From: Tubulanus polymorphus
Taxonomy: Eukaryota > Nemertea > Palaeonemertea > Tubulaniformes > Tubulanidae
Reading direction: 5' to 3'
Assembly (NCBI RefSeq): GCF_964204645.1
Contig: NC_134025.1
Location: 22,536,001-22,600,000, forward strand
DNA length: 64,000 bases
Position 1 is the first letter of the stretch. Each line of letters opens with the position of its first letter. The notes below the pieces were generated by a model. That model saw only the letters and a list, made by a program, of their open reading frames with translations. It did not search any database and had not been told where the DNA came from. This document shows positions 1 through 64,000 of the stretch, piece after piece. A program made the translations under genes and the position numbers.

Positions 1-239
1 GTCCGAGTATAATCCCGTCAAAGAAGAGAAAGATAATAATATATCCTACATCAAATGTATACAAAAAGCCTTCAATATTTCAAGAACCCGATTCGTATTG
101 CGATTAGTTCTATGCGGCAGTTGTCGATGTATTAAGTGACTGAACAACATTCTCATTAAAATACAAATCGATTTTTCTCCGATCAAATCGCGCTTAATAT
201 GCCGATCCTATGCTTAAAAAGTCTATCCGATCACGAGAC

Positions 240-335
240 ATAAGGTTAATCCGGCCGGAGAGCTTTAACTCTTTGGCACGTGAGACGCCGCAGCCGCTGC
301 CGTGTATCGAGATCCTGGCGTCGAAGTTTACGCGC
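240..335 (-). CDS. possible terminal coding exon of the 1.3-kb minus-strand gene
   Basis: This is a CpG-rich block in AT-rich DNA. Read on the minus strand it follows a possible acceptor (TAATTAG) and stays open for about 28 codons before a TAA. Its phase could accept the exon at 1283-1460. The predicted peptide is arginine-rich (for example RKLRRQDL), and a second frame is also open here, so the frame is not secure. It could equally be non-coding CpG-rich sequence. Confidence 0.18.
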
Positions 336-389
336 TAATTAATTATGAATTATTCTACGGTTAATCGATCTCGTAAGGTGCAAACAAGC

Positions 390-565
390 CAGGGGTGGAT
401 CTAGGAAAATTGGAAGGCAGAGGTCCAGAAGAAAGGAAAAGGCAATTTCTGAAAGGATGGGCATCAAATTTGCGGGTTTTAACAATCTATGAATTGACAA
501 AAAGGGCAACCTCAATGGGAAGACAGGGGTCCGACCCCCGACACCACCCCCTAAATCCGCCCCTG
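390..565. mobile_element. short inverted-repeat element, CAGGGGyGGATctAGG family
   Basis: The left end reads CAGGGGTGGATCTAGG, and the right end is its imperfect inverse (CCTAAATCCGCCCCTG). There is no coding capacity. The same ends recur at 18935-19113 and 27648-27892, and single ends occur near 6793 and 10798. CAGGG-type termini suit non-autonomous hAT elements. The flanks here (AAACAAGC and AAAGCAAT) do not give a clean 8-bp duplication. Confidence 0.6.
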
Positions 566-1189
566 AAAGCAATAGCTTACATCAGCCTATTCATTCGTAA
601 ATAGGATGAACAAGTTCGGGGCGTTATTGTCTGTATTTCACAATAGTCTCACACGTATTAGACATACGGCTCCGATGATTAATAACATCCCCTCCCTCGA
701 TCGATATAGGCTAAGTGAAAATTATAATCTATTCATAAAAAGCAATGCGCATAGACAAGAGAAGAATACAATCACTGGTATGATACTGTATGGGAGAAAT
801 ATCCACGCCGCGCGCACGCTAATGGAAATTACGTATAAAGAAATACGGCCAATTTTGAGTAAACAAAAACGTTCTAGAAACTGCATCATCATCAGTCGCG
901 CGCGCTGGTTTATGATTTCCCGAATGGGAACCAGCAATGTGCTTCGATTGATTTCGAGAAAACATACAATATCTAGGATCCGAATCAGGGAGTGGTGCAC
1001 CCCAAAATAGGTCATATCATAGGCCTAATTAGAAAGGCACCCCCCCCCCCGAAAAAAAGCTAATCGGAAAATATACAGAGAAAGCTTATGAATTTTGACT
1101 TTTTCAGGTATCAGTTAATTTCCTTTAGCTGAAAAATCTCTGGGCAACTTGATACTTAGGGGGGAGAGTGTACACCCCTGCACCCTCCC

Positions 1190-1540
1190 CTGTATATATA
1201 TATATCTATATATACCGTATACATAGTAGCAAATGAATATGCAACTGCGATATAATCTGAACGTAATCTTATCACCTCTTACCTGGCATCTTATCAAGTT
1301 TATCCAGTCCCTCTCCCTGGCTGACGATGCCGTCATTATGGCAGGCGACGGCGGCGTGTTGCCGAACGCCATTCTGGTCGATAAATAAATCATCCTTCGT
1401 CACGTTGTTCGCCGATGCGGCCGTCATCGTCGCGCCGTTAGGCCCCGGTATTTCATCGCTCTAAAAATATATATATATATATATATGTACAATACCGGGT
1501 ATCCCGCTAATAATATCTATATATATATATATATATATAT
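1190..1540. repeat. three short (TA)n tracts flanking an exon
   Basis: TA dinucleotide runs lie near 1193-1215, 1465-1487 and 1516-1540, on either side of the coding exon at 1283-1460. They account for the 'yiyiyi' peptides in naive translations and are not coding. Confidence 0.85.
1283..1460 (-). CDS. orphan internal coding exon, unknown protein
   Basis: This 178-nt exon is bounded on the minus strand by an acceptor (TTTTTAG|AGCGATG) and a donor (CCAG|GTAAGA). It is markedly richer in GC and CpG than its surroundings and open for 59 codons with phase 0 at the start and phase 1 at the end. The peptide begins SDEIPGPNGATMTAASANN and ends GEGLDKLDKMP. No domain is recognised; the composition is polar and perhaps disordered. 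Upstream exons should lie at higher coordinates, since the gene reads leftward, and the CpG-rich stretch near 3050-3310 could be its promoter, but no further upstream exon was found. A downstream candidate lies at 240-335. Exon status is supported by splice sites, composition and frame; the gene's identity is unknown. Confidence 0.5.
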
Positions 1541-1599
1541 AAGAGGCTAGGACAAATTCTTTGCAAGGTATAGGTTCAAAATTGGTGGTAGTTAAAAAT

Positions 1600-3040
1600 C
1601 TGATTACAGAATAGTTAGTTTCATGAACAGACTGCACGAGGTGCCACGTCTCGGTGGGATGGCAGATATGCCTGAAGATGATCTTGGTATATGCATGGAG
1701 AAGTGTAAACTGTTTACATTTCTGTGGTCTATGGTACAGTGTCCAAATGTGTGAACTGGGTTTGTACTTCACTGCAGGAGATAGGTAACGGCGAGGGGTC
1801 TGAAACAGTAATAATATTAACCTGTCTCAGTGACATATGCATTCTTTCTCTTTGAATTTATTTTTCTTTGTACGAAATTACGACTTTCATATGGGTAGCC
1901 TTTGAAATAGTAGGTTTCGATATTTTTAGAATCTATTTCACGCCAATGGGACCATACTTTTCGTTATGTCAGTGCGCATACCATGCATCCACCGACTGGT
2001 AGCCCCGGGAATATCATTTATAAAAAAGTATAATTTCCTTTGGCAAATATTAGAAACAAGTGAAACTATATTGCCTTCGGTTATCTAAATGACCTTAGAT
2101 ATTTGAGCAATGTAGTTCAATGTAATTGGTACCAAAAAGAACTATACCCATGGAATCAAACCCCTCAGCGGAGAAACTTGATAACAATACAAATTCAACT
2201 GATTCCACGAAGTCCGATTGCAGGCCCAGAAAGGCAGGAAAAATGTAATTCTGCATACCTGTTAACCCGTATGCTTTCCCCATATATTGTACGGGAAATT
2301 AAGATTTTTTTTCCAGGTACGGCCAGTCCCGTAGTCAGGGCCCTCCAAGTGGGGTGCGATATAAACTACAAGTGGACCTAAACCACAGCGTTCGCACCCG
2401 ACGCATCCCAACCCTGGCTACAGGCCTGACAGTGTATACAGGAATAATTATATGGGAGATAATAAGATTTAGTATATATGGAATTTGGAAAAAATTAGAA
2501 GAGGGTTGCTGAAAATATATGATTTTCCACAAAGGAGCCTGGAGAATATAGGCGTTATTATAGGCCCACATAATTCAAATTTTCAAATTAATCACGGAAC
2601 TGTAAGTGAAAGTCTGATATTTACATAGTGTTCAATCGATTATCAATATTTTGTAAAGTTTTACAAAAGGTTTTACGAATTATTTCATACTAGGGCTACC
2701 CCGTATTCAGAAGGAGAAGGGGCTCATCTCAGAATTAATGAAAAGACAATTATTTCCAGGGCAACGGATCCAGGGATGCACTTTAAGTATGTGCACCATC
2801 TCTCAATCTCTTGATTTCTGGTTTCCCTTGGTAGAAGTGTGAAATCGCTAATCAATTTACGAGTTGAAAAAGTAATGCACTCAAACTGTGCCCAAGATGT
2901 GTCCCAGGCGCATATTCAAAGGAACTTTAGGGGGAACTCCTCGACCCAACACTTCGCTGTGAGCACAGCTGTATCTGAAATCCTGAATCCGCCACTGACA
3001 ATAATTTCGCATACCTCCTGTGAAGTACTCTGGTAGCTAT
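1600..3040. other. intergenic, no gene seen
   Basis: AT-rich sequence. The short open frames lack splice context or recognisable protein content. Near 2335-2345 and 2705-2780 there are fragments that look like decayed dispersed repeats. Confidence 0.5.
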
Positions 3041-3320
3041 AGCGCGTATCTAACCCGTCCTGTGGACGGGTATTTTGCTAGTATGATATATCGATGGTGA
3101 CTAAGTCGCGTAGATGAGAAAGTGATGAACGATCGATTGCGTTCAAAAAGCCCTCGCGTCGGCTTAGAAACATACGGGCCACGCGCACATGTTTGTACGT
3201 ACGATCCGTAATTGATCTCCGCGCGGGCATCGAGTCTGGTCGCAAGCGGATTCGAACGCGATGGGACGGGCTTATAAGCCGACGGGAGGGCCTTCATACG
3301 CGATCATTCGTCAGTCGATG
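3040..3320. promoter_or_regulatory. CpG-rich block, candidate promoter or 5' region
   Basis: CpG dinucleotides are dense here (CGCGTCGG, CCGCGCGGGC) compared with neighbouring sequence. No convincing splice-bounded frame was found. It could be the start region of the minus-strand gene whose exon lies at 1283-1460. This is inferred from composition only. Confidence 0.25.
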
Positions 3321-3719
3321 GCTACGGCTTATCATCGAAGGTTAAACCATCGATTTCAATATAATTACATCGGATAGTGTCGAGTGGTGCGACTACTTTG
3401 CAGAAGTGGCCGATACCGATAGTTATATCGAGCTCATTATGTTCGTACGAATACGCAATAGATTAGTGTTAATGAATAACGGGCGAATTCAATCGAATGT
3501 TATATTGGTAATAGATATTTAATCGAAAACCGCAGGATGTTTCCGATGAAAGTGAAAACGCTTCGTTTTCTCACGAAAAATCATTAAACACCTCTCGTAC
3601 GGCGACCAATTTGTAGAAGATTTCTGCTAGACCATGCTGGATTACGTCGAAGCCTAACAAGAGCATTTATAGATACTAATAAGATTCATGAGAAAATTCA
3701 AATGAGCGCACGACCGACC

Positions 3720-3960
3720 TTTTGAAGGCGTAGGTCTAGCCATCCTTACTCGGCAGGGATTCAAACCTGATGGTACCGAAACCCTACCACACTAGACCGA
3801 GTGCGCAGCTACATGAGGGGTTTAGATGATGTTATTATTAGCCAATCAGATATCCCATTTTATTTCGGCCCGGGTCTTTTCATTTTAAGTTTTTCCATGA
3901 AATTTGCCTCGGCCATTATATCATAATATTCTAATCGGCAGAAGAGTCATGTGAAAAACT
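3720..3960 (-). mobile_element. one-ended copy of the tRNA-armed foldback element
   Basis: Read on the minus strand it contains the same internal words as the complete copies at 57.2 and 58.8 kb (CTGATTGGCTAATAAT, then a short AT-rich spacer) and one arm ending GGTTTGAATCCCTGCC, a tRNA B-box-like sequence. The opposite arm is missing. Confidence 0.55.
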
Positions 3961-4059
3961 TTCATCTCACCTCATTGTCATTTTCTTGAATTGCATCCTC
4001 TTTCGTAAAAGCTGAAACAGACGTAGCAAAGTGATAATAATGGATATATGACCTATACC

Positions 4060-4335
4060 AGGAAAATCATTGTCAATGGTCACTCTAAATCATATTAAAA
4101 ATCTCAGTCCTAAATATCAGTTCTAAACCAATTAACAAATCCCCTGAGTATTCCTTGATTTTTCCATGTGATCATACAAAATTCTCTCGAGTGAATTCCA
4201 AGCGGTCAAAAGCATTATCCGAGTTTCCCAGGTTTTTGGTAAAATCTGTCAAATTCCCTGAGTTTTCCCTGATTTCTTTTGGATTATTCTGATTCACTGA
4301 AGTTTTCAGTTTTCCCAGGTCAGTGGCCACCCTGT
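4060..4335 (+). repeat. dispersed repeat ending CCCAGGTCAGTGGCCACCCTG
   Basis: A low-complexity dispersed repeat built from variants of 'CCCTGAGTTTTCCCTGATTT', ending in TTTCCCAGGTCAGTGGCC. Similar copies occur at 7265-7555 (same orientation) and 31518-31775 (opposite), with a fragment at 25680-25735. No coding capacity. Confidence 0.65.
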
Positions 4336-4340
4336 CTTTT

Positions 4341-4512
4341 GCATTTTGAAAAAACCTACAATTTTCGATATGGTAGGCAGGTGGTGGTTGTGTACGTACT
4401 TATAAGGAGCTCATTAGCTCAGTTCAGTGAGTTGCACTTTGAGAAAACCTACAATTTTCGACAGGGCAGGCAGGTGGTGGTTGTGTTCGTACTTATAGGG
4501 AGCTTGGTTCAG
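4341..4512 (+). repeat. tandem duplication, unit about 94 bp
   Basis: Two adjacent copies of a unit containing AAAACCTACAATTTTCGA, then GGCAGGTGGTGGTTGTGT and a shared CGTACTTATA. They differ at a few positions. It produces a duplicated peptide in one frame that should not be read as a gene. Confidence 0.75.
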
Positions 4513-4519
4513 TGAGAAA

Positions 4520-6500
4520 AACGTTAGCCTATAGGCCTATATTTATTGGGTCCCTGCATTAAAAGCAGAGCCCACGTGGAAAGCGCCCTACTGTAATTTT
4601 TCTGCCTTTTTAAATGTTGATTTTTGCTGATTTTGTATTACTGCTTCATTATGAAATGAATATCTACCCATCTATGAACAGTTGCCAGATAGTTTTGCAC
4701 ATTGTTCAAAGTTTTGAATATTTTCTAATGCCCGAGGCATGGGATTTGAATATTCAAACATATTTGTCTATTCGCGAAAGCGTCATATTTCGCGTGTAAC
4801 TACGTTCTTAAAAGAAAACGCTGATGGTTTTTTCTTTTTAAAAATGACATCAAATACGCGTTAAGTAAGGTATGTAAAATATTCATGATTCATCATTAAC
4901 AAGTATATGTACACGAAGCCACTATTAATAATCTGTACGAATAAATAAGCGCTGGTAAAAATTAGTTATCCCTTAAACCATACGGAGTGCAGGTCCTAAA
5001 CCATACCGGTTGCGTACTTAGTTATTACAAAGGCGATAACACGAAAACATAATTATGGAAAATGTAGACTCAACAATAATCGCTACATGAAATATCTTAG
5101 AAGTATAGGCCTACACGACAAAATATGATATCGACTCCTCTTTTTGTGAGAGCCAACGAGCTGATCTAAGTTGGCAGGCGCGATATGATTACGCCAACGC
5201 AATTTGATAAGAAACCTATCTAGAAATAACCACTTCAGTAATGTATACTTAATCAAGAGTTAAAATTTTGATCTTATCGGGACGTTATCTCGCATCTATT
5301 TAAACTTCACTTGTAAATCAACATACGTAGAAAAGAATTTTGTAATCTTGTAATTCTTTCAAACCATCTGAATAACTCGACCAAACAAAATAATCTGGAT
5401 TAAGCATTTTACTAATTGACAAATGATAGATGCAAGATATATAAGATTACCCCTGGTACCAAATTCTGGTTATCAAGTCGATAAAAATGTTTCAAACTAA
5501 TCATTTGCTATCGATGATTAGCTTTTAGCCGTACAGTAATTAGAAAACAAATACACTTGTCTTATTTCAGCCTACTTACATAATCGACCAAAACTTGCCG
5601 ATATTCTTCTCTTAATCTTCTTTATTTTGCTGATGGAAGTCTTTTCTTTAACTGCAATAAACAAAGTAATTCTATATAAAGGGTTGTTTCAATAAACACG
5701 CACATAACTTCCAAAAGATTGAAATAAAGCTTTGTTTACTGGTGAAAATCAGGAAACTGAACTGGTACCACAATTATGAGTTTAACTTGACTCCAGGCTT
5801 AAAGCATGGAATATAAAGTAATTTCGATTTACTTTTTTTAAAGTTACTACTGTGGAACTGGGTCCATTTTTGAAAAGAAAAGAAGCACTCAGCCTATCCA
5901 TAGAACTCAAATCGCCTATCTTTGCAGCACAATTCTGTCAGCACAATTACAAAATATTGAAGAAAGGTTTAAAATATTTCATCAGAGAATCGTGACATTT
6001 CGGCTGTAGTCTGCAGAATTATACTCATTATAATTTCTTCAAACTTCACTTCAACACTTCCATGATAATCAAGTCAGGGTTCATATAGCTTCGAATAATC
6101 ATTTATTAAATGATTAAGGTCTCCAAGATAGTAGTAAGGGTGAGGCAAAAGTAAAAATAAGCACATTTGTAAGGCAAAAGTGAGACTTTTCTTATCATTC
6201 AAGACTGCAGCCATATTTATCAAAATAAAATAATTTTGGATACCAAAAGTCAAAATTAAGCACTTTTTTAAGGGTCTTAGCAATTCAGCAATTCAAAGCA
6301 TTTTTGAGACTGCTTGTGAACCCTGTAAAAGGTTATCCTGGTATACAGTCTTCTTTTCGTTTTTAATTAATTCAATTAATTTCATTCTCATCGAACTGAG
6401 ATTAATTCCGCATAGAGCATTGATTTAATTGTCAAAAGCGACACCTTATATACACGACAGATACCCGACAACCTAATTATATCGATGTAATCTCCGGAAG
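4520..6500. other. intergenic, no gene seen
   Basis: AT-rich DNA with no splice-bounded open frames. Around 5756-5875 there is a possible short element with ends like 'GAACTGGTACCACAATTATGA' and 'GTGGAACTGGGTCC', comparable to the one in the BTB gene's first intron. Confidence 0.4.
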
Positions 6501-6527
6501 GAATCATCCAGATCACATGAGGAGATA

Positions 6528-7812
6528 TTAATGAACTAAGGTGAATTCGACTGTAAACGCTATTCTTGTATACCAACCAAATTTCATTTCAATAAGTACG
6601 TATCATATATATGCGTAACATAAGATCGCGATGCTAATATTTGACAAATTAACAAGCACTAATTCATCATTATCTAATTTATGTTAGTGAGTTGCCTTAA
6701 GTAACTTCATCACAACGGACATCATATATCTTAACTAAAGTGGTCGTCTGTAAACATAGACCTTCTTCATTGATGAACAATGATATGACAGCGGCGGATC
6801 TAGGGGTTGGCGTGCACCCCCTTTTTGTGACCCATTCCAAGTGACCTTGGAATCCTCCCCCAAAAAAAAAAGAAAATGGTGAAATTGTGAGCATATTACA
6901 TTCCTAATTTCAACCAGGAAAGTGCTCAGAATGCACCTCAATGCACTCTTTGCCTGGATCGCTTGCAGTGATGGCGGCACCATCATTACGGACCACAAAC
7001 ACATGCAAGTAGTGACCCGATATTCCATGTGCGACTCTCTTCCCAAAAGCTAGATCGATCCCTGTATAATGTGATATGATCACATGTTCAGCTGCCAATG
7101 CTAAGAGTAAATCGGCGTCAAATTTTGTCTCCATAGTAGCCAAATTGTACCGGCCTAGCAGCAATTGGGTCAGTATCCCAGTTACATAGAGTCAAAAGAA
7201 TGAGTTCATTTTCACCTTTACTCAGTTTTAAACTCATCATTGTGGTCAATGGCCAATGTCCTAATTTAACAGGGTGACTTCCCACTTCCAAACTATTTAC
7301 AAATTCCCCGGGAGTTTTCCCCGATTTTTCCATGTTAACACAAAATTCTCTGAATAAATCTGATGAATTTCAAAATCTTATAGGCTAATTAGTTCATTTC
7401 TAATGAATCACGTATTGATAAAGAAACACATGGTCGATGACATATCCAAATTCGCCGAGTTATGCAGGTTTTTTGGAAAATTGTCAAATCCCCTGAGTTT
7501 TCCTGATTTTGCCTAGATTTTTCCAGGTTTACCAGGTCAGTGGCCGCCCAGTTCAAGTAACATTATTTTCAAGGCGGTTAATGAAAAGATGACAGTCCAA
7601 GTATAGCGAGTTTGAGTGAGAAACGATTGTATGCGCAATGAACTATGCAGGATTAATTAATTCCAATAGCAGGTGCTTAAATACTTACCATCTCTAAGTA
7701 TAATCCCTTCCTGCTTATTGCCAGCATGATCTCCAATTGTAGCGTTACTGACCACTTCGTGTCGCGTTTGTTTTGGAACGGGAGCCTGTTGGGCTTGATG
7801 TTGAGCAGCCAT
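6528..7812 (-). CDS. unrecognised small protein gene, two or three exons
   Basis: Exon 1 (7812 down to 7689) starts with ATG and encodes a glutamine-rich N-terminus (MAAQHQAQQAPVPKQTRHE), ending at a GTAAGT donor in phase 1. Exon 2 (7154 down to 6915) follows GCTAG and is open for 79 codons in exactly the matching phase; it includes LLLALAAEHVIISHYTG and GHYLHVFVVRNDGAA. A possible last exon (6559-6528) adds about ten residues and a TAA. The total is about 130 residues. I do not recognise the family; the hydrophobic/polar pattern suggests a folded domain. Alternatively exon 1 is internal: an acceptor at 7831 would extend the frame to include IYEECA before the Met. It lies head-to-head with C1D, so a shared promoter near 8-9 kb is possible. 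The exon 1-2 join is well supported by phase; the terminus is weak. Confidence 0.5.
6785..6890. repeat. fragment of the GGGCGGATCtAGG inverted-repeat family
   Basis: Contains GCGGCGGATCTAGGGGTTGG followed by GCACCCCC and an A-rich run, resembling one end of the 390-565 element. A comparable fragment lies near 10798-10850. Confidence 0.4.
7265..7555 (+). repeat. dispersed repeat, CCCAGGTCAGTGGCC family
   Basis: Ends with TTTACCAGGTCAGTGGCC and contains CCCCTGAGTTTTCCTGATTT, matching 4060-4335. It lies in the presumed intron between the two main exons of the 6.5-7.8 kb gene. Confidence 0.6.
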
Positions 7813-7830
7813 AGCGCATTCTTCATAAAT

Positions 7831-9040
7831 CTAGTAAACTATTAAACATGTCTCATCATATAGGCCTAAGCTCACGGTCGATGTAGCTATGTTGCACAAT
7901 TGCAAATCAGATGACAATAGGCCTATATCTATTTGTGAAATATTTTGCTTTTCATTAGCCTAAGTAATTTCGATGCTATCAGATAACGTATCCCACCAAT
8001 TCGACTGCTAATCTTTTAGTTCACAAATGCAAATTCTTCTGCAGTCTTTCATAAGTCAGCTGTCAATGAGAGAAAATGTAAGCCTCAGCTTCAGTTTTGC
8101 AGGTTAATTTAGGGATGCCAGGGGTGTTGCCAGCCATCATGGGTGGTTCGTTTAAATTTGAAATGGGAAGTTTTAGCATTTGAATAGGGCCCAAGCCTAT
8201 ATTAATTCTATTCCAAACGAAACAATAACATATGAAATGGCATCCATCACATGACGAAGGAGAAATTCACGTTCAAGTAGTCCTACTGCATTCTTTCCTT
8301 GAAACACTACATACTCTAGATCAATAAGTTAGTGACCTAATCATTGGGGCAAAGCTTTTTATAGTCAGATCGGTTCATTTGTGGAAATATCCAACTGTAA
8401 AACTAAATAAAACCACTAACAGGTTACTGATTAACACTAGGCTTGTACCTGGTAAAGTAGGCTTGTCTAGAAATAGGCCTACTATAATAATTTAGAGTAC
8501 CGGTATGGTTATTCTGATTAAGAAGGCATGATATTACAACAAGGGTGGGTTGATCAGGCCTGATGCCCTATGGTGCTGATCACTGTCGAATGTTGAAGTG
8601 ATCAAAGATGGAATTAATTTGATTTTTTGAATGAATGCTGCAAGTGCAAGATCGATAGGGGCTTGGATTGAATGTCGTCAACAGAAAGTAGGCTCGACAT
8701 TATAGCAGGTTACATTTAGGTGCAGTAGTTATCATGATGGTGTGTGATGGTTATCAAGCTTACTTATTAAAATCTGGCTGGGCTCTAACGTAGAAATTTC
8801 AGATAATTCTTGTGCAGAATACTCTCGAGCTGTCATCTCGAGGATGACAGTTAATGTAGCGAACGTTTTATCAAGCGTAATTCACCACGCAAACTTAGCG
8901 AACGAAACGATCCTGGACTGTTTTCTGGAAGTTTTGCGTTGATATCGAACCTTCAAGGAATCAGATTTGATATTTTAGTTAATTCACATCCATTTTGATA
9001 TCAGGATGTATCATCTAGTGTTTGTGAATAGAAGTCGTAT
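7831..9040. promoter_or_regulatory. divergent intergenic region, candidate shared promoter
   Basis: This lies between the start of the minus-strand unknown gene and C1D. Near 8860-8960 it becomes richer in CpG (AAGCGTAATTCACCACGC, AGCGAACGAAACG), which suits a C1D promoter or 5' UTR. No TATA box was identified. The remainder is AT-rich with TAGGCCTA words. Confidence 0.3.
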
Positions 9041-9112
9041 TTGCGTCGTTTCGCTTTTTCGCTTCTGCACAAACGTTATGGTCCGTCAATTTCACACCAC
9101 AGGCGCAGCTCT

Positions 9113-11197
9113 ATGAAAATGGACTTCCCCGCAGAACTGAAAGATAAACTGGCTCAATTCGACGACACCCTGTCTCAATTAGATACTAATCTTCAGCCGC
9201 TACTAAATACCCCACTGACAGACTTACACGCGAAGGTATTTAACTAATTTTAAAGCAGCGTTGACGAGAAAATATGGTTTTCACGCCGAAGTTGCCGTGA
9301 GCTACGTCATCCCGGGATACCCTCGCCCGTGTTTGGGTTCGAATCCCAATTGCTGTACTCGTACTAAACTGTGTCCTATCTGAATTACTTTGTAGTAACG
9401 GGGCCCTCTTCGCAATATTACAGATAAAGTAGACCTATAGTATCTGTCATTTCAGCCGTTGATATAAATGACAATATTGGTCTGCTCTAATTTAGCAGAC
9501 TCGGGCTAGTTTCAATAAATAAATCATGGGGGTTGGGGTGCAAGATAATCTTAGGGAACATTTTCAGCGCATGACATAAGAAAATGTAATGGATGTAAAC
9601 TGAGTGTTTCTGATAGTTTGGGGGGTGCGATTCAAGAATAGGGGACTTCAGCAATATATATGTAGTGATAGTAATCAATTAAGTAATAATATTAGTAATC
9701 GATAATGATGATATATAATGATAGTAATGTATATAGTAATTAATGATGATTAGGGAACTAAACCTAACCCTAACCCTAATCCTAACCCTAATCCTAACCA
9801 CTAGTCCCCTATTCTTGAATCTTACCGTTTGGGGGGTAGGCCTAAAGCTTTTACTCGAAATGTTTTGTTGAAAAATATGTGTTTTGTTTTAATGAAATAA
9901 TTGTGGGTTAGGCTTTACCTATTAGTCAGTAACCTGTCTGTGGTTTAGTTTCATGGTCAAATATTTTCACAAACCACGTATTGGTTATAAGCCCATCCGA
10001 TTACGAAAATTCTGCCACTTCAGCTGTCAGTACCAATTAGTAATTTGATCTTGCAGTGGCAAACTTTAGATTGGAATATGGAATTGTATCCAAATTATCG
10101 ATTGATCTGCCATTTCATTAAACTAATTAATTCTTACCTTTCACTGTAGGTAACACCTTTGGATGCTGCTAAAGTGGATCTGATAGCTGCCTATGCGTTA
10201 AATTCTCTCTTTTGGGGTAAGTGTGTTTTTGGAATACAACCAAATAACATTTAGGTTATGATCCACCATTTTGGCAACTTCACTCTTGCTTGATAAAATG
10301 GGTATATTTTTCTGTTACGTTTTCATTTGTAGTTTATTTGAATACAAGGGGTGAAAATCCGAAAGAACATGGAATCAAGCAAGAACTTGTGAGTTTTGAC
10401 ACGACGGAACATGCTAATAGGCCCTAGTATAACTATTGAAATTTTCAGACTAACATGAAACATTTTTTGCTCTTTTCTAGGATCGAATACGTAGCTATAT
10501 GATGCGAACGAAGGAAATACAAGATAAAGAGAAGGCGCCGAAAGTTGACGCTCCAGCTGCAAAACGTTTTGTGAAGAGTGCTCTGTGGAAGGCTGCGCAC
10601 AAAGCTGCTAAACCTGATACGCTAGAAAATTCTCAAGGTAATTTTCGAAAATGATAGGAATTCTTATACGATGCCTGGTATTAGAGGCAACTAATTCCTC
10701 AGAACAAATAAGGCATTTAGATATGTTAATATGTTTTAGATATACCTAATTATTTTCTGCAAACGAATGAGCGGATACCGTACCATTAGTTCTTCAGGGG
10801 CAGATCTAGGGTCTGATTCAGGGAGGTGCGCACCCCTGGGCATAAATTTACCCCCATGTGTCTATCAACCTGTATTAATCCTTGCACTGAAACAACTCGG
10901 ATCGGAATTAGTTAAGCTAAAAAAACCTTAATGTCCTATTTCATGTTTCTTCGTTTAGAAGATTCAAATTCAACTACTAGTCAGTGCAGTGGTGGGAAAA
11001 AAGAAACAGACACACAGATGATTGAGGAAAAATGTGATAAACCAGAAAAATTGACCAAGAAACCTGCAAATTCAAGTGGCAAATCTCGAGACACAAGAAA
11101 AGTAGGGGATAAACGAAAAATTGAAGAAAGAACAGAGATACCAGAAAAATCACAAAAGAAATCAAAGCCCAAAACTAAATCGAAATCTAAGAAATAA
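9113..11197 (+). CDS. C1D: C1D nuclear exosome cofactor (Sas10/C1D family)
   Basis: C1D (yeast Rrp47/Lrp1) binds Rrp6/EXOSC10 and helps the nuclear exosome trim rRNA and other RNAs; it also binds DNA and DNA-PK. Five exons: 9113-9235, 10150-10216, 10333-10388, 10481-10637 and 10959-11197, all in phase, giving 213 residues. Family signatures are [16 protein letters not shown] (human AKVDLVSAYTLNSMFW), [19 protein letters not shown] and [11 protein letters not shown]. The N-terminal helix region (about residues 1-60) and this core form the Sas10/C1D fold. The start is the first Met adjacent to the domain (MKMDFPAEL); an in-frame upstream Met at 9041 would add 24 residues unlike the family. The protein is about 70 residues longer than human C1D because of a Lys/Ser/Glu-rich tail ending PKTKSKSKK, probably an RNA-binding or nucleolar tail. 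Confidence 0.93.
9301..9365 (+). repeat. tRNA-like fragment with B box
   Basis: Contains GGGTTCGAATCCC, a canonical Pol III B box, preceded by sequence faintly like a tRNA 5' half (GTCATCCCGGGATACCC). It sits in C1D intron 1. No intact cloverleaf is evident, so this is probably a SINE or foldback-arm remnant. Confidence 0.35.
9629..9821. repeat. 19-bp perfect inverted repeat enclosing telomere-like DNA
   Basis: GATTCAAGAATAGGGGACT at 9629-9647 is exactly inverted at 9803-9821. Between them are ATAATGATGATATATAATG-type low-complexity DNA and a (CCTAAC)n-like tract at about 9759-9799. It lies in C1D intron 1. Confidence 0.85.
9759..9799 (+). repeat. interstitial telomere-like tract
   Basis: About seven units of CCTAAC/CCTAAT, close to the animal telomere repeat TTAGGG on the other strand. 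It is internal and imperfect. A more degenerate relative lies at about 20090-20175. Confidence 0.8.
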
Positions 11198-11227
11198 CAT
11201 TTAAGATATATTTTCTATTGAAGGCGA

Positions 11228-11233
11228 AATAAA
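11228..11233 (+). terminator. polyadenylation signal of C1D
   Basis: AATAAA occurs about 30 bp after the C1D stop codon, giving a very short 3' UTR. A T-rich, GT-containing stretch follows, as expected downstream of a cleavage site. Confidence 0.7.
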
Positions 11234-11299
11234 TAGTTTTTCTGTATTTCATTTTGTTTGTCATTTAAAAACTTGCAATAAGGAATAGATTGAATGGTT

Positions 11300-13015
11300 T
11301 TGGCTAACTTCAGAAGGCATACCTTTATTTTAGAGTAATGTTTCTGCCAAGAGAATCTTCAGAAGAGGTATTGTCGGGTTCCTCGCTGCGTTCGCCTTAG
11401 ATCTGATAGGGCCTCTTGACATGTTGGAAGAAAGTTTGTTTGATTTCAGCGTGCATCGATATAGTTAAACCTCGTTGATACGATTCTAAAGATGAAACCC
11501 GCTTATTACGATGATTTACAGCATGTTGCAGCTACGATATCTGTATATCTATCAGGATTATCTGAAACCTGTTGAATACAACAATTTCATTGTTTCCCAA
11601 AAGACTCGTATAAACAAGGTTCCGCCGTACTATTCTCGCACTAAGAGTGAAATGACTTAAGGATTTTTTCACTGCATTGTTTTTGTCAAAGTCGAATGAA
11701 CTCCCAGATGTAGCTTTGAATTTCCTCCATCAATACATGCTTCCAAAAATACCTTGGCTATTTCGGCAAAGGAATAAAACATTTGTACTTTCAAGTTATC
11801 CATGGGGAATGAAGTGCAAATTTTAGTAGACCCCTTCCTTGTAGGGGAACTATTTGTGCCAAAAAGCGACCATAAACATGGAAAGAGATGACAACATGAT
11901 TGGAGAAAAATGTGAATTTCCATTTTATTAGAGGATTTTTCTTCCAAAAATCTGCGCTGACAAATAAATTAAATGATTAAGTGTATAGATGTACATATCA
12001 AATATGTTTATGTATAACAAACGATGCATGATTATACAGATAATACACTATGCTTATACGCACCAACAAGGTTGGGAGTGGTAAAAATTAACCATTTGGA
12101 CAAACAACCAACCTTATTCAAAGGAATGTTGAGCAATTTGATATCAATTTCCAAAGAATGAGCAAATTTTAGATCATGTCCATCCATTTTTTGGAGATCG
12201 AAAACGACTGTAACCCTAATAGACACACATTGATCAAACCAAAACATGGCTTCATGACTACTCAAACATTCTTTTTACTGTCAATCTTCGAACTCGGTGT
12301 TAAGAATATACCATGAACAACTTTCAAGGACTGAAACATAAAACTAAAACACATTATTTATCTCTGGAATCCTGCCCGTGTAAACCCAATCCATTAAAAA
12401 GTCAACTCTGTTTAGTATAAGATTAAGATTTATCTCCAGCTTCTGCATACAACTTACTGTCTGTATGTATTGGCAGACTTGTTATAACATACAACAGACG
12501 GATGTCGCCCATAGCTGCCAAAGAAGTTTTATACACATCTCTACCTACATGTATGGGGGAAAGGACTTAAATAAATGGGAAAAGGTAGATGCTTTCCAGA
12601 TCAAACAATATTCATTGTAATAACTGATGAATCGCAGTACATAGCTTGATTTGTACTAATGTGTTCCTGATAAACATTCTTTGGCACACCCCAGTCATTA
12701 AACACGCAAGCACATAAACTATAACGTAAAATTTTCAACTCGTATACTAAACTCTGAAGTTTTAGCAATATCAACAATACAAACAAGACAGCTTTTAGAA
12801 ACTAAACTTGAAATACCGGCAAAGCGCAAACTATATCTTAGATCATCGAAATTTACACAGTAAAATTTGCTAACCTATTGAAACCAATAACCGGCATACA
12901 AATACATAAATTTTCAGATACACACATAATAATAACACATATTGATCATGATGGTATTGAAACCATACTCATCATAAATCTATAACATAGACATCTTAGC
13001 ACAGCTTTTTACAAA
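11300..13015. other. intergenic, no gene seen
   Basis: AT-rich sequence with several stop-interrupted frames and no splice-bounded coding exon. The 3' UTR of the minus-strand gene ending at 14389 may extend into this region, but no clear polyadenylation site was chosen. Confidence 0.4.
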
Positions 13016-13129
13016 ACTAGTTTTCAATTGCATGTGTATGAGAAAACACCATGTGAATTAATACTAGGATTCCAGGTACACCATGCCCACTTGGGAAGTG
13101 GATTCAAATGCTCAACAGTCGAACAATTT

Positions 13130-14192
13130 CAATATTCAATGCCCCAAAAACCAATGACCTTGAAACTCACCACAATCATAGAACATGTCAGCAGCTACGA
13201 TTTAAAATTGATTGTGATAACAAAATATGCCTCGTTACCAATTCAATATGGAAATACTAACTTATTCTACTTTTCAACACCCCCTGGTAACCATATGCTA
13301 AACCAAATGACCTTGAAACTCAAGACAATCATAGAACATGTCATGAACTACAACTTTGCAATTGATCATGGTAACAAATTATGCCTAGGTACCAATATAA
13401 TAAGGATATACTAAGTGATTGTGGTAACAAAATATGCATAGGTATAAATATAATATAGAAATAATAAGTTATTGTATTATTCAACGCCCCCTGGTGGCCA
13501 GATACAAAAACCAATGACCTTGAAACTCGCCAAAATCATACAACACGTTATGAGCTACAACTTTTCAATTGATTCTTGCAACAAAATATGCTTAGGTATC
13601 GATATGTGGAAAAACTTTTTCCCACCTACGAATGAGTACTGATGACACCAAGATGGCCGCCAATTGCGTCATAATTGGCTGATCAAAAATACCTGTCAGT
13701 GTCAGGTATCAAACATCCCTTTCCAAATTGCAATGAGAAATAGCAAACCAGTAGGAAGCTACAGGACTCAGAATTCGGATCAAAATTGACACTTTTGGGC
13801 ACTAAAAAGGTCATAGGACGGCCATCTTGAGTCCGATCGACCCAATTTTTCTTACGCTGATGGGCCCTTGGGGGATTCAAATATATACGAAAGATCAAAG
13901 TAATTGATCAAAGCGTCTTCAAAATTTCCCTCAAAAAGTTCAAAAATGTGTAAAAAGTGCTGATTTTGACAAACAACAATGGCTGCCAGTCGGATACTGA
14001 CAGAGCCAGTTTTTGGGCTGAAGATGTGTCTAGGGTAGATACATGTGTAACCCAAATATCAAGACATTACATTGAAGCGTCTTCAAAACTTCCCAAAAAC
14101 ACTGGATTCCGTCTACGGACGGACGAACGGACGGACCACGGATGAAAAGTAAACGCAATAGCCCGCTGGGACTAAAGTCCCAAGTGGGCTAA
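13130..14192 (+). mobile_element. pearl-like (Helitron-related?) composite repeat, copy 1
   Basis: Three core units of roughly 160-200 bp, each starting near CCAATGACCTTGAAACTC (about 13152, 13311 and 13512), are followed by a unique section, then an ACGG-type microsatellite (14113-14142), then a hairpin (14160-14190) and CTAA. Tandem cores plus an ACGG microsatellite are hallmarks of bivalve 'pearl' elements, and a 3' hairpin plus CTRR terminus is a Helitron trait. No transposase is encoded, so it would be non-autonomous. The 5' boundary is not resolved. Confidence 0.6.
14160..14192 (+). repeat. terminal hairpin of the pearl-like element
   Basis: AGCCCGCTGGGACT, a two-base loop, then AGTCCCAAGTGGGCT forms a near-perfect stem. 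CTAA overlaps its end and is followed by T, the context expected at a Helitron 3' terminus. Confidence 0.6.
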
Positions 14193-14388
14193 TAATAGCA
14201 ACTCAATATTTAAAAATACATTGTACAACTAATTCATTAATACTACTGCGTAATCCAGTCAATAAGGCTTATTACAGTATGCATAAATAACTTCAATCTG
14301 GGACAATTTGTGACCATGAAGGTTTATGGGGGGGGGGGGAACTATGGTTATTGCACGTTATTTGAACTCTTGTTTCGGACTAAATGCT

Positions 14389-17300
14389 TTAAGTGTCATC
14401 ATCACTGCATTGGCTGGCGGCCACAAGAGCATCAGCCATGCGCTCTTCCGCTAATTCATGGGACGTTTGATGAACTTCCATATAAATTTTGACTAGGATT
14501 TCAGGAAATAACACCCGAAACACATAATCCATGTACTGAAAATGTAACGAAACAATTTGGTCACAGTGGAACTACAAATGTACTGGTAATCTTTCACAGG
14601 TTATACGATATTGTTGTCATGCTAACCTTCATGTGTGTCTGGCAAAACATATGTAATAGTTGTTCCATTATGCAATCACCTTGATCCTCACTGTATAAAG
14701 TGACTGGCACTTGATAAGTCAAATTACCTGAAATGAAATAGGCAAGTGAAATACCGGTACATGGATATTTGAGTTATCGAAATAGAAAATTGTTGATCAC
14801 AAGGCCTCATTTTTACTTACGCCTGTCCTTTCCACCGTTCTTGTAGTCTTCATGACGTCGGCATTTAATCTATAAGTATTCGCAATCAGAATTACCGGTA
14901 GATTGACTCAATGCAAATATCACTGAAAACTAAGTTGACTAGCTTGTATTTGATGAGGAAAAAAAAGAATACCTTTCCCTGGAAAATGCTCCTCAAATAT
15001 TGCTCATTCTTTGTAACCAGATAAGATATTTGCTGAGCTTCCAACTGTGAAACCTCTCTGCAAGTTAAAACCAGATTATCCTAAATCATTGTACGTAATT
15101 TGCAGATCTTAAACACCCTTCTCAGAAAAGATCCAAAGTCCATCTTTCAAACATTTATTGAATAATAGCAATGACAATGACTACTAACTTGACTGCTCGT
15201 ATATGCATCATCATTTCATCTACTCGATCTGGTTCAATGGTGATTACTTCAGGAGATGAAAGATCTTCAATTATCGTACATAGATCTTCCTCTCGAACGC
15301 ATTCTGCATTACTGCGGGATAATGACTCTATACAAAAATCAAAGCTTTCTGTTAAAATTCCACAATTTTACGCCAAAATCTAAGGCTAATTCAGCCCTTA
15401 GAGATTTTTAAATATTCGGTTCACTAACAACAATCCTGCTCTGTATCAAAACTAAATGGTTTACAAATGGGAAGGTTGTAATCAAAGAATCATTGAAAAA
15501 CTTACTTCGGATTTCTTTAACGACCGATTTCCTCCTCGGCTTTGGTGGAGCAATAAAAGGAAGATCATCTTCTTCTAACATCGTTTCACAAGACCTCTCG
15601 ATAGATCTCCGGCTCATGTCAGATACTTCGTTATTATGCTGCATTTCTGCAGTGCTGGCCACAGACTTCTTCGATGAGGTATTCTTTTGGCATGAAAAAT
15701 TCGACGACGGAATAGTTCTTTTTGGCTCGGATTTAATAGAGTTCACTTTTGACCGCTGAGATTTTGTGGACAGAATGTCCGGAAGCTCGTCTATGGCCAA
15801 AATATCGTCAGCTTCATTCGCTGGTGACTGATTGTTGTGCGTCATTACATTATTGTTCGTTTCTTCCGTTAGCGGTTTCATCTTTTTAGGTTTAGTTACC
15901 GGTGCGCAATCTTTGTCGACTTTTCTTTTGGTATTTTTAAGTGGTTTGAGTTGATTGCAATCTGTACGGTCGCCTTTCAAATCGTCAACAGAGGACGTGA
16001 TATTCTTTGATAAGGATTCAAAAATATTTGCGACTCCGTTGCGATTTTTCATTTTCAATGAACCCCCCAACACTGAAGAGGTAGTCGCAGCTGAAGACAA
16101 GTCAGATGAACAAGCGCTGGAGGTAGCTTTGTCATTGCTATCAGACATTTTCCCTCCCTTTTTTGACTTTGCAGCTCGTTTCGACAACTTCGGCCCACTG
16201 CGATCAATACTGGAAATATTAGGAATTAAAAGAATATGAATAAGTTCTAACAGTTTTGATGATACACAAGTTATAATCAGTCCCAGAGCTAAAAACGATA
16301 TAGAATTTTGAAAATCAAACGAAACAGGCATTCTTATGAACTGAAGCCTTGCGTTAATCACATTATTCTACAATTGAAAACAAACTACTTTCCAATATAG
16401 AACTGAGACAAGAATATTGGAATAGTCAAATCCATTCAAACACCCCCCAAAAATGTGTACATATATATGCCGCAAAGTTATTCTGTCATATTTCATCAGT
16501 ATCTACACTGCAGATAAAAATCAATATTTGTAAAAGCCAAAAACATGCAACATGCAATATAATGTTTTAACACAGATATTTCGATACTCGAGTCTTTGCT
16601 CACGGCAAAAATCAATATCATTAGATTTTCGCTGATGATGAATATTAGGAAACAGTTGACATATGGCATATCATTTTGATCTAAAATCTAACTGTTGGTT
16701 TTCATCATTTGTAATTCATCTACACTACCAAGAATATGTATATATTTATACTACCCAGTAATCTCATTTATCAGTACTTAAATAGCACTCACATATTCTG
16801 CAATTTCCTTTTTTGACAAATCGTGTTATTTGGAACACATGTTTCTTTCATTTCGACTTTTTCCATGTCTTCGAAGTAAGCACTAGTTGTTGGTTCAGTC
16901 TATAAAACAATTGATCTAATCATTCAATACATATCGAAACCTTCATTACCTAACCTAAAGATTTGAAATACTGAAATCATTTTTGTGCAGAAATATACGT
17001 AATTATCGGTGACTTTCAAATATGAAACTTCCTGATTGCTTACCATTGCAGCTGTAGACCTCATGTTCATGCGTTTCAGGACAACGACAACCAACTTCTC
17101 TCGAAATATCGAACAAGCATTCAATTTCATACCTGCACAATAAGTTTTGAAACTAGAGGTCCTGGGACACCACGCCACCACACCATGGAAAAATGCCTGA
17201 TGACCAGTCAATTTTAATCTAGTCAACATCCCCAGGTGGACAAATACAGTAATCAATGAACACGAAACTGACACCAATTGTAGAATGTATAATGAGCTAT

Positions 17301-19771
17301 ACAATTCTGCAATTGATTGTGGTTACAAAATATGCAAAGGTACCAATACATATGGAAATAGGCCTACTGTATCATTCTGTTATTCATTGCCCCCTGGTGA
17401 ACATGTGCAAAAACATACAAATGTACCTTGAAACTCACCATAATCATTGAATGTGTAATGAGCTACCAATTTGCAATAGATTGTAGGTATAAAATATGGA
17501 TATGTACAAATATAAATGGCAAAATTGAAAAAAAAAGGAAATCAAGACCTATAACAGTGCTAACAGTTATCAAATATCAAGACTGTAAGTTAAAACTGGT
17601 GGATATTTTCCTAAAAGAAAACTTTTTTTGATATCTACACATGTGGACTGATGAGACAATAAAGGCTACCAATAGTTTGATAAAAATTTTTTGATCGAAA
17701 AAACCTGTCTGATATGTTAAAGATCCCCATAACGAATTGCAATGAACAATGGCAAACCATTAACAAGCTACACGTCATCAAATTCTGGCATAAAAAATGA
17801 CAATGTTTGGTACAAAAAAGTCACGCACAGCCATCTTGCGTTAGCTCAACCAAATCTATCTGATGATAACAGGCCCGAAGGGTATACACATGTGCTGATT
17901 TTAGTGAATATCAATGGCCGCCAATCGGCTATCTTGATTGTGACGAAGGTAGATTCATCTACAAACCAAATCTCAAAATGATCCGTTAAAGCTTCTTCAA
18001 AACTTCCCAAAATAATTGGATTCGATCTTCGGATGGAGGAACGTACAAAAACTGATGAAAAGTGAACGCATTAGCCAGCTGGGACTTAAATCAAATTAAG
18101 GAAAATTGTGATGAATGAGTTATATGACAAAGGTCCACAGATGGTGGAAATGACCAGATATTTTGGTTTTTTTGGGTTTATATCAAATTTGATTTCTCAT
18201 ACCTTGCTCGCTTCCATCAGATGAGTTCTTGTCAGCAGTTGTATGACTTCTGGTAAATAAACAAGCTTGCAAATCCGGTTTCAACTTGAATTTGTATAAT
18301 GCTTCAAACGTCAAACCTGAAATTCATTACAAAATAATAACAGTTTTCACTTGACTACAATGCTATGTACGTAGCTATGAATGAAATCATCCATATGCAT
18401 GAAAAAATGCCATTGCAATAAACTTAGCTTTTATGTTCACTCATTGATCTTCATGTGCTGGGATTTTAGAGGGGCTATATTCATTCATTTATCTACCATT
18501 GTGGCCAATGAGCCCCCAAGATGCAAAACTCTTTGTAGGAGGTTTGTGGTCTCCCAGAAACTTTATTTTGGTCCAGTGTACTGCACTTCAAAGCCATTAT
18601 CACAGTAAGTATTCAGAGATCATCGCTATCTATTGACGTAGAGGGCCAGCAGATTTTCAGAGGAGTCAACGTGAAAAATAAAGAGGTAGCCACCTCTTTG
18701 AAACCCTCTGTGTAGGACACTGTCACTTCAATTAATCTAATATACCAGGGCTCGGTTTCATAGACTGAGTATCAAAGTTATCCCTAGGGGTAAATCCTCA
18801 ATCCGGGTGATAACCACCGTAGTAACAATGAGAAACCATGGTTATAACTCACAAATTTCAAAATATTCTCAGGTATTACTTTTCTTCCACATCTATGAAA
18901 CCAAGCCCAGGCGTGTATCTTTATGGGTATAGAGCAGGGGCGGATGCAGGGGGACTTATGAGACTTGTACAAGTCCATCAAAATTTTTCTGGGTGCCCTT
19001 TTTCATTTTGTTAACAAAGATAATTGGTGCATTTCAGTGCAGGAGTACGCTTAAAGGAGTGACCTTTTGGGATGTAACGAATCCTTCAAAATTGACCTCT
19101 AGACCCGCTCCTGTAGAGTACATAGAAGTTTGAAATGTACGAACCTGATTTGATTTCGCAGTATTGGTCTTTGTTATCGATTGGTCGACGTTTTTTCTTT
19201 TCTTCGTCATACTGTTGCATGCGGCGATTGAGCACTTCTTTTAATGTTTGGTCAAAATCCTATGAAATTAAACTATCGCCGATTAGTTACTGTAAAGTAC
19301 ACTCCTACCCCTTTCCTTTATCCGGCACTGTCCCAGTGTCTTACATCCGTATCTTCGATTGGTCCATCCGATTTCAAAAGCTGGGGCTGCTGCCACACTT
19401 CCACTTGAAAAACCTGGTTTTTAGATACCTATAATTATGCATGAATATATTTCTGATTATTGAAGATCAATAACAAATATTAAATAATCTACCGGCCAAA
19501 ATAGTAGGACTGTAGCTAAGTCTGAAAAATGACCTAAAGCTGCAAAATTTTGAACATCTCCATTTGTACACCAACAGTTAAAGCGGGATTATCATTTTCA
19601 GATGTGGGCACACGCCGGTGTGAACTGTTGAAAGCTCTGTTAGGTCTAAAGATGCAGACTTTTTCAAGACTTGATATCAGCCGTTTAATACCTGCACGAA
19701 TCTTGTTTTCGTATTATACACCATCATGCAATCCTCGCAAAAAGGGGGCAATCCAATCAAACTTTCTCCAT
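14389..19771 (-). CDS. PWWP3A/B (MUM1/EXPAND1)-like C-terminal domain protein, N-terminus not found
   Basis: Eleven consecutive exons agree in phase (high to low): 19771-19692, 19259-19145, 18316-18203, 17132-17044, 16899-16793, 16209-15506, 15348-15189, 15057-14973, 14869-14821, 14727-14627 and 14535-14389, giving about 583 residues. The C-terminal part (YLVTKNEQYLRSIFQGK, VPVTLYSEDQGDCIMEQL, YMDYVFRVLFPEILVKIY) follows, segment by segment, the C-terminal domain I know from vertebrate PWWP3A/B, including the hallmark V-L-[LF]-P-E. PWWP3A acts in chromatin at DNA breaks. The 704-nt exon encodes a Ser/Lys-rich, probably disordered middle with basic clusters (KLSKRAAKSKK). The N-terminal part has a CEDC pair (PPFCEDCMMVYNTKTRF). 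No PWWP motif was found; it may lie in exons upstream of 19.8 kb or be absent. Family assignment is by remembered similarity. Confidence 0.55.
17230..18092 (+). mobile_element. pearl-like composite repeat, copy 2 (intronic, 3'-truncated)
   Basis: Same orientation as copy 1. It has two core units (about 17255 and 17425, with ATGTACCTTGAAACTCACC), then the same unique section (AAACTTCCCAAAATAATTGG, GATGAAAAGTGAACGCATTAGCC), and stops within the left half of the terminal hairpin (CAGCTGGGACT). It lies in the intron between exons 17132 and 18203 of the minus-strand gene. Confidence 0.6.
18748..18908. mobile_element. MITE with GGGCTCGGTTTCATAGAC ends
   Basis: The left end GGGCTCGGTTTCATAGAC is mirrored by ATCTATGAAACCAAGCCC at the right. 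About 160 bp, non-coding, intronic in the PWWP3-like gene. The ends resemble those at 24889-25000. Confidence 0.6.
18935..19113. mobile_element. short inverted-repeat element, CAGGGGCGGAT family
   Basis: Begins CAGGGGCGGATGCAGG and ends CTAGACCCGCTCCTG. It is flanked by similar sequences (TATAGAG and TGTAGAG), which may be a decayed target duplication. Located in an intron of the PWWP3-like gene, immediately next to the element ending at 18908. Confidence 0.55.
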
Positions 19772-19799
19772 CTAAAAAATGAATGTTATTCACGTTTAT

Positions 19800-22700
19800 C
19801 TTGTGAAAATATGATTTTCATTTTTAATTTGGCAAGTGATGTTTTACGGATATGGCTTAATTCCAGTAAACGCTTTGCTGATAACTCATTCTGATTGGCT
19901 AATTAACATCATGTATGCACACTGAGGTGTGTGACTTAGAACATTCAAGGAAAGTGTTGAGATGAGAGTTAGAGAAAATAGAGCAGTAGGGCCTATTTGA
20001 ACCTGGGCTAGCATTTTGACAACGTCTTTCCACAAGACCCCTGAGGTGCCTTAAATTCCCTCTAACATTTTAACTACATGTAGCACTCAACCTAACCCTA
20101 AAGCGGACCCTTACCCCATTCCTAGCTCTAAACCGGATCCTCTAGACCCTATCAAAACCCTGACCCTAACCTCTAGGCCTAATAAATAGCTTCATCATTT
20201 TCGTAAGATTACCTTATATATGCCGAGTATTATTAGTATATCTTATTATTAGTCAGTCAACCGTCTGTGGTTTAGTTTCACAATCGGATACTTTCACTGA
20301 TGCCCATGCGATTATAAAAGCTTACCACAAATGATTAAGTAACTAACTTATCTAGATTATATAGGCCTACTAACTGAAGGTCAGCAAAATAGCATTAACT
20401 GGAATAATGCTGCATCGGCAAAATATCCACTTCCTTATAGGCCGAACTAGGCTGAGGCCTGCATTGAAGAATTTATAAGGTGACCCAGTTTGGTTTAGTT
20501 CAATTCTAGATTTTGATAAGATTAGCTCATCTCCAATATTTAAATAAGAGAGAGAGAGTACCAATGAATGTACTGTAGGCCTACCGATTTTCTAACTAGA
20601 GACTAGCCAACTCTCATTTCTTGATCCCCTACCTTCTTATCTACCTGGTACTTGGGAACAATGACTAGGTAAAATACAATACAGGGCCACCTAAACTGCA
20701 GTCAGAACACTTACATTCTTACCAGGCTTGCAGTGGCGTTGGAAGTGTAAGCGACTGCAACAACGCAGGGGGCTAATAATGCAATAAAGTTAATTGATTT
20801 ACTCTTTTTTAGTCAGCGTTCTTTAAGTCTTTCTTTTAGTAGGGGAGGTTTACGCAGCATCTATTCTTCTTTGAAATAGAGTTATTGGTTATCCCCTATA
20901 TCACCACCTACGCTTTAATGCATTTCCTCAATAAATCTCTTCCCAAAAAATGAAATCATTAATTTTCGCGGTATGAAACAGCTGTTTCAGCGATTTATTT
21001 TATAGATTGTTTACAGTTTTGATGCAATACTTCACATCCTGATATCCACTTGCGATAAACTTAGGCGGCTCGAATCCCTAATCTATTTAGTAATTAACCC
21101 TTTAAAGAGTTTTTAGCAATGAATCGTTCCTGCTTCAAGTAATAGGCCAGAGCAATGTAAAATAAATTTCGAATGATGAATTGATAGAGATGATTAAAAG
21201 CAGACAGTTGAGTTGTGGATTGGTTGTGCATAAAAATGAGCGACTATTGAAAAAGAAAAAAAAAAAACCCAAAATTCATGAAAATTAAGAAAATATTAAA
21301 TATGTTGCATTAAAAGTTTTTTATTAAACATAAAATGGTGGTTGCTACAATGTACTGTTACCTACTCTAATTTTCAATCTCATCTATATCACCAATGTGA
21401 TACACATCCTGCTCCCTTGGGTACAAATTATTTAAGTTAACAATAATCAATACTAAATTTTAGGCATTGTAGGGATTTCAACTTAGGATAAGTTTTCGTA
21501 CATCATAGTCGCTAAAATGTGTTTTAAACTATATCGTGATACATGGATGAAATCAACTAAGTTTAAACATTTTTGAAAATACACATACCATCATATTTCC
21601 CTTCAACTTTTGCATTTCTATCCTCAAAATACATGAGCAATAATGTGTCCATCTCAACAAGTTCAAATCATACATTTACACGAGACTTATGAAAGATTAG
21701 CTACGTAATAGTGGAATATCTATGTGCTCCACCCCGTTGTCACATGACCTTATGGGATGATCACTATGGTAACGGAAATGATTTTTGCGCTTCATGCCCC
21801 GAGGGTATTTCAGGAAAATTCAATACATACACAAGAAAAGTCGGGTTGACGTTAACAACTTCACTAATGTATAACTTCAAAACGCGAAGTAATGGCAAAT
21901 ATAGTGCCAGAGGCGAAATAAATTTGTCACTTTAAATTGTAATTCATACAACAATCAAACTGTTTGATACAAATATAAATGATGACAACATACTTGACAC
22001 TGGTGACACATAGTAGTAGTACACACAACCTAATGCTTATCTAGATCTCATATCAAATGGAATACGTACATGATTCGATCAAATTAATATGTAAAATACC
22101 TTTTACATAAACAGCGTTTGACATGTATCTATGATTATCCAGATTTTAGCCATGGATTTGTGGCACCTGACCTTTTCAAAAGGCAGAATGTTTGCTATTC
22201 AGTGAATGAAACCATATTGAAGAAATCACAGTATTTCAAATGAAAGTTAAAACTTTGTCTAAGTCGGATCTTTTGCGACAAAGAAAAATCTTCCGACTTA
22301 GAAAAAGCTGGATTTCCAATTTCCAAAACTACAATTTGAGAATGAATTTCTGTAAATCGAAAAATTCAATCAACATCTACAATGAATGGTTTAAAAACAC
22401 TGAAACATTTCGGGTTTATTTTTCTTTTCTAATGCGCTGACCACTACTAAAATAATGACTGTTGACATGTATCGTTGATCCAATTTACACGCAAGGTTTA
22501 TTGTATTTCTTTTCTCCAGGCCTTACCATAGGCATTGAACATATTGGAGGCAAACCTTAAAATTTTCTAATGACATATCAAAGTACGCTTCAATAATTTA
22601 TTGAATGACGTTTTTTTTTTCTTTGAATACAACGTTTATGAAGAAATTGAATAAATTCGCCGCGGCAATATTTAGAACCTGTCCAAAGCCGGCATTTGGC

Positions 22701-23240
22701 CGCAGCAATCAAAAATTGCTTCCAATGCGCCTGTGTTAATCCCTTACATTTTGCTGATTATTTAGTAAAACAGCTTGTATAAACATTTTTATGATTTTAG
22801 GCCCATAGTGTGATGAGTATGCAGTTGGGCTTGAATTTTATTCAGTTGCACTGTATTTGAAAATAAGGCATTGGCAATAAGACCACACTTATCAACACGG
22901 GTATTCTTTATGTGAAAAAAATAAATTTTTAATATTGTTTTGCATTCAGGTGGGGGATCATCTGAACCACACACTATGCGCCTGGATTTGATAGCTAGCA
23001 ATAAGCAAATCAACTAAAATGTCACTTATTTAGAAATATGTCATGTTCAATTTTAATCTTACTGTTTATGAATATACATAACTGTTGGTGATATGATGCT
23101 TTTTAGAATAGTTACATCAAAATGAAACATATAGCCTCTGACTAAACTGGGGGAAGGGAGGGCAAAACATATGTTGGCCCCTGCATTTTGAATCTGGGTG
23201 GCCAAGGCCTATGCTACAATTAACAGGTGTACTCAGATTA
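19800..23240. other. intron or intergenic; no further exon secured
   Basis: The missing 5' exons of the PWWP3-like gene should lie here because TASP1 begins its 3' end at 23253 on the same strand. I could not secure any. The region holds a degenerate CCCTAA-like stretch (about 20090-20175), a repeat shared with C1D intron 1 (20233-20325, GTCTGTGGTTTAGTTTCA) and AT-rich sequence. Confidence 0.4.
20230..20330 (+). repeat. dispersed repeat also present at 9932-10030
   Basis: Shares AGTCAGT..ACC..GTCTGTGGTTTAGTTTCA and a following ..TTTCAC..GCCCAT..CGATTA.. pattern with 9932-10030. In both places a CCCTAA-like tract lies within about 200 bp upstream, which suggests the telomere-like sequence is part of the repeat. 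Confidence 0.55.
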
Positions 23241-23252
23241 TATGAACTATCA

Positions 23253-26200
23253 TCAAGATGTGCTTTCATGAATCTTCCAACGGAATGTAGTGCCTTCAAG
23301 ATTCAAAGTTTGACCAGCTTTTGCCCCATCAGACAAATGCGAAATGCAACTCTGAAAATTAGATACAGTTTTTAAGACATTGACCATAAAAAAAATAAAT
23401 GCCCATCGGCGAAACTTTTAATCTTATATCAAAAACATTGCGGCTTGCTTTCTTTAATACATACGCACCTTTGCTTGTTGATTTAATGTTGACATGAAGC
23501 CGATGCACATTGTTTCAGTTGTATGTGCCCACAAAAGTTCCCCTAAAAGACAGATATACATTAAATTTTGAGATATTAATTTGAACTAATGCCTAACGAT
23601 TTGACATCCATTTACAATAGATGAAAGGCAAGAAATGAACCTATAAATACACTGTAATACCTTCAAGATTTTCACCATCCCTAGTACAACACAGAGCTAA
23701 AATGCCGCCCAGCTTTTCTGGAATGTCTTTCAAAATTTCTGCTCCTGTAAATTGAAAATGTTTACTCTACAAGCAGAAGAACTAAACGTTCTTGGAAATC
23801 TAATTTTTCAGATAGTTACAGGGAGAAGTTTCTTACCTAAAAAATTCTTAGTTAGGACGCCAGTTATTGCTTGGCTAGGATTTGAATCAGAGACCAAAGA
23901 ATCTGCACACTCCTTAGCTAGTAAACTCCTAATGAGGTGTTCCCCACATCCTGTGAGAAAAAAATGATCAGAACATGCTGAAAATTGCTATGAATTAAGT
24001 AATATCAAAAATACATGTATTTTTGGTAATATCCCTACTCCAAAAATATGGAGTTATGTTTTTTTGAGAGAAATTGTGAGGAATTACCCCAAGTTGGCTA
24101 AAAAAGTGTATAAGAGCTGGTTCCAGCAAACAACAATGCCCATCAGTTGGTCATCTTGTTTCTGATCAGGCTAGTTTTTGGGCTGCAGGTGTATCTAGGG
24201 TAGATACATGTATAATCTTTTGGATTGTCCTTTAAACTACCCACTCTACTTTATCACCAGGGGCCAGTTGCATAGTCATGGCTTAGACTTAAGACCAGTC
24301 TAAGACCAAATTCGTTCTATAGCCAATCTAACAACTTAAGACCAGTCTTAAGATTTAAGACCAATTAGGGCCTATGGACTTAAGTCACAACTGTGCAACT
24401 GGCCCCAGGGCTTAAGTCGGCTAAAAACGAAAATTACGTAACTGATATAATCTTACCTGATGTACTGACGGCTACACTTGGTTCATCTTTGGTACCATTT
24501 TGCGCCCAGCAACCACATCCATACATGGCAGCTTGTCCCAAGCGACCTGAATGTTTTAGTATAATGCCCCCACTGGAAACTGCTGCGGCAACATTGCCAA
24601 ACTCGTCGACGCATATCGCACCAACAGTGTCATTCAGAACACTTTCCGTACGAGAATTATCCTACAATGAAAAATGAAAACAATTTTGATTGGTTTGGTT
24701 GGAGATATGGATGAACGCATTTTGATTAATTTATATGAAGATATGCTTAGACATTAAAGTAACTCCTGGATTGAATATCTTGTACATTTTGATGAAATGT
24801 CAGGCAGTTCATACAGAGTTGGGTTCTCGCACCTCAACCAAGTCAGGGTAACTGCTATCATTTCAGACAGTGAGTCAAATAAACCCGTGGGCCAGTTTTA
24901 TAGACTGGTATTAGCTTTAACCCCCGAGTTAACTCAGTTGAAAATGGATTGAGTTAGGGCACGGGTTAAAGTTTTAATACCAGTCTATAAAACCGGGCCC
25001 CGTATTCAGTAATGCAGCATTTTTTAATTTCTAGCTACTAAATAATTGTTACTGCCGAACAATGATACTGTATTTTTTCATTCCAAACATTTCTAGCCCA
25101 TGCGACACACAGATAACAGATATAAGTAGGAATTACAAGGATTATACAATACACTCTAAATCACTTACTACTGAACCACTTACCAAAGAACACAGCTCCT
25201 CTGGCTTTCTGATTTTACTCGGTGAGTTCGAGGCCTGATGCGTGGAAATATGAGACGTCAACTCGTCTAATTTTCGCCGATGTTTTTTGTAAGAACGCAA
25301 GGAAGAGTCTAAATGAAATAATGCTACGGATTTTTAATATGCTCGGTACACTATGCCGAATAATTTCAGTTGAGAAAAATACGAGTTCACTGGCTGGTAC
25401 CTGTTATCATTTTACTGGCTGGACATGGAGCTATTCCATGAGTAACAGCCCAATCGAAAGCACCTTTACCGACAAGAATACTGTAATGAAGAGGACATAA
25501 GTATAGAAAAAGAGCGCACTAAATCTTCTCAAAAACATTCAATTTCAAAAGTGACATTGATTACCATGGAGGTATTCGACCGAGTGGTGTATTTGGAATG
25601 CTTTGATATTTTAGTAAAGCTTCTGCCACTTGAATCGGATTCTTAATTCCTTTGAATGATAAGAAAATAAGGAACATGAACACAAAATTCCCTGACTTTT
25701 CCCTGATTTCCAGTTAAGTGGCTACCCTGTAGTCATTGACTAGATCGGTACATTTCTAACCTGATAATGCACCTGTAGCACCATAATGACTAGTCTTTCC
25801 ATCCATGACACTAGCGTCGCATTCTACACAACCGTCTAATGTCAAATTTGACCCGAGACCCGCATTTGTACATTCAGAATCCTATAAAAATGACAATCAA
25901 TTATAATAATTTTTCTTAAATGTTATTTCGCCGGCACATTTGCTATCCTTACCTCTAAAGACAAAATTGCAGCCACAACTGCACTGACCACATTTTCCTT
26001 TTTCTTCAACAATTTTATAGCCTGGCATAAATGAAAAGGGAAAAATCTTATGACAATTAGACTTACAATTGAGGGTAATGTTTGGATGATCAATTGAGCA
26101 CAATACCTGTAAACAAGCTTCCTGACAAGTCCTTTTGTATTCCTTCGCTTTGGCTTCAGAATGGTATCCAGCTCCTAAAATACAAGCAGGCGTGCAATCC

Positions 26201-26305
26201 TAACTGATCAACCATAGACATATGACATACATTATCCAGAAAAGTGAACTCACCGACATGGACAGCCACTAATCCAACTCCAGTCATTGCAATGTCACCA
26301 TTCAT
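23253..26305 (-). CDS. TASP1: threonine aspartase 1 (taspase 1)
   Basis: TASP1 is a type 2 asparaginase-fold endopeptidase that self-cleaves before a Thr and then cuts nuclear regulators such as MLL/KMT2A and TFIIA. Twelve exons (high to low): 26305-26254, 26174-26107, 26021-25953, 25881-25761, 25649-25565, 25480-25401, 25308-25184, 24661-24457, 23950-23837, 23744-23661, 23542-23469 and 23351-23253, all phase-consistent, 391 residues (human 420). Landmarks: [21 protein letters not shown] near the N-terminus, [12 protein letters not shown] and [10 protein letters not shown], the autoprocessing site with catalytic Thr in DTVGAICVD, then [20 protein letters not shown] and [10 protein letters not shown], and the C-terminal [17 protein letters not shown]. 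The alpha-subunit linker before DTVG ([14 protein letters not shown]) is divergent, as usual. Start choice: Met at 26305 is the nearest; an in-frame Met at 26389 would add 28 residues, and a splice acceptor at 26309 is also possible. Catalytic residues look intact. Confidence 0.95.
24150..24215 (+). mobile_element. fragment of the pearl-like element
   Basis: Shares AACAACAATG, CTAGTTTTTGGGCTG and TGTATCTAGGGTAGATACATGT with 13970-14045 of copy 1. It is an internal fragment only, in a TASP1 intron. Confidence 0.6.
24260..24406. mobile_element. MITE with perfect 13-bp TIRs (GGGGCCAGTTGCA)
   Basis: GGGGCCAGTTGCA at 24260-24272 is exactly inverted at 24394-24406. The interior contains repeated 'CTTAAGACCAGTCTTA'-like palindromes. 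It lies in the TASP1 intron between exons 24457 and 23950, next to a fragment of the pearl-like element at about 24150-24215. Confidence 0.8.
24889..25000. mobile_element. MITE with 24-bp imperfect TIRs
   Basis: The left end GGGCCAGTTTTATAGACTGG and the right end CCAGTCTATAAAACCGGGCCC are near-perfect inverses, with TAACCC/GGGTTA arms inside. About 112 bp, in the TASP1 intron between exons 25184 and 24661. The ends resemble the 18748-18908 element. Confidence 0.75.
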
Positions 26306-27647
26306 CTCTCTATGAAAAATAATCAATCCAAAACCGATTAATGAAAATTTTTTAATTTGACCAAATAGAACATTCTTGATACTTGACATTTGCTTAGTTC
26401 TTCTTCTCTAATTTACTTTAATTGGTAGCCAGTCTTTGATGGACTACACCAAGGACGGGTGGGTGCATGCGTGATGTAAATTTTATTTTAGCCCCTGGGA
26501 TGTGCTTTCTGAAGGAGTCTTGTTTCAGAGGCGCAGATGGACTGGCTTAGAGTGTTCCAATATGAGAGAGTTCTACATGAGTCACTGAATGCTGACTAAG
26601 GGGACCTAAGATACCCATTAGCATTCCTGTGATGGACTCGAGCTATCCCATTAGCAATTAGCATTGTTAGATTTTGAATGTCGCCACAACGCCAGGGCTG
26701 TGCCCTGGTGGTACTGGAAGTTCAATTGTCTTCCCATAGAGTGTGAAAAGTAGCTGAACACTTTACTTTTTCGTTCACTTTCATAAAAAATTTTTGTCGA
26801 AATGTAGGTGTAGATGGGTAGAAAGAAGCATAGGAATGATGTGGCAATAAAATTAATTTGAATTGAGACCGTGCGGTCTAAAATACTCGAATAATTCTGT
26901 AACTGATCGTTCATCGTCACCGTCATTACTGTTAATTAAAAAGGCAAAATGAAGTTCATCCTGGCACGCACCTTTTAGCAAATATTCTCACTTAAACAGA
27001 TGAAATCTGAGAATTTGTAAATTATTTTTTGACGATTTTTGTTGTTTACTTTTTTCCGGCCCTCCACACGACCTTGACGGATTCGCAGGGCTGTTTGTTT
27101 TTTGGGCCACAAATTTTTGCACTAAAATTTGTGTTTATTCGATTATGTGACGAATCCTGCTACCTGTAAACTGGTTGGAAACAAATACGACCGGGGAATG
27201 CGAGTGATATATCGATGGTGATGCTTGTAGTAAGTAAATCAGATTTGCCATTCAGCGTTTTGTTGGGTATTCAATTAAATCAAATTAAATTTTGTTCACA
27301 ATGAATAGCTATAACCAATCAGAATGTATTCGAAAGTTCAGATAGAATGCGGGCTTAGAATGTGTACGTTTCGAATATTCAGAATGTGGGTAAGACTACA
27401 GTTCAGGTCACTCAGAATGTGGGTAAGAGTTTAGGTAGGCCTATACACACCAGTTTAGGTCACCTTTCCGTCATATGGCCAGGGCGCGCTAGCGTTACTG
27501 GGGGTTATGTTGTTAACACTAACACTGACACCGCACTAACTAAACTAAAACTAAACAAATTGTTTAACTGACGTTAGTGTGGTGCTAAAGTAGAAAAAAA
27601 TGTTTTGTTGAAAGGTCATGACCACACATAATATAAGTGTGGACTCC

Positions 27648-27892
27648 GGGGGCGGATCCAGCCGCTAAATTTGTCTATATTCCTAAGAATTATTGCCCAA
27701 TGATCTGCGAGCGGCAAAGCTCATTAAAGGGGGAATGGGGTTCCTTCCCACGAAAAGTTTGAAAATAACTCTTTTTCTTGTATTTAAAGGCATTCCTGTT
27801 AGATTAGGTACTTCTGGAAAATAGGCCTGATGTTATTCACATTTTTCTGACTTTATTCTGGAATACAGTGGAATATAACTTGGATCTGCCCC
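27648..27892. mobile_element. hAT-like MITE with an 8-bp target duplication
   Basis: The ends GGGGGCGGATCCA and TTGGATCTGCCCC are imperfect inverses. Direct copies of TGGACTCC flank the element (27640-27647 and 27893-27900), the 8-bp duplication typical of hAT insertions. No transposase frame. Confidence 0.75.
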
Positions 27893-28504
27893 TGGACTCC
27901 TAAACTGCTGTTACTTTGACATATCACATAGCTATCGCTACTGTGGCTGCTTCTATGGCGGGGAGAGGAATTACGGCCTTGATATTTTTTTTCCACCATT
28001 ATCAAGTAATATAGCAGCTGGACATTTGAAACTTAATGCGCCCTTGATGTACGTGAACAGAACAGTTATTACTATGATCTTGTCTGGTGTCATGAACGTT
28101 GAGAACTTGTGCTCAATGACGCTTAGAGCTACTTTACGACACAGTGCTTCAATGAACGTGTGCGTGGCAGTGCACCGGGATATGTCTCGCATATGATATA
28201 CCTATCTCTGGGATATGTCTATCTCTAGGCTTCTTTTCTTGGTCCCGAAATAAAAAAAAAACAGTTAAAATCTGGCTTGAAATCGAGTAGGCCTGTATGT
28301 CAACTGTCATTGTTATATTTGTGGTTAGCGTATTAGAATAGGAAAATAAACCCAAAATATTTCAGTGTAATCCATTTCTTGTAGATGTTGATTTAATTTT
28401 TCAGTTTTTAAAGAAATTGATTCTTTAAAGTTATAGTTTTTGGAAAGATGCTGGAAATTTGTCTTAATCAAAGGTCTTGAAGTTTTTAGGCCTAAAATTT
28501 AGCA

Positions 28505-30035
28505 TTCACACTAGAAAAAAAGTCCATCCAATTGGTCCGTTCCATTTTAGAGCGTTCCATTTTGAATCGACCTAAAAGACCAATCCCAATCCGTTTCAAA
28601 TTTTGAAAAAGACTAAATCTCTGTATGCGTGGATAGAAGCTGGTACCAGAAGGTCGGTTCTAAATTGAATTCTGAATGTAAGCCCTCAAATTCTGAAAAA
28701 TGTGCCTCAGAAATTTCTTTATCAGATATTTCTAAAGGGCCATTCCTATATGGTTCTATCTACATCATGGAGTGCTAGTGAGTGAATACATTGTATATTG
28801 AATACATTGTGTTGTTTATTTGCTTTGAAAACTGTCTACACATTGGATTGGCTTTTTTTTACAACATTGTCTAGGCTGCCTGTTTAGAATATCATCCCCA
28901 AAATTTCCAGACCCCTAAATGTTCGGAATTTTCTTGATTATTGCGAAGAGCTTATTTAGTTGCAGTGAATCAGTTATTTTAAGGATGGATTCAGGAATTC
29001 AAATGTATCTTTTCCATAAGTCAGCAATAATTTGTCAGCTTAGAGAATCTTATGTAGAAAAAATAGAAAATATATCTTAATAGTTCCTGATACCCTAGAT
29101 TTCCAAAGGTTTTCTGGGGGAGGGCCTGAAAAGTCACACCTGCAGCGATTGTGTGACCAAATTTACCTAAATCAATCAAATAAAGTGACCATTCCAATTT
29201 CCATGTCCTATCATGGACTCTAAATACAAATTTAGAGTTCATGACCCTATCAATAAAAGAATCCTAGATTAGCCATTTTTTTATCAAGCACTGAAACAGT
29301 TACTTGAAGTTTATAGTTAATCTTAAACACCCACAAATTTCAGTGATCACACCCAAAGCCCCTCAAATTTAAAATTGGTGGCCTCATAGAAATAGGATAC
29401 CTAATGAGTTTAGTCAAAGCTGTATTTACACTACATTATTCAAAGCGTTCTAAGCCGCGATCACAAGAACATTTTTGGCCCGGGAAAAATTTGGCCAAAA
29501 ACGTCAGACCAGGTCCGAGCCAAATTTTAGCACCAGACAAATAATTGCGCTTGAATTGCAACTGGCACCGGAAATGATCCACTTCGCTTTGTTTGAGCAT
29601 TGTTTAGTATTGAGTGAATGGTTTACGTGTGAACGCGCGCTCTAATTAGGCACGGGTCAAATTTGGCCCAAGCCTGATCCGGGCCAAATCGTCTCCGTGT
29701 GATCGCAGCTATAGATTTAGTCAGTTCTAAGTTAGAACTTGGACCAAGGATTCACACTAGCGAAAAGTCCATTCTAAATTGGTCCGATTAAGACCACCAA
29801 AAAGACGGTTTTAGGTCTGTTCTAGATTTTAAAACAGTGTGTGAATAGATAGATCGCTTTAATTAAACACCTGTCAATCATTCACAAAGTTATATCTAGC
29901 TGGACCAGAAATAGCAGCGGATTTAGAAAACGTGTTCGTGAATGTTCGGTATCGATTTGGTCCGTTCCTGATCGGTACATTCCAGGTACAGGCCAAATTA
30001 AAGCGGACTAACTAGCGATAGTGCGATTGCGGCTA
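28505..30035. repeat. two related repeats with 'CACACTAG…GTCCAT' starts
   Basis: About 28505-28640 (CATTCACACTAGAAAAAAAG, TCCAATTGGTCCGTTCC) and about 29745-30030 (ATTCACACTAGCGAAAAGTC, AAATTGGTCCGATTAAGACC) share phrases and probably represent a second inverted-repeat family. The second copy adjoins the element at 29453-29710. Boundaries are approximate. Confidence 0.45.
29453..29710. mobile_element. MITE family A, AGCCGCGATCACA ends, copy 1
   Basis: AGCCGCGATCACA (29453-29465) is mirrored by TGTGATCGCAGCT (29698-29710), 12 of 13 matching. The interior has GGGCCAAA..TTTGGCCC phrases and a conserved core including TTTAGTATTGAGTGAATGG. Three other copies lie at 38327, 51083 and 59683. Confidence 0.8.
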
Positions 30036-30503
30036 AATTCTAGTTCATAGATTTTGTCATGTGTGGTTGGTTTTGTTGCAGAGATGTTTCCATGTATGCA
30101 TTATGATAATCGTTATTATTGGTTTCTGAAAGACATCCTGTAATTTAGATCACTTATTGATCCTCTAATTCGAATGTCAGAACCTGGTTGCAACTCCTCC
30201 AAATAAATACTCACTGGAGCGAATGAAGCCCGGCAAAACAGAAGACTCGTCTTACTTGAATCCTTCAGTGCAGGTCTAATTTTGCTCTAGACTACGTAAT
30301 TTTGCGATATGAAATGTATTTCCATTTTCATGACTCGAGTTTTGGCCTTGTACGAAAAACACTCATCCCTAGTTGATATGATTTTGGATTAGTTTGTGCG
30401 TTGAAACGTTTGGAAAATTTGAAAAATTATTTCGATGGTTTTCCAGTAGTAGTTAGTAACCTAAATGAAAAATAATGCCACAAATAACACATACTGATGT
30501 CGA

Positions 30504-30652
30504 CGAATAAAACCCCACAGTAGATTTGTAGAAACAGAATTACTGTAATTCATTATTGTATTTTTTGTTTCTCTGAAGATGAGGTTTAGTTTTAACCCCT
30601 AAACTGTTAGGAGATAAAATGTTTCTACAAAGCTACTGTGGGTTTTTATTCG
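30504..30652. mobile_element. 149-bp MITE with about 32-bp TIRs
   Basis: CGAATAAAACCCCACAGTAG (continuing to 30535) is mirrored with about two or three mismatches at 30621-30652. The TIRs occupy more than 40 percent of the element, so the transcript would form a long hairpin. Confidence 0.8.
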
Positions 30653-31330
30653 TTAACTATACTGAGATTTATATCGGTTCACTACAGTCAGATACTGATG
30701 TGTCAAAATTCTGCGAGGGAAATAAGCTAAACTGTTAATTGGTAAAACTGGTTGTGATATTGAACAAGTTACTGAGAAGTTTGATTAGTGAAGCATCAAC
30801 AACTTTTTATTAAGGAAAAATCTGTCTCAGTTGATTTAATTATTATATCTCAGATGGCAGCTGGTCATTTATCAATAAACGTACACAATGGAACAATCCT
30901 TATTACCGTACTTGCTTCTGGTTCGACTCCATTTTCATGGCCATTCAGTAAAAAACATGACAAAAATCTACCAACCCTTCCCCCCAACACCCCCTCCCTC
31001 CCCGCCCCAAAGAAAAAAAATTGATACAGTATTTTTATAGATCATGAATAATTTATCTTCAACCTTGGATAATATATTTTCTGAGACACCCTGATGTACC
31101 CTGTGTATGGTATCTCTTCCTATCGCGAGTCAAATAGTACTGGTTCGTGGGCCCCGAGTTCGAGACAATTCACGTGTCGCCAAACCCAGCTGCTGTTACA
31201 AGAAGCATCTATCTAAAAAATTTAATGGATTGCGCCTGAAGCGCATGTAAAGCAATTCCCGGTTGTATTTTCAAACCCGTCATTCCGCGTTGATCCATTC
31301 ATCGCACGATAATGATGAATACCGACCGTC

Positions 31331-31343
31331 GTTGCCTGGCAAC
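31331..31343. promoter_or_regulatory. perfect palindromic RFX X-box
   Basis: GTTGCCTGGCAAC matches the RFX consensus (GTNRCC, short spacer, RGYAAC) as a perfect palindrome with a one-base centre. It lies 2.5 kb upstream of the BTB zinc-finger start codon. Confidence 0.55.
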
Positions 31344-31517
31344 GTATACGTATATCTCGCGATTTTTGCTCGACTGCATGAAAAATCGCGTTAAATAATC
31401 GTAGCCGCGTTCGGCGAATATGGATATCTTATCCATTCATTACGGGGTTTACTCGCGTGCGTAGGCTGTAGGCCTGCGTACTGTACAGATCAGACGTCGT
31501 ACGATTCTATACCAGTA

Positions 31518-31775
31518 GCAGGGTGGCCACTGACCCGGAAAACCTGGGGGAATCGGATAAATCTAGAAAATAAATCAGGGAAAACTAAGGGAATTTGACA
31601 AAATTCACCAAAAATCTCAGGAAATTTGGATATGCTATTATTGATCACGTGTATTTCTTTGTCAATACACATGATTTAATGAAAAATGAATGAATTGTAA
31701 CATTTTAAACCTAGGAATTTCTCTTGATTCACTTGGGGAATTTCCGCGTAATCACATGGAAAACTCTGTAGATTT
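31518..31775 (-). repeat. dispersed repeat, CCCAGGTCAGTGGCC family, reverse copy
   Basis: Starts GGGTGGCCACTGACCCGGAA and contains AAATCAGGGAAAACTAAGGG, the inverse of the copies at 4060 and 7265. It interrupts the CpG-rich block. Confidence 0.6.
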
Positions 31776-33854
31776 GTGAACGGATGGAAAGCGTCCACCG
31801 TGAATATGAATTTCATCGGTTTCAAAAAGTATTTCAAATAATTTCGGAATTAATAAAATTAATCAGTTCTAATTAATTAATTCATTAAATTTCTTTGCGT
31901 GATGGGGTTAATTACATCGACAATGAGTGATATTTAAATCGATAAATCAATAGTGATATTTCATAAAACAGGTTTTTGCTACGAGTCGTTGAACAATTAG
32001 GATTTCGTAGATTGCCGCGAGACTTTCTTCTTCTATCGTCGCATTATTCATGTACGACCGATGGACATAATGATCTGCCGCGCTGAATGATGATGAACGC
32101 TTTATTTTTCCGCGGCGATGTCTAACGTCGTCTTTTCAAACGCGCCATACCAACCCGCGAGTACGATGATGATTGTAATTCAAAAACCTCATTCGCGTAC
32201 ACAAGAGCCCGAGCCCTGATCCTCGTTGACCCAGCTTTCATTCTTTTCCGGGTCGCATTAATAATTCATCAGCCAGTTGTCGATTTTATTAACTTTCCAA
32301 TAATGATTATGCTAATGAGGTTGTTGGTGACTCAGTGAAAAGACCGTTCGCTCTCTCTCTCTAGGCTCTCCGCGTTATCATCGTGCAGCTATTTTGTATT
32401 ACCACCGTGCACGTTGACTAGTTAGATATAACGCGAACATTTTTTCGAGAAATGCGTTCCGAGAAATCGACGACGGAAAAAATGCTCGGATATTTCGACT
32501 AGGAAATTTAGTATGTTTTCGTCGTATTCGGTAAGACGGATCCGAAGGGGTCGTTATGAAGCATTCGATCTAAAATAGGCTCACGCTTTTTTGTGTACAT
32601 TCATAAAGTTCATTAGGATATGCTGATCTGAGAGCGGTGACCTTGGATGAAAACATCTAGGTGAACTAGTGAACCGCAGTAATTAACTTCGGTATTCAAA
32701 ATACAATTTTGAATTTGGTGATTGACCAGCGTATATTATGGTAGAGTATATTATTACTAGTGTATATTATGTAATGTAATGAATTGTGTCATACGATCAG
32801 AATATTTTTACATTTTTTGTCAATGTAGTTTGATTATCATATTCAGTATAACATTAATATTATCAAGTTTCCTTATTTTTGTGTCTTTCCTCATTTTCAT
32901 ATAGATATTTATCATAATAGCCTATTTGAGTTAGTTTAAATCATTTTTTTGAAATTCATTATTTTGTACGTTTGTTCTATCAAATATTCACAATTACAAC
33001 ACAATGCTCTGAATCATGCTCAGGTCTAGGCCCACCTGGTATCGATAATATCTTTTCTTTAGATCATTCCGTTGCGTTTCCAAATGTGTAGTATGTTCCA
33101 TAACGATATCGATGCGATTACTAAAAGATTGCGCAACTGCAATCAAATGGCTGATGCATCGTTCCCAGGGAAACATTATTTGCAGTTTTACAATATGGCA
33201 GATTACTGGTATATTCGTAACATGATGAGGGCATTTTCGTATTTTGATTGCTTTTGGGATGGTTCTGAAGCACTCTGGATGTGAGGGCAGGCACCTGAAA
33301 ATTGTTCATAAATTCTCCATGATATACTTTTGTGATGCCGTAAAAACCGTTACAATAATGTTTATATACATTGATACCTAGTATGTGTTATTTAAGGGGT
33401 TCCCTATGAGTTGATGAACAGTATATCATATATACATATACTACAGTATATGCGTTTCAAAATGACTATGACAATTGAGAATTTCGGTGTTCATTTTGTA
33501 ATGAAATATATTTCATAACTCTTATTTTCTTTTCAATGTCTTTTTGATAATGAATTATGAGTGGATGTGCCCTACACAATCACTATTAGGGCTAGACTGG
33601 TTACCAGTCAATTCAATTCAACTGTGGATATATTCAAATTGAAAATAACTTTATTGATCGTCATTAGTATATTATATTATTCATTGTCGATAATGTCAGG
33701 CAACTTATATGAGTTAGGCGATATATATGCGTTATTCTTCAACAAGGCGTCAATGAACTTTCAAGTTAGTTTTTCGTCATCGATATATATCCTTTTCACG
33801 TTATCGTTTCAACTTTTCTAGGTGAAGAAAATGTAGCCGGCGCAATATGCCAAC

Positions 33855-36800
33855 ATGGTTGAGGAGAAGGAATACATGCCACTATGGTGGGCCGGCGTGC
33901 CCGCCGAACTGTACAAACTACGAGTCGAAGGACGTCTATGCGACATCACGATTGTCGTCGGCAACAGCTTGCGTTACAGCGTACACTCGCTCGTTCTAGT
34001 CAGCGCGAGCAGTCATTTCAAAGCGTCGCTCGACACCGGTTCGTTGTTGCAGGAATACTACCTGCAGGATGCTGACGAGGACTGCTTCAAACACCTGATG
34101 GAATATGTCTACGGACAGAACCTCGTTCTGAATAAAGACAACGTGCACGCGATGCTCAGCACGGCGCGCGCGTTGTTCATCGATTCGGCGATCTCACACT
34201 GCGAGGAGTTCTGCAAACTGTTGCCGCGACACGAGAAGATCGATGCGACTGACGGTCAACAGTCGGCGGCGTCATCGTCGTCGTCGTGCAAGCTGACCGA
34301 TAAATCAGCGTTGAACCCGCCGTCGCCACCCGAGTTCAACAACTCGCTACAACTCGACGCCAGTACGAGTTTCAGCTCGGATTATCTATCCGGTTACGAC
34401 GTCGTCGAGGATCAGAAGGTTCTCGAACGCGGCATCAAACAGGAACCGCCGGAGAATTTTTACCCGGGCGAAAATATCGGTAACGGCAGCAGCTGCGGCG
34501 TCGCGAGCAAAGGATCTGACGTTCACGTGACGTACGAACCGATCACAGTCGGCGGTAAGACGGTCGCGATGCGATCGGTTATTCACGAAAATTTGAATTC
34601 GCGATCGTCGTCACAGTTGCATCATCACGGTCTGAACAAGTACAGCTGCAGTCCGCCGGATCCGGATAAACCGAAGAATAAAACGCTCGAGTTCATCTGC
34701 GCGCAGCTTTCGAATAAAAAGAATACGACATCGTGCGGCGTCGGCGGCGTGGGTCAGGCTGACTCGGAAACGTCGACGAATGACGACGAGAATCACATGT
34801 ACTCGCCGAATCCGTTTTCGCCGATGAAGAACCACATGGAGCTGTCGTGGCAGCCGCAGGGTTTCGGTAATTCGATGCGGTTGTGTTCGTCGTCGCAGAT
34901 ACGTTCGACGCCGACGACGAGTCGGTTCGCGGCGACGGCGGCCGCGGACGTTCCCGTTTCGGCGATCCGTCGCGAAAAAGACAAAAGCAAGTATATCAGC
35001 ACGATTTTGAACCTGCGCTCGCAGAACTCGTCGCCGGAGAGCATGTCACCGCCGATACCGAGTTCGTCGTCGCATTCGATGGACACGAATCCCGTCTGGT
35101 CGACGGAGATCACGCCCAGTATATCGGAGGCGGCGTCTTCGTTTTCGACGGTCACGAACGGGTCGCATTACGCGCCGGCCGGCTGCGCGAATAACGAGTC
35201 TTCTGCGGCGGCGTCTACTTCCGGTTTGGCTAACGGCAGCGCGGGTCACGCGAGCTCGACTGCGACAGGGTCGAACGTCGCTTCGATGAACGCGGCGACG
35301 AATGCCCTCCTCAGCTCCGTCGCGAACCAACAAGCCGCGTTGCAGAGTCTGATGATGAGTATGGCGGGCGGCACGCTGCCCGGACTCTCCGGTCTGATGC
35401 CCGGTAACTTCAACGGACAATTCGGAGCTAATGTTCCGAACACGTCTCAGACGATGGGTACGGGTGCGAACTCCGGTCTCGGTTTACCGCCTTTGCTTTC
35501 CGGTCAGCTTCCGTCGCAGGCGTTGCAATGTTTATCGGCGTTGACGGCGAACGCGCAAGCGCTCGGACAGTTATTGCCGCCGATGCCCGGGTTACTACCG
35601 TCGCAAGTGTTGCCTCAACCGTCGTCGGCTAACGGCGGCGATTCGCCAGCGAACGCGCCCGCCGCCGTCAAATATCAATCGCAAACTTTAAGCTCGACGG
35701 CTCCGGAATCAACGTACGCTAACGTGCCGGACTCTAGTACGGAATCGTGCGCCGCTGCTGTGAATACAACGAATCCGACGCCGGTCGATAATTCGGTCGC
35801 GCACAACACGAACGCCGCGAACCCCGAAACGGCAGCTGTTCAAAACCAAGGAACTTTGTCCGGGTTACTGGGTTTTAATCCGCCCGATACGTTGGCTGCG
35901 AATCAAAATCAACAGTTTAACCAAGCGTTACAGCAGCAAGGTTTGCCGCCGATTATGCTGCCGGCTGCCGGACAGAATCTCATCAACGTTAATATGGCCG
36001 GCGTCAACCCGATGTTGCCGATGGCGCTTTTCATGTTACCGAACGGAAACGCGTCGAACAGCATGATGCCGGGAATCGCGCCGCAATCGTTTTTGCCCGG
36101 CGTTGGACCGAAGATTGAAAATGATAGCAAAATGGAGGACGAAGAAACAGAAGTGGAAAACATGCCGAGTATTCCAGGTATTCAAATCTAAAGAAAACCA
36201 TAATTTTTGCGAACCTTGTTTCACAGACTGTGAGTTTGATTTTGCTCTGGACCCAGTTCTGCAATCGTGAATTAACTAGACCCCTCTTTCACTTTGACAT
36301 TGATCCTTTTTCTGCATTTGTGAGTTTAATCTGACTCCGGATGGTTGCGAGTCAAATTTAGATAGAGTCCAAGTACTTGGAATTTTGACTTCTGTTTAAA
36401 GTCTCAGGTCTATGGAACTGGGTTCCATTCTCAAAGAAATATATAAATGATGCATCCATTCAAATATACTTTCTATGCGATGTATTGTGTGGTTGAAATT
36501 TTCAGAATCAGCTGCAGCGACACTGTTCGATTGTCCGATATGTCACAAACCATTTCCAAATACCAAACAGCGGGCTGTTCACATGCGCATACACTCAAAA
36601 TACGAACACAAACCGTTTGTATGCGACATCTGCGGATTCAGGACAAAGGTGAGCACGATTGACATTTGAAATTCTTTGGATATAGGATGTACTAAGTATA
36701 CATGTATGTTGCATTTCAAATAAGTAATTCCTTTCGCCATATTTCGTATTCTCTTCTATCATATATCATACCCCCGCAAAGAAAAGTAAAGGGGATGTAC

Positions 36801-37342
36801 TGGAGTCAGCTTGTCCTTCCATGCGTCTATATAGTAAATCCTGCACAAGCTACTCCATAGTCTTCCGTAGTGTCTTGATGAAACTTGATACAACTACAGT
36901 AGAACTCACTTAATTCGGATTTTTCAATCCAAATTTTCACTTACAGTAATTCGGATGAAATATTTGGTCCATTTAACCTGGAACCATGTAGTAAACTGCT
37001 ATTCATAATTTTGGCATGTTCTGATGTAGCAATCTTACGTGAACAACTTGTCAGCATTTGCGGGGGTATTCTAGTTGAAATGTATATGAACTACATGTAT
37101 AGTTTAGGGTCAATTCATCCTGTACATCTTAGGATCTCTATCTCTAACATGATCTTTCATGTTTTCAGTACGCTGACCGACTGAGGATACATAAACGACT
37201 GCAGCACACTCATAAAGGAATCAAACCATTCAAGTGTCCGTATTGTCCTTACGCGACGTCGTTGAAAGGAAACTGTCGCAAACACGTAATGAATAAACAT
37301 CCGAACTGCGCCGTGATCGTTGAACAGATTATGCCAATATGA
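33855..37342 (+). CDS. BTB/POZ zinc-finger transcription factor
   Basis: Three exons (33855-36177, 36506-36648, 37169-37342) join in phase to 879 residues. An N-terminal BTB/POZ domain (about residues 10-125) contains LCDITIVVG, FKASLDTGS and HLMEYVYGQNLVLN, typical of dimerisation and corepressor-binding BTB domains. A long Ser/Ala/Asn/Gln-rich linker follows, with a SUMO-type IKQE site near residue 195. Three C-terminal C2H2 fingers follow: CPICHKPFPNTKQRAVHMRIH, CDICGFRTKYADRLRIHKRL and CPYCPYATSLKGNCRKHVMNKH. It is likely a nuclear DNA-binding repressor or activator; no specific ZBTB orthologue is recognised. The ATG has a good context (CAACATGG) and lies 33 bp after an acceptor (TTTTCTAG), so a 5' non-coding exon is likely. 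Exon 1 is strikingly CpG-rich with TCG/GCG codons, unlike the surrounding DNA. Confidence 0.92.
36251..36425. mobile_element. possible MITE in BTB intron 1
   Basis: Ends resemble an imperfect inverted repeat (ACCCAGTTCTGCAATCGTGA and GGTCTATGGAACTGGGT), with GAGTTTGATTTTGCTCTGG and GTGAGTTTAATCTGACTCC direct phrases. Similar sequence at 5756-5875. Confidence 0.4.
36768..37069. mobile_element. MITE with perfect 13-bp TIRs in BTB intron 2
   Basis: ATACCCCCGCAAA at 36768-36780 is exactly inverted at 37057-37069. If the outer TA is the target duplication, this fits a Tc1/mariner-type MITE of about 300 bp. The inside includes GTCTTGATGAAACTTG, a phrase also seen near 56370-56390. Confidence 0.75.
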
Positions 37343-37459
37343 GGGCGGAGTAACACCCGCTGACAACAACCCCTGTGAGAGATAGCATCTTGAGACTCCC
37401 TAGGTATGAAATTACCAGGTGCATGAATAGCTGGGCACTAAGGGTTTGCTAAGGCAGTT

Positions 37460-38145
37460 AAGTTCATACCGTGGTAGTCTCGATTCTGTTGCGTTCGAAC
37501 CCAAGCATGTTCCTACGTTGAAGTTAATAGTTTGATGAAGTCAAAAAATTCAACTACTGTGAGAGTAGTTTACTTATTACTCATTGGTTTTAGATTCTAA
37601 TGTTCGATGCATTTAACCAGTCATTGCTTTCTTAAAAAATGTTTATCCAATCTACAAAAAAAAAACACTTGAAGCAAGTTTGAAGTTTGCATTTACTTCA
37701 GCTTAAAATGCGTTGTTTTATTTCATTTTGTCTGTTGACTTGACATTTTCAAAACATATCACACTCGGCATTCGCATTCGTGTACATAGCTGGATACATA
37801 ACAAGTTCATACCGTGGTAGTCTCGATTCTGTTGCGTTCGAACCCAAGCATGTTCCTACGTTGAAGTTAATAGTTTGATGAAGTCAAAAAATTCAACTAC
37901 TGTGAGAGTAGTTTACTTATTACTCATTGGTTTTAGATTCTAATGTTCGATGCATTTAACCAGTCATTGCTTTCTTAAAAAATGTTTATCCAATCTACAA
38001 AAAAAAAACACTTGAAGCAAGTTTGAAGTTTGCATTTACTTCAGCTTAAAATGCGTTGTTTTATTTCATTTTGTCTGTTGACTTGACATTTTCAAAACAT
38101 ATCACACTCGGCATTCGCATTCGTGTACATAGCTGGATACATAAC
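37460..38145 (+). repeat. exact 343-bp tandem duplication after the BTB gene
   Basis: The segment starting AAGTTCATACCGTGGTAGTC at 37460 is repeated from 37803 and appears identical through GGATACATAAC. Each copy starts with a fragment of the foldback arm containing GCGTTCGAACCC. It lies about 120 bp after the stop codon, so it may form part of the 3' UTR. Confidence 0.9.
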
Positions 38146-38326
38146 AAAGCGTATGTTGATAATTTATTTTTTTACGAATGATACAAGAATGTAATAATAA
38201 TCATGGCGTATGTCCAAGGTCTTGTCAAGCTGTGTATTAACCAGCAGTATAAATGATAGTGAATGTAAACCATGCTTAAGTTGGATTATTTTGGTACTGG
38301 TTGAACTGGAGAAATAATGAAACTTC

Positions 38327-38648
38327 AGGCGTAATCACACGGAGATGATTTGGCCGTGCCAAATTGGCACGGATCAGGCCCATGTCAAATTTAGCCTATG
38401 CCTAATTAGAGTGTGGTCACACATAAACCACTCACTCGATGCTAAACAAAGCGAAGTGAGTCACTTCAGGAACAGTAAAGATTCACGCGCAATGATTTGA
38501 CCTGTGCTAAAATTTGTCTCTGGCCTGGTCCGACATTTATGGTCGGGCCAAACAGGCACGGGCCCATTTTGCACATGTGAACAGTCAGTGGTTCTGTCTT
38601 CCAAGCCAAAATTTGGCATGGGCCGAAAACGCTTGTGTGATTGCGGCT
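38327..38648. mobile_element. MITE family A, copy 2 (reverse)
   Basis: Opposite orientation to 29453-29710; right end TGTGTGATTGCGGCTT. Keeps the core CCACTCACTCGATGCTAAAC and AAATTTGGCATGGGCC-type arms, and is about 60 bp longer. Confidence 0.7.
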
Positions 38649-38649
38649 T

Positions 38650-41100
38650 TTGAAAAATAAGAAAGTCACATTTTTAACTTGTCAATTTAGTGTATAAAAG
38701 ATGATGATTATATAATAAATTGAGGCCTTATCCAACTTAAGAATGATTTACTGATAAGATGTTGTTTTAGAGTCCACTCAGTGGTTAATTATGTGTTAAG
38801 TACCAGTAGGTATTTGTTTGAATCTGTCTCAAAGATTGGGTAATTCAGGTAACAAGGTTTTTGTTGATATTAAACAAGTTTGAAGAAATCTCATGAATTT
38901 AGGCAGGATGTACAGTTAGGTCTCTTTGACATACCCCAAAGATATGCATTATATAGTTATACAACCCGCTTAGTCAGCATTTTGGTCTAATCTAGACATC
39001 GATTGTGTTCGCTAGAATTTTATATCAAATTTTCCAGATTAAGTGGCTATTTGGTCAAGATTCTGGCTGCAGTTGAGTACGTGTAAGTTTGATCACATGG
39101 GACCGTAATTTTTAATCCGAATTATGCGTATATGAAAGTTTTTGGTAATTTCTGAGACGAATGGAATTCATAGTTTCCGTGCTGATTTTGTTACTCATAT
39201 ATTGCAGGTATGATGAAAATATTAAATATAAATACGAATTTGAAATGGGAAAGATTTCCTTACGAAATTATAGGTTGAAAATCAATAGCGCATTTTACAG
39301 TGTACTGGAATATGAATGTTATATCATTTTACACCTACATATGTATGTATTTTTGTTACGCTTTTGAAAGTAGTGTGTGACGTGTAGGGGTGAAACACCG
39401 CTGCCCGACTGCCTGTCAATCAAAATTTTCATTCATATGCAAGCGATTCTGTGTAACTGTTGCATTCATGGTCAGACATACTGCATAGTCTGACCGAAAA
39501 TTCAAAATGACATCTTCTGAATTTTGATCTCAGTTAGACATACCGCTACGAAAATGCACACTATGCTTTCTGTAAGGCATATCGGACTGAAGCGTACTCT
39601 ACTGAATTGTTCGTAGACTGTGCATCCTGCCATGAAATATTTTTATATGCAATACAAAGTAATGTTAATGGACTTAATGTTAAATAAATGTTCCGATATA
39701 ATATATATATATTTGTCATCGATAGAATAGAAATGATCTTTTATAGTGTTTATAGTAGAGTATGACGTAACAATTATCGCGTAGACGTCGACTGTAAAAA
39801 GGTTGAGTTTTACAAGGTGCTGATAACCGAAACTGCAAATAAAATTTGTGTTCAAACTTCCATACATGATGAATAAGAAAAAAGCTGCTCTTGTTTCTGG
39901 CTGTAAAACAATCGGAAATACTGTTCAAGTCATAAGTATTTGTGTAGTTGTTTTAATACTTAAGGTACTTAAATGTTTGTGTGTAGGTCCCATTGTCTGT
40001 TAGATAGCGTAAACCTTTTAGTGATCCATACTATCATCTATGAAATAGATATTGATCGCGGTGCGTACTCAGTAGAGCTGGGAATATGTTACAGTCCGCA
40101 GTTCAAAGCCCGATACGGCGTCAGTGGACTAGCTTCTAAAGCTGACATTCATAAGACTGTAACTTGAATAAAAGGAATTGAAAAATAAAGTTTATTAGAA
40201 ATAGTTCAACAAATCTTTTCTCACTTTTTATCGATATATCACGGATGAATGTGGAATGATTCATTCAGTTGCAATTTCTCTGGATAAATTTTTGTAGTTA
40301 ATAGGAAAACCTATGTATCGGTTATTTGGAGAATTGAGGAAATTTCATTTTTTTTCCAGAGATCAAGGAGTTTGGAGTCTAGCAAGCAGGTGCCCATGTC
40401 CTGGGAGTGCTCCCAGAGAAAACTTTTGAAGGAGCAATTTCACATCAGCATGAACAAGGCCCACAATATACAAAATTTTAGAAGATTAAAAACATTTTAT
40501 CAAAAATTAAGAACAAAAGACACAACGTTGCACTCTTGGATCAGTACTGAGGTTAAGTGTTTTCAAACAAAATTGTCCATTTCAATTCTGTTGAAGTTTA
40601 ACTTCAACTTCCACAGATTTTTAATCAAATCCATGATTATGTCACACTACCTGTCCTCACTGTTTTTCAGTCGAAGTTGTATATCCAATTTAATCTACTG
40701 AGTCAGTAGAAGTCATTTGGATAATGAATGTCCCTGCTACGGTTCATTGATCTAAGTTAGTTTGACTGTAGTAGTTCATATTATATGTTTGTAGCTTGGT
40801 CAAATATCAACAAGCAAGAACTTTGTCCAGAAAAATAGACCATCAAAACAGCTATGAGCAACCGATTACCATAATCATCATCATTATCCTTTTATTTATC
40901 ATATTAAAGTCCCTCTGTACACGTCAGTGAAAAGACATTTGACAAATAATGACTATAAATATGCATTGTACAAGACTTAGATAAGATTTTTATTTAATGT
41001 CCATCCATAAATACACAACCATTCTTCGCATTCACCAAATAATTCAATTGCACAAAACTCATCGGTTCGAAGGTATATACACTAAAGTTATGAATCAGTA
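38650..41100. other. intergenic, no gene seen
   Basis: AT-rich DNA between the BTB gene and the minus-strand gene at 41.1 kb. Open frames here (for example near 39973 and 40372) lack splice context and recognisable domains. Confidence 0.45.
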
Positions 41101-41117
41101 CTATATATTCTTTGGAT

Positions 41118-43492
41118 TTATGCCTTCCTTTTCGTTTTCGCTTTGGTTTTCTTCTCTTTCTTCTTCAATCCATCCATATTGGCTTTGATTACATTTGCAT
41201 AGGCCTGAAATGCAATACAGCATTGTTGCTGATGAGTACAAAATTTTACAAAGACACTTTTCTCTAACCAACCTACGGCTGGTCTTCGAATTTTGGAATT
41301 GATGCCATAATTGATCGTGTAACCAATGTCTTAAATTTACATCACTACTTACTAATTGAAATCTATTCATTTCCTTCTGATTTACCTAAAATGAATCGAA
41401 AAAATTTGCAAAGCATAAGTAACAGTTAATGATGATAATTCATTAAGCCTTAAGTCAATATTCTTATTGGCTCTGCATGATACTATTGGAAAATTAAAAG
41501 AACTAGTTTAATAAAACGTTTAAAGCCTAGGTTAAGACTAAATTGAATTATACTCACTACTGTAGCTATTTTCTTGCTTCCTAATGATGCTCTAATTAAA
41601 CACTTTAATTCCTCTTGTGGTGTGGTTTGGTGGCTGGTGGAACTGGTTCCTTTTTGATCTTTCTTATCCTTAGGCTGAGGTGTAGTGCGACCATCATCTG
41701 CAATATTTTGTAATACTGGTATCTTAAGATCCCTAAATATTTCACCTGGTATATCAAAACTCGACTGAATTAGGTCACAAGGGTGGTATAAATTAAGAGT
41801 TTCCAACTTTTGACAATCTATACCCCCCGGCCCTGTTTGATTCTAGGCAGGTGTAGCAGGTTTGCAAGGGACATACCAACAAATAGCATTAAATCAAATC
41901 AATCAACTTAATGAATAAGAGGAGCAATTTCCCAAGACTGTGGTGTCGTGACCCTGAAGTTTAAATCTACCAAATGGTTCAGTTAGCTCCATGGGTCATT
42001 CGACTACTTACACCGTTTCATCGTGATAGTAAGAGATCCTGACTGTTTTGACCTTTGAAAATATCTTGTCAGCTCACTCAAAAACTGCAACATAAACAAA
42101 ATGAAGACAATAGAACTGGTAGAGAAGCAAACATATCTATCGGCCAACCGGATCAATTAAACAACATCATGCCAAGATCTTCCATCTCCCTCGATGGAAT
42201 AGTCGCCCAACTTATAAAGGCTTGCTCGGTGGACTTGTTTCAGCACGACTTGCTGTAGTGACCCTTTTGACTTTTAACTGTTGCCTTTACATTGCCAATC
42301 TATGTTTGCCGAATAGACTACGAATTTGTAATATCCTTAAACGAACTACCAAGTGTGCAACTGGCATAATCTTCAAATTGCAGATGAATGCAGAATAGAT
42401 TGATGGTATGGAAGATGGCATGCACCCAATGATGACAAGTTTTGTATCTTTATGGTACATTTTTGCATCCAAATGTAGCATATACAATCAACCCCTGATA
42501 TACCACCCACATCGGTGCAGAACGATTTTGGCACTATTTGTAAAGAAATGTACCGTACATTGTCATTGAGAAAACCTGGCGGTAGGCGGGGTGGCGGTAA
42601 ATGGGAGGGTGATATATCGGTGGTTGACTATACGCAACAGGAGAGAGATTAATGATAGTAATGATCTGTATAGGAGAGAGGGCAGCTAGGAATCCCTATG
42701 CGCCCGGAGCAAGTAAGCGGACTTATGTTATCGCTGCCGCTGAGGTGATTCCAATCAGCTGGTGGGTGGGACCAGTGAATCGGTCAGTCCTGCACTGCGG
42801 AACGACGAAGCACTGGCGTTACTCATCATTTTTCTGTCAACAACATTGAGATTGGAGTTTATACGACCACTCGAAAGAAATGACATATTGTTTATTGAAT
42901 ATAATAGAATTGAATTGGGACGGGTCTAACTTTATTAGGTTTGCCTTGGTGAGAATGCTTTGAATTGTAGCACCATTTCGCGACAAAATAAGAACGGCTT
43001 CGAATACAAGACTACGTTGTTACTCACGTTATCATTTTCCAGTAATACCATCTTTAAAGAAGGGCTTTTGAACACTAAGCAGCTGTTATAAATCAGTGCG
43101 ACTCAATGCGGAAATGTACACGGTGGAATAAGCGTAAATCACGGATTCGGATTCGGAATCTGGCCAATACTCGCTTCCCTCACTCAGAGATTTACTCAAG
43201 GTCGTCGACCGGACCAAAAATATTTTTTCTTTGGCGAACTTTTTTAAGGGTAATATAGTAATGAAGCATGCAGGGACATCTATTTGGCTATTCTTTATCA
43301 GAGCAGGAGGTGTATGATAGAGTACGCAATGAAACACCTCCTGCACTAGCCAAATTAAAAAATTATGATGATTAATAATAGTCACCTCTTAATTGTCACC
43401 TTCTTGTCAGTCAGTGGTCAATGACAATTAATTAGTTTACCTATCCAACGTAACTGAACCTTTCATTGCATCAAGAATACTTGCCTTTGGCC
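41118..43492 (-). CDS. unrecognised gene with lysine-rich C-terminus
   Basis: The last three exons join well (high to low): 41817-41561, 41385-41269 and 41204-41118, encoding about 153 residues. These include QSSFDIPGEIFRDLKIPV, QEELKCLIRASLGSKKIAT, VNLRHWLHDQLWHQFQNSK and ANVIKANMDGLKKKEKKTK, ending at TAA. The basic tail suggests a nuclear or nucleolar protein. Two more minus-strand exons, 43492-43441 and 43082-43028, join in phase (KASILDAMKGSVTLDS, CLVFKSPSLKMVLLENDN) and may be the 5' end, perhaps starting at the Met at 43466. Linking exons between 41.8 and 43.0 kb were not found, so these could be two genes. The 5' end lies about 300 bp from the METTL21A start, suggesting a divergent promoter. 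I do not recognise the family; a faint likeness of the FDIPGEIFRDL segment to NEPRO is too weak to use. Confidence 0.5.
42490..42632. mobile_element. possible MITE, ACCCCTGATATACCACCC ends
   Basis: The left end CAACCCCTGATATACCACCC and the right end GGGTGATATATCGGTGGTTG are imperfect inverses. About 143 bp, probably within an intron of the minus-strand gene. Confidence 0.55.
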
Positions 43493-43779
43493 CTGCAGTG
43501 TCTATGTAGCGATTAAGGGAGGCCTTTTAACAGATTATCATTTATCTAATGTTCTGTTCAATTTTTTTCATTTCAAGGAACAATCTAATGCTTTATAAAT
43601 CCACCTCTGAATTATTGACCACTATACTGCTACAGCTGGTAATAGGAATCTATACCAGCCACAGCTACGAGTCGAACAGTGAGGAACACTGTAGCCACAG
43701 TGCCAACAGTCACAGTGCACCGGTCCAGTCTCTGAATGATCCACAGCTCGCAAAATGTGCCAGTAACAGTAATACAAAT

Positions 43780-44725
43780 ATGGCATTAGTTGTTTATGAA
43801 GAAAAACAAAACTTCCTCGAACGCTTTTACGACGATAAATGGCATTATACTTGTAAAGACAAGGTTCTAAGTGTTAAGCAAAAGTGGACCGAGTTAGGAG
43901 TCGCTGGTGTGGTTTGGGACGCTGTAAGTATCAAAATTATCAGTAAAAAAGCAGAATAAGCATTTATGACGTGCATTCCAAACTTCTGTTTGCTTCAGGC
44001 AACTGTGTTGAGCGATTTCTTGCAAGGCAAGGCTGAACTTGTCAAGGGAAAGAAAGTGCTAGAAATTGGTGCAGGAACAGGTCTTGTCGGCCTTTACTCA
44101 AATGTATTAGGTAAGTCTAATAATCTTTTAATGCCTTGTGTCAAAAATTCATAAAGGCTAGTCTTTATGAATTTTTGCTTGTATTTATTGAAATGCTTAC
44201 ATAGCAGAAGTTTTTCGTTATCATCTCATTTCATCAGAACTTCTCCTCAATTCTCTGTAAAATGATTATTTTTGGAAAAAGCTTTCAATCTCATCTGTAT
44301 CTAGATCAAAATTTTCCTTTTCTATATAACAGATTCTGATTTTGTCTTGTCAAGGTGCAGAGGTTACCATTACGGACAGACAGGAGGTGCTGGATCATAT
44401 ACGAAATGTTGTTAAGCACAACGAATTGGACAATTCTCGATTAACGGTCGCAGAATTAGACTGGACAAAAAACTATCCGGAATTCGGTACATTTGATGTT
44501 ATCGTCGGCGCCGATGTCATCTACATCGAATCATTATTTCAAGACTTACTCAAGACACTTACGAATCTCAGCAATAGTGAAACTGTAGTGTTTCTGTCCT
44601 GTAAAATACGCTACGATAAAGACTGGAGATTTATCGACATGTTGAAAAAGACAATGCACGTCGAAGAGGTTTTACACGATAAAGACAGAGATATACGTAT
44701 ATTTAAAGCTAATAAAGTCGTTTGA
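43780..44725 (+). CDS. METTL21A: METTL21A-like protein-lysine methyltransferase
   Basis: Human METTL21A trimethylates a lysine in HSP70 proteins using S-adenosylmethionine. Three exons (43780-43923, 43999-44110, 44355-44725) join to 208 residues, close to the 218 of human. Landmarks: N-terminus MALVVYEEK (human MALVPYEET), GVAGVVWDA before the SAM fold, motif I LEIGAGTGLVGLYSNVLGA, acidic motif II VTITDRQEVL, post-motif ELDWTKNYPEFGTFDVIVGAD with the family D/E-x-x-Y-like stretch GADVIYIE, and the C-terminal LSCKIRYDKDWRFIDMLKK. The Met at 43780 is chosen because it matches the family start; the frame stays open 77 codons further upstream but that part (Ser/His-rich) is unlike the family and is probably 5' UTR. 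All SAM-binding elements look intact. METTL21B/EEF1AKMT3 is the main alternative, but the N-terminus favours 21A. Confidence 0.9.
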
Positions 44726-45111
44726 ATGAATTAAGAAATTCACATTGCTTGTCTTCTTTTTTTCGGGATTTTGATCGAGCATGTGTCTCGATCATTTTGA
44801 TTCATCGGTTTTTTGCAAACCTAGAATTGCATCATAAATAGGACAATTTTGATAATTTCATACTGGATATGACGAAATATTGGTTATAATGAACAGTCTT
44901 TCCGGTACCCTGAAGTTTGCTGCGACGAGGTGCTACCGTAATAAGTTTTGGATTTTTTCGTTACGCCGGGCAATTAAGCCCGAGGTCTGGACCGCTTCAA
45001 CTATAGACCAACTGGTGCTGCCACCAATTTTGTTATGATCCGCCATTATCGCATCTGTCAAAATTTCGAAAATTCCATCAAACATTTTCTTTTTCCAACC
45101 TCGCAAATATC
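44726..45111 (+). promoter_or_regulatory. TTC8 promoter interval with a weak X-box-like site
   Basis: Only 386 bp separate the METTL21A stop from the TTC8 start. At about 44959, GTTACGCCGGGCAAT resembles an RFX X-box with mismatches, about 150 bp before the ATG, where ciliary genes commonly carry one. The match is imperfect. Confidence 0.3.
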
Positions 45112-48100
45112 ATGGATCCTTTATTCTTAGCTTACAGTTATTTTAGGCGTCGTAAATTTGAAAGATGTGTCACGATTTGTTCGCATTTACTCGAAAAGAA
45201 CCCTTACGATCAGGTAAACTGCGAAACATGATTCCAATCCAATTATAAATTGATTTTATTCATGCCAAAATGCTATGACAGCACTGACGCTGTTGCACTC
45301 ACGTAGCCTCTACAAAATCCGTATTCTTCTGTTATGGTGTTATCAGGAAGGTATTGTGATCAATAGACATTATCACAAAAAAATGATCCCTACTCTAGTT
45401 CCAGTGGTAGTAGTCTGAATACCAGACGTTTGAGGAACAACCGGCTATTTCGCTAGTATACTACAATTAACTAGCGCCCCACTTATCCAAACCCATAAAA
45501 GTCCTATAATTCTAATCAATTATTTGAATTATCATCACTTCATTTATCAAGCATCAAATATGGATTATTTGATTTCATTTTGTAATCATATAGAGCGCTT
45601 GGAGTCTTAAAACCAGGGCATTGACGGAGCAAGTTTATGTTGATGAGGTGGATGTTGATGAGGAAGGTATGGCAGAGTTAGTGATGGATGACAACGCTAT
45701 AGCGCAGGTTACACGCCCTGGTACATCACTTCGACAACCGGGCACCGGTCAAGGAGCACCTAGTCAAGGAATCAGGTAGGGATAGAGTAAAGCCCAGTTT
45801 CATGAAAAAGTTGAAGGTTTATTTTGTTTAATTGCTGTTGGTGACTTCATATCTTCAATATCTACAACAATTCAAAATCAATAATTTTTAGGCATACAAT
45901 TTTCTTGAAAGAGAACCCAGGACAGTCCATTAAGAATTTTATATCATTGAAGTCTAGATCATAAAGTTTTTTTACTGGAAAATATCTCAGGAAATCGATA
46001 CTTATTATGAGAAGACAATAAGGCCGAAATCTTTTTCCTTTTCAAAGCCTACAACTACTAAATGATCATTAAATTGTGGAACTGCAAATATTTCTGGAAT
46101 AGAATATTCCCTGCATGTAACCAAATGTTTTTCTGTTTCTAGACCTACGACCCAGTCAGGCAGACCGGTTACCGGATTTGCTCGACCAGGGACTCAGGGA
46201 GGACGGCCGGGTACGATGGAACAAGCTATTCGTACTCCGCGTACGGCTTCCACGGCAAGGCCAGTTACCAGCGCATCTGGACGTTATGTTCGACTCGGAA
46301 CTGTAAGCATCTTTATTCATGCTTCTTGTTCACTATCCTAATCAGCAGTTTAAACTTAACTAAAAATGGTGACTGAAGGATTTGGTTATTCTGTTCCAAA
46401 TCTTAAGTTTAGTATAGGCCTACATGTACAGTACGATTGCTTAATTGACAACAAATGGATATGAAAACAGTAGTAAAACTTGTTCTACATCATCCTCATG
46501 TACCATGATATTAAGAATTATATTGTCATAACGTTTTTGATATTTGTTTCATACTACAGGCATCGATGCTGTCAACTCCAGATGGACCGTTTATAAATCT
46601 GTCTCGATTGAATATGCCGAAATATGCCGCCCGTCCAAACCTTGCGAAAACGCTCTTTGAATACATATTTCATCATGAAAACGATGTCCGCAATGTGAGT
46701 AAAGATGTTGACTAAGTATTGTGATTAACCCTTTTAGTGCTGACTAATTAATACCCTATGGAGATAATTTGAAAATTTTGAAAAATTCCATTCTGGTGTG
46801 TTGAATAACGGGCGTACCACTATAGTGCGGAGCAGTGTATCGTTAGTTACTAATATTTCACTATGTTTGACAGGTGCTGCCATCTTTGAATAGAGACAAA
46901 AACTAATTACATTAATACACTGCTTTGCGGTGTACTAGCAAAATCCATCACCGATTCATACACCGCACTGCGGTGTAGACGCACTGAAAAGGTTAAATGA
47001 TAATTTTGTAGCATATTCATGAACTTTGCTTGTACCGTTTTATAGGCTTTAGAATTGGCAGCGTTAAGTACTGAAGCAAGTCAGTTTAAAGACTGGTGGT
47101 GGAAGGTGCAGCTCGGTAAATGTTATTACAGGTAAGCAAAATTGGCAAACGGGTTGTTTTGCTCCAAATTCTTAGTTGGTAATGGAAAATGATCAATGAT
47201 GTGCAACAAAATGTATGAAATGAAGTCCAGAGTTGCCATCCATTCCTGATTTTCAGTATTTCATTACTATTTCGTCCCAAAAAATGCTGATGTGATTTGT
47301 TTGATGTGTACAAAAAATGTGAAAGATGTTACTGAGCGTCATTACTTTGATTACTGATAATTTGAATGTTTCTTTTCTTATCTCAATGAAAACTTTTGAA
47401 AAACTTCAACTTATTACTGGTAGCACTTTGTAGAGGTTGGCAGCCCTAGAAGTCATATTGTACCGACTATTGGTACATGTGTAATATCAGTGTAGTATTG
47501 TTGTGAAGAGCTAGTAATAACTCAAAACATAGATTTGGATGATGTCTAGCTTCAAAGCTATGTATTTATTTTGCAAAACAACAATTTTGCTAGCGCTGAC
47601 TTGATTTACCGTCTTGTATATTGTGTTCAGGTTAGGACTATACCGAGACGCAGAACAACAGTTCAAGTCGGCGTTAAAACAACAAGAAATAGTCGATACG
47701 TATTTGTACCTGAGTAAAGTCTACACGCGTATCGATCAGCCTTTAACGGCGATTGAAGTTTATAAGGAAGGAGCTCAAAAACACGAAGGAGAAACTTCGC
47801 TACTCACTGGTATAGCGCGGTTATACGAGGTGACTAAAAACTGGTCATTTCTGATCCGTATGCTTTGATATTCTGGTTACTGATACGAATACATTTTCGT
47901 TTTATCGCTAGGCATTAAATGATATGACAAATGCAGTTGATTACTACAAAAATGTCCTGAAATTCGACAGCATGCACGTGGAAGCCATTGCCTGTATTGG
48001 AACTCATCATTTCTACACTGATCAGCCTGAAATAGCCCTGAAATTTTATAGGTAAGGTATATTGAAATATGGGATGAGCTGAAGGCTCCAACCTCTCCAA

Positions 48101-49224
48101 CGTTGTGATCGGGTGAGGGTTGTGGAACTTATTTGAATGACTTATAGAAGTCAAATCAAGAGCAGTCAACCTTCAGTAATGCGAATGTAGATGTGAAGAG
48201 GTTGAACCTGGGCCTGAGATATGCTGCCACCACTAAACGTGACAGATGCCGGAACTAAAGCACTTTCCGCATTTTTGCATTAAATGTGTTTTGATTTGTG
48301 TATCTTTTTAGGCGACTGCTACAGATGGGTGTCTACAATACGGAATTGTTCAATAATTTAGGCTTATGTTGTTTTTACGCTCAACAATATGATATGACAC
48401 TTACGTGCTTTGAAAGAGCGCTTTCCCTCGCAACTGATGACAGTGTTATTGCTGATGTCTGGTACAATATAGGCCAAGTTGCTCTTGTAAGCATTTCCTC
48501 TTTTAGATACGTAGTTACATCACTCAGTATAGATAACGCGTATTGTACCAAATGCAAATGTCAAATGGGTACCTTGCCTGATAAGTTCATTTACAAAGAG
48601 TACTAGGGTGATCTATCTATTCGAAATTGAACTTATCTCAAGCAGCGGAGTTTATCATTAAAAAATATTTGAAAATTCTGCTTGTCCTTCTCAAGCTCCT
48701 GCTGTGGCCAGTTTTTGAATGGAAACGGTATTTAAAAGAAAAATGTTTTATTCATCTTCTAGGGTATTGGAGATTTGAATTTATCATATCAAGCATTTCG
48801 TATGGCTTTATCCGCGAACAATGACCACGCCGAAGCTTACAATAATCTCGGCGTTTTAGAAATGAAGAAAGGAAAGCTTGAACAGGTGCGCGCCAGTATT
48901 TCAGCAGCAGTTATCAAAATGCGTGGAATAATATAATGCGCCTAATTCTAAAACTTATGGGCGATAATTTTAGAACAGAATTAAAACTTAAATGTGTAAG
49001 GCAAATTACGATAGCGTTTTGCAATTCGATATGTCTTTGATATTTTAGATTAACTAAGGGTGTGTAAGGTTTGATAGATACTTGAATTAGAAAGTCTTGT
49101 CTTTTCCGTTAAATTCTTAACCGTTCTTACTGTTTTTTAGGCCCGTGCATTTTTCCAAGCAGCGTTCACTTTAGCGCCGATGATGTTCGAACCTCATTAT
49201 AATTTTGCCGCACTTTCAGATAAG
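45112..49224 (+). CDS. TTC8: tetratricopeptide repeat protein 8 (BBS8), last exon missing
   Basis: TTC8/BBS8 is a TPR subunit of the BBSome, which carries membrane proteins into and out of cilia. Ten exons (45112-45213, 45594-45775, 46143-46302, 46560-46694, 47046-47131, 47631-47829, 47912-48051, 48312-48486, 48763-48885, 49141-49224) give 462 in-phase residues. Signatures: start MDPLFLAYSYFRRRKFERC, the linker with RPGT/GRPxT motifs and TMEQAIRTPRTA, DGPFINLSRLN, YIFHHENDV, FKDWWWKVQLGKCYYR, then TPRs such as QQFKSALKQQEIVDTYLYLS, TGIARLYE, FNNLGLCCFYAQQYDMTLTC and AEAYNNLGVLEMKKGKLEQ. The last found exon ends FAALSDK before GTAAGC. Human TTC8 continues about 38 residues after this point; that exon was not located up to 64 kb. 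Confidence 0.95.
46727..46996. mobile_element. MITE in TTC8 intron, TAACCCTTTTAGTGC ends
   Basis: The left end TAACCCTTTTAGTGCTGAC and the right end ACGCACTGAAAAGGTTA are imperfect inverses. The interior contains inverted phrases CACTATAGTGCGGAGCAGTG and CACCGCACTGCGGTG. Located between TTC8 exons 4 and 5. Confidence 0.7.
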
Positions 49225-49229
49225 GTAAG

Positions 49230-51080
49230 CTACATTCGCGGAAATAAATGGATGTCTAGGAATGATGAAGTATTTTCATCCGGTTTTCAGGGGTAAACAA
49301 CTACCGGTAGTTTTAGTCTTGTCTGAAACAATTAGCGGGCTAGGGCTTTCTTCATTTATCTTGCTAGATTCGTGAATTCTTTGGTGGAAAAAAGTGAAAA
49401 TGTTGATGATAGGAATTAGTACATTCAAAGCCAATCTCAGATACTGAATTCAAATTACTGTAGTCAAACACTTTCAAGATCCAGATAGGAATTTTAATCT
49501 AAATCGATAAAAGGGACCCACAGATATGGTAGGTCTTCAGAAGAATTTTGAATTAATCGGCCAGAATGATTTTATAGAACTATGAACAGATGATTAGGTG
49601 CCGCTTTGTTTTACCTAATGAAATAAATACCACAGTTATTTTATCCGATATCGTCAGTAATATCAGATTGTGATGTTGACTAGTTGTGATAAGTTTATCT
49701 GCGAAAAATTGTTGTTACTGAGAAAAAGATCTTCCTCAGAACTGGTGTAAGCGGAGTTTTTTTATTGTTGGCAAAGCACTGTGTTACTTGCTCTAACAAA
49801 ACAGGTTTTCTAGGAGTACAGCTTGCATATACTCCCCTCGGTTTATTTGTGATACATGTATATATCAGGAAGTGTAGTTAAAAAACATAAACATCAGACT
49901 CTGCTAAGTACACATTTTTCTGGAAATTATGCTTGCTATGTTAGCATTACCATAACGCTGTGATCCGTCGTTCCACTTGACTTTCGTAAAAGGTCAAGAT
50001 TTTGATGGAATTCCTGCAAATTCATCGGATGGATCATCCACAGCAAAAATAATGCAGAAATCATATTCAGTGTTTGGAATACACTAAAGTGTTGGTCATA
50101 TTTGCACTTCCTGAACCTCAAGCAAGAATGATAAGCAAGGAGTGGATTTTATAATCTTCTCTGTAACTACCGTATTGGGAATTCCCAAAGATATCTCAAT
50201 TGCGAAATTATTACGAAGTGTCTGAATTCTCTTCAACTACTAAGACTAGTTTGGTCTGCGTTGAAGTTTTATAGTCTGAAAGCTTGTCATTGGCTTCTTT
50301 TTAAGTCATTATTCACTGAAGTCATATTGCATCCAATGCGACTTTTAGATCTCTCTATCTTACAATTGTCCAGATCAAATGTGCTTGTTGGTCTTCAGTT
50401 GATAATCAATTCTATTTTCAGCGATTAAGGCGCTAGTCAAGACCAGTTCAGTCTGTCGCAAGGCTCAAATTTTTAACTGAACTGAATAACAGGGCACAGA
50501 TGAACCTGTCCTATCGTTATGAAAGTTAAAACTAGTCTTTGCCCGTTTCTGAACTGACTAGTTTACGCTGGTATAAAACGAACTAGCCCCATATGAAATC
50601 TCATCATTTCATAGACACAGCTATATGACTGGAACCCCTATTCATTTTCTACACGCCGCTTTAGTCGATTACGATCATCTGAATCAATTTGTTAAGCCGA
50701 GTGAGACGGAATATTCGCGTGTCAACTGCCATTACTCCTCGTTTGCGTGCGGCGTGTTTCACATGGATTTTCCTGTAGACCTATGTTTTTTTTTTCACTC
50801 CGCCAATATAGCGACTTATGAACGCGCGCTGCGAGAGCGGATTGTTCTGCGTTTAGTTTAGATTAATTGCGATCAATTTAGAGTCGATGTCTTAGTGCGT
50901 CTGCGGCGGCGGTTACGCCGTGATTTAATGGACTCTAATAAAGCCTCATGAATAACACGAGCTCGGTTCGGTGTAAATGCCTGTATTTAATCGCCTGGCA
51001 CTATCGAAAACAGCGTCTAAAAGCTGGATGAATTTTTCAAGCCATCGGTTGGCCTAACTGAATAGATCTTTACTCAGTAT
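49230..51080. other. TTC8 downstream/intron, no exon found
   Basis: AT-rich until about 50600, where CpG content rises (50640-51000: CGTTTGCGTGCGGCGTG, CTGCGGCGGCGGTTACGCC). The open frame at 50625-50861 has no splice context or domain. The CpG-rich part may be regulatory. Confidence 0.35.
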
Positions 51081-51082
51081 AA

Positions 51083-51343
51083 AGCCGCGATAACGCGAGT
51101 GTTTTGGACCGGGCCAAATTTCCGCCCGTGCCAAAATTGTCGGACCAGGCCTGTGCCAAATTTTATTGTGTATGAATTGCATCTGGTTCTAAAAATGTCT
51201 CACTTCACCTTGTTTAAGCATTGTTTAGTATCGAATGAGTGGTTTGTGTGTGAATGCGCTCACTAATTAAGCCCGGGCCAAATTTGGCCAGTGCCTGATC
51301 GATGTCAATTTGGCGCAAGAGATATCATCTCCATGTGAGGCTG
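51083..51343. mobile_element. MITE family A, copy 3
   Basis: Begins AGCCGCGATAACGCGAGTG, has GGGCCAAATTTCCGCCCGTG and the core TTTAGTATCGAATGAGTGG, and ends CCATGTGAGGCTGAG. Same orientation as copy 1, more decayed at the right end. Confidence 0.65.
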
Positions 51344-51677
51344 AGGGAATTTTTCTCAGTATTTCAAGGCTTAGAAATATCCGTACTTGACCCGATTTTT
51401 GGGTTAAAGAAGTTGGTAATCTTATTAATCCAAACCCATTTCGGTCTACTGGGACAGGGAAGTATAGGATAAAACGTTATAGCAATATAATACGTCTATG
51501 TATTTTTGGAAATAGGAAGTAATTAACTTTGTGAAAACATCAACGACATAGTTTTCGTATCGAATATATGTCCGTATCGTGAATGCATATCTTTATTTCA
51601 TTTATTCTTAAATTCCCTATCTTTTCTAAAATAGTCGACTCATATTGATTTTTCTCTCAAGTATATCTTACAAGATA

Positions 51678-51782
<105 letters not shown>

Positions 51783-52148
51783 ATATGTAAGTATTATCAT
51801 CATCATTATCATCATTGTGAATGAGTTGTTGTAGAACCTGCGCAACTTACATGCAGTGACTAATGTAGATCGATATGGAATATCGACGATCAAAAATGAT
51901 CGTTCAAAATGTCCGATCGCTGAAACATATATCCGGATGTATGTCAAGATGATCAATCCTGTCAGATTATGGTGGATTTTCGGCCGCAGTGCAATTTTGG
52001 TTAAGATTACTTGTTGGGCACCACTAGTTTATTGGTTGAGGTTGAGTTTACTGCATGATTTCAATTATAAGTAAAACATCATTCCAGGATTCTTTGAAAA
52101 TTTGGAACACCCGGGATATGCCTTTTGATTTAGGAAGAGTTATCATTT

Positions 52149-52561
52149 CAGGGTCCCTACAACTCCTTGAATCCTTGAAAACTCCTTGATTTTTGAAAAT
52201 ATTTTTCAAGGTCCTTGAAAATCCTTTAATTTTGAGAAATATCCATAAACTCCTTGAAACTCCTTAAATTCTGGGAAAGTCCTATTAAAAATTTTCAAAA
52301 GGTCCTTTTCAGAAGACATGGTATTCTATTATTCTTCACTTTGTGACTTGTGAATGAAAGTTGTTTCACTTTGAGATTTAGACATGTAAAACCAAAACGG
52401 CACACACAACGACTGATCAAAATTTGAGAAAAACGGGGATTTTGTTTTTGAATTTTCGACTTTTTTTCCTTATATATGACCGCGAAAACCTCCTTGAATT
52501 TTGAAAATTACTCCTTAAAAAGTCCTTGAATTCTGGATACCAGGAATTGTAGGAACCTTGC
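52149..52561. mobile_element. MITE-like element with CAGGGTCCCTACAACTCCT ends
   Basis: CAGGGTCCCTACAACTCCT at the left is mirrored by AGGAATTGTAGGAACCTTG at the right with three mismatches. The interior is made of 'CTCCTTGAAT/CCTTGAAAA' variants. No coding capacity. Confidence 0.7.
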
Positions 52562-52569
52562 ATTTGAAT

Positions 52570-54600
52570 CAAATTTCCCCCTCTTTATTTACTCTTTTTC
52601 TGCTTCAAACCAGTTGTTTTCCTCTCATTAAATTTTGTGACCATTGGCCAAATTTCAATCCTTAGAGCTCTCATGATCTCCAGAGAGACTTCAAAACGTT
52701 GTATCCTCTGTTTTCAATTTTTTTAAATTTTTAGATTCGTACGTTTATCAATTAATCCACTCTCCACGTTTGAGTGTGGCTATTCTACTATTTAGAACAG
52801 CTCTCATTTTGAAGAACAGTACTCATTCTTGTATTTTTCCGTGGAAGCAGTTCATTATAAGAATTTACACTTTCCCCCGAAGCGATATATGCCATTCGGC
52901 TACCTACTTCAGAGATAAAAATTCTCTTCCAAGTTTAAGAGCATCGAAGATTTAGATTCGCGGCCGGTTTAAACATCGTATATTATCCGAGCTCTGTACA
53001 CACGCGCACACCGGATCGGCTTGTAAATCAGTATCTGAATATCGTATCAACAAGATACACGTTACGATGTTCCATGTAATGTCTCTTGGCAGATCTTAAA
53101 CTCACGTAGAAAACTAACTACAACAAACATCGAACCGGTAAAAACCAGACGGATTGCTCTCTTTATCATCCGAGATAGGATGGGCTCGATGTGGAAAAGC
53201 CGTCAATTGATGCGCGGTGGATGTAAGATTCTTGCTTTATAAGCGCTGATGGCTAGTGCTGGCTTTCATCGCCCGTGAAATAGCGTTTCCATAATGTATA
53301 TTTTTTTCGATATCTCTAGACAGATCTGAAGTACGACGATTTTGGCTTCGTTTAACTATTTTCAACCTTGCGTAAAGTTAAGACCAGTCCATATCTGCCT
53401 GTGGGCTGCTGAACATAAATTTTGAATGAAGTATAGATGAATCATAATTGGGGATAGAACTATAATTTCGATTCTACAGTTTTTGAAAGTGATATGGATG
53501 AAACTCCTGGGCCGAAATGCCCATTTTCTTTTCGGATCCGATCCAGTGTCTGAAATTCACTTCTTTTTTTTAGAGTTATAAAGATGTTTATTCCGAATAT
53601 TAATATACATTATAATATAAGTTCCAGTGCCAAGGTACAAGTACATTATAGACAAAAGGGTTAAGTTAAACATTTACAAGTTACAAATTCGGCGTAAACC
53701 AGACATAAATTTAGAAATGTTACACGATGGTTTATATGAAATGGCTAAAAGAGCAGGTACTGTACAAGTGTAGGTGTCTAATGTTGGAATTGTTGGTAGT
53801 TGAAATTGAAATTCACTCACAAAACTAATGACAACACCAGACATATGATGATTCAATGTACATATATTTAAAGTACTGTGGCTGGGACTGACTGTGGTTA
53901 GTAACACGTATATTCATATAGGTGAAGTTTAGACTGTTTTTACGCTGAATGGTTCATTTTGAGTCAGTATTCCATACACGCACTGTACAATAGCTTCACA
54001 ATAATTGGGCAACAAAAATTGCGATCAAATTATCAGAGAGGGTCCTTGATTTCGAGGCTTATTTGTTGTCTAGTCACTTGCAAAAAACGAGGCGGATTTT
54101 CGAGCTTGGTTTTCCGGACAAAATAGATTTTAACGATCGCTTACTGTGCTGAGATTGACATGAGGTATCCATCAGCTCTTAATGACGCTAATAAGCAGGT
54201 AAATAGATACAGTCATTGTAGATTAGTAAATTGCAATAACGGCCATTATGATACGCTATGCGCTAGTGCCGGCGGTACGTTTAATGATATTAAGGAATGG
54301 CGGGGCGGATCAGCCAAAAATAGTTTTCTGGATGCTGGGAAAAAAATTGACTTACATAACAACGTAGAAGAGGCTCCTCATGGGTTTCAACACTATCAAT
54401 TGAAATACATCTACGTACTACATCAGATATTTACTGACGATTTCAAAATTTTAACTTCTAACTTTACTTGTTTAGATTCTCTCCAGATTTCAAACTTTTA
54501 ACTTTTGTCTTTGCTTGTTTAGTTTTTCTCCGGATTTCAAACTTTTAACTTTTAACTTTGCACATTTGGATATATTTGCTTTTCATTCTCTCCAATATCT
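52570..54600. other. intergenic, no gene seen; short local repeats
   Basis: No splice-bounded coding sequence. At 54455-54565 a unit of about 55 bp (TTTCAAACTTTTAACTTTT and TTGTTTAGxTTxTCTCC) is repeated two to three times; it overlaps the end of the open frame at 54160-54501, which has no recognisable domain. Confidence 0.45.
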
Positions 54601-54610
54601 AATTCTTTAG

Positions 54611-55200
54611 TCGACATCGCGAACTGTTGATCTCATAAAGTCATAACTAGCCTCTAATAGTCGAAGGAAAAGATCTCTTGATATTATTATAATGTAATGA
54701 TCTGATGACATTTTACCCCATGTTCTTTATTTAATGATAGTAATAATATGTGTCTTATCTAGCGATAGATCTAGCAAAGCTGCTCAGAGCGCTTTACATT
54801 TTTCGGTATTATTACCCCAGCCATTTTATACTCTAACATGTATCGGTCATCTCTCCCTGGGGAAAAGTAACGCCGAGTGGCTAACAGGCGCTCAGGAGTC
54901 CTCTATCAGGCAAGGTACCCATTTACTTCTGGGTGGAGAGAGGCAATGAGGATAAGGACACACCGTAGTGTACGGCGTTCGAACCAACGACCTGGTTTCC
55001 CAGAGTCGAACGCTTTAACCACTCGGCCACACTGCTTCACACTCCATGTTTTTTCCAACATCTACAATTCTTAGTCAACATGGGGCGGACCGATGATCTC
55101 GAGTCATTACAAGCCTTGAATAGTCGAGGGGAAAAGACCTTGTTACGATATATTATCACGTTCAATGTCATAATGACCTGATGATATTTTACCCATGTCT
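54611..55200. repeat. about 120-bp diverged direct repeats flanking a SINE
   Basis: 54611-54725 and about 55073-55200 share GTCGA/AACAT, ATGATCTCGAGTCATTA-like, TAGTCGAxGGxAAAGA and TGACCTGATGATATTTTACCC-like phrases in the same order. The tRNA-derived SINE at 54730-55036 lies between them. Confidence 0.6.
54730..55036 (-). mobile_element. tRNA-derived SINE
   Basis: On the minus strand the head reads TGGCCGAGTGGTTAAAGCG (A box, tRNA-Ser/Leu type) and, further on, GGTTCGAAC (B box, plus-strand 54977-54985), about 75 bp together. A tRNA-unrelated body with AAAGCGCTCTGAGCAGCTTT follows, then a tail of ATTATTACTATCATTAAAT-type repeats. This is the usual layout of an animal SINE. The extra tRNA folding is imperfect, so it is not a functional tRNA gene. 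Confidence 0.8.
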
Positions 55201-55228
55201 GCTCCGGTCTGCTCGGGATCATGAATTG

Positions 55229-55258
55229 ATAATGATGATGATGATGATGATGATGATG
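55229..55258. repeat. (GAT)n microsatellite
   Basis: Nine to ten ATG/GAT units in a row. Confidence 0.85.
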
Positions 55259-55269
55259 GTATTATAGCT

Positions 55270-57230
55270 AACAGTGTGATATTCATCCGAAAAGTCAATA
55301 CAGACATGATATGATTTACATTTCGATCCGGCTTTCTTCTCGAAGATGCTGTATCTCGCTGATCTGTCAGTTGCGAGTTGGATATCAGTTCAGCAATATC
55401 GATTTAGTGGTGGATATTTATATGATAAGTTAAACGAAATGTGAAACTGCTTTGACTGTAGATTTTAAGAATACTGACTGTAGAATCTAACGAGCGACGA
55501 AGCTGTTTGCCTTATACGATGCTTGAGTCTTGGTCTAGGTAAAGTTGCAGTCCCGCCAATACCATCACTTTCAAATATGTGCAAGTGCGGATTGATAGCA
55601 AATGCTACATAAACGAATATCTTCAGAGGGAAAAATTATGAATAAATATATAAAGGAGAATGTACCGAATTAACACTAAACTAAATATGACTAATTTCGG
55701 TTGTGTCTCACAATTTTGCCCTTATGTTGTGGAATTTATCTGCACTATTTTCAGAAATTTTGTTGTAATTAGATACAGGCAAATATTATAAGTATTGATT
55801 CCGGTTTCGTTTGTTATTAACATCAATAACTGCAACATTTCACGCATGTTTCAATATGATGGTTGTAGTAACACGATTTCCTGCTTGCGAATGACCATGG
55901 AATATTTATCATTTCCATTCAGGACATTATAGTCGGTAGTATACATCCCGTTCATCGATGAGTAAGGTTCCGGTATGTTCGGTAAACGCCGCGCCGTCGT
56001 GGGCAGTATCTTTTAATCGGAATTAAAATTTCCTACCGAGAATAGATCGATTTGAATTAGTGTAAAAAGAAATGAAATCGAACATCGATTATTGTGGCGT
56101 GGTTTTTGCTCAAGGTGAAATGTGCTGTTAAGAAAATGAAAAAGATATGGGACGTTTTTATCACCACTCTTCCTTACATTCCGGTAAAACATTGCCTTCG
56201 ATTTGATTTGTATATAAGAAATTGAATGGAAATCAGATAGAGCCAATTTGAGTAAATGATGAATATTCTGAATATTATTTCTTTGGCTTCAGTGAGACCC
56301 TAATTCTTGTACCGTCTGTCAGTGTATCTGTGTGTCTACCTTTCAGCTACTTAGCTTTGTTAATAGTCGGTCAATCTTGATGAAACTTGGGTAAAATGAT
56401 AGTATGGGGTTCAAGTTGTGCAGTGCAAAGAATTTGCCCAGTGCGCCACCTAGCGGCAGAACTAGGCACTAAAAACTCATGTTTTTCAGCGACCTTGAAG
56501 ATAACCTTGAAGATGACCTCATTATTGAGTGGGGCCGAAATTCAAGAGGTCATCTTCACAAAATTTAGCTATTGGCCCTAGAAACAACATATCCAAATTA
56601 ATTGCAATGTGAACTACCGATAATTTTGTAGTTCAAGCCTGAGCCTGAGAGCCGTTGTTGCCTATATACGCCAATTTGTTTTATTCGATTGGAGTCGGGT
56701 GTATGGCAATTTTGTGGAGATTAAATCCTTAATCGCGACGATCTCCGTCCGGTTCACCGAGACAGGTATGGCATCGGTTGAAATTAAATCACAATCCGTC
56801 GTCGCTACGGTTGATTACGGCGATTATTCCCACGCAATAATCTAAACCGGTACATCGCGATTTAACGCTACAGTGAACAAAATTTCCAGTTGTCGTTCGC
56901 TGACTAATGTGACATAAGCTATTCCCGATCGAATGACTGCTTTATCCGGATGCGTGCGAACGCAGAGACTCGCTGAGGACAAATGTTCCACGTCGTGAAC
57001 TGGATGGCTTTGATGACATTTTTCAGTTGCGCTCTCTGAAATACGAGCTCAGCGCCGGATCAAATTTAACTGGCCCTGACTTCCTGACTTGGCTGGGAAT
57101 CAAATCTGATAGCATCAGGACTCTGCCGCTCGGTGGCAAAGTTGTTTAGCTGTCAGCGTCGACTCTGTCACTGGTCTCCTATTTATGTATCGGGTTCAAA
57201 TCTGTCAACCATACCTTTATGATCTCTCCC
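55270..57230. other. intergenic, no gene seen
   Basis: No coding exon supported. A repeat-like segment at about 56280-56600 contains CGTCTGTCAGTGTATCTGTG, GATGAAACTTGG and CGCCACCTAGCGGCAGAACT, phrases common in decayed dispersed repeats and partly shared with BTB intron 2. Confidence 0.4.
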
Positions 57231-57241
57231 CATGCATCATC

Positions 57242-57565
57242 CCCAGCAGGAATTTGAACCTGATGGTATCGCTAGACCGGACATGGCACAAAAACCCTGC
57301 CACACTAGACCGGGTGCGCAGGTACATGTGCAGGTTTGCTGGGAAAAAACCTGCGGCACCAATCAGATTGCTCGTTGTATAATTGCTGAGGCTAATTTCA
57401 CAGATTAGACTATAAATGGGAAAACCCAGGCTAAAATAATAAAACGGATCATCTGATTGGCTAATAATGACATCATCTAATTGCACACTCGGGTTGGTAT
57501 GGCAGGGTTTCGTACCATGGCGAGTGTTGATGCTATCAGGTTGGAATCCCTGCCGGGGTAGGATG
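57242..57565. mobile_element. foldback element with tRNA-like arms, copy I
   Basis: The left arm (57242-57322) and right arm (57484-57561) are imperfect inverses of about 80 bp. The right arm reads TATGGCAGGGTTTCGTACCA, then GGTTGGAATCCCTGCC. The spacer holds AATCAGATTGCTCGTTGTAT and CTGATTGGCTAATAATGACATC, which are themselves weakly inverted. Confidence 0.75.
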
Positions 57566-57569
57566 TCCC

Positions 57570-58805
57570 CATGAAGATCAAATACCCAGCACTTAATAAT
57601 ACCCTCGATGGCATGTGAGTGTATTGAGGGTTCATGTCACTTATCATTTACTGTAGATGAAAATATTTGCTCGAAAATGACAGTTTTTATAGTCGCAGTG
57701 ATTTATTTCATTTTACCACCTAAAACTTATCGGTTTAATGAAATCATTTTGTTCAGGGTTATGAATAATGGATCATCTGATTCTTGTCAGCGAATGAACG
57801 GTTGTCTCCACGCGCAGCGGGCAGGTGTGATAAATCCTTGTTTTAATCGCGCCATAAATCATAATCGTATTAAATGATTAGTCAGCCAGCGGCGTGGGTG
57901 GGTGCGTGCGTGAGTACATGGCGCTGTGATAATGATAACAGCATACTGGATATTCTCATCAATTTTCAATGATACTGATTTAAAGTACGTGGAATGAAAT
58001 AGGAATAGACGTTTAAGTGATCCTCAAAGGCTAGTGAAATAGAAAATTCAGGGAGTGCTTCCTGTTTCTATCCAGGGGGCATTAACCTTATCGCCCAATA
58101 TGGTCTAGAAGTCTTATTGACACCAATAGCCTCTGGGAGCCCTCTTAACCCTCTAAAATTTCAATTTTTAGCCTCTCACTTCGGCTAGGATACGGAGAGT
58201 GACCAATTTTAAGTTCCCATCAATTATTCTAGCCTAAAGCTAGTTTACAATCATTCCTAAAGCTAGTCAGCATGTGAGACTGAAAGTGACTTTGTTGTGT
58301 TGGCCAATTTTTGATTTTCAGAAGTCAGAACGGTGTTCCATTATGTTGTGATGGTCGCATAAATTGTGTAGGTAGCGCAGAATCGTTCTTGAGTACAGAG
58401 ACGAAAAAATCGGGTTGATGTAGTAGTCGAGTATCGAACAAAGTGATTTCCAGCTAGCTAGCTGCAATTTAAGTCAATCAATGATTTCTATCCTACTCAA
58501 TCACGCGATATCTGAGATTGGTTTGTTTCGCTTGTGATATGCAATAAAGATGAAAAACCTTTCCGTGCTTGCTACTCACGAGTCGCGTTGCAGTATTATA
58601 TGGCGTTCGTGCATTTAATTGATTCATAAAATCATGAAGATTCTTGCATTATTAGTATAGAGCTTTAGTGGCCGCTTTCTATATTTTATTACTATCAGTA
58701 GTCTTTCTATATTCCGCATATTATCGGATTTATTATTTTTCCATTCTGATGCGTCTCTGATCTTACTCTCTTGATGTAAGGTTTCATCTGTGGTCGGACA
58801 TTTTC
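57570..58805. other. intergenic, no gene seen
   Basis: AT-rich DNA between the two foldback elements. A 57608-57877 open frame has no splice context or recognisable domain. Confidence 0.4.
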
Positions 58806-58810
58806 ACTAT

Positions 58811-59142
58811 CCTCCCTCGGTAGGGATTCAAACCTGATGACGTTGCTACACTCAGCCACGGCACGAACCCCTGCCATACTAGACCGGGTGTGCAGGTTTA
58901 CCGCACGAAAACTCGCGGCACCAACAATCAGATTGCTTGTTGTATAATCGCTGAGGTAAATTTCACAGAAGAACTATAAATGGCAAAACCCGGGCCGGGC
59001 TTAAATAAAACGGGATTTCTGATTGGCTAAAATGACATCACCTAAGCTGCGCATATAGCTGGGCACTCAGGCTAGTGTGGCAGGGTTTCGTACTATGGCA
59101 ATCTCGATGCCATCAGGTTCGAATCCCTGCTGGGGGAGGATG
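58811..59142. mobile_element. foldback element with tRNA-like arms, copy II
   Basis: Left arm CCTCGGTAGGGATTCAAACC; right arm TAGTGTGGCAGGGTTTCGTA followed by GGTTCGAATCCCTGC, which carries a perfect Pol III B box. Spacer as in copy I (ATCAGATTGCTTGTTGTATA, TTCTGATTGGCTAAAATGAC). Confidence 0.8.
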
Positions 59143-59682
59143 ACATATAACTTGTATTCAAGCTGTGACGAAAGGGACATTTTTCATTTCAGCGTATATA
59201 AAACTTAACTGTCAATGAAACGGTGTAAAATTGTTTCAAAATTCGATAGAATAGCGCATATTCTTTGCCCCAGAAGTGCGATAATTATTCGTTTTACGAT
59301 GTATTTTTCGCGCGGTGGTTTTTTCCGCCGGGATACAGGTTAATGGTTCATTTGCGATGCGTGCGATTAATTTTCGACGGTAATGGCTGTTTCTGCAGTC
59401 GACTAATTCTGTTAGTCTTGATTTATCCGGCTTGATTCAATATTTGTCGCCGGCTTTATATGTTTGGCCCAGTCAGCTTCCCAGGCACCGCCGCACGGTT
59501 GCTGTGTCCACACAATCTTAATCTTTCTTAGCCATTGCCGTACTGGAGAAATTGCATGAACTTATGATTACGCGAGTTCTATGTTGATTCGTCGTATTCA
59601 TTGGAGCAAATATTGAATTTGACCATATGCTGAAAGTCGTAATCCACTGCTTCCGGACGCCTCTGTGAAAGTGTAAGGTCTA

Positions 59683-59967
59683 AAGCAGCAATCACTCTGA
59701 GATGATTCAGCCCGGGCCTAATTGGTACAGGGCTGGCCTCAAACAAATTTGGCCCATGCCTAATCAGAGAGCGCGTTCCCACATAATCCACTCACTCGAT
59801 ACTAAAAAAAGCGAAATAAGTCATTTCTGGAACCACAATAATCACACGCAATAATCCAACCCGTGCTAAAATTTGACTGGTCTGGTCCGACATTTTTGGG
59901 CGCGCCGTGTGAACAGTTGTTCCAGCTTAATTTGGGCTCGTCCAAAGTGCTCGCATGATCGCGGCTT
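59683..59967. mobile_element. MITE family A, copy 4 (reverse)
   Basis: AAAGCAGCAATCACTCTGAG at the left, GCATGATCGCGGCTT at the right, with the conserved core CCACTCACTCGATACTAAA. Same orientation as copy 2. Confidence 0.7.
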
Positions 59968-59969
59968 AT

Positions 59970-62570
59970 GAGTGCCTTGAAATTGAGATAAGTCATTGAA
60001 AGGTTGTCTTAAATTGAGTTGGGTCAGTGATGCGTTTGAATTGAGATGAGATGGGTCAGTAGTGAGCAGGGTTGTATCATGAGCTAAGTTTGGTCAGTGA
60101 ACAGAATTTTGCCCAGACATGATTAGTTTCTTCAGAAGTCTTCAAATATGGATTACGAAAGCCGTGAGCACGAAAACACATTTATGAAAAATTCACTGCT
60201 GTTTTTCACTGTGAAATACTTAGAGAAGAGGACTTTGAAATGTATTTGATGTAATCAGTGCCTCCTTCTGTTTGCGGTATTTACATCTCAATTCATGCGA
60301 GGTTGCAGGTTATATGCTTGGAATATCAGATCGGATTGATAATGAAATAATTATCTGTATCTTGAATTTCAGCCTTCGTCCCAGCCGGGGCTGGGGGATG
60401 GTTAAATGGCCTGTGAATTATCTATAATTAATGACACTAAAAACTAGATAAAACTAATTGCGGTTATGCATAATTTATCAGGCTGGTACTGCTAGTTATC
60501 TTGTCATTGTCAGTCTTATTTTGAGTTTTCATCAACTTTCATCAATTTTTGCCACTTAATTAGTTATTAAACATGACCTTCAACTACCACGTATATAGGC
60601 TACCGCAAATAGTGTTGTATGCTTTAAAAAGGTACATAATATAAACATAAGCAATCATTTATGAATGAACTGCAATCGACCAAAATATTTCCTATATTAG
60701 CATGAGTGATATTTTGACAGGCCATCGTCAATGAATATGCCATCCATTTTTGATTTTGGTACAATGAAATATCTTTAATTTGATCGTTTTGAATTTGTTC
60801 ATAATGTAATATGTAGTGGGTTAATCTTAATTTTATTATATCTCAAGTTATAATCGATTGATTTTCTCATGAAATTCATCACTGATTTGGATATTTTTCA
60901 AACTGTCATTTAAGCCTGAGAGTTGATTTAACTTCAACGAATATTACTTGTTCATTTTACTAAAATGGAATATACCTGGAGTTTAATGAGACAAGCTGCC
61001 ACGGTCCAAGTGAATGGGTACTACATGGTCACCAGGGACTAATTGGACACTGGCTCATTTTATAGCGCTTGGGTCCCTGCCAGGTTGCTTATGCGTTGAA
61101 CACTTTAATTTACAGCTCTGGTTCTATAATTGGCACCTTGCGGTTTGACTAGGCTTAATTCCATTATAAGTGTTACATACATAGATTTGCATTGTACGCG
61201 CGCATAAACTATAGCGTAGTTGTAACTTTTGCTTGTGATTCAAGGCCATTGAACATCCTTGAACTTAGTGCTGTAGTTAGTGTTACACTTCAGTTGTTTC
61301 ACCTCTGCAATGTCATCTTGATATTGCATTTTCGAGCAAGTTCTTCTTGCAATTACCTGAGAATAGAGTCGAATATTGGATAACGCAAGTGTTTAGGGCC
61401 ATTAAATTGATAATTAAGTTATCGCATAATTAAATGCGTAGATCTTTTGATGTGCCACGTTTGAGATTATTAGGTCAATTTGTGTATTAGTTTAGAAATT
61501 CATACCAATAAGATTATATTTTAGTTTCGATTACCTTATTAGGGGATTTAGTCTCCCCGGGAACCACCACCACCTTGGCTGAACAGTGCATACGAAATCA
61601 AAAAAGTAGCGTATCTTATTCAGAAGCACTGGTTCCTTCATTATCGCGTTATTATTATACTCTATAAGATATTCTTCGATAAGTTATTCTTTGATCTAGC
61701 ACTCGATGCTGCTGTAAGCTGCGTAGTTTAGCTGCGGCCTCGTCATGTATGGCAGATGGGCATTCATCTCTCATAAACGGGCCAGATGATACCGAACTTC
61801 TCTGAACTCCCGCGAGCTTTCATTAAATACTGATTAAATTGTCGATTTCCTCTTCTAGTAGGGCATCTTTTTAATTTGATTAACCAAACATCAAAAGTTC
61901 TGCTATCGGTCTCAATCCTTGCCTTGGATTTATACAATGCGATTACGTTTAGCGAGAGACAGTCCACCAAACGAAACCGCGCGATGAGTGGGGTTTATCG
62001 GTACATACCACCCATCTAACGATATCCCTAAAAGAGAAATTGCCTTCGGGTTGAGTATTATTGCTCGCTATGTGAGATTTGATTACTATTTACATTGTTT
62101 TCTGTGGAAGGATTTATACTTGTGTGCAGGGATTTCGTCATAATCTAGATATTAGAATAATCTAGATATGGAATACTAGTCACAAAGTTTTGGTGATATT
62201 TCTCTAAATCTTAATGTTGTACTTCTATAAATCTTTGGGATTGCAGAACTGACTACCATTACTATTTTAGAGCAGTCTCAACTCTTTTTAAGATCTCAAT
62301 TACTCACAAAATTATCAAAAAAGCAATACCCATGATTTTGAAAATCTGAATGATTTCTAGTACATTTTCAACTTAACTATTATTTTGATGTCAAATTGTG
62401 GTGAAAACTACTACAAAGGGAGACACCAATATAGTCATGTCTGGGATTGTTGGGCTGTCACCTCTTTCTTTCGATCGGAGTTTGATCAGTCATGTCTAAA
62501 TTCTTCAAATTCCGATAGTGCTTGAACCGAGATGATAAATTTCGAGCAGTGACTCTTGAAACAAAAGTAT
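59970..62570. other. intergenic, no gene seen
   Basis: AT-rich with short stop-interrupted frames only. A phrase near 61060-61080 (GCTTGGGTCCCTGCCAGG) resembles one near 4550, probably a dispersed-repeat remnant. Confidence 0.4.
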
Positions 62571-62579
62571 ATAAGCTTA

Positions 62580-63200
62580 CTTAAAAATTGATGCCGCGAA
62601 AATTTGAAATGACATTTTTGCCAGCCAAGAAGCGAGAAGGCAGTTTACATCATTCGGAATTGAACGCCGTCTGTCAAAGAGAATTCCCATCGAAAAAAAA
62701 ACACGACGACTTTTCTCGCAGGAAATTCGCAATCATTCATCAATATTATTTTACAACGTCGGCTTACTGCGCGTGCAAACGTCTCACAAGCACGACTAGC
62801 GAATTTCGTTCGATATGTTGTTTTTTGTCGCGAAGCCGATATGCCTATTTCCGTGCGCGCGATAAGACGTCGAGTTCGTGGTGGAAAACTTCGAAAAACG
62901 ACAAGTGAAGTGGAAATGCATTAACACGCGATAAGTATTCGGTCAACATCGAGGGCGCGTTCCACGCGAAATACAAAAAGGTTGTTCTTTCACTGCTGCT
63001 GAAAAGAGACTCTTCACGGGAGTCTGTCTTTAAAGAGACGCGGGTGACTCTTTTTATTGGATTCCACTCAAGGTTTGCTGGCGCGTGGAAATGTTAGCTT
63101 CCGCTATAGCTCGTAGAGAAATTCGATGAGCTCAGAAGAACAAATATATATAACTAGCAGTATTCCCAGTTTTCGACACGGGGCGGGGCTGGTGTAGTTG
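62580..63200. promoter_or_regulatory. CpG-rich block with TATA-like and GC-box motifs
   Basis: CpG-rich from about 62590 to 63010, then AAATATATATAAC near 63141-63153 and GGGGCGGGGC near 63179. The open frame at 62588-62908 is unlike any known protein and probably reflects the CpG-rich composition. Could be a promoter for a gene beyond the window or an alternative start; direction is uncertain. Confidence 0.25.
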
Positions 63201-63209
63201 ATGTAGAGA

Positions 63210-64000
63210 CATAAAAATGTTACATGGCAATAATGCCGTGAAGTAATAAGAAAACGTAGTTCATGAATGTCCTAACAGGGGGACACATTGGTAGCAATAT
63301 GGTTGAGGAAAAAAGTTTAATATAATCTGATGTTTTAATTTCATTTCGTTATGATCTCCTTTCACTAAATTTGATGCCTTGTCGTAATTTTAGATTGTAA
63401 ACTATGCTAAAAACCAATTCCCGCGTTTGTTTAGGACCAAAGAATTGTCACATCAACATGAAACACCCGACCCAATAATGGCGATGTTTTCCAAAATACC
63501 TCCAACCAATTCATATAGTTATCTAGATGCATGAAAAAATATACCCGTGCCTCGACGCTATCTTATATAGCTTGAAGTGGTCTTGTAGGTTCTACACGGT
63601 GGATGGATGCAAGGCAATTGAACGTATCAGAAAAAGATAATCTCGGCAGCCCCGACCTTTTCAACATTGACATTTTTTTTCTCGTTTTATTGGTGAGCAT
63701 TATAGAAAACCTGGTCACCTCGTAAATGAGAATAGATTATTATATAAAATTGCAGAGCCTTTCTACGCCTGTGAATCTGAATGAAAATTCATCTCTGTGG
63801 CCCAGGATTTCAGTGTTCTCCATAAGGGACTGCATTATGACGTTGTGTCTGCTGAAGTAGCAAGACTTTCGATCCCCCCCAAAAATACGGAAAAATCAAG
63901 CTCAATCTTTTTTTCGCATTAGCTCAATATATTTCAAAGCAATTATCAGCATTGATAGAATATTGACATCCACTCTGGTTGGGGCAGAAAATATTTTATA
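63210..64000. other. no gene seen
   Basis: AT-rich sequence to the window end without a supported exon on either strand. Confidence 0.4.

What the first reader, a model, noticed from the sequence alone, without database searches (positions are those of the whole stretch)
57242..59142. Foldback elements whose arms contain tRNA-type Pol III promoters
Two complete copies 1.6 kb apart each have about 80-bp inverted arms, and the arms carry B boxes (GGTTCGAATCC in copy II). A one-ended copy lies at 3720-3960 and arm fragments in the 37.46-kb duplication. An element with outward and inward Pol III signals on both ends is neither an ordinary SINE nor an ordinary MITE; it could come from inverted SINE dimers or a foldback transposon that captured a tRNA. 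I do not know of this arrangement under a name.
Basis: partly seen in the sequence, partly recalled or inferred. Interest (0 to 1): 0.72.

Follow-up and report, generated by a model that had tools for sequence, protein, structure and literature searches.

The report
Foldback DNA transposon with tRNA-like ends
The two sequences are copies of one short, high-copy "jumping" DNA element that inserts like a cut-and-paste transposon, and its mirrored ends look as though they were built from a shortened serine tRNA gene, an unusual but still unproven origin for transposon ends.

Summary
Copies I (57235-57565) and II (58808-59142) belong to one family: 340-bp consensus, inverted arms of about 103 bp, ends CATCCTCCC...GGGAGGATG. 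A 27-bp terminus occurs 2,262 times with up to 3 mismatches, against 0 reversed controls. Of 60 distinct, well-matching copies, 36 carry a 9-bp target duplication with at most 1 mismatch, against 1 of 3,540 cross-paired controls. The unit length is nearly constant, so the arms move as one unit, not as two SINEs. It is a MITE of foldback type, most like the Mutator-group foldbacks. Read outward, the left arm aligns to tRNA-Ser(AGA) of the same genome, D-arm plus T-arm with the middle missing (score 50.75; best of 5,000 shuffles 33.5); the right arm keeps mainly the T-arm (33.25 against 31.75). B boxes point outward only. A 1.9-kb relative with both ends holds broken PHD-like and protease-like pieces but no recognised transposase. 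No transposase with these ends was found among the loci examined. B boxes are not clearly kept by selection; Pol III activity is untested. New variant of a known kind.

The parts
57227..57234 (.). left target duplication TCCCCATG of copy I (8 bp)
   Evidence: exact repeat of 57566-57573
57235..57565 (+). foldback/MITE copy I, 331 bp, CATCATCCC...GGTAGGATG; 88.5% identical to the consensus
   Evidence: profile E 2.4e-92
57250..57260 (-). B-box-like site, copy I left arm, outward, 9 of 11
57296..57307 (-). A-box-like site, copy I left arm (TAGTGTGGCAGG, 11 of 12), outward
   Evidence: consensus motif recalled
57495..57506 (+). A-box-like site, copy I right arm (TGGTATGGCAGG, 11 of 12), outward
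57539..57549 (+). B-box-like site, copy I right arm (GGTTGGAATCC, 10 of 11), outward
57566..57573 (.). right target duplication TCCCCATG of copy I
58808..59142 (+). foldback/MITE copy II, 335 bp, TATCCTCCC...GGGAGGATG; 92.7% identical to the consensus; no clear target duplication
   Evidence: profile E 8.5e-107
58824..58834 (-). B-box-like site, copy II left arm (GGTTTGAATCC, 10 of 11), outward
58847..58858 (-). tRNA-Ser D-arm-like stretch, copy II left arm (TGGCTGAGTGTA, 10 of 12 to the A box)
   Evidence: alignment made on the consensus arm
58870..58881 (-). second A-box-like site, copy II left arm (TAGTATGGCAGG, 11 of 12), outward
59073..59084 (+). A-box-like site, copy II right arm (TAGTGTGGCAGG, 11 of 12), 43 nt before the B box
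59116..59126 (+). perfect B box GGTTCGAATCC, copy II right arm, outward
3741..3942 (-). one-ended copy: right arm and interior kept, left arm lost
   Evidence: profile 143-339, E 3.9e-45
37406..37506 (+). old, diverged right-arm fragment
   Evidence: E 3.4e-6
37806..37849 (+). old arm fragment 400 bp further on
   Evidence: E 0.003
57082..57127 (+). old terminus fragment upstream of copy I
   Evidence: arm model E 1.2e-4; repeat I2

Best explanation
Each copy is one non-autonomous cut-and-paste DNA element (a MITE of foldback type): about 340 bp, ends CATCCTCCC, arms of about 103 bp, 9-bp target duplication. A transposase supplied in trans recognises the outer ends, cuts out the whole unit and inserts it elsewhere; repair of the staggered cut makes the 9-bp duplication. 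Shown here: unit structure, ends, duplications, copy number, and related elements that share the outer ends but differ inside. Inferred: the transposase, most likely Mutator-like. The outer part of the arms probably descends from a tRNA-Ser gene that lost its middle (about 0.7). The outward A- and B-like boxes are then mostly inherited sequence; they could start Pol III transcripts running out into flanking DNA, but nothing here shows that they do.
For: 9-bp duplication with at most 1 mismatch in 36 of 60 copies (25 exact), cross-pair control 1 of 3,540; 8 bp in 8, 10 bp in 1, none at 11 or 12. Exact CATCC...GGATG ends in 46 of 60. Spans 319-345 bp in 61. Consensus arms differ at fixed places, so the unit travels whole. 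2,262 termini against 0 controls. Related elements share the outer part only. A 1,915-bp element at C2:20531770-20533684 has both ends and inverted arms matching to about 200 bp inward. tRNA-Ser genes of the same genome: T-arm match 19 of 20 columns, the exception an extra C, 0 of 2,000 shuffles as good; left arm with D-arm and T-arm 50.75 against a maximum of 33.5 in 5,000; right arm 33.25 against 31.75.
Against: No transposase tied to these ends: none in the held flanks of 20 of 56 Mutator-type matches, none in 3 of those extended to about 11 kb, no convincing one in 12 of 43 Merlin-type loci. Bounded Mutator-type elements have other ends. The 1,915-bp element has no 9-bp duplication (7 of 9 mismatched), and its 98%-identical 103-bp inner stretch in a Mutator locus (L122) is not followed by these ends. 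tRNA origin: no Rfam match at E up to 5 in 57000-59400; no ARAGORN tRNA in the window; the D-arm piece alone is matched by 43 of 5,000 shuffles; the opposite strand scores 21 and 24.75 (69 and 53 of 5,000 shuffles as good); the gap costs were my choice after seeing the sequences. The 60 copies are best matches to the two window copies; of 18 loci picked by a perfect terminus only 4 showed a second end with an 8- or 9-bp duplication. B-box windows rank 17 and 117 of 330 for conservation.
Confidence: 0.78

Rival explanations
1. An ordinary MITE/foldback whose arms resemble a tRNA by chance; the B box is a coincidence spread by copying. (Rivals are not mutually exclusive; their odds need not sum to one.)
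For: No Rfam or ARAGORN tRNA match; no clear selection on the B box; the same 11-mer is common elsewhere: 6,017 exact copies against 23 reversed controls, and 10 of 10 others fetched, chosen to skip known ends, matched neither this element nor an ARAGORN tRNA.
Against: The match is to one tRNA type, goes beyond the B box into stem and D-arm in the right order and strand, and beats all shuffles.
Confidence: 0.25
2. Two tRNA-derived SINEs inserted head to head and were later copied together.
For: Arms are inverted and carry A- and B-like boxes.
Against: One 9-bp duplication around the unit, near-constant length, matching termini, no tail, tRNA 3' part outermost.
Confidence: 0.02
3. The element is moved by a transposase of another group (Merlin, P-like, KDZ), not a Mutator-like one.
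For: No Mutator-type partner found; 43 Merlin-type and 79 hAT-type matches exist; 8-bp duplications in 8 of 60. The 1,915-bp relative holds pieces that look by eye like a Ulp1-type protease, a cargo that I recall from several transposon groups.
Against: 9 bp dominates; foldbacks with 8-10 bp are assigned to Mutator by the Tetris authors (PMC4079207, passages). 12 of 43 Merlin loci lack the ends. hAT flanks were not examined; P-like and KDZ transposases were not sought.
Confidence: 0.35

Closest known systems
Foldback elements assigned to the Mutator superfamily, such as Tetris of Drosophila virilis (PMC4079207; passages read)
   Same: Non-autonomous, foldback structure, 8-10-bp duplications, partner transposase not found, ends shared with a MITE (DAIBAM).
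   Different: Only three structurally complete Tetris copies were reported; here there are more than two thousand termini, the element is about 340 bp, and the arms carry a tRNA-Ser-like stretch.
MER6/MER6A, a mariner-type MITE with a captured V-SINE (PMC6887750; outline with abstract, and passages)
   Same: SINE-derived sequence spread by a cut-and-paste element.
   Different: In MER6 the SINE part lies inside and has lost its tRNA head; ends are mariner type with TA duplications. Here the tRNA-like part is in the terminal repeats.
tRNA-derived SINEs (recalled)
   Same: A/B-box-type sequence of likely tRNA origin.
   Different: No tail, mirrored ends, fixed 9-bp duplications.

Membership tests
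MITE (non-autonomous DNA transposon) | terminal inverted repeats | tested here: met
   CATCCTCCC ends; arms 91 of 103 columns identical
MITE (non-autonomous DNA transposon) | target duplication of fixed length | tested here: met
   9 bp in 36 of 60 with at most 1 mismatch; control 1 of 3,540
MITE (non-autonomous DNA transposon) | short, non-coding, high copy number | tested here: met
   340 bp; 2,262 termini. A 139-aa stop-to-stop frame runs over copy I; taken as chance, no family search was run on it
MITE (non-autonomous DNA transposon) | autonomous partner with the same ends | tested here: inconclusive
   not found near 20 of 56 Mutator-type and 12 of 43 Merlin-type matches; a 1,915-bp relative has broken frames and no recognised transposase
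Foldback element | long inverted arms able to pair over most of the element | tested here: met
   consensus folds as one long hairpin, -228.5 kcal/mol
Foldback element | tandem repeats inside the arms (Drosophila type) | tested here: inconclusive
   (repeats of 18 bp or more) lists none within an arm; no tandem-repeat program was run
Mutator superfamily | target duplication of about 9 bp | tested here: met
Mutator superfamily | mobilised by a Mutator-type transposase | tested here: inconclusive
   transposases present, none linked to these ends
SINE | tRNA head at the 5' end, tail at the 3' end, variable duplications | tested here: not met
   mirrored ends, no tail, fixed 9-bp duplications
tRNA-derived sequence | significant ordered match to a tRNA of the same genome | tested here: met
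   but no Rfam or ARAGORN match
Active Pol III promoter | Pol III transcripts or TFIIIC occupancy | not testable with these tools
   no expression or occupancy data held

The most novel reading that the evidence does not exclude
A cut-and-paste transposon adopted a tRNA gene as its terminal recognition sequence: TFIIIC binds the tRNA-Ser B box at each end and helps bring the ends together or opens chromatin for the transposase, and thousands of copies have scattered paired, outward-facing TFIIIC sites through the genome.
Probability: 0.08. Interest if true: 0.85.

Novelty: new variant of a known kind. Interest (0 to 1): 0.45.

Why it matters
If the terminal repeats come from a tRNA gene, Pol III-type sequence, normally the mark of copy-and-paste SINEs, became the ends of a cut-and-paste transposon. 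That would give a large, countable set of outward-facing B boxes on which to test TFIIIC binding, read-through transcription and chromatin effects.

Tried and rejected
Inverted SINE dimer: rejected for the copies examined. Inward promoters: not supported. A 4.4-kb pair of ends on C3 looked autonomous, but its flanks are inverted repeats too, so it is an inverted duplication. Five loci with a lone end were followed about 3.5 kb inward. Its two longest frames match no Pfam family and the longer one no solved structure. Of four pieces, one matches the PHD finger at E 4.7e-5, 23.8 bits against a cut-off of 24; one gave only an off-topic match at E 0.054; the two pieces that I read by eye as parts of a Ulp1-type protease gave none. 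Thirty-five places in the genome resemble the longer frame. A 103-bp stretch of its arms is 98% identical in the Mutator locus L122, but the DNA beyond it holds no such end. Mutator, Merlin and hAT domains were sought; ends were tested near 20 of 56, 12 of 43 and 0 of 79. Selection on the B box: not shown. Ten paper searches: no listed title or abstract start describes terminal repeats of tRNA origin. Two papers were opened (PMC6887750: outline with abstract, and passages; PMC4079207: passages); the others were seen as listings. The library lacks most subscription journals. The species was not identified. In one search the nhmmer step gave nothing because its output pipe was cut; redone.

Full report
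What is there. The window is C1:22536001-22600000 of a 267.8-Mb genome in 77 contigs; the species was not identified. Copies I and II are two members of a dispersed family. Searching with copy I gave 1,708 first-look candidates and with copy II 1,926, of which 40 were scored each time. I fetched 59 of the listed places and added the two window copies, 61 in all. Their spans are 319-345 bp (spans of damaged copies are extrapolated). Fifty-five of them give a 340-bp consensus, 88.5-97.4% identity per copy, with arms identical in 91 of 103 alignment columns.

One unit, moved by cut and paste. At the boundaries CATCC...GGATG, 25 of 60 distinct copies have an exact 9-bp duplication and 36 of 60 have one with at most one mismatch; left flanks paired with right flanks of other copies give 0 and 1 of 3,540. 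Eight bp is seen in 6 exact (8 with one mismatch), 10 bp in 1, 11 and 12 bp in none. Copy I has TCCCCATG, 8 bp, on both sides; copy II has no clear duplication. The two arms of the consensus differ at fixed places, so copies inherit both together.

How common. A 27-bp terminus with up to 3 mismatches has 1,098 + 1,164 matches, against 0 for the reversed pattern. Of 18 further loci chosen by a perfect terminus on C1 and C2, 10 showed a second end (up to 8 mismatches) inside the fetched kilobase and 4 of those an 8- or 9-bp duplication. Several share only the outer 27-62 bp with the consensus and differ inside. So there is a set of subfamilies held together by their outer ends, as expected if a transposase recognises those ends.

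A longer relative. C2:20531770-20533684 (L102 with L083) is 1,915 bp long with both ends; its arms match each other to about 200 bp inward, an inner 101-bp stretch at 97%, but the flanks show no 9-bp duplication (7 of 9 mismatched). Inside lie broken frames: a PHD-finger-like piece (E 4.7e-5, 23.8 bits against a cut-off of 24) and pieces that I read by eye as a Ulp1-type protease, for which Pfam and the solved structures gave no match. The longest frame (100 aa) has 35 matches in the genome, so it belongs to a repeated gene. No transposase domain was recognised.

The tRNA likeness. A tRNA-Ser probe matched 30 places with up to 3 mismatches; 12 were fetched and ARAGORN calls tRNA-Ser in 12 of 12. 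Read outward, the consensus left arm matches the T-arm of tRNA-Ser(AGA) in 19 of 20 columns, the exception being an extra C (score 32; highest of 2,000 shuffles 26); the right arm scores 30; tRNA-Ser(GCT) scores 24, matched by 6 of 2,000 shuffles for the left arm and 5 for the right; the opposite strand scores 21, 21 and 14. With a cheap long gap, chosen after seeing the sequences, the left arm takes in the D-arm too: 50.75 against 33.5 at most in 5,000 shuffles, and 4 of 5,000 reach it when only the upstream part is shuffled. The right arm, whose D-arm part is eroded, scores 33.25 against 31.75; the opposite strands score 24.75, reached by 69 and 53 of 5,000 shuffles. Against this: no Rfam match at E up to 5 in 57000-59400, no ARAGORN tRNA in the window, and the D-arm piece alone is reached by 43 of 5,000 shuffles. 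I judge tRNA origin likely, about 0.7, not proven.

The promoter claim. The four arms of copies I and II have outward B-like sites (9-11 of 11) and outward A-like sites at 11 of 12, with starts 43-47 nt apart (motifs recalled). In the consensus only the right arm reaches 11 of 12 at 30-60 nt before the B box, and 117 of 5,000 shuffles do as well; the left arm reaches 10. The arms are homologous, so this is one observation, and only suggestive. Inward, the best B match is 8 or 9 of 11, and the terminal site lies too close to the end for an A box inside the element. Copies do not keep the B box markedly better than the rest (mismatch rate 3.6% against 6.3% overall; window ranks 17 and 117 of 330). 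GGTTCGAATCC is common in this genome for other reasons too: 6,017 exact copies against 23 reversed controls; 10 of 10 others fetched, chosen to skip known ends, matched neither this element nor an ARAGORN tRNA.

What moves it. Nine-bp duplications and long arms point to Mutator-like foldbacks; the Tetris authors reason the same way for 8-10 bp (PMC4079207, passages). The genome has 56 Mutator-domain matches, 43 Merlin and 79 hAT. No end lies in the flanks of 20 of 56 Mutator matches or in 3 of those extended to about 11 kb; 12 of 43 Merlin loci gave only chance-level matches. Mutator copies that could be bounded have other termini. A 103-bp stretch of the 1,915-bp element's arms recurs at 98% in the Mutator locus L122 but is not followed there by these ends. 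The mobilising enzyme is therefore inferred, not shown.

Remains in the window. A one-ended copy lies at 3741-3942, and old arm fragments at 37406-37506, 37806-37849 and 57082-57127 (for the arm model the reversed window gave nothing better than E 3).

Novelty. In ten searches of the held paper library, no listed title or abstract start describes terminal inverted repeats of tRNA origin. The nearest precedent seen is MER6, where a headless V-SINE sits inside a mariner-type MITE (PMC6887750, abstract and passages). I rate this a new variant of a known kind.

Noticed in passing
L143, L149, L152: Other repeats carry an A-box-like stretch directly joined to GGTTCGAATCC (for example GACGCAGTGGTTAG before the B box), as if a tRNA had lost everything between the boxes (by eye).
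   Followed up: partly
L102 with L083 (C2:20531770-20533684): 1,915-bp element with the same ends, holding a PHD-finger-like piece and protease-like pieces in broken frames; its longest frame has 35 matches in the genome.
   Followed up: partly
L122, 3136-3237, and C2:20531770-20533684: A 103-bp stretch, 98% identical, is shared between a Mutator-type locus and the inner arms of the 1,915-bp element; it does not lead to the element's end in L122.
   Followed up: partly
L068, L069 (C3:21508400-21518300): Palindromic, tandemly repeated block (period about 9.3 kb) with a half copy of the element and its flank in both orientations.
   Followed up: partly
L112, L115, L117, L118: Mutator-type loci whose homologous stretches end in CACTAGTCCGGGGG- or CACTAGTCCGCGGG-like repeats.
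   Followed up: no
L101: A receptor-like frame beside a long simple repeat that reads QNRTEQNRTE (by eye).
   Followed up: no
L144: Tandem array of units of about 75 bp, each holding GGTTCGAACCC or a variant (by eye).
   Followed up: no
window 33837-36191: Open frame of 784 aa that begins like a BTB-domain protein (by eye).
   Followed up: no
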